Assembly: GCA_020854115.1 (NCBI GenBank)
Contig: JADZGC010000019.1
Location: 1-34,226, forward strand
DNA length: 34,226 bases
Direction of reading: 5' to 3'
Source: a bacterium
GTDB taxonomy: Bacteria > Patescibacteriota > Saccharimonadia > CAILAD01 > GCA-016700035
This document shows, piece by piece, positions 1-34,226 of this stretch; positions within the stretch are counted from its first letter, which is position 1, and each line of letters begins with the position of its first letter. A program made the position numbers and the translations under genes. Below the pieces are notes generated by a model that was given only the letters and a program-made list of their open reading frames with translations, searched no databases and had not been told where the DNA came from.

Positions 1-114
1 AGCCGCAAATAAAAAATGTAGGAAATTTTTGGGTTTTGCCCCGCGCGAGCTTGCCGAGCGCGGGCGAGGCGCAGTCAGCATTAGTTTTGTTCAAAATGGG
101 TTCGAGCAGAGTTA

Positions 115-120
115 TATAAT
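115..120 (+). promoter_or_regulatory. -10 box (TATAAT), 6 nt before an ATG
   Basis: A perfect TATAAT is followed by six bases (TCCACC) and an ATG at 127, the same spacing as in front of several real genes in this window. No good -35 is visible; TTCAAA lies 19 bp upstream. What it transcribes is unclear, since the ORF at 127 is not persuasive. A short RNA ending at the terminator near 175 or the one near 372 is possible. Confidence 0.45.
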
Positions 121-151
121 TCCACCATGAACGAACTTTTTCGGAAATCGT

Positions 152-175
152 CGCCCATTCGGGCGGCTTTTTCTT
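152..175 (+). terminator. Rho-independent terminator, + strand
   Basis: Stem CGCCC / GGGCG with loop ATTC (152-165), followed by GC and then a T-rich tract with only one interruption. It would end anything transcribed rightward from the left edge or from the -10 box at 115. Confidence 0.55.
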
Positions 176-336
176 TGGTTTCGCGGAGCAAAACCCAGAT
201 GTTCTTGGGGGGATTTTTTCTTCATTTAAGGAAAAGAGATTTTGTCGCGTGGTGCTGCGCTAAAGCGCAGGTGGTTCGGGGCTTGTACTTTTCAGCAGTT
301 TTCCTCAAAATAGGTTCTAGCCTTGTCGTACAAGTA

Positions 337-372
337 CACCAGCATTAAACGCGCTTAATGCGGTGCTTTTTT
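337..372 (+). terminator. Rho-independent terminator, + strand
   Basis: Stem CACC plus GCATTAA (337-348, with one bulged A at 341) pairs with TTAATGC plus GGTG (355-365) around loop ACGCGC, followed by C and six T. The T-run is on the + strand only, so it ends a rightward transcript and does not serve the minus-strand gene that stops at 374. Confidence 0.7.
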
Positions 373-373
373 A

Positions 374-1573
374 TTACATCTGCCTAATGTCACCATGTAG
401 CGTATAGAATGCATCGAGTGCGGATTCGAGCTTAGACTGGTCGCGGATATCACCATGATAGGCATTAAATAGGGCTTCAAAATGCCGATTTGTACCTGCC
501 AGATATTGCTTATGCAAACTTAGTATTGCCAGTACCGAAACGCTATATGGAACATCGTGCGATACCCGACTCGAGCCACTTGGTGCCGTTAATATGCCAG
601 GAGACCTGGTAGCGAGTTGAGCCAAGTATTCTGTCATACCCTCATTCGCCTGCATGCCCTGCCTATGCATCTGCAAACCACAGCGCGATTCATACTGAGC
701 AGAGGAAGCGTGTACGAGTTCGTGCGCAATTACCCCAAGGGCATCAGCCTCCGTTCGTAGCCCTGGAGACCGTACCGATCCTTCAAATTGCACTTCGATC
801 CGCAAGGAGCCAATACGATAGTCACCCATAGCACCTGTGTCCTGGGACGTAACTAAGCCAGCAAGATGATCAAAGCTCCCAAAGGTCGTTCGATGAATTT
901 GTGCGGCCACCCTCTCGATCATGTCTGTGCGCAATCCAGTACTCACTGCAATTTGCTGGATAAGAGCGAATACATCCCCTTTTGTGCGCTCTAATATCTC
1001 ACCATAATTTTCTCTGAGATACTGCTCACCGATCAAACTTCGACCAGCCAAATAAACAGCCATGACCTTAATCATCTCTGGGCCGGGGTTTTCTGTGATG
1101 TCAGTCAACAACTTGTCTTTACTCTGAAAGTCTCCATGAGCGATATGGTCACGGATATTTCTTCCAGTACGCGCAAGGATCGCTGCATCTAAATCTAGAG
1201 CCCAAGGATATTGAGCGTCGATAAACATGGTGGCATTAACCAGAAAATTATGCCCTATCGGCTGATCCTGATCCCCCTTCACAATACGATCATGCAGCCT
1301 GTGAACTGGATCTTCAAAGATCACGGCATGGTTTTGGAACATAGTATCAATGCTCCCAGCCTGACGAGCATTGAGGAGTATTTCTCGTTGCACTGCTCTC
1401 ATCTGACCAACATCTCTTAAGGGCGTCAGACCTTCGTCGAATTCCCTGGTCAGCCGTGATAAATCGACCACCCTTGTGAGCTCAGATGCCAGAAATGTAG
1501 TATCAGTTTCTACAGGCTCGTGGGCATCCTGTACGCGCATTTCAGCATTATCATTCCTAGGTTCTTTTTGCAT
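374..1573 (-). CDS. Predicted cytoplasmic zinc metallopeptidase (HExxH, gluzincin-like)
   Basis: A protein of 399 aa with no signal peptide or membrane helix. Near residue 284 it carries HELVH in the context IAHELVHASS, the HExxH zinc site in which two His bind metal and Glu is the catalytic base. NEGMTEY follows 23 residues after the second His, the usual form and distance of the third zinc ligand (Glu, about residue 311) in gluzincins. The first 270 residues are mostly helical and match no family I recognise. The substrate is unknown. I chose ATG 1573 over an in-frame ATG at 1597 because a perfect TATAAT lies exactly six bases upstream of 1573, inside the longer frame, which implies a leaderless mRNA. 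It is divergent from the membrane-protein gene at 1660. The metallopeptidase call is firm on the motif; the role is not. Confidence 0.8.
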   Translation of the reverse strand: MQKEPRNDNAEMRVQDAHEPVETDTTFLASELTRVVDLSRLTREFDEGLTPLRDVGQMRAVQREILLNARQAGSIDTMFQNHAVIFEDPVHRLHDRIVKGDQDQPIGHNFLVNATMFIDAQYPWALDLDAAILARTGRNIRDHIAHGDFQSKDKLLTDITENPGPEMIKVMAVYLAGRSLIGEQYLRENYGEILERTKGDVFALIQQIAVSTGLRTDMIERVAAQIHRTTFGSFDHLAGLVTSQDTGAMGDYRIGSLRIEVQFEGSVRSPGLRTEADALGVIAHELVHASSAQYESRCGLQMHRQGMQANEGMTEYLAQLATRSPGILTAPSGSSRVSHDVPYSVSVLAILSLHKQYLAGTNRHFEALFNAYHGDIRDQSKLESALDAFYTLHGDIRQM

Positions 1574-1579
1574 ACAATT

Positions 1580-1585
1580 ATTATA
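1580..1585 (-). promoter_or_regulatory. -10 box of the metallopeptidase gene (leaderless)
   Basis: TATAAT on the minus strand, six bases (AATTGT) before the ATG at 1573. Transcription would start at or next to the A of the start codon. No strong -35 is seen. Confidence 0.7.
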
Positions 1586-1659
1586 CTTTACTGGCATACA
1601 GTATTTGCATTCCTCTCATGCTTCAAGTAGGATGAAAGTGATACTTTATGTAATTCACC

Positions 1660-2304
1660 ATGGCAGCCAAAAAAGCAATTCACCCCTCACTAACTGAAGC
1701 CCTCCAGCAAGGTTGGCGCGCTACGTCACATTATTTTGGCTTCTACGTTACGCTCGTTCTTTTGATCGTGCTCTTCAATCTTATTCCTTCGGTTGTCGAT
1801 GGCATATTCACCGACACGACCTGGTTCTCGCCGGTCATACGTGGCATCTTCATCATACTTATCGCCCTCGTTTCGCTCGGTATGGTTCGCACTACACTGC
1901 AAAGCGTCGACAACAAGGAGCCATCCCTCCCCGAGCTTTTTAAGGCTCATCTGTTCGGACGATATTTGGTCGCATCGCTGCTGTACCTCGTGGTATTTGT
2001 CGGCGGTCTCGTACTCTTCATCGCGCCTGGCATCTACTGGGGTCTACGTTATCAATTCGCAACCTATCTCATCGCTGAAGACCGTTATAGCCTTGCGGAA
2101 GCCTTTGAAGAATCAGCCCGCATGGTAGAAGGTCATGAATGGGATCTCTTCGCTTACTGGCTCGTGATGTTCCTCCTCAATGCTGTTGGGCTACTCTTCT
2201 TTGGCATCGGCGTCGTGATCACACTCCCGATCACGCTCGTTGGCTACAGCTACATCTACAAGCAGCTCCGAGTTGGCCGTACGCATCCAAAAAAGAAGAA
2301 ATAA
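1660..2304 (+). CDS. Polytopic membrane protein, DUF975/YciC-like
   Basis: A 214-aa protein with about five to six hydrophobic segments (roughly residues 26-47, 59-80, 101-128 and 165-202, the last able to span twice), a basic start and a Lys-rich C-terminal tail. The layout, with a short helical N-terminus and paired helices around an A-P-G-I-Y-W turn, resembles integral membrane proteins of the DUF975/YciC type found across Firmicutes and CPR. The molecular function is unknown. A -10-like TGTAAT ends five bases before the ATG, so the mRNA is probably leaderless. A strong hairpin at 2340-2380 follows. It shares its promoter region with the divergent metallopeptidase gene. Confidence 0.75.
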   Translation: MAAKKAIHPSLTEALQQGWRATSHYFGFYVTLVLLIVLFNLIPSVVDGIFTDTTWFSPVIRGIFIILIALVSLGMVRTTLQSVDNKEPSLPELFKAHLFGRYLVASLLYLVVFVGGLVLFIAPGIYWGLRYQFATYLIAEDRYSLAEAFEESARMVEGHEWDLFAYWLVMFLLNAVGLLFFGIGVVITLPITLVGYSYIYKQLRVGRTHPKKKK

Positions 2305-2339
2305 CTTCACGACAATACTTGAGCCCTATTTGCATTTTT

Positions 2340-2380
2340 CATATAAAAGAGCCCGACGCATAGCTGGACTCTTTTATATG
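2340..2380 (+). terminator. 12-bp perfect inverted repeat, probable terminator
   Basis: CATATAAAAGAG (2340-2351) and CTCTTTTATATG (2369-2380) are perfectly complementary around a 17-nt loop that can pair further. It follows the membrane-protein gene and probably ends it, the T-rich 3' arm replacing a free T-run. Its last two bases are the first two bases of the tRNA-derived direct repeat, so the stem abuts the island boundary exactly. Confidence 0.55.
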
Positions 2381-2404
2381 GTGCGGACGAGAAGACTCGA
2401 ACTT
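2379..2404 (-). repeat. att-like direct repeat: copy of the tRNA-Leu(GAG) 3' end
   Basis: These 26 bp are identical to 4039-4064, the encoded CCA, 3' acceptor strand and T-arm of the intact tRNA-Leu(GAG). The match stops abruptly on both sides and no rest of a tRNA is present. This is the layout left when a tyrosine-recombinase element inserts at a tRNA 3' end: the tRNA stays whole at one end and a copy of the core site marks the other. The flanked segment is about 1.66 kb. Confidence 0.75.
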
Positions 2405-2606
2405 ATTTTAACAGATAATGACCGAGGTTGTAGCCCCGCCCAGAAAAGCCTTTGCATATTTTTTGAGATTCCCCCGCCGAGATTTTTTAGAAAAGGAAAA
2501 GGGTGTTTCTGGTCGGGTCGCGTTTCGGCTTTGCCAAAACTGGTGGCAGGTCTGGGGCGGCTTAAGCACCCGCGCTTCGCGCAGATACTTACTGCTTTTC
2601 CCGAGT
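2405..2606. other. Island left end, no gene seen
   Basis: Between the repeat copy and the stop codon of the pseudogene I find only short frames without protein-like composition. Some GC-rich hairpin potential (for example around 2569-2581) and T-rich runs are present. There is no integrase or excisionase fragment. Confidence 0.4.
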
Positions 2607-3745
2607 TCACTTACCAGCAGGATATTCAGTCTCAATCCAATCGGCTACTGTGGTGTAAAGTTTCTTAGTGTTATAGCAAGACTGCCTAAATTGTCTTGCC
2701 GCGTCTTATAATTCAGTGGTCATCGCCTTAGACGCAAACACATAAGATTTTGGTGAGCCTTCTGATATTTCAATACCCGTAGTCGATTGCTCGGCTTTTT
2801 CTAGTCAAGACTTAGTGCTTGTGTCTTTTACTAAGTTTATATCTGTATAGCCAACAAAATAATCCGCCTTGCAACTTCGCATAAAGCTGACCACTTCGTC
2901 TTTGGTTTTTCCTGATTATGTAGCGTTTATAGCCTCACCCTTAAAATACCATTTGCCGTCTTTGTATTGCTCATATGTGCCGTCGTGCCAGAATTGTGGA
3001 CTAGCACAAGATTTTTGCGCTTCTCGCGCAATAGGCACTAATTCGGGTACAAGTCTGTCGGCTATGCTTATTCTGTAAGGTTCGCCGTCTATCTTTACTA
3101 AGACTACGCCCGTTGCAGACGCTTCGGGTGAGGGGAATTGCATACCGTGAAGATTTTCCGATTCAGTTTGTTTTATATAGTAAAAACCTTAGCTTCTTCT
3201 TTTGTGATTTCTGGCTTCGCATTTGTGGCTACAAATTGCCTGTCCTCTTCTTCATTGCGTTGCTCAAACTCTTTGTTTGGTTCGCCTATACGATTTGCGA
3301 CGGCAACACGCATCTGATAAACACTGTAAGCACCATACAGGACAAGTAACGCGGAGATAGCTAACGACAAGATACTAAACACAAGACCTTTGCCACGAGG
3401 TTTGTGTTTTCTCATATAAATCAGCAAGCCGATGAGGTTAATCAACGCTATTATTCCCACAGCAGGAACAAGTGTTATAAACAAAAACATGCCAATGAAC
3501 TCAGTGCCCGATACTCCTGCTTTTGCTTGCTGAACTGCCCAGAACATTACCAGGAGAAAAATAGCGACTCCAAGGGCTTGCAAGATACCTAAAACAATAA
3601 AGAAATAACGCCATTTTGACGGTTTTTGTGTAGATAATTGCTCAATTTGGCTACTAGACATCGGTGTTATCGGCTGAAGAGGCTGTCCGTCTACTGTTCC
3701 TACTGGTTGCTGTGGTACCTCTGATAGTTTTTGATTTTCGTCCAT
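2607..3745 (-). pseudogene. Decayed gene for a membrane-anchored protein with an extracytoplasmic domain
   Basis: The intact 5' part (3745 to 3173, 190 aa) encodes a Gln/Pro-rich tail, about three hydrophobic segments (near residues 47-70, 84-111 and 121-143) and a Glu-rich helix. It ends early where a single missing base in a run of five A/T (3181-3185) shifts the frame. In the shifted frame the protein continues sensibly (motifs IADRLVPELVPIAR, FWHDGTYEQY, KWYFKGEAIN), then meets three in-frame stops: TAA at 2916, TGA at 2805 and TAA at 2706. Protein-like sequence goes on after each (SGKTKDEVVSFMRSCKADYF, then LEKAEQS, then KLYTTVADWIETEYPAGK) to a final TGA at 2607. One frameshift plus three nonsense codons mean real decay, not one sequencing slip. 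It is the only protein-coding content of the tRNA-bounded island. The original function is unknown. Confidence 0.75.
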
Positions 3746-3791
3746 ATTTTCTACTTTCTTATACTTAGTGTATTATATTTACGGCAAACTA

Positions 3792-3890
3792 AAAAGCTCG
3801 CCGCCAGCGATGGCATAAATGCCACCTACAATCGTTTCCGACTGCGACTATCGCGAAATAGGCTCTGACGACGAGCTTTTATTTCGTGAT
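3792..3890. other. Hairpin-rich intergenic stretch, candidate structured RNA
   Basis: Several inverted repeats overlap here. AAAAGCTCG (3792-3800) pairs with CGAGCTTTT (3872-3880). Inside it lies the perfect small hairpin TGGCATAAATGCCA. A competing 12-bp pair matches at 11 of 12 positions: TATCGCGAAATA (about 3849-3860) with TATTTCGTGATA (about 3880-3891). The first and last pairs cannot both form fully, so two alternative folds are possible. The stretch is in the island, upstream of the decayed gene. It could be a small RNA, an attenuator-like leader or remnants of element ends. No protein is encoded. Confidence 0.35.
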
Positions 3891-3994
3891 AGATTTTGTG
3901 ACCATACCTGTCCATAAATGGCGGCTCTAGGTCGTAAGCGGCAAACCACTTACGCTGATTGCACTATTTACACCGCTGTTTTGCCAGATATGGC

Positions 3995-4016
3995 AAAAGC
4001 CGCCCTCGCGGGCGGC
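3995..4016 (-). terminator. Terminator downstream of tRNA-Leu(GAG)
   Basis: On the minus strand GCCGCCC pairs with GGGCGGC around loop GCGA, followed by four T. It lies about 20 nt past the CCA end of the tRNA and is well placed to end its transcript. It lies inside the island, so the present terminator may have arrived with the inserted DNA. Confidence 0.7.
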
Positions 4017-4038
4017 AATTCTGACTTTAGTCCATTTC

Positions 4039-4064
4039 TGGTGCGGACGAGAAGACTCGAACTT
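4039..4064 (-). repeat. att-like direct repeat: 3' end of the intact tRNA-Leu(GAG)
   Basis: Second copy of the 26-bp repeat found at 2379-2404. Here it is the functional 3' end (CCA, acceptor 3' strand, T-arm) of the tRNA. The two copies are in the same orientation and bound the 1.66-kb island. Confidence 0.75.
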
Positions 4065-4127
4065 CCACGACCTATTACGGTCACTAGCCCCTCAAGCTAG
4101 CGTGTCTACCAGTTCCACCACGTCCGC
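4039..4127 (-). tRNA. tRNA-Leu, anticodon GAG
   Basis: An 89-nt class II tRNA on the minus strand. The acceptor stem GCGGACG pairs with CGTCCGC, followed by discriminator A and an encoded CCA. The anticodon stem CTAGC/GCTAG closes loop TTGAGGG, giving anticodon GAG, which reads CUC/CUU leucine codons. The long variable arm and the GTTCGAGTC T-arm are typical of leucine tRNAs. Its 3' 26 bp are duplicated at 2379-2404. The same window has a second tRNA-Leu (CAG). Confidence 0.95.
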
Positions 4128-4313
4128 ACAAAATCACTATTCAATTCCATTTAGGTACATATGCAATACGCTTGAGAGGCTTTTCGCCAGTTTATATGGA
4201 ATGAACCTTAGGAGATCCATTCAAGCGGTTCCTTTTGCGTCCGCACAATATTTTCACCTATTCGAGGAGCAAAACAGCACCCATCATACCAGATATGACG
4301 CTACTTGTCATCC

Positions 4314-4652
4314 CTACCTCGGCACGAGCGAGGCAAGATATATCAAGCTGATACCGAGAGCGATCATTGCAGGCAAAACAAAAATAAGATTGAAATAGTA
4401 GTAAAAGCGCAATGGCTGATTCCAGATTGATCGATGCTTTTTGGGCCGCCGCTTCCAGTCGCGCAGATACGTAGCCCAGATCTGCTTCGACTGCGCAATC
4501 GTCCACACACCCACCACAATCAGTGATGCACCGAGGCCAAGCTGGCCAAGGAGATTACCCATATAGGTTAAGGCTAGAAGCCAGACAAACACTATCAAGA
4601 TACCCAGTTCACTTATCAGGTTACCAGTCCGGAGAGCTTTGGAGAGAGTCAT
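4314..4652 (-). CDS. Small membrane protein downstream of the FAD oxidase
   Basis: A 112-aa protein with three hydrophobic stretches (about residues 13-33, 35-52 and 87-108) and a basic loop (RDWKRRPKKHR) between the second and third, consistent with a small multi-spanning inner membrane protein with a cytosolic basic loop. I do not recognise the family. It starts 13 bp after the stop of the FAD-oxidase gene, on the same strand, with no terminator between, so the two are probably one operon. The Shine-Dalgarno sequence is weak (CAGG about ten bases upstream). A link to membrane attachment or electron transfer for the oxidase is only a guess from the arrangement. Confidence 0.6.
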   Translation of the reverse strand: MTLSKALRTGNLISELGILIVFVWLLALTYMGNLLGQLGLGASLIVVGVWTIAQSKQIWATYLRDWKRRPKKHRSIWNQPLRFYYYFNLIFVLPAMIALGISLIYLASLVPR

Positions 4653-4665
4653 AGTGTGCGCCTGA

Positions 4666-6309
4666 TTAGTTATCGTAATTGTTTGGCAGACTATCAGCCA
4701 GATGCTTCATGGAATACTCTTTGCGCAGTTGCTTCGGGAGGTCCAGCATCTTCACACCGATCTTGACCCCAGGGTTCAGGATATTAAGTGGATCAAAGAG
4801 TTTTTTCACCTCAACAAACACGTCGTAGAGCCGCTCACCATAAAGGCGCTTCAGATACGGTGCTCGCAAGCGACCGTCGTTATGCTCACCGCAGGTACTA
4901 CCACCGAGGTCAATCACCATGCGATAGAAATCATTCATCAGCTCAAAGAGTTTCTTTCGATCAGTTGCCGCTGAAAGGTTCATAAATGGTTGCAGATGGA
5001 AATTCGCATTGCCTGCATGCCCCCAGACTGCGATATCCAGATTGTACTTTTCAAAGAGCGCGTAAACGCGTTCGATGAAAACTGGCATATTCTCAAGTGG
5101 TACAACGCCATCCTCGATCACTGGAAGAGCCTTTTTATTCCCGCGAAACTTCCAGATAATTGCCGCGGCACCACGGCGAATCTTCCAGAGTTTTGTCTGC
5201 TCAGCTGGATCGGTAGCCACACGCATGTCATAAGCTGTGTGTTCAAAGGCCTTGATCGTTTTCTTAGTCCTCGCGACCTGATCGCGCTCCTTGATGTCGT
5301 CAAACTGCACCAGCAAAACAATTCCGGGCATTTGCTCAGGGATTACTCCCTTGATCTGCTGAGGGTCGTGCTCCTTAAGAAACTCTAGCAAATGACGATC
5401 CACGACTTCTAGCGCAGATGGCTGCAGCGACATAATCATCTCGACAGCATGAGCAGCCTTCTCCATTGACTCAAAGTACCCAACTATCAAGTGATTCCTG
5501 GGTGACCACGGGATGTGCCGCAACGTCACTTCTGTCACAATTCCAAGTGTACCCTGACTGCCAACAATCAGCTGGCCGAGATCGAAGCTGCCATCACTTC
5601 CCTTCACATGCCAGAGATCATAACCAGCTGAGTTTTTGGTGACGTTTGGAAACGCGTCGGCAATGTCATCCCAATTTTCTTCGATTAGATAATCAACATT
5701 TCGATAAATATGCCCCTCGAAGTCAGTTTGCTTCTGCTTCTCGGCGAGTTCTTTCGCACTCAGCCTGCGAGTCCGTATCACCTCACCATTCGAAAGGACA
5801 ACGCGCAATGACTCGACATAGTCGCGTGTCATGCCATATTTCACCGTCTTTTCACCAGCTGCATTGTTAGCCACAGCTCCGCCGATTGTTGCAAAATCGA
5901 TACTCGCCGGATACGGAGGCAAAAACCGCCCGTGGCTATGCAGCAAGTGCTGCAAATCTTTATAAATCATCCCTGGCTGCACTGTGACGGTATTTTTGTC
6001 ATAGCTTAAGTAGTGATTCATGTGTGCCGGAAAAGCCATCATAATACCAGTACCAAGCGCCCCACCACCCTGGTCGGTACCTTTTCCACGGGCCGTGATT
6101 GGGTGCATCTCGCCATCGACTGCACGTTCCGCGACCAAACGCACGAGCTCGGCTACATCAGCCTCATTTTGTGGATAAAAAACCGCCTCTGGCATGGCCG
6201 TAAAGACGCTTCCATCCGTAGCAAAAAACTCACGAGTTGCTTTATTTGTACTTATCTCACCGGTAACTGAGTGGCGCAGTTCTTCATAAAATGTTTGTTT
6301 GTTCTTCAT
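4666..6309 (-). CDS. FAD-binding oxidase/dehydrogenase, GlcD / D-lactate dehydrogenase type
   Basis: A protein of 547 aa from the chosen ATG. The N-terminal half is a PCMH-type FAD domain: ITARGKGTDQGGGA near residue 70, then FATIGGAVANNAAGEKTVKYG near 140-160 with the usual loop that contacts FAD pyrophosphate, and GSQGTLGIVTEVTL near 250. The C-terminal half is the FAD-oxidase C domain, with WGHAGNANFHLQPF near 435 and GSTCGEHNDGR near 475, whose His and Glu surround the substrate in glycolate oxidase GlcD and D-lactate dehydrogenases. The likely reaction is oxidation of a 2-hydroxy acid, with the exact substrate open. No CxxC iron-sulfur domain is fused. Three ATGs lie close together; 6309 (MKNKQT) fits best with a TATGCT box just upstream. 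The small membrane protein at 4652 follows. Confidence 0.85.
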   Translation of the reverse strand: MKNKQTFYEELRHSVTGEISTNKATREFFATDGSVFTAMPEAVFYPQNEADVAELVRLVAERAVDGEMHPITARGKGTDQGGGALGTGIMMAFPAHMNHYLSYDKNTVTVQPGMIYKDLQHLLHSHGRFLPPYPASIDFATIGGAVANNAAGEKTVKYGMTRDYVESLRVVLSNGEVIRTRRLSAKELAEKQKQTDFEGHIYRNVDYLIEENWDDIADAFPNVTKNSAGYDLWHVKGSDGSFDLGQLIVGSQGTLGIVTEVTLRHIPWSPRNHLIVGYFESMEKAAHAVEMIMSLQPSALEVVDRHLLEFLKEHDPQQIKGVIPEQMPGIVLLVQFDDIKERDQVARTKKTIKAFEHTAYDMRVATDPAEQTKLWKIRRGAAAIIWKFRGNKKALPVIEDGVVPLENMPVFIERVYALFEKYNLDIAVWGHAGNANFHLQPFMNLSAATDRKKLFELMNDFYRMVIDLGGSTCGEHNDGRLRAPYLKRLYGERLYDVFVEVKKLFDPLNILNPGVKIGVKMLDLPKQLRKEYSMKHLADSLPNNYDN

Positions 6310-6406
6310 AGATAGCATAAGCATAACAGTTTTTGGACTCCCCGACCAGGCAGAAGCCCCTTACTCAAAGCAACGTAAGCTTTTTGCTTTTGTGATCTGC
6401 TTTGCC

Positions 6407-6412
6407 TATGAT
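6407..6412 (+). promoter_or_regulatory. -10 box of the Rpf-like gene (leaderless)
   Basis: TATGAT is followed by six bases (AGAACT) and the ATG at 6419. It lies in the 109-bp gap between the divergent FAD-oxidase and Rpf-like genes and fixes the start of the latter. Confidence 0.65.
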
Positions 6413-6418
6413 AGAACT

Positions 6419-7303
6419 ATGCGAAAACAGGCGCCAAAACTTCAATCTCGTACCGCAAGGAGTCGACTTGCTCAACCAAAAAGATTTAAGCAGCCTGTTC
6501 TCTATACCGTCCTGGCGCTGTGCATCATCGCCGGAGCACTGCTCATTTATGCCTCTTTTGCTGGGTCCATCCCAGTAGTAGGCTCAAATCCAGATTTCTG
6601 GCGACCACGTATCGCTGGTTGTGAGGCAGGATCGGGACCTACCAGCACACCAAACTACAAGGCTAACAATGGCGCAGGTCATTATGGAGCCTACCAATAT
6701 GACGTTCGCACCTGGCGAGGCGCGGTCGGGCCAGAACTAGCAGCCCAGTACCCTCTTCCAAGCGACGCCCCACCCGAAGTCCAAGATCAGGCATTTTATA
6801 ATACTTTCGCACGTCGTGGCAGTCAGCCCTGGAATGCCAGCTATTACTGCTGGGCGACGCCCGAGCTCAAGGGCACATCCCGACTCCCCGTACTTGGCCC
6901 GATTGGCAGCCTTCTGCCAGCTGCAACTCCAACACCTACGCCCGCACCAAATGCCTACAACATCAAAGTGCAAGGCCGAGTCTACATCGATGACAAACTC
7001 ACGCCAAACGTGACGCTCAATACCTGTGTCGATGGGGTTACTACCAAGACAGATGCTGGCGGCATCTTCCGATTTGAGCTTCCTGCCGGCAAGAACTATT
7101 GTGTGCGCGTAATCGACGGACTGCCAACTGGCGCAAAGATAGTAAAAACGAATAATAACCCTGAGCGAGCCAGCGAGGCAACCTACGAGCACCAGCTATC
7201 TGACAAGAATTACTACCGTAATCTCTGGCAATTCTTTACGCCATACTACACCTGGGATCGGGCCAGCGATGAAGGTTTTGACTTTTACTATTCGGTAAAA
7301 TAA
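6419..7303 (+). CDS. Membrane-anchored Rpf-like cell-wall lysozyme
   Basis: A 294-aa protein: Lys/Arg-rich tail (1-25), one membrane helix (about 27-48), then an exported part. Residues 63-145 resemble the resuscitation-promoting-factor / transglycosylase-like domain: RIAGCEAGSG near 64-73 with the catalytic Glu (E69) next to a Cys, GHYGAYQYDVRTWRG near 87-101, and a second Cys in SYYCW (144) that can pair with C68 as in actinobacterial Rpf proteins. A TPTPTP linker follows, then a small beta domain (about 181-236, GRVYIDDKLTPNVTL) resembling carboxypeptidase-regulatory or CNA-B folds. The expected activity is cleavage of the peptidoglycan glycan chain outside the membrane. An upstream in-frame start at 6299 is rejected because TATGAT lies six bases before 6419. 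Confidence 0.75.
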   Translation: MRKQAPKLQSRTARSRLAQPKRFKQPVLYTVLALCIIAGALLIYASFAGSIPVVGSNPDFWRPRIAGCEAGSGPTSTPNYKANNGAGHYGAYQYDVRTWRGAVGPELAAQYPLPSDAPPEVQDQAFYNTFARRGSQPWNASYYCWATPELKGTSRLPVLGPIGSLLPAATPTPTPAPNAYNIKVQGRVYIDDKLTPNVTLNTCVDGVTTKTDAGGIFRFELPAGKNYCVRVIDGLPTGAKIVKTNNNPERASEATYEHQLSDKNYYRNLWQFFTPYYTWDRASDEGFDFYYSVK

Positions 7304-7316
7304 ACACTGACTCTGC

Positions 7317-7322
7317 TAAACT
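7317..7322 (+). promoter_or_regulatory. -10-like box before the IGPS-like pseudogene
   Basis: TAAACT followed by six bases (ATAGCG) and the ATG at 7329, the same leaderless spacing as at 1573, 6419, 12132 and 22966. The box keeps the T-A-x-x-x-T pattern only. Confidence 0.45.
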
Positions 7323-7328
7323 ATAGCG

Positions 7329-7942
7329 ATGCCAATCATTATCGCTGAGGTCAAAACTCAGTCACCTTTCGGATTTTGCGCCAAGCAAAGTTGGGACGAG
7401 CTTTTTGTATTCGCAAACACTTACGGTGATTGGCTTTCGATCCATACCGATCCCCGCTGGGGCGGCTCGCTTGAGCTTATTCGCAAAGCACGATCACTGA
7501 CAGGTAAGCCAATTCTCACCAAAGGCATCCATGCTACCGATAGCGACATAGTGAATGCACTTGCTACAGGGGCCGACTATGTATTAGTGGTATGCAGATT
7601 ACCAAAAATACACCTAGAGAAATGCCTCATCTAACCAAATTCGATCACTGAGCTTAAGACTCTTCCACAAGACACAAAGGCCGTTTGGAACGCCCATGAT
7701 TTGAATAGCAGCTTAGCCAAAACAGAAACATTTAAACAGGCACGAGAGGCCTTTGATGGCTGGCTGTGTCGGGCAAGTTTTATTAAAGCCACCGATGATA
7801 TCATGCCCGCACAGAGGCTGTACTCATAGGCGAGCACTTTATTGATTGCATACATTCAATAAAGATGAAGCAGGTACTTGGTGCGGATGAGAGGAGCGTT
7901 CGCTTGCGCTCACATTTCGCATCGTGCTCGAAGAAAACATAA
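7329..7942 (+). pseudogene. Broken indole-3-glycerol-phosphate-synthase-like (TrpC-type barrel) gene
   Basis: The first 101 codons encode the start of a TIM barrel like indole-3-glycerol phosphate synthase: IAEVKTQSPFGF (as IAEIKxxSP, with the catalytic Lys), LSIHTDPRWGGSLELI, KPILTKGIH and ATGADYVLVV. A TAA at 7632 interrupts it, possibly from a GAA codon by one change. The same frame then stays protein-like for 60 codons (ITELKTLPQDTKAVWNAHDL, GWLCRASFIKATDDIMP). One missing base near 7810 shifts into the frame reading EAVLIGEHFIDCIHSIK, which suits the final strand and phosphate-binding helix of the barrel. That frame runs through the 18-bp tRNA-Leu fragment at 7878 to a TAA at 7940-7942; the native stop was probably near 7860. 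No other trp gene is present in the window, so the original role need not have been tryptophan synthesis. Confidence 0.7.
7878..7895 (-). repeat. 18-bp direct repeat of the tRNA-Leu(CAG) 3' end
   Basis: Identical to 8039-8056, the CCA end and 3' acceptor strand of the tRNA-Leu(CAG). It is in the same orientation as the tRNA, about 160 bp downstream of it, and overlaps the extended frame of the IGPS-like pseudogene. This is a shorter version of the duplication seen at tRNA-Leu(GAG). It may be an att remnant of a very small or mostly deleted insertion. Confidence 0.55.
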
Positions 7943-7972
7943 GTAAACTTAGTTTTTCTTCTGTGCGCGAGC
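7926..7972. repeat. Interrupted inverted repeat between tRNA fragment and tRNA
   Basis: GCTCG-AAGAAAA (7926-7937) pairs with TTTTCTT and CGAGC (7954-7960 and 7968-7972), and AAG-TAAA-CTT forms the centre. A wider, weaker symmetry continues outward: 7981-8008 read on the minus strand resembles the tRNA-Leu 3' end in inverted orientation (TATGAGCAGACTCGAAACC). The segment 7878-8043 is therefore an imperfect palindrome built around tRNA-like arms. Confidence 0.4.
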
Positions 7973-8003
7973 TCCACGAACCTTAGGTTTCGAGTCTGCT
8001 CAT

Positions 8004-8043
8004 ACCAACTTCAAACGCCCCTTACGGGGCGCCTGAAGTTGGT
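8004..8043 (-). terminator. Hairpin at the 3' end of tRNA-Leu(CAG), probable terminator
   Basis: The inner stem CGCCCC/GGGGCG (8016-8021 and 8026-8031, loop of four) is followed on the minus strand by TTTGAA. Outer arms of ten perfect bases (8004-8013 and 8034-8043) extend it, and the outer arm includes the encoded CCA of the tRNA. The trailer can therefore base-pair with the tRNA 3' end, which could affect 3' processing. The T-run is short, so termination strength is uncertain. Confidence 0.5.
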
Positions 8044-8126
8044 GCGGATGAGAGGACTCGAACCTCCACGGGGTTGCCCCCACTGGCACCTGAAGCCAGC
8101 GTGTATACCAATTTCACCACATCCGC
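8040..8126 (-). tRNA. tRNA-Leu, anticodon CAG
   Basis: An 87-nt class II tRNA. The acceptor stem GCGGATG pairs with CATCCGC, followed by A and an encoded CCA. The anticodon stem CTGGC/GCCAG closes loop TTCAGGT, giving anticodon CAG (reads CUG). The variable arm GGGGGCAACCCC and T-arm GGTTCGAGTCC are clear. It begins 10 nt after the stop codon of the solute-binding-protein gene and has no promoter of its own that I can see, so it is probably cut from that mRNA. Confidence 0.95.
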
Positions 8127-8136
8127 AAAAGAAACT

Positions 8137-9867
8137 TTATTTTTTTGACTTAATAGGTGCCTGTTCGGTCGATAATGCCCACTGTGTCACTCCACGCAAC
8201 CGATCAGACGGGGAGCTAAGATTGCCACGTGTCACTCCCGACAAATCAACGGTATGAGCATACAGGTAATATGGTGAGTATAGCAAGAGCGCCGGTGTAT
8301 CATTAGCCCATAATTTTGTCCACTCAGCATACTTCTGATCTCTGTAGGCTGGGTCTTTTGCAATACGAGCTTGCTCGAGAAGTGTGTCGGCTTGCGCGTT
8401 CTTATATACCGACAGATTTAATCCTGGGTCGGCAGCCTGTGACGAATGCCAAAAGCTATATACATCACTGTCACCACTCAAGTCCTGCCCATAGAGCAGT
8501 ATGTCATATTGACGAGGGCGAATGTACTCTTGCTGCAAAGTGTATGTATCAACGAGAATAACATCGACCGGCACACCTACATTGCGCCACTTCTCACTCA
8601 GGGCATTGGCTACGGCTGGGTATTGGCCGGCATTTGCCGTCACGAGCTTTAAGCGCTGAGAGAATTTATTCGTCAGTGCTGCGCGAGCATCGTCTGGCGA
8701 ATAAGCAAGTCGAGGAGCTTGGTTTGTAAAGCCCGGATATCCAACTGGGATCGGATAATGTACAGCATTGCCCTGACCCTTGAGTATATCATGCACGATT
8801 TGATTGCGATCAATCGCTCGCCCCAAAGCCTGACGTGTGCCGGTCTCACTCAGGCCCTGACGAGAGGCATTGAAATACACCCCGACATAGGCCGGCAAAC
8901 GGTACGTATCAACCTTCAGCTCTGCAAACTTCTCGATATCATCAATGCGATCAGCACCAACATTTGCTATGCCGTCGAGTTGCTGTTTTGCGTACGCGTC
9001 GATAGCACTTTGTACATCGTCAAATTGCCGAAATTCAATGCGGTCTAATAGTGGCTCACCAGCAAAATACTCTGGGTTTTGCCTTAGTGCCACGACATCA
9101 GAATTCGCTTCGAGCTCCTCGAGAATAAAGGGTCCCGTGCCGTTTGGCCGACGATTGAAGTCGTCCAGACGAAGCTGTGACTGCTTGACTCCGCGCAAAC
9201 TATGCTCAGGAAGAATCCCGACCTGGGACAAGGCACTAAAGAAGTCGCTATAGCTGGCTGGCAACTGAAATTGCACGGTGTGTTCGTCAATAGCGTTTAT
9301 AACTACCTTATCCCAACTTGCCGCCAAGACCGAGCGGGCATCTGGGGACTGTACAGTACGAAACGTAAAATCCACATCCTCTGCCGAGAATCGCTCACCA
9401 TCATGCCAGCGCACATCACGACGCAAGACAAATGTATACGTACGTTTGTCGGCGGATACTGTCCATGACTCCGCAAGATCCGGTGTCACTACACCTGATG
9501 GTGCACGTCGTATCAATCTGGAGTACACAAGCTCAGCAACATCGGCGGTAGCTGAGTTATCAATATACAAAGGATTTACCTGGCGTACACGACCAATAAT
9601 TGCCTCTCGATACACACCACCCGCCTTCGGGACATCATGTAACCACAATCGATCTAGGCCGCGATACTGAATCCACACGCCACCCAGGCAAATCACAATG
9701 ACTGCCATCCAGGCTGCAAACTGCCAACGCATCAGGCCTAGCTTTCGCCATGCCCCATAGATATGACGATTCACATAATTTCGTAACCATGTGCGACTAA
9801 CCTTCAGTCGTTTTGATAACGCACGACGGAAATGATGCCAGCGAAATGAAAAGTAATTTGGCTTCAT
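8137..9867 (-). CDS. Membrane-anchored family 5 solute-binding protein (peptide/oligo-peptide type)
   Basis: A 576-aa protein: very basic cytoplasmic tail (1-45), one membrane helix (about 50-66), then a full SBP_bac_5 domain. Family signatures: GGVYREAIIGRVRQVNPLY at the domain start, VTPDLAESWTVSADKRTYTF, then RWHDGERFSAEDVDFTF (the usual LRxxvkFHDGxpxtAeDV region), NGTGPFIL, and PRQYDILLYG near the C-terminus. Such proteins bind peptides or other ligands outside the membrane and hand them to an ABC permease. No permease or ATPase gene is nearby, and the anchor is a helix, not a lipobox Cys. It lies 21 bp after secG, on the same strand, and just before tRNA-Leu(CAG), so it is probably the last protein gene of the unit starting at 10470. 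Confidence 0.85.
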   Translation of the reverse strand: MKPNYFSFRWHHFRRALSKRLKVSRTWLRNYVNRHIYGAWRKLGLMRWQFAAWMAVIVICLGGVWIQYRGLDRLWLHDVPKAGGVYREAIIGRVRQVNPLYIDNSATADVAELVYSRLIRRAPSGVVTPDLAESWTVSADKRTYTFVLRRDVRWHDGERFSAEDVDFTFRTVQSPDARSVLAASWDKVVINAIDEHTVQFQLPASYSDFFSALSQVGILPEHSLRGVKQSQLRLDDFNRRPNGTGPFILEELEANSDVVALRQNPEYFAGEPLLDRIEFRQFDDVQSAIDAYAKQQLDGIANVGADRIDDIEKFAELKVDTYRLPAYVGVYFNASRQGLSETGTRQALGRAIDRNQIVHDILKGQGNAVHYPIPVGYPGFTNQAPRLAYSPDDARAALTNKFSQRLKLVTANAGQYPAVANALSEKWRNVGVPVDVILVDTYTLQQEYIRPRQYDILLYGQDLSGDSDVYSFWHSSQAADPGLNLSVYKNAQADTLLEQARIAKDPAYRDQKYAEWTKLWANDTPALLLYSPYYLYAHTVDLSGVTRGNLSSPSDRLRGVTQWALSTEQAPIKSKK

Positions 9868-9888
9868 AGATAAGGCTCTTGCGAGATG

Positions 9889-10107
9889 CTAGGCAAGCAA
9901 GAGACGAGTTATCAAACTCCCAGCGAATATTAATCCCAACACAATCGTCACCGTAAAGAGCGATCGCTCAATACCCCGCTTCGAACGATACGAGTTACTC
10001 GATCCGCCATACGCCTGGCCGAGACCACTCCCCTGATTCTGTAGGAGCACTACCAAGATAAGTAGGCACGAGCTCACAACAATAATGACATTGATAACAC
10101 CTAACAT
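9889..10107 (-). CDS. secG: Preprotein translocase subunit SecG
   Basis: A 72-aa protein with the SecG layout: a first membrane helix (about 4-22), the short cytosolic loop VLLQNQGSGLGQAYGG with the conserved Gln/Gly-rich motif, and a second helix (about 50-70). SecG associates with SecYE and assists SecA-driven export. The gene starts 3 bp after the holin-like gene and is followed by the solute-binding-protein gene, so the three are probably co-transcribed. The length is normal for the family. Confidence 0.9.
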   Translation of the reverse strand: MLGVINVIIVVSSCLLILVVLLQNQGSGLGQAYGGSSNSYRSKRGIERSLFTVTIVLGLIFAGSLITRLLLA

Positions 10108-10110
10108 ACG

Positions 10111-10470
10111 CTACGTCGTCTCCTCCCGCTGGAAGAGTGATGAAAACAAGTAGTTTACCAACCAAACAATGATAACGGCACCAACTGCACTCGAGAGCTT
10201 AGTAACTTGAAAGCGTGGGTAGAAAAAACTCGTCACATACAGCATCGCAGCATTCACGAACAACATAAAGATCCCCATCGTCAGGACGATTGCCGGCAAG
10301 CTAAGTAGCACGACAAGTGGACGTACTAGTGCATTGACGATACCAAATACGAGCGCGGCAATAATCAGTACGCCAATCTTGTCACCGTACCCTATTCCAG
10401 AGAATAGCTGCGCCGAAACCCACAAACCAACGAAATTTACTAGCCAAGCAAAGAGAATTCGCTTCAACAT
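10111..10470 (-). CDS. Four-helix membrane protein, phage holin superfamily IV-like
   Basis: A 119-aa protein made almost entirely of four hydrophobic helices (about 4-24, 31-50, 56-83 and 91-112) with the typical middle NALVRPLVVLLSLPA and TMGIFMLFVNAAMLY. This is the Phage_holin_4_2 type (mycobacterial four-TMS holin family), common as a chromosomal housekeeping membrane protein; the holin name does not prove lysis. TATAAT lies ten bases before the ATG, giving a leader of only a few bases. It starts a probable unit with secG, the solute-binding protein and tRNA-Leu(CAG). Confidence 0.8.
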   Translation of the reverse strand: MLKRILFAWLVNFVGLWVSAQLFSGIGYGDKIGVLIIAALVFGIVNALVRPLVVLLSLPAIVLTMGIFMLFVNAAMLYVTSFFYPRFQVTKLSSAVGAVIIVWLVNYLFSSLFQREETT

Positions 10471-10480
10471 AACAGGAGTT

Positions 10481-10486
10481 ATTATA
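10481..10486 (-). promoter_or_regulatory. -10 box of the holin-like/secG unit
   Basis: TATAAT on the minus strand, ten bases before the ATG at 10470. It lies between the small basic protein gene and the holin-like gene. Confidence 0.55.
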
Positions 10487-10490
10487 GCAA

Positions 10491-10658
10491 TTAGCGAGTT
10501 TTTTTTCTAGTTTTCGCGGTATCCCCACCTACAAGCCGCGCTAGCGTAAACACACTCTTGCCAGATACTCGCATGCGCTTTTTAGCACTGCGCTTCCGGT
10601 CTCGCGCGAATGCCCGCGTAAGAGTACGTCCCAGTTGTGATTTTTTTGTATGTGCCAT
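10491..10658 (-). CDS. Small highly basic protein downstream of uvrC
   Basis: A 55-aa protein, MAHTKKSQLGRTLT at the start, with about one third Lys/Arg and an RDRKRSAKKR run; it ends in TAKTRKKTR. It is likely to bind nucleic acid or the ribosome, but matches no ribosomal protein I know. The start is set by a good Shine-Dalgarno sequence (AGAGGA, seven bases before the ATG) that overlaps the uvrC stop codon. A longer reading frame through the uvrC end is therefore rejected. The 10-nt gap to uvrC suggests translational coupling. Confidence 0.6.
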   Translation of the reverse strand: MAHTKKSQLGRTLTRAFARDRKRSAKKRMRVSGKSVFTLARLVGGDTAKTRKKTR

Positions 10659-10668
10659 CAGAATTCCT

Positions 10669-12132
10669 CTAAATATGTTGTTTGATAATTTTTGCCTTAC
10701 TCGGTCCGACGACCTCAGCAATCGCATCTTCATCAGCATTGGATAGGGCGCGTGTGCTCCCGAAATGGCGTATCAACCTCTTCCGTGTGGCTGGACCAAC
10801 CCCTGGAACTGTGTCTAGTACACTTGTCTTGGTACGTGAATCACGCACAGAGGTATGATAGCTCACCGCAAATCGATGCGCTTCATCGCGTATCCGCTGT
10901 AGTAGCTGCAATGTTTTACTGGTATGCGGCAGCGATATGATGCGAAACCCACCATCAATCCGCTCTTCCTGACGAGCTCGGGCGGCTTGCTTCTGTATAG
11001 GCATATCTACCACTCGTTGCACAATTTCTTCGTGTCGCTTAGCCAGCCCTATGGCCGGAATGCGCACGCCGAGCTCATCGAGCACTTCGGTCGCGGCCGC
11101 TAACTGGCCCTTGCCGCCATCGATAATTATGAGATCCGGCATCGCCCAATCAGTGTGTCGACCAGAAAATCGCCGACGCATGGTTTCTGCCATCATCGCG
11201 AAATCATTCGGTCCCCTCGAGCGCATCTTAAATTTCCGGTATTCACTCTGATGCGGTGTCCCATTTGTAAATACCACCATACTCGATACCGCATCCCCAC
11301 CCTGAAAGTTAGAGATATCATAGCACTCGAGTCGCTTCGGCAATCGTTGCAAGCCAATGCGCTCAGCTAAGCCGGTGAGCGCCTGGTCCGTTGTAATGTC
11401 AAAGGTTTCTTGCGCCCCAAATATCATTTTCTTAGAAAGTGCACGTAGCGCAAGATATTGATCTCGCAGGTGTGCGGCCTGCTCATACTGTTGTGCCTTC
11501 GACGCCTTCTCCATTGCTCGCTCGAGCTCGAGGATCAATTTCTGACTGCGACCTTCCAGCACCATAACAAGGCGTCGGATATTCGTGCGATACTCACGTT
11601 TTGATATGTTTGGAGCTGGCGCAACCCCTATCTGATACTCAAGAGCTGACCGTGCTACTAAGCGTGAGTTCGAAAAATACGGAAAAATCCGACGCAAGTA
11701 CCGCAACGCTTCTCGTACCATTACTGTAGAGATAAATGGTCCGAAATATCGTGCACCATCATCGCTGGGTCGGCGCTGTATCGACACCTTTGGGAAATCA
11801 TCCTGCATGCTGACGCGCACATAACTAAAATTCTTATCATCTTTGTCGCGCACATTATACAGTGGTTTATAACGCTTAATGAGCTCGGCTTCGAGGAATA
11901 GCGCCTCTACCTCACTCCCTGTCACAATCCAGTCAATACTGGCGATATTACTCACCAAGATTGGCGTCTTTATGTCGGCATGTTTTTTCGTAAAGTACGA
12001 ACGCACTCGTCGCTTGAGCTGTGAAGCTTTACCGACATAAATTATCACCCCAGCAATATCCCTATACAAATACACGCCGGGGTCCGATGGGAGCTCAGCG
12101 AGGCGTGCTTTGAGATGTAGTGGCGCTGTCAT
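10669..12132 (-). CDS. uvrC: UvrABC excinuclease subunit C
   Basis: A 487-aa protein with all UvrC parts in order. The GIY-YIG nuclease domain (about 8-90, PGVYLYRDIAGVIIYVGKA) makes the 3' cut. A UVR motif (about 190-225, KASKAQQYEQAAHLRDQ) binds UvrB. The RNase H-like 5' nuclease domain (about 270-400) has ECYDISNFQG, then LIIIDGGKGQL, with the expected acidic residues. A tandem helix-hairpin-helix (VPGVGPATRKRL, then VVGPSKAKIIKQ) binds DNA at the C-terminus. It is shorter than E. coli UvrC (610 aa) but lacks no domain. ATG 12132 is chosen over an upstream in-frame start because TATAAT lies six bases before it. It is followed by the small basic protein gene. uvrA and uvrB are elsewhere in this window. 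Confidence 0.95.
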   Translation of the reverse strand: MTAPLHLKARLAELPSDPGVYLYRDIAGVIIYVGKASQLKRRVRSYFTKKHADIKTPILVSNIASIDWIVTGSEVEALFLEAELIKRYKPLYNVRDKDDKNFSYVRVSMQDDFPKVSIQRRPSDDGARYFGPFISTVMVREALRYLRRIFPYFSNSRLVARSALEYQIGVAPAPNISKREYRTNIRRLVMVLEGRSQKLILELERAMEKASKAQQYEQAAHLRDQYLALRALSKKMIFGAQETFDITTDQALTGLAERIGLQRLPKRLECYDISNFQGGDAVSSMVVFTNGTPHQSEYRKFKMRSRGPNDFAMMAETMRRRFSGRHTDWAMPDLIIIDGGKGQLAAATEVLDELGVRIPAIGLAKRHEEIVQRVVDMPIQKQAARARQEERIDGGFRIISLPHTSKTLQLLQRIRDEAHRFAVSYHTSVRDSRTKTSVLDTVPGVGPATRKRLIRHFGSTRALSNADEDAIAEVVGPSKAKIIKQHI

Positions 12133-12138
12133 ACATGC

Positions 12139-12144
12139 ATTATA
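12139..12144 (-). promoter_or_regulatory. -10 box of uvrC (leaderless)
   Basis: TATAAT on the minus strand with six bases (GCATGT) before the uvrC ATG. The mRNA would begin at or beside the start codon. Confidence 0.7.
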
Positions 12145-12156
12145 CGGGAAATCTAC

Positions 12157-12185
12157 TTGATTTTTGAATCTATTTGTTGTAGTAT
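12157..12185 (+). promoter_or_regulatory. -35/-10 promoter of the small GC-rich ORF
   Basis: TTGATT (12157-12162), a 17-bp spacer, then TAGTAT (12180-12185): the clearest two-box promoter in the window. The leader of about 65 nt includes a near-perfect hairpin (GGTGTGAC with GTCACGCC, about 12203-12231) and a full Shine-Dalgarno. This differs from the leaderless promoters of the neighbours. Confidence 0.6.
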
Positions 12186-12256
12186 TCAGCATCATTCACC
12201 TCGGTGTGACCGTTAAAAATCGAGTCACGCCACGATCTGAGAAGAAAGGAGGTGAA

Positions 12257-12565
12257 ATGAGCACCTCACCGGAAGTCGCTGCCTTCATCATGCAGCTCAA
12301 GGAGCCCATTCCCGACGCCCTCGTGGCGTATCTGTCCAGGTGTCGAGAAGTGGCCGCCATCGAGGATCGGGGCACCACCCCCAATCCATCGCTAGTCCAC
12401 GAACTGCGACGCGCAGCCGACATCCTGAAGACGAGTCACGGCTACACGCCAGAGACACTCGAACTGCTCGCCGACAACTACGACGAGATCCACGACGCAA
12501 TTCTGGCCGAATTCATGCCGCCCTCGAATCCACCGAGTTCCAAGGCAAGCATGGAGGCAGCCTGA
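12257..12565 (+). CDS. Small protein of unknown function, GC-rich, foreign-looking
   Basis: A 102-aa acidic protein, predicted mainly helical (PEVAAFIMQLKEPIPDALVA, then VHELRRAADILKT and LELLADNYDEIHDAILAEF), with a disordered Pro/Ser tail. I recognise no domain. The start is certain: AAGGAGGTGA lies directly before the ATG, the strongest ribosome site in the window. Its base composition is visibly more GC-rich than that of neighbouring genes and its codons favour C or G at the third position. Together with a classical promoter and long leader this suggests transfer from another genome. It lies alone on the + strand between uvrC and the propeller gene and is followed by a two-way hairpin terminator. 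Confidence 0.65.
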   Translation: MSTSPEVAAFIMQLKEPIPDALVAYLSRCREVAAIEDRGTTPNPSLVHELRRAADILKTSHGYTPETLELLADNYDEIHDAILAEFMPPSNPPSSKASMEAA

Positions 12566-12587
12566 CATGGCTTCAGAACCACAAACA

Positions 12588-12630
12588 AAGCCTCTTGATT
12601 AGTGCGCTGATGCGGCAAACCAAGAGGCTT
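12588..12630. terminator. Bidirectional hairpin between convergent genes
   Basis: AAGCCTCTTG (12588-12597) and CAAGAGGCTT (12621-12630) pair perfectly over ten bases around a 23-nt loop. It separates the + ORF ending at 12565 from the minus gene ending at 12639 and can serve both. The following T-runs are short and broken on either strand. Confidence 0.55.
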
Positions 12631-12638
12631 TCATACGT

Positions 12639-14696
12639 TTATTGACTCGTGAAGCACCACCCAACCATACACCGCACACGAACTTTGACCGCCGCAGGTA
12701 TCCCCATAATTGCCGTGTCTTTCTCCGGTACAACCGCCAAAGTATAGCGCTCATCATGCCAAATAGCTGGCAGGCCTAGGTGCCCAAAGCCACCAAAGCT
12801 CACTTCCCGTTGCTCTCCCGAAACGATTGCTAACTTTTGTTCTTTCATATGCTTACTCTCATCGCGCCCATAGATCACGAAACGCTTCGCTCCTCCTGGT
12901 GCCTGCCAACGCAACCGCATCAACCATCCACCTTTGAGTAAATCAAAAGTCGTCTGTACTGTCGGATTAGCAACCGCACCAGCTGGTAGCCCCTGTACAT
13001 CCTGCTGTGAGGTGGCCGCGAAGCTGTCTTGCGTAAAGATATTTGCGCTACAGGTTGACTGAGCAAGTATTTGCTTCTGATACTGCTCGAGTATCGGCCG
13101 AGCCGTTGCTGGATCGTAGCCAAAGGCTCGAATTTGATCATCACTGATCTGACTAGCATCTATTTGGGCTAATGAAACTCCAACCCTTTGCTGTAGTGCT
13201 TGCATCTCGGGCGTAAGCTTGATATCTGGGCACCCAGGGACCGCGAGCGAAGTAGACTGTTGAGTGTACTGCCACTGTGCAACGTACCGGCGTACAGTTG
13301 CCGGATCGTAGCCAAAAGCTCGAATTTGATCATCACTTATCTTCGACCAATCCACCTGCGACAACGGCATGCCAAGCAGCCTTTCTATCTCATCAATTGG
13401 TATTGGCGCTTGCGCAATCGTACCAGTATTTGGACCGACACCCCCGCCAGGCACAACGCCCGGCTGAACCGCGACTGGCACGGGCTGCATAGCCGGAAAA
13501 TCAACGGTCGCTATCTCCCAACGTGATCCCGGGATTGCCGTACGGGCTAGCTCGGATGCACTACCATCACGCCCAATCGCATAGACAAACCGCTGACTCG
13601 CTCCGTTCGCGCCGGATACGACACCATCAATGTACATCCTGGTAGCAGCAGCGTTAAACCTCAACTGATATAGCGTTGTCTGAAGAGGTATATAGCCAGC
13701 CCCTCCTGATTGTTCGAACTGCTTTTTCGTTACGTTGTATACATAGATACGATTCGGATTTGCTACGCACTGAGCGCCGCTCGGGCATCCAGTGGTAACA
13801 AGCATGAATTCCTTCCCTGGAGCTGATCGTATACCAACCGGCTGGGCACCGATCTCAAGCTGTGTCGCTTGACCGCTAACATTCATACTCAATAATTGCC
13901 AGCGTCCTCCAGCCACACCCACCGTGAAGAATGTATCGCCAATTTGCTCAATCTGTTGAGCCTCGGGGGCACTAGGTACCACCGAGAAATCCATACCCGA
14001 GAACTGGCCGATGTCTTGCTGTGACAAGCTCGATACATCTAACGCTAGTACAGTCCCGCGCGCATTCAAGACAACGAACGCACTAGCCCGTCCGATCCCC
14101 CAACGAGTGACTCTATAATCGTTGGTGAATGTCTTTTGTGACAGCACCCGACCTGATGATGCCTCAACACTCTGCAGTCGCGATCCATCGGCAGAAATCA
14201 CTAGTAAGCGGTTAATTTCTGGCGCAGCATAGAGCCGTGCGCCACTACCGACCCCTTGCATAAATCCTCGAAACTTACCTGTTGCAGCATCAAAGCTAGC
14301 CAAAGACTGGCCATCAGCCAGATTTCCTCCTGCACAGGCGCGCACCGACGCATACACTACCTTATTAGCACCAAAAACCGCCATGTCATCTAGATACGCG
14401 CGGGGCTGAGAGCTAGCACACCCTGCTAGTGTCGGCATGGTTACAGATATTTGGGCTACGATTGCATTACTAGCCGGGTCAATCACCTGCACACCATTAC
14501 GAAAGCCGCCATGCACATCAGCAACTACGATGATCGCATCAGTAAACTGCTGAGCGCGCAATGCAAAAATACCTATCGTACCGATAACTGTTAGTGACAA
14601 AATGACAATTAGTGGCCAGTGCGCACTAGCTTTTTTTATACGTTTTATCACTACGGGAGCCACTCTTGCCTTATGAGTACTAAATGAGCGCATCAT
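12639..14696 (-). CDS. Large membrane-anchored extracytoplasmic protein, propeller-like, with a duplicated motif
   Basis: A 685-aa protein: basic tail (1-27), one membrane helix (about 28-48), then an exported region. Residues 50-410 are rich in beta strands with repeated patterns of a bound value and its update (VQVIDPASNAIVAQI, LASFDAATGKFRGF), as in YVTN/WD-type propeller proteins. Two copies of a helical motif follow at about 445-480 and 512-547, sharing ISDDQIRAFGYDPAT and flanked by Ser-x-x-Asp and Gln-rich segments. A C-terminal beta domain (about 585-685) resembles a fibronectin-type fold, and Cys pairs (CMVGWC) suggest disulfides. The role is unknown; surface binding or sensing is plausible. 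It precedes no obvious operon partner; the GH16 gene upstream on the same strand ends 64 bp before it. Confidence 0.65.
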   Translation of the reverse strand: MMRSFSTHKARVAPVVIKRIKKASAHWPLIVILSLTVIGTIGIFALRAQQFTDAIIVVADVHGGFRNGVQVIDPASNAIVAQISVTMPTLAGCASSQPRAYLDDMAVFGANKVVYASVRACAGGNLADGQSLASFDAATGKFRGFMQGVGSGARLYAAPEINRLLVISADGSRLQSVEASSGRVLSQKTFTNDYRVTRWGIGRASAFVVLNARGTVLALDVSSLSQQDIGQFSGMDFSVVPSAPEAQQIEQIGDTFFTVGVAGGRWQLLSMNVSGQATQLEIGAQPVGIRSAPGKEFMLVTTGCPSGAQCVANPNRIYVYNVTKKQFEQSGGAGYIPLQTTLYQLRFNAAATRMYIDGVVSGANGASQRFVYAIGRDGSASELARTAIPGSRWEIATVDFPAMQPVPVAVQPGVVPGGGVGPNTGTIAQAPIPIDEIERLLGMPLSQVDWSKISDDQIRAFGYDPATVRRYVAQWQYTQQSTSLAVPGCPDIKLTPEMQALQQRVGVSLAQIDASQISDDQIRAFGYDPATARPILEQYQKQILAQSTCSANIFTQDSFAATSQQDVQGLPAGAVANPTVQTTFDLLKGGWLMRLRWQAPGGAKRFVIYGRDESKHMKEQKLAIVSGEQREVSFGGFGHLGLPAIWHDERYTLAVVPEKDTAIMGIPAAVKVRVRCMVGWCFTSQ

Positions 14697-14760
14697 ATTC
14701 TCACAATTTTAAGGCATCGACGATAATATTTCTCAAGGTTACTAGACCTAATGTCTATGC

Positions 14761-16257
14761 TTAGAATTTCCACCAAGGCGTGGGCGTTGGCGTTGTTTTT
14801 TTCGTCGTTACAGTTAAGGGCGTGATGTACCCACTATCTGACACAAGCCGATTAAGATCTTTTGCTTTGTAGCTGAATTTATATGTTACACCAGGCTGGA
14901 GTCCAGAAATTGTGTAACTAGTACCCTTGGGTAGTCCTGCATCGCCTGTAGTTGTATTCAAATATGTCCAGCTACGATCAGGAGATTTTGATGGATTGCT
15001 GGCAGTTGTCCAATTCAAGCTATACCTTATATCAGAACCTGTTTTACCCCCCGTTGCTACCGGCCAATTCAATGTAACGCTCGTCGTAGAGGCTGTATAG
15101 CTAGTAAAGTTACCCACGGAAAGTGATGTTGGGCTCACGGTTGGCGCAGAAGTGCTTGTTGGCGCAGAAGTGCTTGTTGGCGCAGAAGTGCTTGTTGGCG
15201 CAGAAGTGCTTGTTGGCGCAGAAGTGCTTGTTGGCGCTACGGTAGGCAAATTGGTCGATCCGTCAGCCGGGACCCAGACTCTAATCTGATCGATTAAAAA
15301 GTTGATAGGCTTCCATGGTTTTGCGTTATCCGGAGCCTCGTGCCAATCATCCTCTGGTTCGGTAATCTCAGTCTCCATTCTAAGCTCCCATATATCCGTC
15401 ATAATCGCCCTAAAATGTGATTCTGAAATACCGCTAAAGTCTGACGCTGTATCTAACACCCCACCATCTCCCCCATTGGTACGTCGAACCTCCTGACCAT
15501 CGAAGATATACCTTATACCTGCAGGACTCCATTCAACGACATACATGTGGTTCTTATTATCAAGCCCAAGATCTTTCCGTGTATTCAGAAAATGTTGAGA
15601 TTTAACTGCGTTAGAACCCATTATCGAGGTACCAGTATACTCCCACGGCTTATCACCATACCATTCTAAAATGTCAATCTCACCATAGTTAGCCTGTCCC
15701 CAACTCGCTTGCTTATTTCGCAACCAGAGTGCAGACCAAACGCCTAGCTGCGTTGAAGGCACCTGTGCAGATATCTCAATCCTGCCAGCTTTCCAGGTAT
15801 TTTTAGAAACCACTTTTCCAGATGTATACACTGTTTGCTTGCCGGCTGGACAAACTGCGCCGTCCCACTGTGCATTTGAAGTTATCGGATCTTCGCCTTG
15901 AGTAAGGCAGTGACGAGCTGATCGCAAGTCTAGTTTGCCATCATGAACTGAAACGTTGAATGCCTTGTATATTCCTTGGTGATGATCATCGTGGCTCGTA
16001 CCACTTTTCGTAGTAATTGACCAGGCATTAGTATTTAAAGCTGTGCCGTTAAAATCTTCTTGGTATGCTAAGCTCCACCCATTCGATACGACAGCGGCTC
16101 GTGAGTAAATGACATATACTATCCCAATGATAGCTAAAGCAGCACCGACGAACACATATGATAATGGATTAAATCTCTGGAATGGGGTTATTTTTGATAA
16201 CTTAACTATTTTTTTACGTGCCGTACTTGTTGTATTCTTTCTTTTTTTGCTTACCAT
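14761..16257 (-). CDS. Membrane-anchored GH16 family beta-glucanase with Fn3 domain
   Basis: A 498-aa protein. A Lys-rich tail and a membrane helix (about 33-52) end in YSRAA. A GH16 catalytic domain spans about 57-330: YQEDFNGTALNTNAW at the start, the active site GEIDILEWYG with nucleophile E193, D195 and acid/base E198, and PINFLIDQIRVW at the end. A linker with five TSTSAP repeats follows, then a fibronectin type III domain (about 390-485) and a TPTPTP tail. GH16 enzymes cut beta-1,3(4)-glucans and related polysaccharides; which one is open. The Shine-Dalgarno AGAGGA lies five bases before the ATG. It is probably displayed on the cell surface and able to act on polysaccharide of the host or biofilm. 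Confidence 0.85.
   Translation of the reverse strand: MVSKKRKNTTSTARKKIVKLSKITPFQRFNPLSYVFVGAALAIIGIVYVIYSRAAVVSNGWSLAYQEDFNGTALNTNAWSITTKSGTSHDDHHQGIYKAFNVSVHDGKLDLRSARHCLTQGEDPITSNAQWDGAVCPAGKQTVYTSGKVVSKNTWKAGRIEISAQVPSTQLGVWSALWLRNKQASWGQANYGEIDILEWYGDKPWEYTGTSIMGSNAVKSQHFLNTRKDLGLDNKNHMYVVEWSPAGIRYIFDGQEVRRTNGGDGGVLDTASDFSGISESHFRAIMTDIWELRMETEITEPEDDWHEAPDNAKPWKPINFLIDQIRVWVPADGSTNLPTVAPTSTSAPTSTSAPTSTSAPTSTSAPTSTSAPTVSPTSLSVGNFTSYTASTTSVTLNWPVATGGKTGSDIRYSLNWTTASNPSKSPDRSWTYLNTTTGDAGLPKGTSYTISGLQPGVTYKFSYKAKDLNRLVSDSGYITPLTVTTKKTTPTPTPWWKF
15143..15232 (-). repeat. Five perfect 18-bp tandem repeats in the GH16 linker
   Basis: The unit GGCGCAGAAGTGCTTGTT on the + strand occurs five times without a mismatch and encodes Thr/Ser/Ala/Pro linker residues. 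Perfect identity at third positions indicates recent expansion by slippage. The copy number may differ between strains, changing linker length without shifting the frame. Confidence 0.9.
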
Positions 16258-16366
16258 ATAAATCCTCTACGATGTAATATTGATAGTTACTAATGTTCAA
16301 ACAAATCATCGTATAAAATACTTATGCTGTCAACCACAGCCGTATGACTACTGCCTGGATGTAAAA

Positions 16367-19186
16367 TTAAACCTTTTTTAGTAAACGCTGAAGATATTTG
16401 CCCGTATAACTCGTCTCGATCAATGCAACCTGTTCGGGTGTCCCTTCGCCCACAATCGTGCCGCCACCAGCACCTCCTTCTGGCCCCAGATCAATGAGCC
16501 AGTCTGCCGACTTGATAATATCAAGGTTATGTTCGATAATCAGCACGCTATTGCCCATCTCTACCAGTTGATGAATGACTTCGAGCAAACGTCTAACGTC
16601 CTCAATATGCAGCCCTGTCGTTGGCTCATCAAGAATATACATCGTCTTACCGGTAGCTCGACGAGACAACTCAGAAGCCAACTTAATACGCTGTGCTTCG
16701 CCACCCGACAACGTTGTAGCTGGCTGGCCAAGCTTGATATAGCCTAAGCCAACATCATTAAGCGTGCCAAGCCTCTTTGCAATTGTGGGTATGTTTGCAA
16801 AGAACTCGGCCGCCTCCTCGACAGTCATAGCAAGTACATCAGCGATTGTCTTATCTTTGTAGGTAATCTCGAGCGCCTCGCGATTGTATCGCTTCCCATG
16901 GCAGGTCTCACACGTCACATACACATCTGGCAGGAAGTGCATTTCGATTTTGATAATACCGTCGCCTTTGCAGGTCTCGCAGCGACCACCCTTCACATTA
17001 AAGCTAAAGCGACCGGCAGAATATCCCCGAATCTTGGCTTCTTGAGTTTGCGCAAACAGATCACGTATGTCAGTGAAGGCACCCGTGTAGGTGGCTGGGT
17101 TGGAGCGTGGCGTACGCCCAATCGGACTCTGATCGATGTCGATTACTTTGTCGAGGTGCTCAACCCCATCGATCCGCTCGTGTTTTCCAGCTGGTTCTTG
17201 CGAACGATGGTATTCTTGACTGAGCTTGCGTGCCAAGATGTCATTGATGAGCGAGCTCTTGCCCGAACCAGACACACCGCTAATCACCGTCAGCATACCA
17301 AGTGGAATTGAGACGGTGATATCTTTGAGATTGTGTTCTTTTGCACCAACGATCGTCAGTGTCTTACCATTACCCTTGCGCCGCTTGGTTGGAACCGGGA
17401 TGGATTTGGCTCCTGAGAGATACTGCCCGGTGATTGAGTCCTTATTCTTCATCACTTCCTGCGGCGTGCCTACCGCGACAACTTCTCCGCCGTGCTCGCC
17501 AGCAGCTGGGCCGATATCCACCACGCAATCAGACGCGAGAATCGTGTCTTCATCATGCTCTACTACTATCACGGTGTTGCCGAGACTCTTCAAGCGCTTG
17601 AGTGTGTCGATCAAGCGATCATTATCACGCTGATGTAAGCCAATCGAAGGTTCATCAAGGATATACAGCACACCCATCAATGAGCTCCCTATCTGTGTAG
17701 CCAAGCGAATACGCTGTGCTTCACCTCCCGCCAAGGTATTTGCCGCTCGATCAAGCGTGAGATAATTTAGACCGACATCATTTAAGAATGTCAGTCGCTC
17801 GCGGACTTCCTTAAGAATCTGCTTGGCTATCTTCAGCTCGTTTTCATTCAGTGCCAACTCTGTAAAATACGCTAGTGCTGCATCAACGCTCATCTCAGTC
17901 ACATCGGCGATAGACTTATTATCGATCGTGATCGCCAACACTTCAGGCTTGAGGCGCCGACCATGACACGAAGGACATACCTGATGCGTCATATAACGCT
18001 CGATTTCGCCTTTCACAAAATCACTATCACTCTCGCGGTAGCGGCGCTCGAGATTTGGGATGATGCCTTCGAATGTCGTACGATATTGACGACCAGCTGG
18101 GCCAGGCACCATGATAGTTTCGTCACCCGCACCATAGAAAAGAATCTTCAGCGCAGCTTCACTAAGCTCTTGTACTGGCACATCAAGCGAGAACTTATGC
18201 GCTTCAGCAACTGCTCCAAGGAGCTTACCATACCACGTCATACGACTCGTCGTGCGGCTCCATGGACGAATCGCCCCCTCGCTCACACTGAGGCGGCGAT
18301 TTGGCATGACCAAGTCAGGATCGACAACAAGCAGAGCACCGAGTCCCGTACAATTCGGGCAGGCACCATGCGGGGCATTAAATGAAAACAATCGTGGCTC
18401 GATTTCTGCCAGCGAAAAGCCAGAATTTGTGGTCGTGTAGTGTTCAGAATAGACACGTTCTTGCTTAGTGGCGAAATCTTGCACAATAATGACCCCCTCG
18501 CCGAGCTTGAGTGCCTGCTCAACAGCTTCGGCGAGCCGCTGATGTTCCTCCTTTTCAACCGCTAAGCGATCAACTACCACTTCGATGGTGTGCTTCTTTT
18601 GCTTCTCGAGCCCACCAACTTCATCAAGCTCGATGTCAGCGCCGTCGACGCGTGCCTTAAGATAGCCTGCCTTCACGAGCTCAGCGATGACATGCCGGTG
18701 CTCACCCTTCTTGTCTTTGACGACCGGCGCATAAATTACCACTCGTGTGCCGGCAGGATATTGCTCGATAGCTTCAACAATTTGCGCAGAGGTCTGACGA
18801 GTCAATACTTCGCCAGTCTCTGGGTCGTGCGGGATACCAATGCGCGCAAACAGCAGGCGCAAATAATCATAAATCTCGGTCACTGTCGCCACCGTCGAGC
18901 GTGGATTACGGCTAGTAGACTTCTGATCAATAGAGATGGCTGGCGACAAACCTTCTATCTGATCGACATCCGGCTTCTCCATGAGCCCCAAGAATTGGCG
19001 AGCATACGCCGACAAACTCTCGACATATCGACGCTGACCCTCTGCATAGATGGTATCGAAGGCGAGACTCGACTTACCAGAACCTGAAAGCCCAGTGATG
19101 ACAACCAGCTTATTGCGCGGTATTTCGAGATCAATATTTTTGAGGTTATGTTCGCGTGCACCTCGGATAATTAACTTGTCATTCAT
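16367..19186 (-). CDS. uvrA: UvrABC excinuclease subunit A
   Basis: A 939-aa protein of normal UvrA length with two ABC ATPase modules: Walker [10 protein letters not shown] (32-40) and GVSGSGKSS in the second half, signatures [12 protein letters not shown] and [12 protein letters not shown], and LDEPSIGLH and LDEPTTGLH as Walker B. It finds damaged DNA and loads UvrB. The C-terminal zinc finger is intact (CETCKGDG, then CETCHGKR). At the first zinc site only the second Cys pair remains (ACPNC, C276 and C279); the expected first pair is replaced by Thr252 and Ser255 in YTTTNSGFS. The start is supported by GGAGG six bases before the ATG, with TATATT just upstream. uvrC lies to the left and uvrB to the right in the same window. 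Confidence 0.95.
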
Positions 19187-19353
19187 CTATGCCTCCAGAG
19201 TAGAATATATGGTTTTGTAGCCGGCTTGCTGTCACCACAAACTAGGCAGAAATTATACGCGCATTTTCGCTTTGCTTCAAGCTATGGACTACAGCACTTG
19301 AACTGCAAAAACGTGTCAGCTAACGATGCTTTACTGCTCCATGAAGAATTGGG

Positions 19354-19359
19354 TATAAT
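19354..19359 (+). promoter_or_regulatory. -10 box upstream of the Pro/Ala-rich protein gene
   Basis: TATAAT with TTACTG 17 bp upstream (19331-19336) as a possible -35. The ATG at 19387 lies 27 bases further, so this gene has a short leader and no good Shine-Dalgarno. Confidence 0.5.
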
Positions 19360-19386
19360 CAAAGAAAGCATAAACGGGATATATTC

Positions 19387-20148
19387 ATGTCACCAAAAGG
19401 TCCAGATACATCACATACGCCAGGAGCACTCGACGCCGTAATGCAGGATGCGGCAAATGCTGCACCAGCTCCGAGCGCCGGTGAGTCAGTACCAGTAACC
19501 GTCGCTCCGACTACGGAGTCAACTGCAACGCCTGCCACAGATGTAGCCCCAACAGAACCTGCAGGAGCACCGGCAATGGCCCCCGGCAGTATGGTCTCAC
19601 CAGGACAAGGCTTTGATCTTGGGGATACACACACCATCCAAGCTACTACCCCGTTCACAGAGAATAATCCTGATGCAGCCACCGAGCTCAATGGTGGGCC
19701 CGCCCCAATTCCAGCTCCTGAGCCGCAATCAGCACCAGCACCAACGCCAGCACCAGCTCCGTCAGTAATAGGACCAGCAGAGGCTGAAATTCCAGCCGTC
19801 AACACTACGCCCTCCGCTGAAACTACAGCTACCAGACTAGCGCCAGAACCAGAATCAAATCCACCTGTCACCCCCTCGATCCCAGTAGTCGACAAGCCTT
19901 TCGTAGCTGGACCCGATGGTAAGCCAACCGGATCTCAGGTGCTAGGTGAAGGTGATACGCTTGTAGTTGACAGTCCAGAGAAGCATGAAAAACAAGAATT
20001 CCAGCAGTGGGTTGCAAATGCGAAAGAAGGCTTAATTAAGATTCTCGATAAGGAGTCAAGGGACGGGGCTCTCTCTCCAGATGATTTAAGCCGTAAGGCA
20101 CTATTCTTAGCAGTTGTTCAAGCAGATCACGAACAAAACAAGAATTAA
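19387..20148 (+). CDS. Disordered Pro/Ala/Thr-rich protein with C-terminal helical domain
   Basis: A 253-aa protein with no signal or membrane helix. Residues 1-180 are low-complexity Pro/Ala/Thr/Glu (runs such as PAPTPAPAPS) and surely disordered. Residues 180-253 look folded and helical: EKHEKQEFQQWVANAKEGLI, LIKILDKESRDG and LSRKALFLAVVQADHEQ. The pattern of a long disordered arm with a small charged domain recurs in the three minus-strand genes to the right, which may form a lineage-specific group. The function is unknown. It is convergent with the gene ending at 20222, and a shared terminator lies between them. Large antisense frames over this gene reflect its composition. Confidence 0.65.
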   Translation: MSPKGPDTSHTPGALDAVMQDAANAAPAPSAGESVPVTVAPTTESTATPATDVAPTEPAGAPAMAPGSMVSPGQGFDLGDTHTIQATTPFTENNPDAATELNGGPAPIPAPEPQSAPAPTPAPAPSVIGPAEAEIPAVNTTPSAETTATRLAPEPESNPPVTPSIPVVDKPFVAGPDGKPTGSQVLGEGDTLVVDSPEKHEKQEFQQWVANAKEGLIKILDKESRDGALSPDDLSRKALFLAVVQADHEQNKN

Positions 20149-20163
20149 GCCCTAGATTATCCA

Positions 20164-20196
20164 CGAAAATACCCGCCTGAAAGCGGGTGTTTTCGT
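20164..20196. terminator. Bidirectional terminator between convergent genes
   Basis: ACCCGC/GCGGGT (20171-20176 and 20183-20188) with loop CTGAAA, extended by CGAAAA and TTTTCG across one mismatch. A and T tracts flank the stem on both sides, so it works for the + gene ending at 20148 and the minus gene ending at 20222. Confidence 0.8.
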
Positions 20197-20221
20197 TAAG
20201 CGGCGGATCTAGATAGCTTAC

Positions 20222-21364
20222 TTATTTCTTCAAGGCAGCAAGCTCGGTTCGAACCTTCTGCAATCCCGTCTCCAGATCATCGATGTGTTGCTCGAGTCGG
20301 GCAACTGCAGCCTGCACTTCGGGCGAATCATGCGTTGCAGACACTTCTGTCGTGGCATTTTCGCTAGCAGTAGCTGTAGCGTTAGGCGTAGCATCAGACT
20401 TATCGTCCTCAGCCTTGTCAGCTTCGTGCCCAGTCGTAAAATCAGGATGCGTCGCGAATATCTGGTCAACTTGGTCTTGCGCGGTTGATAAAGCAGCCCG
20501 ACCCTCTTCCCCAGCTACACTAACATCTGAGGCTGGGGCTACTTCAGCCTGAGAAGATACTTCTGACTGCGCTGCCTGCCAAGCTTTCCCTTCATCGACA
20601 GGTGGCATTGGGGGTTCGATATCAACGACTGCATCCGTTTTGGTTGAATCTGAGGTAACGCTGTCTGCACTTGATGCCAATTCCTGCTGCGTACTACTAT
20701 CCGACATCGGCTGGGCGCCGGTCTCTACGCCAACTGTATCATGGGATGAGCTGTCTATTTGCCCATCTGCATCCTTCGATTCGACACTCCCCACAGACTC
20801 ATCAGTATCTGCGGTGTCCACTTCTGAACTCGAGGCGTCAGGCTGGTTCTGGCTATCAACTTGCTCAGCAGTTGCTGATGCGTCAGCTACGGGAGCCTCT
20901 GTTTGCAGTCCATCAATACTAGCGACCGCATGCTGGCTTAAGTCGAGTGGTGCTGTATCATCTTTTGGCACCGCCAATACATCTGAAACACTCCCCTTTA
21001 ATTCATCTACAGACCCCGATAGCGATGCTCCACTCATTGTACCCGATTCAGAATCATGCTTGCTTCCGTCAAGAACATCCTTTGAGTCGCCACTTGGAGT
21101 ATCTGCCGAAACTTCATGTAACTGTAAAGTGTCGTCACTCCCACCTGCAGAAACTTGTGAGGCATCTGTGTTCTTGGAAGCGAAATCAATTGGATCGAGG
21201 GAAGGCGCGGGTGCGGAGTCTGATGAAGTATCAGCCACACCTACACTTGCAGCGTCCTGAGGCTGGATTACATTTGCATCGTCAGACTGTACTTGCGCCC
21301 CATCGTGATGTCCAAAAATCTTCGAGAAAAAGCCTTCTTTCTTATGTGTGTCGTCTGAATGCAT
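20222..21364 (-). CDS. Acidic disordered protein with N-terminal FFSKIFG motif and C-terminal coiled coil
   Basis: A 380-aa protein that is Asp/Ser/Ala-rich and strongly acidic through most of its length. Two parts look ordered: the start (KKEGFFSKIFGHHDG, a short amphipathic helix of the kind that binds membranes or partner proteins) and the end, a coiled coil (about 350-380, VARLEQHIDDLETGLQKVRT). There is no signal peptide. The start at 21364 is chosen because AGGAG lies four bases before that ATG; the longer frame to 21418 has none. The function is unknown. It is downstream of two other lineage-specific genes and convergent with the Pro/Ala-rich gene. Confidence 0.65.
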   Translation of the reverse strand: MHSDDTHKKEGFFSKIFGHHDGAQVQSDDANVIQPQDAASVGVADTSSDSAPAPSLDPIDFASKNTDASQVSAGGSDDTLQLHEVSADTPSGDSKDVLDGSKHDSESGTMSGASLSGSVDELKGSVSDVLAVPKDDTAPLDLSQHAVASIDGLQTEAPVADASATAEQVDSQNQPDASSSEVDTADTDESVGSVESKDADGQIDSSSHDTVGVETGAQPMSDSSTQQELASSADSVTSDSTKTDAVVDIEPPMPPVDEGKAWQAAQSEVSSQAEVAPASDVSVAGEEGRAALSTAQDQVDQIFATHPDFTTGHEADKAEDDKSDATPNATATASENATTEVSATHDSPEVQAAVARLEQHIDDLETGLQKVRTELAALKK

Positions 21365-21450
21365 GCTACTCCTGGTGGCCTCCGCTATTATCCTTATGGT
21401 TATTAGTAAGTATACCAAACGATCACGTCGAGTGGCTAGTCACGCACCTA

Positions 21451-22224
21451 TTACTCTGAAGCTTCACCGTTGCCTGGTGATTGCCAGCAGATGAATTCCG
21501 TAATGAGCACATTCTTCGCCATATCTTGGCTCGCTCCCGGATATTGAAAGACTACTCGTGCGGTCATAGATTTTGGAAATATATGCGCAGCACCGACAAG
21601 CATCTCTCTAGCCGTTTCACTCCAAACAAAGCAACGACGTACTCTATACATATCACTTTCCTGGTCTCTCGACCACACATCTGGGTATGCCTCAACCATA
21701 TGATCAAACTGCGGCCGTAGCGCATCAGCAATCCTGTCCTGCTCGTATGCTACCCACCGTTCGGCAGGATACGTTTTCTCATAATCTCCTTCGGACCCCA
21801 CTTTTTCGAGCTTCACAGTCTCACCCGTAAGCTTGGCTCGCCAGCCATCCTCCACAGATCCATTACTGCGCAGCACGACAACATTGTCTGCGACAAACTG
21901 ACCAGCCTCATCACCGCGAAACCGATATGGGAGACCACGTCTTTCGATGGCGTCTTGAAAAGCGCCCTCAATCTCTAACTGAGCATCATTTATCTCTGAC
22001 TGTAAGATACGCATACGCTCCAGCGCAGCGCCGAGCGCACTCTGTTCAGTAGGCTCAACCTGATCACGCTCGCGCGCGCTGATATCAAGCGGTTCGCCTG
22101 AAGTCTCTACCCTCACAGGGACTCGATCAATCAGCTCTTGGCGTAATGGCGAGGCGGGGGTTGCATCCACTCGCTCCCCCTCGAGGGGTTCGTCTTTCCA
22201 CCATCTATCTTCTTGGTCTATCAT
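21451..22224 (-). CDS. Hypothetical cytoplasmic protein with coiled coil and a C-terminal mixed domain
   Basis: A 257-aa protein. Residues 1-60 are charged and probably disordered. Residues 62-95 form a helix or coiled coil (ALERMRILQSEINDAQLEIE). Residues 95-257 look like a compact alpha/beta domain with DEAGQFVADNVVVLRSNG and DMYRVRRCFVWSETAREML, ending in VLITEFICWQ. I recognise no family. There are no membrane segments. Starts GTG 22227 and ATG 22224 are both possible; ATG is used, with TATATA a few bases upstream and AGGGTG just before. It lies 37 bp after the gene ending at 22262. Confidence 0.6.
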   Translation of the reverse strand: MIDQEDRWWKDEPLEGERVDATPASPLRQELIDRVPVRVETSGEPLDISARERDQVEPTEQSALGAALERMRILQSEINDAQLEIEGAFQDAIERRGLPYRFRGDEAGQFVADNVVVLRSNGSVEDGWRAKLTGETVKLEKVGSEGDYEKTYPAERWVAYEQDRIADALRPQFDHMVEAYPDVWSRDQESDMYRVRRCFVWSETAREMLVGAAHIFPKSMTARVVFQYPGASQDMAKNVLITEFICWQSPGNGEASE

Positions 22225-22261
22225 CACCCTATATACTACTTATGTTTACTCAGAGAGTCAA

Positions 22262-22966
22262 TCAGCGAGCCTGATACATTCTGCCATGCCAGGAACGGAC
22301 TTGCGTGATTGCCATGTCAAGTTTCTGGTCAAGTGCCTGGGCTCGATCCGGCGAAACGCGCAGCTGGCGACCCTCGCGAAGATTGGATAGCTGGCTAACA
22401 GCAAGGATTGCTTTTTGTGCTATCTCAGTCATATTGCGGTCCAGCACCCCGCGGATTGATTTGATAGTTGCCATATCGGCTAGCGTTTCGTATTCGCCGC
22501 TATTGCGCGCCAGCCCTTGCAAAAGCATTTCCGCATCTCCCTGCGCACCATGGAGAGTCTGAGCAACAGCTGCCAAGTCTGGGTTTGATTGCAAGAGGCT
22601 TACTACCTCAGGCAAAACATCCCGAATAATTGACTCAAGATTTCGCGCCTGTTGCTGCGACTGCGTGGCGAAGGCTATCAGCTCTTGGCGGGCCCGCACA
22701 ACTTCAGGGCTAAGCCCTTGTGTTTCTTGCGACTCGATCGGCTCAGACGTATCCTCCATAGCTTCCTGTCCAGACGCTGTCACCCGAGTTTCGCGTTGCT
22801 GCTCTACACTCGGAGCCGATTCGCCGGCCTGAGCAGGAGCCGCATCTACCCCAGTCGTCCGCGTTTCAGCAGCAATCTTCATGAGGTCGGCCTTGAGAGT
22901 CGCACTATTTCCGCGCCCAACATCACCTTCGGCTTCTTGTGGGGTGGGCAATTCGCGTGGGTTCAT
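22262..22966 (-). CDS. Hypothetical helical protein with disordered N-terminus
   Basis: A 234-aa protein, disordered for about 85 residues (Glu/Thr/Ala/Pro-rich), then helical to the end (VRARQELIAFATQSQQQARN, IIRDVLPEVVSLLQSNPDLA, IAQKAILAVSQLSNLREGR). It has the look of a cytoplasmic helical bundle; no known domain is recognised. The start is supported by TACAAT exactly six bases before the ATG (leaderless). It is first in a row of three same-strand genes (22262, 21451, 20222) and lies just downstream of uvrB, separated by about 80 bp that includes its own promoter. Confidence 0.65.
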   Translation of the reverse strand: MNPRELPTPQEAEGDVGRGNSATLKADLMKIAAETRTTGVDAAPAQAGESAPSVEQQRETRVTASGQEAMEDTSEPIESQETQGLSPEVVRARQELIAFATQSQQQARNLESIIRDVLPEVVSLLQSNPDLAAVAQTLHGAQGDAEMLLQGLARNSGEYETLADMATIKSIRGVLDRNMTEIAQKAILAVSQLSNLREGRQLRVSPDRAQALDQKLDMAITQVRSWHGRMYQAR

Positions 22967-22972
22967 GCGACT

Positions 22973-22978
22973 ATTGTA
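22973..22978 (-). promoter_or_regulatory. -10 box (TACAAT), leaderless
   Basis: TACAAT on the minus strand with six bases (AGTCGC) before the ATG at 22966. TTGTAT about 18 bp upstream could act as a -35. Confidence 0.6.
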
Positions 22979-23045
22979 CTCTGTCGAACAACATCAATAC
23001 AACGCACCGCATAGACCTATACTAAACCTGGAGGGTGTGTCTTAC

Positions 23046-25037
23046 CTACTTCTTGCCGATCTTTTTGCCAGCCTGAAAGTCACGGATATCAGCAAGCTGA
23101 TCACGCAATTCGGCTGCCTTCTCAAACTGCAAATTTGCAGCCGCGAGATCCATCTGCTCAGTAAGCTGCTTAACCAGGTGTCGCAATTCATCTTTTGGTA
23201 TCTTATCGAGCTGCAGTTCGGACACATCAGCCAATTCGGCCTCTCGCTCCTCTGCCATACGCTCGGCAATTGCTTTCTGAATGCCTTGGGGTGTAATACC
23301 GTGCGCTTCATTGTAGGCCCGCTGCTTCCCACGACGGCGATTCGTCTCGTCGATCGCCGCCTTCATCGAGCTCGTAATCGTATCGGCATACATAATCACC
23401 TTCCCTTCAACATGACGGGCGGCACGACCGATGGTCTGGATGAGCGAGCTCTCACTACGCAAGAAACCTTCCTTATCAGCATCAATTATTGCCACCAGTG
23501 ACACCTCCGGAAGATCCAGTCCTTCACGCAAGAGATTAATCCCCACGAGCACGTCATACACTCCGAGCCGCAAATCACGCAATATATCCGTTCGTTCAAG
23601 CGTATTCACGTCACTATGCAAGTATTGCACCCTGATACCAATATCCTGCAAGTACTCCGTCAGATCCTCGGCCATGCGTTTAGTAAGTGTTGTCACGAGA
23701 GCTCGTTGGCCTTTTTGAATTCGTACACGTACTTCGGCGATGAGATCATCAACTTGATGTTCAGCTGGGCACACTTCAATCTCGGGGTCAAGCAGACCAG
23801 TTGGTCGAATGATTTGCTCTGCGATATGGTCACCCGACTCCGAAAGTTCATACTCTGATGGTGTGGCCGAGACATACACAACTTGATTGATGTGACGATC
23901 AAATTCTTCAAAACGAAGCGGTCGATTATCCAATGCCGAAGGCAAGCGAAACCCGTATTGCACTAATATCTCTTTGCGTGCGCGATCACCATTGTACATC
24001 CCCCGCACCTGCGGGACAGTAATATGCGACTCGTCGATGAGCATCAAGAAATCATCTGGGAAATAGTCGAGGAGTGTCGCTGGCTGCTCTCCTGGTTCGC
24101 GATTCGTCAGATAGCGTGAGTAGTTCTCGATCCCCTTCACATACCCCGTCTGATCGAGAATCTCGCAATCATATTTAATGCGCTGCTCAAGCCTCTGGGC
24201 TTCGAGGTGCATTTCTTGTGATTTAAACCAAGCGATGCGTTCGGTTGCTTCTGCTTGAATGAGATCAATTGCATGCTTTATCTGATCCTTGGGAGCCACG
24301 TGGTGTTTTGCCGGGAATATCGTGATTGCATTCGGGCGCTCGAGCACTTCGCCGGTGAGCGGAGCGAGCTTGGCAATCGACTCAACCTCATCACCAAAGA
24401 ACTGTATGCGATACGCCTCCTCACCATCCGCCGGGAATACATCGACGTATTCACCTCGAACTCGAAATGTGCCACGCACAAAGTTCTGATCATTGCGCGT
24501 GTACTGAATGTCCGTCATGAGTCGCAAAAATTTATCACGCCTCTTGATTTCACCAACGCTTACGGATATAGACATATTCTGGAAGTCATCTACCGAGCCG
24601 ATGCCGTAAATACAGCTCACAGACGCAATAATAATCACATCCTTGCGCGTGAGGAGCGATCTAGTGGCGGCCAAGCGCAACCGATCAATCTCTTCGCTGA
24701 TCGCCGAATCTTTCTCGATATACGTATCACTGCGAGGGATGTAGGCTTCTGGCTGATAGTAGTCGAAGTAGCTCACGAAATAATGTACCGCATTATCAGG
24801 GAAAAATTCCTTAAACTCGCCGTAAAGCTGGGCCGCCAGCGTCTTATTGTGCGAGAGAATGAGCGTCGGCTTATTACGCTTGGCGATCAGATTTGCCATA
24901 GTAAAGGTTTTACCTGAGCCGGTCACTCCGAGGAGCGTTTGCTCACGCACGCCCGCCTCTATACCTGAAGCTAGCTTGGCTATTGCATCCGGCTGGTCGC
25001 CAGAAGGCTGATATTTTGAGCGCAAATTGAATGCCAT
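23046..25037 (-). CDS. uvrB: UvrABC excinuclease subunit B
   Basis: A 663-aa protein with the full UvrB plan. Walker A GVTGSGKT is at 37-44. The beta-hairpin region [12 protein letters not shown] near 90 inserts between DNA strands, and LMLIDESH is the helicase DEAD-like box. The C-terminal helicase part has [18 protein letters not shown] and [14 protein letters not shown] domain at the end ([18 protein letters not shown]) contacts UvrC and UvrA. It receives DNA from UvrA, verifies damage and recruits UvrC. ATG 25037 ([15 protein letters not shown]) is the family start; a TTG two codons earlier is unlikely. TATAAT lies nine bases upstream, giving almost no leader. Confidence 0.96.
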
Positions 25038-25046
25038 TATCAATCA

Positions 25047-25052
25047 ATTATA
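25047..25052 (-). promoter_or_regulatory. -10 box of uvrB
   Basis: TATAAT on the minus strand, nine bases before the uvrB ATG, so the leader would be two or three bases. No SOS (LexA) box is apparent beside it. Confidence 0.6.
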
Positions 25053-25070
25053 CGCTATTTGTTCGCATAC

Positions 25071-25093
25071 TTAAAACCGCCCCGAAGGGCGGT
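25071..25093 (-). terminator. Terminator of the peptidoglycan-binding protein gene
   Basis: On the minus strand ACCGCCC pairs with GGGCGGT (25087-25093 with 25076-25082), loop of four, followed by TTTTAA. It lies 24 bp after the stop at 25117 and just before the uvrB promoter. Confidence 0.75.
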
Positions 25094-25116
25094 CTCAAGC
25101 TACCTAGCGATATTTC

Positions 25117-26055
25117 TTACTGTTTTCGTGCAGGGTTTGACCCAAACATACTATTCCATGTCTGAGGACCCACAACGCCATCTTGAGCGAGTCCAGCTTT
25201 TTGTTGATACACCTTTACTGCATTGGCGGTATCCTGTCCATATACTCCATCAACTCCACTTGAGCCGATATTGTAGCCTAGATTTTTTAGCTGTTGTTGA
25301 ATCAAGCTAACACAAGGACCCTGATTGCCTATTCCGAAAGCGTTCAGGCCACCACAAAGGCCTACTGGGGTCGGCGCTACTGGAGGTGCTGACTGCGTTG
25401 GTTCAAGCGTTGGAGCTGGCTTAGCTCCAGGAGGTGGGGTGTTATTCACCGGTGCACCAGACCACTCTCGCACGAGCTTATACACTATAGCGCCGCCGTT
25501 TGCACTGGTCGAAAACTTAATTTCTTGATTCGTAAGGTTTCCTGCTTGACCATTGACAGTAACTTGATCTACGGGCACACAGCGTACTCTTGCTGTCGAA
25601 CTTGGACTATCGGTACCACTCCTTGTAGCAGAGGTACCTGCCGTGGTGTTCTTCCATTCCAGTGTCCAATTAGTCTGCCCTGTGCCGATAAACTTGACCT
25701 GGAAGCAATATCGAACTGTAATCCCGGCCTGCACCTTATCGGTAAACGTGATGCTGGACTTCCCGGAGCTTACCCAAGCCCGCGTACCATTCTCTTTAAC
25801 TTGCATACTCCCACCGCTAATCGTTGCTGAGCTTGCGGGCTTATAACAGTTGGTAGCCATGTTCGGTCCCGCACAAAGAACCTCATTAGCGGCAGAACTT
25901 AATCGAACTAGGAGATACCCAAGCGCGAGTGCAAATACTACTATAACTATCGCAATTATTTTTTTATCAACTTTTCTCCTAGAGCTAGATAGTACACCTT
26001 TGGCAATATTTGCTTTAGGGTTTGTTTTTTTTGTGACTGCTTTTTTCGCAGGCAT
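25117..26055 (-). CDS. Membrane-anchored protein with C-terminal peptidoglycan-binding domain
   Basis: A 312-aa protein: Lys-rich tail (1-30), membrane helix (about 32-52, IIAIVIVVFALALGYLLV) ending in RLSSAAN, then an exported beta domain (about 58-200) with two or three Cys pairs and no family I know. A Pro/Thr linker follows, then a PG_binding_1 domain (about 240-306): CVSLIQQQLKNLGYN, DGVYGQDTANAVKVYQQKAG and DGVVGPQTWNSMFG, the usual three-helix repeat that holds peptidoglycan. No catalytic domain is recognised, so it may dock a domain to the wall of this cell or of a host. It is one of four exported proteins here that act on or bind cell envelopes. It is followed by a good terminator. 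Confidence 0.8.
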   Translation of the reverse strand: MPAKKAVTKKTNPKANIAKGVLSSSRRKVDKKIIAIVIVVFALALGYLLVRLSSAANEVLCAGPNMATNCYKPASSATISGGSMQVKENGTRAWVSSGKSSITFTDKVQAGITVRYCFQVKFIGTGQTNWTLEWKNTTAGTSATRSGTDSPSSTARVRCVPVDQVTVNGQAGNLTNQEIKFSTSANGGAIVYKLVREWSGAPVNNTPPPGAKPAPTLEPTQSAPPVAPTPVGLCGGLNAFGIGNQGPCVSLIQQQLKNLGYNIGSSGVDGVYGQDTANAVKVYQQKAGLAQDGVVGPQTWNSMFGSNPARKQ

Positions 26056-26071
26056 ATGACAATTCCTTGTT

Positions 26072-27538
26072 TTAATGATGCTTGCGTTTATTATATAAGC
26101 GTTTTCTCAGTTTGGTCAAACCGCTTATGCTTAGGGCAATTACTGCTCCCCACACCACCCAGTCACCAGTCAATGAATAGGGCGTAATCTGCGTATTTGT
26201 AGCCACCGACCCGTGTATCAACTTATACCCCCGCTGAGTTACACCATCCACAAAGGTCCCATTACTATCGATTATGTAACTAAACCCGCCTCGAGCAGAC
26301 TGAATAAATGGCCGAGCGTTTGCAACGGCATGCAAGCGCGCCATTTGGCGAGCCTCAATATGATACAGATCTGAAATACCCATCGTATCTAGCGATGCCG
26401 AGTTGGTCAAAATCGTAGCCCCGCGCATCGTCATACCGCGATATAACTCCGGCACAAATGCCCCGCTGCATGCCAACCCACCATACGACTCACCATTAAG
26501 GGCGTAGGGCATCTCATGCTCCTCGCCGTGCTCCACGCTTTTCTGATCCTGGAAGTGAAGCAGCAATTGCTCTTGGCCTGCATACGCCAGCACCACCTGA
26601 TATATGTATGGCACGTATTCACCGCCGGGAACAGAAAACCATTTCTTCTGTTCAAACGCTGCGCCACCATCGGCCCGGTGGTATGTGACGAGATTATAGC
26701 CTAAGCCTGTCGTCCGCTGTTGCACACTATCGATCACAACGCCATTCGGATCTTTCAAGACACGAGTTACTGCGGCAGTATCCTGCTCGGCCTTGTTTTC
26801 CCATAGATGCGAGTACTCTGGTAAAATAATTGCATCTAGGCTTTTTTCTGGAAGGCTACCGAGCATCTCGGCAGTAGAAGTTGAGAAGGCCTCTGGGCTA
26901 AATTCATTGGCAAACTGCACCGCCGCTACATTTCGCGACTGACCGATCGGCTTCGCGTAGAGCACCCATCCCGCGAAGGCAACCACAATAGATATACCCA
27001 GCACGGCAGCTGGTTCGATCCATCGCTTGAAGCGCACACTGCGAATAATCGCGACGACAAAAAATGCCACCGCGAGACTCAAGAGGTACAATCCACCCCA
27101 TCGAGCAATATAGACCAGGGGAGTATATACAATCCAATACCCAGCATTCCCAAAAGTCCAGAATGAACCGATCCTCCCGCCAGGACCTAGCGATACAACA
27201 GAAAATAAAACCGCTCGAAAGAACTCCGCAGCCACCCAAGCAAATGGTATGAGCCACCATCGCTTATCGTAAATCGATAGCTTCAGCGTACGAACGAGCC
27301 ATACAAAAAAAACGTACCCGAGCGCAAAACTAGCCACCATAATCATTGCCGCTGTCGCTGCGACAATCTTCGTTGCGACACCGGTCGCGATTTCGGCAGT
27401 ACGCAGTGTAAACATCCAGGAGATGACGTAGCCAAAGTATGCCGACCCAATCAGAAATGCTATCCAATATGGATGTTTGTGACACCAATTGGCCAAGCCT
27501 ACTACTAATTTTGTTAGACCCTTGCGAATTTTCACCAT
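26072..27538 (-). CDS. Apolipoprotein N-acyltransferase-like membrane enzyme (nitrilase fold)
   Basis: A 488-aa protein with about six N-terminal membrane helices (residues 25-195), a carbon-nitrogen hydrolase domain (about 203-440) and a final helix (about 458-475), the layout of Lnt. The catalytic triad is readable: E241 in AIILPEYS, K299 in the KKWFSVPGGEYVP motif, and C357 in GGLACSG. Lnt adds a third acyl chain to lipoproteins from phospholipid. E. coli Lnt has a Glu two residues after the Cys (CYE); here that place is Gly359, so the exact reaction is uncertain. Most of this window's exported proteins are helix-anchored, not lipoproteins. The start is supported by TACTCT five bases before the ATG. 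Confidence 0.75.
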   Translation of the reverse strand: MVKIRKGLTKLVVGLANWCHKHPYWIAFLIGSAYFGYVISWMFTLRTAEIATGVATKIVAATAAMIMVASFALGYVFFVWLVRTLKLSIYDKRWWLIPFAWVAAEFFRAVLFSVVSLGPGGRIGSFWTFGNAGYWIVYTPLVYIARWGGLYLLSLAVAFFVVAIIRSVRFKRWIEPAAVLGISIVVAFAGWVLYAKPIGQSRNVAAVQFANEFSPEAFSTSTAEMLGSLPEKSLDAIILPEYSHLWENKAEQDTAAVTRVLKDPNGVVIDSVQQRTTGLGYNLVTYHRADGGAAFEQKKWFSVPGGEYVPYIYQVVLAYAGQEQLLLHFQDQKSVEHGEEHEMPYALNGESYGGLACSGAFVPELYRGMTMRGATILTNSASLDTMGISDLYHIEARQMARLHAVANARPFIQSARGGFSYIIDSNGTFVDGVTQRGYKLIHGSVATNTQITPYSLTGDWVVWGAVIALSISGLTKLRKRLYNKRKHH

Positions 27539-27568
27539 TCCCTAGAGTAGCACAACCGTATTACTGAA

Positions 27569-28270
27569 TTAACACTTGTAGCCACCCTGACTACAAGGTA
27601 TGAATGCCTCCGCCTGACCAAATCCGAGAATATTTACTGTTCGAGAATCGGTATAAGTCCTCTCAACTACTCTATCTACCCCCGAGCCAGGCCCTTGATT
27701 ATTGGTAATATTAGTGTTGCCCTCTATAGTTCTCAGCATAAAACCATTGGAATTCCAATAATAACCAAGAACTATCGCGACATGACTACGCTCTTCTCCA
27801 AATACCACTACATCACCAGCCTTAGCTTGATATCCACCATTCTTCTGTGCCGGGAAAAATTTCCTCTTCGCCTCAAATAAAGACTTCACGCTGACGCCTG
27901 GCTTCCACGCAAGTGGCACACGACCATCATTATCTAATCTCATCGGGTATCCAGCTTTTTTATACACCCAACTTACAAAATACGCGCACCAGGCATCTCT
28001 TACATTGCCCGTATAATCTAAGACGCTAGCGTCCCATTCTGCATGCCCGATTTGCGAATATGCAATCTTAGTGATTGTACTCCTACCATATGGCGAATCG
28101 GCTTGACTCATCCGGGCATATACACCACCAGTAACAACAAGCAACAAAATTACACCGAGTGCAATGAAACGCCGAGCGTTAGTTATCTGAAACCGCCCAG
28201 TTTTTATTGAAGTCCCTGTCCTTGATTTAGGGCTTGTTTTACGCCGTTGTTTACCATGTATTGTGGTCAC
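27569..28270 (-). CDS. Membrane-anchored CHAP-domain peptidoglycan amidase/endopeptidase
   Basis: A 233-aa protein: basic tail, membrane helix (about 34-51), then a CHAP domain (about 64-215). The catalytic Cys is C95 in DAWCAYFVSWVY, the His is H163 in AGDVVVFGEERSHVAIVLGY, and a polar pair E183/N185 lies in TIEGNTN, as in other CHAP enzymes that cut peptidoglycan peptides or the amide bond to muramic acid. Two Cys near the C-terminus (CSQGGYKC) probably form a disulfide. The start codon appears to be GTG; a TATATT lies immediately upstream but is too close to act as its -10. The protein could act on the cell's own wall or on that of a host. Confidence 0.8.
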   Translation of the reverse strand: MTTIHGKQRRKTSPKSRTGTSIKTGRFQITNARRFIALGVILLLVVTGGVYARMSQADSPYGRSTITKIAYSQIGHAEWDASVLDYTGNVRDAWCAYFVSWVYKKAGYPMRLDNDGRVPLAWKPGVSVKSLFEAKRKFFPAQKNGGYQAKAGDVVVFGEERSHVAIVLGYYWNSNGFMLRTIEGNTNITNNQGPGSGVDRVVERTYTDSRTVNILGFGQAEAFIPCSQGGYKC

Positions 28271-28331
28271 GAATATATCTCAATTAACTGCTATAAGCAT
28301 AACAATCAAATATGAGAATTACAATGTAGTC

Positions 28332-28580
28332 TTAAGCAGTAACGGTATCGAGCTTGGCCTTATCGAAGCCAACAATAATAGTGCCCTTGTAGTCCGTCAC
28401 TGGCACACCCATCTGACCGGACTTATCGATCATTTCTTGAGCCTTTGAAGCATCTGCAAGTACGTCGATGGTCTCATAGTCGATGCCCTTATCCTCAAGA
28501 TACGCCTTGACGTTCTTACAAAAAACGCAAGTTGGCGTTGTATAAACGATCACTTTATCAGATTTCTTTTCTTCAGTCAT
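28332..28580 (-). CDS. Glutaredoxin-like thiol oxidoreductase (NrdH/Grx type)
   Basis: An 82-aa protein of the one-domain glutaredoxin fold: VIVYTTPTCVFCKNVKAYL with active site C18-V-F-C21, then the GVPVTDY segment holding the cis-Pro, and a short C-terminal helix. It is expected to reduce protein disulfides in the cytosol. Shine-Dalgarno GAGAGGG is six bases before the ATG. The gene follows the TrxB/AhpF-like reductase by about 80 bp on the same strand, a natural electron donor; CVFC differs from the common CPYC of glutathione-dependent glutaredoxins and suits direct reduction by such a flavoenzyme (inference). Confidence 0.85.
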   Translation of the reverse strand: MTEEKKSDKVIVYTTPTCVFCKNVKAYLEDKGIDYETIDVLADASKAQEMIDKSGQMGVPVTDYKGTIIVGFDKAKLDTVTA

Positions 28581-28661
28581 AGTTGCCCTCTCAATAATTA
28601 CTTAACAAGTTTACTAAATATCATGCCGCTATGTCTAGTGTGTTTGAAGTAACATATGACG

Positions 28662-29678
28662 CTACGGACGCGCAGCCAGCCACATCGCGCACTGGATCGC
28701 GGCCTTGCTCCCCTCGCCTGCCGCCACGATAATCTGCTTCTCAAGCACATCGGTCACATCACCGGCAGCAAAGATACCTGGTACCGAGCTCATATTCTGC
28801 TTATCTATGACAATCTCACCCAGCTCATTCAGCTTCACTAGCCCCTGCACACAGTCGGTCGAAGGGATCGAACCAATTTCGATAAACACACCATCAACCA
28901 TGAGCTGCTTCTCAAGCCCAGTCTGATCATCTTTTACTACGACTGAGCGCACTAATGTATCACCTTCGATTTTCGTTAGACTTGCATGATTCATAACACG
29001 AATATGCGGGGAAGCCATTACTTTCTCGATCATCACCTCATCACCTGTCAGGTTATCGGTATTATTCACAATCGTAATCCCTTTGGCGAGCTTCTCGATA
29101 GACAGTGCTGCGTCCAGTGCAGAGTTACCTCCACCCACGATTACGACGGCTTTATTCTTAAAAAGCGGTCCATCGCACCAAGCGCAATACGTTACTCCTT
29201 TATTGAGTAATTCTTCCTCTCCTGGCACCCCAAGCTTCTTCGGTGTCTTTCCGCTGGCGATTATCACCGACCGACTTGTCTCCTGAGTGCCGTCCGCCAT
29301 AGTTACAACAAAGCCAGTATTTACCTTCGTGACCGAGCGAATGCCCTCTCGCAATAGCCGCAAGGTAATGTCGTCTTTGAATTCCGCCAAATGGTCTTGG
29401 AAATGCTTCGTAAGTTCAGCGCCTGAAATCATCGTAAAGCCAAGATAGTTCTCTACATCGCTCGACCACGCCGCTTGTCCACCAAGATCTTTGGTGAGCA
29501 TTAAGGTCTTGAGTTTCTTACGAGCGAGATAAATTGCAGCAGTCAAGCCCGCCGGACCACCACCAATTACAACCACATCGTACTTGGCTGGCACTGCTTC
29601 TCTCGCATGCAGTGACTGACTAACCAGCTGATCGGTCGTCTGTACTTTCGGCAACGATGTATCTATTGTAGTTTCCAC
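28662..29678 (-). CDS. Thioredoxin reductase-like flavoprotein (TrxB/AhpF family)
   Basis: A protein of about 338 aa. The FAD site is near residue 37 (VVVIGGGPAGLTAAIYLARK), the redox-active disulfide is CAWCDG near 168, and a second nucleotide-binding loop follows (VVIVGGGNSALDAAL). FAD closure is by GIFAAGDVTD near the end. In NADPH-dependent TrxB a HRRxxxR motif follows the second loop; here the place reads ITIVNNTDNLTGD with no paired Arg, so NADH or another donor is likely. It should reduce the neighbouring glutaredoxin-like protein or a thioredoxin. The start is uncertain: GTG 29678 is used, with TGTAAT nine bases upstream; an in-frame TTG at 29720 would add 14 unlikely residues. Confidence 0.8.
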   Translation of the reverse strand: METTIDTSLPKVQTTDQLVSQSLHAREAVPAKYDVVVIGGGPAGLTAAIYLARKKLKTLMLTKDLGGQAAWSSDVENYLGFTMISGAELTKHFQDHLAEFKDDITLRLLREGIRSVTKVNTGFVVTMADGTQETSRSVIIASGKTPKKLGVPGEEELLNKGVTYCAWCDGPLFKNKAVVIVGGGNSALDAALSIEKLAKGITIVNNTDNLTGDEVMIEKVMASPHIRVMNHASLTKIEGDTLVRSVVVKDDQTGLEKQLMVDGVFIEIGSIPSTDCVQGLVKLNELGEIVIDKQNMSSVPGIFAAGDVTDVLEKQIIVAAGEGSKAAIQCAMWLAARP

Positions 29679-29734
29679 AATTCGCCCATTACATAAGCAG
29701 TATAGCGCGCTTATGTTCAATCAGCCAACTTAAC

Positions 29735-30751
29735 CTACGGCCTATACTCCTTTGGTTCATAGTCGTGCGGAGCTTGGGCGAGTAGCTTATTCAACTTGGC
29801 GCGCGATAATAACCCGGCCTGCGCACCTATCTCCTGCACCACACTCATCGAGTTGATTGGCCCCCATTTCATCGCTTCACGAATATCGCCAGTCGTTATA
29901 AGTCCGGCTACAAAGGTACTCGTGTAGGCATCACCAGCGCCAGTTCGCTCATACGGCGGCTTCGGATCTGGGTAATTGCGCATCGCCAAGACTTGATTAC
30001 CGTCAGAGGCATAGCTCCCATTTGGCCCATCGGTAATTGCTACGATCTTGGGACCGTATTTGTGAATCGCTTCTACTAGTACGCGAATATTTCGTTCGCC
30101 CGGCTTCTCAGTCATCATCTGCGCCTCCTCGACATTGACCGCGAAAACTTCAGTATGCGCATAGAGTTGCTTCAGTTTCTCAAACCCTAATCGCATCTGA
30201 AATGTACCCGGCTGAAAAGCAAGCTTGACCTCGGGATGCTTGATCAGATATTCAGCTATCTCGGCGTGCATGTGCGCTCCCGATTCAGCAAAGGAGCTTA
30301 AGTAGATCCACTTCGGTGTATCCTCTTCTGGAATGCGCGGCCACTTGTAGTCATAGTCTTCGTGCTTAATAAGAATTGTACGATCAGGCTCATACCAGAG
30401 CACAAAGTGATAATTACTCGCCTTCCCTCGATTCACCTTCATGTACTGGGTTTGCACATCATTCTTGCGCAGGGCGACTAACATCCCGCGACCAATATCA
30501 TCATCACCGATGTTCGACATGAGCGAGCTCTTCAGCCCCAGACGCGACAACGAAACCGCCGCATTTGCACTATTGCCCACCCCTTCGATCACCGTCATCG
30601 ACTCAAACGGAATTTTCGAGCCATACGTCATGCACAAGAGCGGATGCTTGTCCTTTGGATCCTTATCAATTTCGGCCTCTTGTGGAAGCAGCTTAATAAA
30701 CGGCTCACTCACGACATCGCCCACGCACAATACATCAATCCTGTGGCTCAT
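29735..30751 (-). CDS. PfkB-family carbohydrate kinase, second copy
   Basis: A 338-aa ribokinase-fold kinase. The substrate-side motif GNSANAAVSLSRLGLKSSLM lies near residue 60, and the C-terminal PfkB signature PYERTGAGDAYTSTFVAG near 270, where the Asp of GAGD is the catalytic base and the Gly-rich turn forms the anion hole. It phosphorylates a sugar or nucleoside; the substrate cannot be told from the motifs. Its ATG overlaps the TGA of the preceding kinase (ATGA), so the two are translationally coupled. It is the last gene of the transketolase operon. It is clearly diverged from the first kinase, so this is not a recent duplication. Confidence 0.85.
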   Translation of the reverse strand: MSHRIDVLCVGDVVSEPFIKLLPQEAEIDKDPKDKHPLLCMTYGSKIPFESMTVIEGVGNSANAAVSLSRLGLKSSLMSNIGDDDIGRGMLVALRKNDVQTQYMKVNRGKASNYHFVLWYEPDRTILIKHEDYDYKWPRIPEEDTPKWIYLSSFAESGAHMHAEIAEYLIKHPEVKLAFQPGTFQMRLGFEKLKQLYAHTEVFAVNVEEAQMMTEKPGERNIRVLVEAIHKYGPKIVAITDGPNGSYASDGNQVLAMRNYPDPKPPYERTGAGDAYTSTFVAGLITTGDIREAMKWGPINSMSVVQEIGAQAGLLSRAKLNKLLAQAPHDYEPKEYRP

Positions 30752-31734
30752 GATACGGGTTCTCCTTCAAAAATACTTACGTTTATATCCATCATATCAA
30801 CTTCTAGATTGCGAAGCACCCCAGCTCGCGCACCAAGGTAGCCAATCACACTCGTAGCATTGGCGCTCGCGAAGCTCATCGCTTCTTGCATTGATTTGCC
30901 GCGCGCAATGGCAGCAATCAGGCCTGCGCCATAGGCGTCACCTGCGCCAGTTCGGTCGACAACCGCGCTCTTCTTATAAAGCGGCGCATGATACAGATAG
31001 CTCCCATCAAGTACCCAGCTCCCACGGGCACCCTCAGTAATGACGATGGTGTGCAAGCCAGCTCGACGCGCCACCTTCATACAACGCTTCACACCCACCA
31101 CCTGGAAGAGGAGCTCCGCCTCATCTTGATTGAGGATCACCACATCTGCCTGCTTGAGGATCCGCAGTAATCGAGTGCGCTTACTAATTTCTAGATTGCC
31201 AGGGCTGACTGCAATGCGTGAGCCCTGCAAAGCAGATTGCTTGACGATATCGGCCAGAATATCGATCGAGCCCGCGAGTGAAGTGACATATACCCACGCA
31301 CAATCTACCTTAGCCTGCTCGACAAACGCCTTCGTATACTCATAACCCGCACCGCGGTGAGTCAGCATCGAGTCCTCGCCATTCGGACCTTTGAGTACAA
31401 TCGTAATGCCAGTCTGATGCGTCTTATCTACATACAATCGATTAATGATCCCCTCCGCATCCAGCGCATGTATGATCTGTTGAGCTGCGCCATCAGCACC
31501 TACTTTTGCAAGGCAAGCTACCCGGCTCCCTGTCCGCGCAAAAGTTACTGCGGCATTCATCGCGCCACCCCCGACGTCATTGCCGATATCGGGGATATCA
31601 ATTTTCATAGCAGCTGGGAGCCGTAAAAATGGCTGGCGATCAAGAATGACCGGTGCAAATTCGTTCGAAACCAAGAACACATCATTGACGGCCCCTCCGA
31701 CAGTCAAAACATCCAGACTACTCGACTTCTCCAT
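30748..31734 (-). CDS. PfkB-family carbohydrate kinase, first copy
   Basis: A 328-aa ribokinase-fold kinase: GGGAMNAAVTFARTGSRVAC near residue 55 and the signature VDRTGAGDAYGAGLIAA near 262 with catalytic Asp. The middle VVILNQDEAELLF is the usual N-x-x-E motif region of the family. The substrate is unknown (fructose, ribose and other sugars are possible). Its ATG lies two bases after the stop of the C-terminal transketolase subunit gene and its TGA overlaps the next kinase start, so all four genes form one tightly packed operon devoted to sugar phosphates. It ends in TGA, direct evidence that TGA is a stop here. Confidence 0.85.
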   Translation of the reverse strand: MEKSSSLDVLTVGGAVNDVFLVSNEFAPVILDRQPFLRLPAAMKIDIPDIGNDVGGGAMNAAVTFARTGSRVACLAKVGADGAAQQIIHALDAEGIINRLYVDKTHQTGITIVLKGPNGEDSMLTHRGAGYEYTKAFVEQAKVDCAWVYVTSLAGSIDILADIVKQSALQGSRIAVSPGNLEISKRTRLLRILKQADVVILNQDEAELLFQVVGVKRCMKVARRAGLHTIVITEGARGSWVLDGSYLYHAPLYKKSAVVDRTGAGDAYGAGLIAAIARGKSMQEAMSFASANATSVIGYLGARAGVLRNLEVDMMDINVSIFEGEPVS

Positions 31735-31736
31735 AC

Positions 31737-32729
31737 TTACTTCGTGTGGGCTCGTTTATATGCGGTATGTGCAGCGGTAGCGATATCTGCGGCAAGCAAA
31801 CCATAATGCTCCCACAGTTCAGTAATTGTCCCCGACTGCCCAAACACATCGCGCACGCCGATACGCTGCAATGCAGCTGGTGCATGCTCACCGATGAGCT
31901 CTGCGATCACCCCACCGAGACCGCCAGTAATCTGAGCCTCCTCGACCGTCACCACTGCACGCGTTTTTTTGATGCTCTTCACCAGCGTGTCGACATCGAG
32001 CGGTTTAATGCTCGGGCTATTAATAAGCTCAACTTCGAGATCATTTTTAGCAAGTAGCTCGCAAGCTTTGATAGCCTCATATGCGAGCGGACCCGCAACA
32101 ATGATCGTCACATCCTTCCCCTCGCGCCAGACTTGTGCCTTGCCAATCTCAAACGGCGAATCCGTGCTCGTAACTATCGGTGTTTTCTCACGTGCTAGGC
32201 GCAAGTAGGCTGGCTGTTTGGTCTTCGCTATCGCGAGTGTCGCCTTGCGTGCTTCGTGCTCATCACACGGCACGATTACTGTCATATTCGGCAGCGATCG
32301 CATCAGGGCAATATCCTCAAGCATCTGGTGTGTGGCGCCATCGTGGCCAACCGATAACCCAGCGTGCGAGCCAACTACTTTCACTGGCTGCTCGTTTAAG
32401 CACGCCGTTGTACGAATCTGTTCCCAATTTCTCCCCGGCGAAAATGCAGCATACGAGCTAGTAAATGGTATAAAACCTTCGGCCGCCAAGCCTGCCGCAA
32501 CGGTGACGAGATTTTGTTCAGCAACCCCGACTTCAAAGTACCGGTCTGGATACGCCTTTGCGAAGCTTTCCATTTGTGTCGACTCCGTCAAATCCGCACA
32601 GAGCGCAACCACGCGCTCATCAAGCTCACCCGCTTGTTTCAAGCCTTCACCAAACCCCTTGCGGGTCGGCGTTTGCGTAATCGTCTCGCTAAATAATTCC
32701 TTCGATAGATGCTCGGCGTACTTACTCAT
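31737..32729 (-). CDS. Transketolase C-terminal subunit
   Basis: A 330-aa protein: the pyrimidine-binding domain of transketolase (RKGFGEGLKQAGELDERVVA, then RYFEVGVAEQNLVTVAAGLA with the catalytic Glu that activates thiamine diphosphate, and FTSSYAAFSPGRNWEQIR), followed by the transketolase C domain (from about 200). It works with the N-terminal subunit encoded just upstream; the active site forms between them, as in archaeal and other split transketolases. The start ATG 32729 overlaps the upstream stop codon by eight bases, with AGGAG four bases before it. The much longer open frame reaching 32939 is antiparallel noise within the N-subunit gene. Confidence 0.9.
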   Translation of the reverse strand: MSKYAEHLSKELFSETITQTPTRKGFGEGLKQAGELDERVVALCADLTESTQMESFAKAYPDRYFEVGVAEQNLVTVAAGLAAEGFIPFTSSYAAFSPGRNWEQIRTTACLNEQPVKVVGSHAGLSVGHDGATHQMLEDIALMRSLPNMTVIVPCDEHEARKATLAIAKTKQPAYLRLAREKTPIVTSTDSPFEIGKAQVWREGKDVTIIVAGPLAYEAIKACELLAKNDLEVELINSPSIKPLDVDTLVKSIKKTRAVVTVEEAQITGGLGGVIAELIGEHAPAALQRIGVRDVFGQSGTITELWEHYGLLAADIATAAHTAYKRAHTK

Positions 32730-33603
32730 GCTCTCCTCGTATTCTGCCACGCAGAGTGCGCAACTCATGCAGTGCTTCGTCTGCCTGTTTGGCTTTTGGC
32801 GGATCACCTGGTACATCTTTCGTACCTGGCGGCATGCCGTGCCAGACAGGGTCTCGCTCCATATAGTCGACCCCCTTACCTGGAATCGTATGAGCGATAA
32901 TCGCCACCGGGCGCTCAAAAATTGCCTTGGCTTCACCACACGCCGTTACGATTTGTTCGATATTGTGCCCATCGATCTCGATGACGTGCCAGCCAAAAGC
33001 TTGCCATTTCATCGACAGCGGCTCAAGCGGCATCACTTGCTCGGTGAAGCCGTCGATCTGAATGTTATTGCGATCTATGATGGCGGTAATATTACCGAGC
33101 TTGCGCGCACCAGCAAACATCGCCGCCTCCCAGACATTCCCTTCATCAAGCTCACCGTCCCCCATACAAACATAGATGTGGCTCGAGGTATTATCCTTAA
33201 GCTTCAACCCAAGCGCCATGCCTGCAGCTTGCGAGAGACCACTACCAAGCGGTCCGGAGGTATGCTCGAGTCCTGGCAAGCGTGTGCGCTCAGGATGTCC
33301 TTGCAGCCGCGAGCCAAACTTTCGGAGTGTCTTGAGCTCTGACTTTGAGAAATAGCCAGCTTCGGCCATGGCAGCGTAACGAACTGGCACGATATGCCCA
33401 TTCGAGAGTAGTAGTCGATCACGCTCTTCCCAGTATGGCTGCTTTGGGTTATGGTTGAGCACCTCAAAATAAAGCGCCGTAAATACGTCTGCCATCCCAA
33501 GCGAACCAGCTGAATGCCCAGACCCTGCTGCTACCAGCATCTGAATGATATCTTGCCGAATTGTATTTGCTTTAAGCTCGAGCTCTTTGACTGAGTGCTT
33601 CAT
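32722..33603 (-). CDS. Transketolase N-terminal subunit
   Basis: A 293-aa protein: the thiamine-diphosphate pyrophosphate-binding domain. GSLGMADVFTALYFEVLNHN lies near the start, then SNGHIVPVRYAAMAEAGYF and GLSQAAGMALGLKL. The TPP motif begins GDGELDEG near 148 and ends about 27 residues later in DRNNIQ, binding the magnesium-diphosphate. With the C subunit it moves two-carbon units between sugar phosphates in the non-oxidative pentose phosphate pathway. It is first in a four-gene operon with the C subunit and two PfkB kinases. A TATAAT box lies eight bases before the ATG, so the leader is one or two bases at most. Confidence 0.9.
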   Translation of the reverse strand: MKHSVKELELKANTIRQDIIQMLVAAGSGHSAGSLGMADVFTALYFEVLNHNPKQPYWEERDRLLLSNGHIVPVRYAAMAEAGYFSKSELKTLRKFGSRLQGHPERTRLPGLEHTSGPLGSGLSQAAGMALGLKLKDNTSSHIYVCMGDGELDEGNVWEAAMFAGARKLGNITAIIDRNNIQIDGFTEQVMPLEPLSMKWQAFGWHVIEIDGHNIEQIVTACGEAKAIFERPVAIIAHTIPGKGVDYMERDPVWHGMPPGTKDVPGDPPKAKQADEALHELRTLRGRIRGEHE

Positions 33604-33611
33604 CGAAGTAC

Positions 33612-33617
33612 ATTATA
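33612..33617 (-). promoter_or_regulatory. -10 box of the transketolase operon
   Basis: TATAAT on the minus strand, eight bases before the ATG at 33603. It lies in the 53-bp gap after the solenoid-repeat gene and gives the operon its own promoter. Confidence 0.6.
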
Positions 33618-33656
33618 CCGCTTCTGGTTATATGGGGGTAGTCGATATTTCAATTG

Positions 33657-34226
33657 TTAGTATATAAGGAGGTCAGGTCTTTCAGCCACTATTTTAGCCT
33701 TCTCGGCAGACGTCAGACTGCTGAGATTGAGGCCACCACCCACGCTCTGTGGGAGCTGTAAGCCCTCGGCAGACGTCAGACTGTAGAGATTGAGGTTGCC
33801 ACCCACGCTCTGTGGGAGCTGTAAGCCCTCGGCAGACGTCAGACTGCCGAGATAGAGGCCACCACCCACGCTCTGTGGGAGCTGTAAGCCCTCGGCAGAG
33901 GTCAGACTGCCGAGATTGAGGCCACCACCCACACTCTGTGGGAGCTGTAAGTCCTCGGCAGAGGTCAGACTGTCGAGATTGAGGTCACCACCCACACTCT
34001 GTGGGAGCTGTAAGCCCTCGGCAGAGGTCAGACTGTGGAGATCGAGGTCACCACCCACACTCTGTGGGAGCTGTAAGCCCTCGGCAGACGTCAGACTGCC
34101 GAGATAGAGGCCACCACCCACGCTCTGTGGGAGCTGTAAGCCCTCGGCAGAGGTCAGACTGTCGAGATCGAGGTGACCATGGTGAAATACAATAGGGTTT
34201 TCTGGCGTTCCAGACAGTGCCTCTTC
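33657..34226 (-). CDS. Leucine-rich solenoid repeat protein, 3' part (5' end outside the window)
   Basis: The frame is open from the right window edge to a TAA at 33657, giving at least 189 residues; the true start lies outside. After a short lead-in (GTPENPIVFHHG) come eight copies of a 21-residue unit of the pattern LTSAEGLQLPQSVGG-x-L-x-L-x-S, then a short tail (KAKIVAERPDLLIY). Regular Leu spacing with a Gly-Gly turn predicts a beta-solenoid of leucine-rich-repeat type. Almost all variation between units falls on the three x positions: Gly/Asp/Asn/His at the first, Tyr/Asp/Asn at the second, and Gly/His/Asp/Tyr/Ser at the third, which would line one face. That suits a binding surface. Whether it is exported cannot be seen without the N-terminus. 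Confidence 0.8.
   Translation of the reverse strand, partial: EEALSGTPENPIVFHHGHLDLDSLTSAEGLQLPQSVGGGLYLGSLTSAEGLQLPQSVGGDLDLHSLTSAEGLQLPQSVGGDLNLDSLTSAEDLQLPQSVGGGLNLGSLTSAEGLQLPQSVGGGLYLGSLTSAEGLQLPQSVGGNLNLYSLTSAEGLQLPQSVGGGLNLSSLTSAEKAKIVAERPDLLIY
33702..34178 (-). repeat. 63-bp tandem repeats encoding the solenoid
   Basis: The block GGGAGCTGTAAG recurs seven times at exact 63-bp steps from 33751 to 34129, and eight units can be aligned including the partial ends. Units are nearly identical at the DNA level apart from three codons: first x CAC, GGC, GAC, AAC; second x GAT, TAT, AAT; third x GAC, GGC, CAC, TAC, AGC. The third base of each variable codon never changes. The few other differences are mostly silent (GTG AGC or AGT context, ACG or ACC). 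Confidence 0.9.

Follow-up and report, generated by a model that had tools for sequence, protein, structure and literature searches.

Diversified codons on the putative binding face of a predicted leucine-rich repeat array in a Saccharibacteria-class genome

The repeat array that ends contig C19, which was analyzed over its whole 34,226 bp (hereafter "the window"), very likely encodes the C-terminal leucine-rich repeat (LRR) region of a diversifying recognition protein, with a candidate ligand-binding outward face. This reading draws on the array and its codon pattern, a predicted LRR fold, recurrence of the pattern in other arrays, an excess of replacement changes, a second gene copy and the architecture of relatives. 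The source genome (790 kb in 21 contigs, completeness estimate 99.5%) belongs to the Saccharibacteria class of the Patescibacteria.

Results

The array occupies the 3′ part of a protein-coding gene on the minus strand (33657..34226; 189 codons plus the stop TAA in the ORF listing) that is open at the contig end. Its first part is a linker (EEALSGTPENPIVFHHG; 34176..34226, minus strand), which in full-length relatives joins an N-terminal domain to the LRR and is matched by EEALRGNIIYHYG, EEALSGNIKYHYG and KSEALIGNILYHHG ahead of the LRR in L066, L070 and L067, respectively. Seven complete 21-residue LRR units follow (33735..34175, minus strand; assigned from TRF, the codon table, the AF2 model and fold matches), then a partial eighth unit read from the codon table (GLNLSSLTSAE; 33702..33734, minus strand) and a C-terminal cap (KAKIVAERPDLLIY; 33660..33701, minus strand) that forms a helix at residues 173 to 182 of the AF2 model and has the counterparts LTSADKQKLREQQPDLANKII and LTSADRQKLRELRPDLADKIR in relatives. 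Linker and cap are both conserved among relatives. The unit consensus is xLxLxSLTSAEGLQLPQSVGG, with codons 1, 3 and 5 variable in each unit, and units start on the minus strand at 34175, 34112, 34049, 33986, 33923, 33860, 33797 and 33734. The initial annotation had described eight 63-bp units; the repeat array is real, but its eighth unit is incomplete, comprising codons 1 to 11 only before the cap, and TRF counted 7.5 copies of 63 bp (33702-34173; 92% match). Elsewhere in the window, an 18-bp tandem repeat (15140-15237; 5.4 perfect copies) inside an ORF at 14761-16257 (minus strand) encodes an STSAPT-type linker.

Across units, codon 1 was GGC (four times), GAC (twice), CAC or AAC; codon 3 was AAT (four times), GAT (twice) or TAT (twice); and codon 5 was GGC (three times), GAC (twice), CAC, TAC or AGC, an exact match to the sets first reported. 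By minimum counts, nine of at least 10 replacement changes fell within these three of the 21 codons, a concentration well above what chance would give. The description of the other 18 codons as nearly fixed held to that extent, but not fully: codons 8 (ACC/ACG, 4:4), 18 (AGC/AGT, 4:3) and 21 (GGT/GGC, 6:1) vary synonymously, and codon 12 carries the single replacement outside codons 1, 3 and 5 (GGC to GAC, G to D). The third base of the variable codons is indeed invariant, as had been noted, but this counts for little and is not significant, because the array's own synonymous rate predicts only ∼0.3 synonymous changes at the three codons.

A second copy of the gene was found in the same genome. 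The opening 127 bp of contig C2 are identical to the end of the window on the reverse strand (34100..34226, an assembly-graph branch), after which C2 continues with a last partial unit and a cap (DSLTPAEKAKIVAERPDLYVY). This 127-bp overlap truncates the window gene at its 5′ end, the assembly having broken at the point from which the two copies are identical; beyond the segment that they share ahead of the array, the copies have different numbers of units. At least two copies are therefore present in the genome, and behind one identical segment they carry very different arrays (8 units versus ∼1.5 to 2). The copy on C2 (L003, 1-192; ∼1.5 units) lies beside a MurA-like ORF. No contig carrying the upstream part of the window gene was found in the bin. 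Paralogs elsewhere have similarly unequal arrays: the N-terminal parts of L070 and L071 are 95% identical at the protein level and their arrays are rearranged, and the arrays of L066 and L067 also differ.

Structure modeling of the window protein, a check proposed with the initial annotation, returned an LRR solenoid with the variable codons on the strand (AF2 without alignment: pLDDT 87.8, pTM 0.84), the strands coinciding with the variable x-L-x-L stretch. Foldseek against the PDB gave weak E-values (best 0.045), with LRR proteins in most of the top rows; upon realignment, the closest solved structures in the high-ranking rows were LRR domains of IpaH1.4, YopM, IpaH3 and SspH1, with Z ∼12 (rmsd 3.4 to 3.6 over ∼179 residues), and the rank 1 match, flagellar-motor chain 8z5u (Z 13.1), was within tie range of these domains. 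Sequence libraries (Pfam and NCBIfam) gave no LRR family match above the cut-off, and their matches on the repeat to Glutaredoxin2_C, threonine synthase and others were below the cut-off, local and rejected. In L004, Glutaredoxin2_C scored 33.2 against a cut-off of 32.8, but no stretch passed alone (the best spans 21 residues) and the match was deemed chance. The array is thus predicted to fold as an LRR of tandem 21-residue units, with L-x-L strands in a parallel-strand solenoid. Judging from DSSP, the L-x-L alternation and the fold matches, codons 1, 3 and 5 would encode the x residues of x-L-x-L-x on an outward concave face.

Pattern scans of genome-contig and viral-contig collections with the window protein returned no relative, whereas a separate genome search succeeded, placing relatives in 12 of 380 genomes sampled across the phylum (the source genome included) and in 11 of 393 genomes of the class. 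Full-length relatives carry an N-terminal domain with the motifs GTGWCTAG, GDFYVYYT, PRxAIRM and EVRGI; the GTGWCTAG domain was present in 33 of the 393 class genomes, and the family is often multi-copy within a genome. A search for this domain in the source genome itself did not find it; by homology, the missing N terminus of the window gene is probably this unnamed domain of ∼400 residues. The corresponding parts of L028, L031, L070, L071 and L079 measure ∼400 residues, and W-C-T-A-G is invariant in eight aligned members. Above-threshold matches to the domain were absent from Pfam, NCBIfam and PHROGs, and PADLOC gave one weak match (PDC-M49B, E = 6.5 × 10−4). An acetyltransferase identity was considered and dropped (pLDDT 67.7; best Z 5.2, over residues 226 to 330), being too weak to name.

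The C-terminal partner of this domain is either an LRR or helical repeats. The latter (NLDKF..., HGANI...) stand in place of LRRs in L053, L054 and L069, and their identity as ankyrin repeats was unconfirmed by Pfam. In L087 (1339-2628), the central N-terminal domain has apparently been deleted, with the start, the linker and at least 14 LRR units remaining. L070 and L071 (CANRFG01) come from a MAG labeled as uncultured Bacilli; if that label is not an error, members of the family occur outside Patescibacteria as well. IMG/VR viral contigs also encode the GTGWCTA core motif, among them L109 (a 3,330-amino-acid ORF open at the locus start) and L110 (5590-7770). L109 also has the Pfam domain LPD38, which has been described as confined to phage-type polyvalent proteins (PMC5512222). 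The literature searched yielded no description of this N-terminal domain joined to interchangeable repeat tails.

Columns 1, 3 and 5 of the unit were also the most variable in 21 other arrays, nearly all of them from Patescibacteria, with column 6 next. Mean entropy peaked at these three columns (1.77, 1.65 and 1.68 bits, respectively; 16 other arrays), and pN was higher there than elsewhere in all 19 arrays with at least four units. The ratio of replacement to synonymous changes at columns 1, 3 and 5 reached 6.9 for the window array (P = 0.0019) and 1.53 when 22 arrays were pooled (P = 2.6 × 10−6), compared with 0.39 at the remaining columns except column 6; these values come from minimum-change counts among units within arrays, made without a tree, which leaves the ratios open to distortion by saturation and by exchange of units, and the P values serve as guides because units are not independent. 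Synonymous changes at the three columns were not rarer than expected in the pooled set (41 observed versus 30.6 expected), and the test was often nonsignificant in single arrays. Together with the LRR model, the ratios support one of the two explanations offered originally, in which diversifying selection acts on a single face of a binding solenoid.

Discussion

We propose that each 21-residue unit would form one short parallel strand, x-L-x-L-x, in which the L-x-L pattern suggests that the two leucines face the core, while the x residues (codons 1, 3 and 5) would point outward on the concave sheet and contact a ligand. Tandem duplication and recombination would multiply or remove whole units and so keep the scaffold codons uniform, and selection for altered binding would favor outward replacements, mostly to D, N, S, Y, G and R. 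This mechanism presupposes a changing ligand that is bound by the outward face, and a protein that acts in the cytosol or is exported by means other than a classical signal. Recognition of a protein ligand that changes would be the likeliest role, and we lean toward a host-cell or phage protein as the candidate.

The AAY-like look of the variable codons is a product of the genetic code and of recent unit duplication. Codons for N, D, H, Y and AGY-Ser all end in C or T. An outward strand position accepting mainly D, N, S, Y and G would mostly use NNY codons, and units copied from one ancestor would keep the same C or T at the third base. Residues at columns 1, 3 and 5 of the relatives and the seven window units were D (117), N (106), S (88), Y (69), G (58), R (30), E (13), H (10) and a few others. 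With the window excluded, 60 of 501 codons at these columns in relatives did not end in C or T, and V, A, P, T, L, I, F or C made up 11 of 441 NNY codons, yet these residues fill half of the NNY boxes. AAY-looking codons in a repeat array are, on their own, no evidence of a retroelement.

The other original explanation, that a diversity-generating retroelement (DGR) or another adenine-biased mutator rewrites AAC/AAT/AAC codons from a template repeat, is highly improbable; it is largely refuted, with no reverse transcriptase (RT) or template found to support it. Substitutions at A's alone would suffice to turn AAY into each of the 24 variable codons in the window, and DGRs do occur in Patescibacteria (PMC8144416). 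Measured against the AAC/AAT/AAC template, 26 of 48 A's were changed in the three codons and 0 of 59 elsewhere (Fisher P = 5 × 10−12), a comparison that relies on a hypothetical template and on three codons selected for their variability; the observation that other A's in the unit are unaltered was correct, and it tells against a mutator, as do the codons without a C/T ending and the near absence of hydrophobic NNY codons in relatives. The RT and template repeat that the initial annotation had suggested looking for were both sought in the source genome: the profile RVT_1 (PF00078) had no match in this 99.5% complete assembly, from whose bin the upstream contig is missing, although the positive controls (E. 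coli and two others) matched, and a genome-wide search found the repeat DNA only in the C19 array and its sister on C2. An RT was present in two of 15 relatives with such arrays (two of the 16 array-bearing genomes), always on a contig other than that of the array. DGR targets, moreover, are reported to have near-universally C-type-lectin folds (PMC8144416), as opposed to the LRR predicted here. The retroelement reading was therefore rejected on the RT search, the template search, the adenine test and the codon spectrum of relatives.

Weighing drift against selection turns on the replacement excess. Outward positions might tolerate any polar residue, so that drift and unit duplication would suffice without positive selection; the residues seen there (D, N, S, Y, G and R) fit tolerant exposed strand positions, and several arrays gave a nonsignificant ratio near 1 at columns 1, 3 and 5. 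Drift alone, however, would not raise replacement above the synonymous rate, as is seen in the window and in the pooled arrays, and we regard this account as unlikely. A question of location separates our preferred reading from a surface adhesin, in which the LRR would bind the episymbiont's bacterial host from outside, as has been proposed for the LRR proteins of oral TM7 without pili (PMC7739484). The variable predicted ligand-binding face would suit such a function, and LRR proteins are reported to be enriched in oral TM7 clade T1, at 12 to 24 per genome (PMC7739484), their membership in this family being only putative. A simple hydropathy scan, on the other hand, found no signal peptide or membrane span in seven full-length relatives; a cell-surface adhesin is for this reason not indicated, and we consider it improbable.

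The means by which episymbiotic Patescibacteria recognize and attach to their hosts have been described as largely unknown (PMC12206443). A multi-copy family with a conserved head, and with LRR tails whose diversification is concentrated on the predicted binding face, offers a concrete recognition candidate in these organisms. More tentatively, the multi-copy Patescibacteria family, with its conserved unnamed head (which shares its core motif with a phage polyvalent protein) and exchangeable, fast-diversifying LRR or helical modules, might constitute a recognition repertoire against hosts or phages, a wider interpretation that is possible but doubtful.

Several known systems resemble the array in part. 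To DGR variable regions the likeness is superficial and lies in the AAY-like codon set; the window array lacks an RT, a template and adenine specificity, and its fold differs. The LRR domains of IpaH, YopM and SspH1 share the predicted LRR fold (∼20 to 21 residues per unit, Z ∼12 over ∼179 residues), but identity to the window array is only 14 to 18%, the unit consensus of the array (LTSAEGLxLPxxVGGxLxLxx) is unlike theirs, the N-terminal domain of relatives is unrelated and a secretion route for the family is only putative. Pfam detected no NEL ubiquitin-ligase domain in relatives sharing the linker and cap, the window gene itself being truncated. The array also resembles LRR proteins of uncultured Caudovirales, of which A0A6J5SXX7 is 46% identical to the window protein and has a similar fold, with related repeats also in EBPR podovirus 1 and Vibrio phages; these phage proteins differ in that a search of the phage collection did not recover the N-terminal domain of relatives. 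LRRs that diversify on an exposed face are already a known kind, and the three-codon pattern is what an LRR binding surface ordinarily shows. In lamprey variable lymphocyte receptors (VLRs), encoded by multi-copy genes, variation is concentrated at the exposed x residues of the xxLxLxx strand face. One VLR structure aligns to the window model at Z 11. Unlike in lamprey VLRs and plant resistance-gene LRRs, no gene-assembly mechanism was seen here and an immune role for the family is only hypothetical, but the likeness to the plant proteins extends to both multi-copy genes and variation at the exposed x of xxLxLxx, where Ka/Ks exceeds 1 only at the x residues (PMC3113787).
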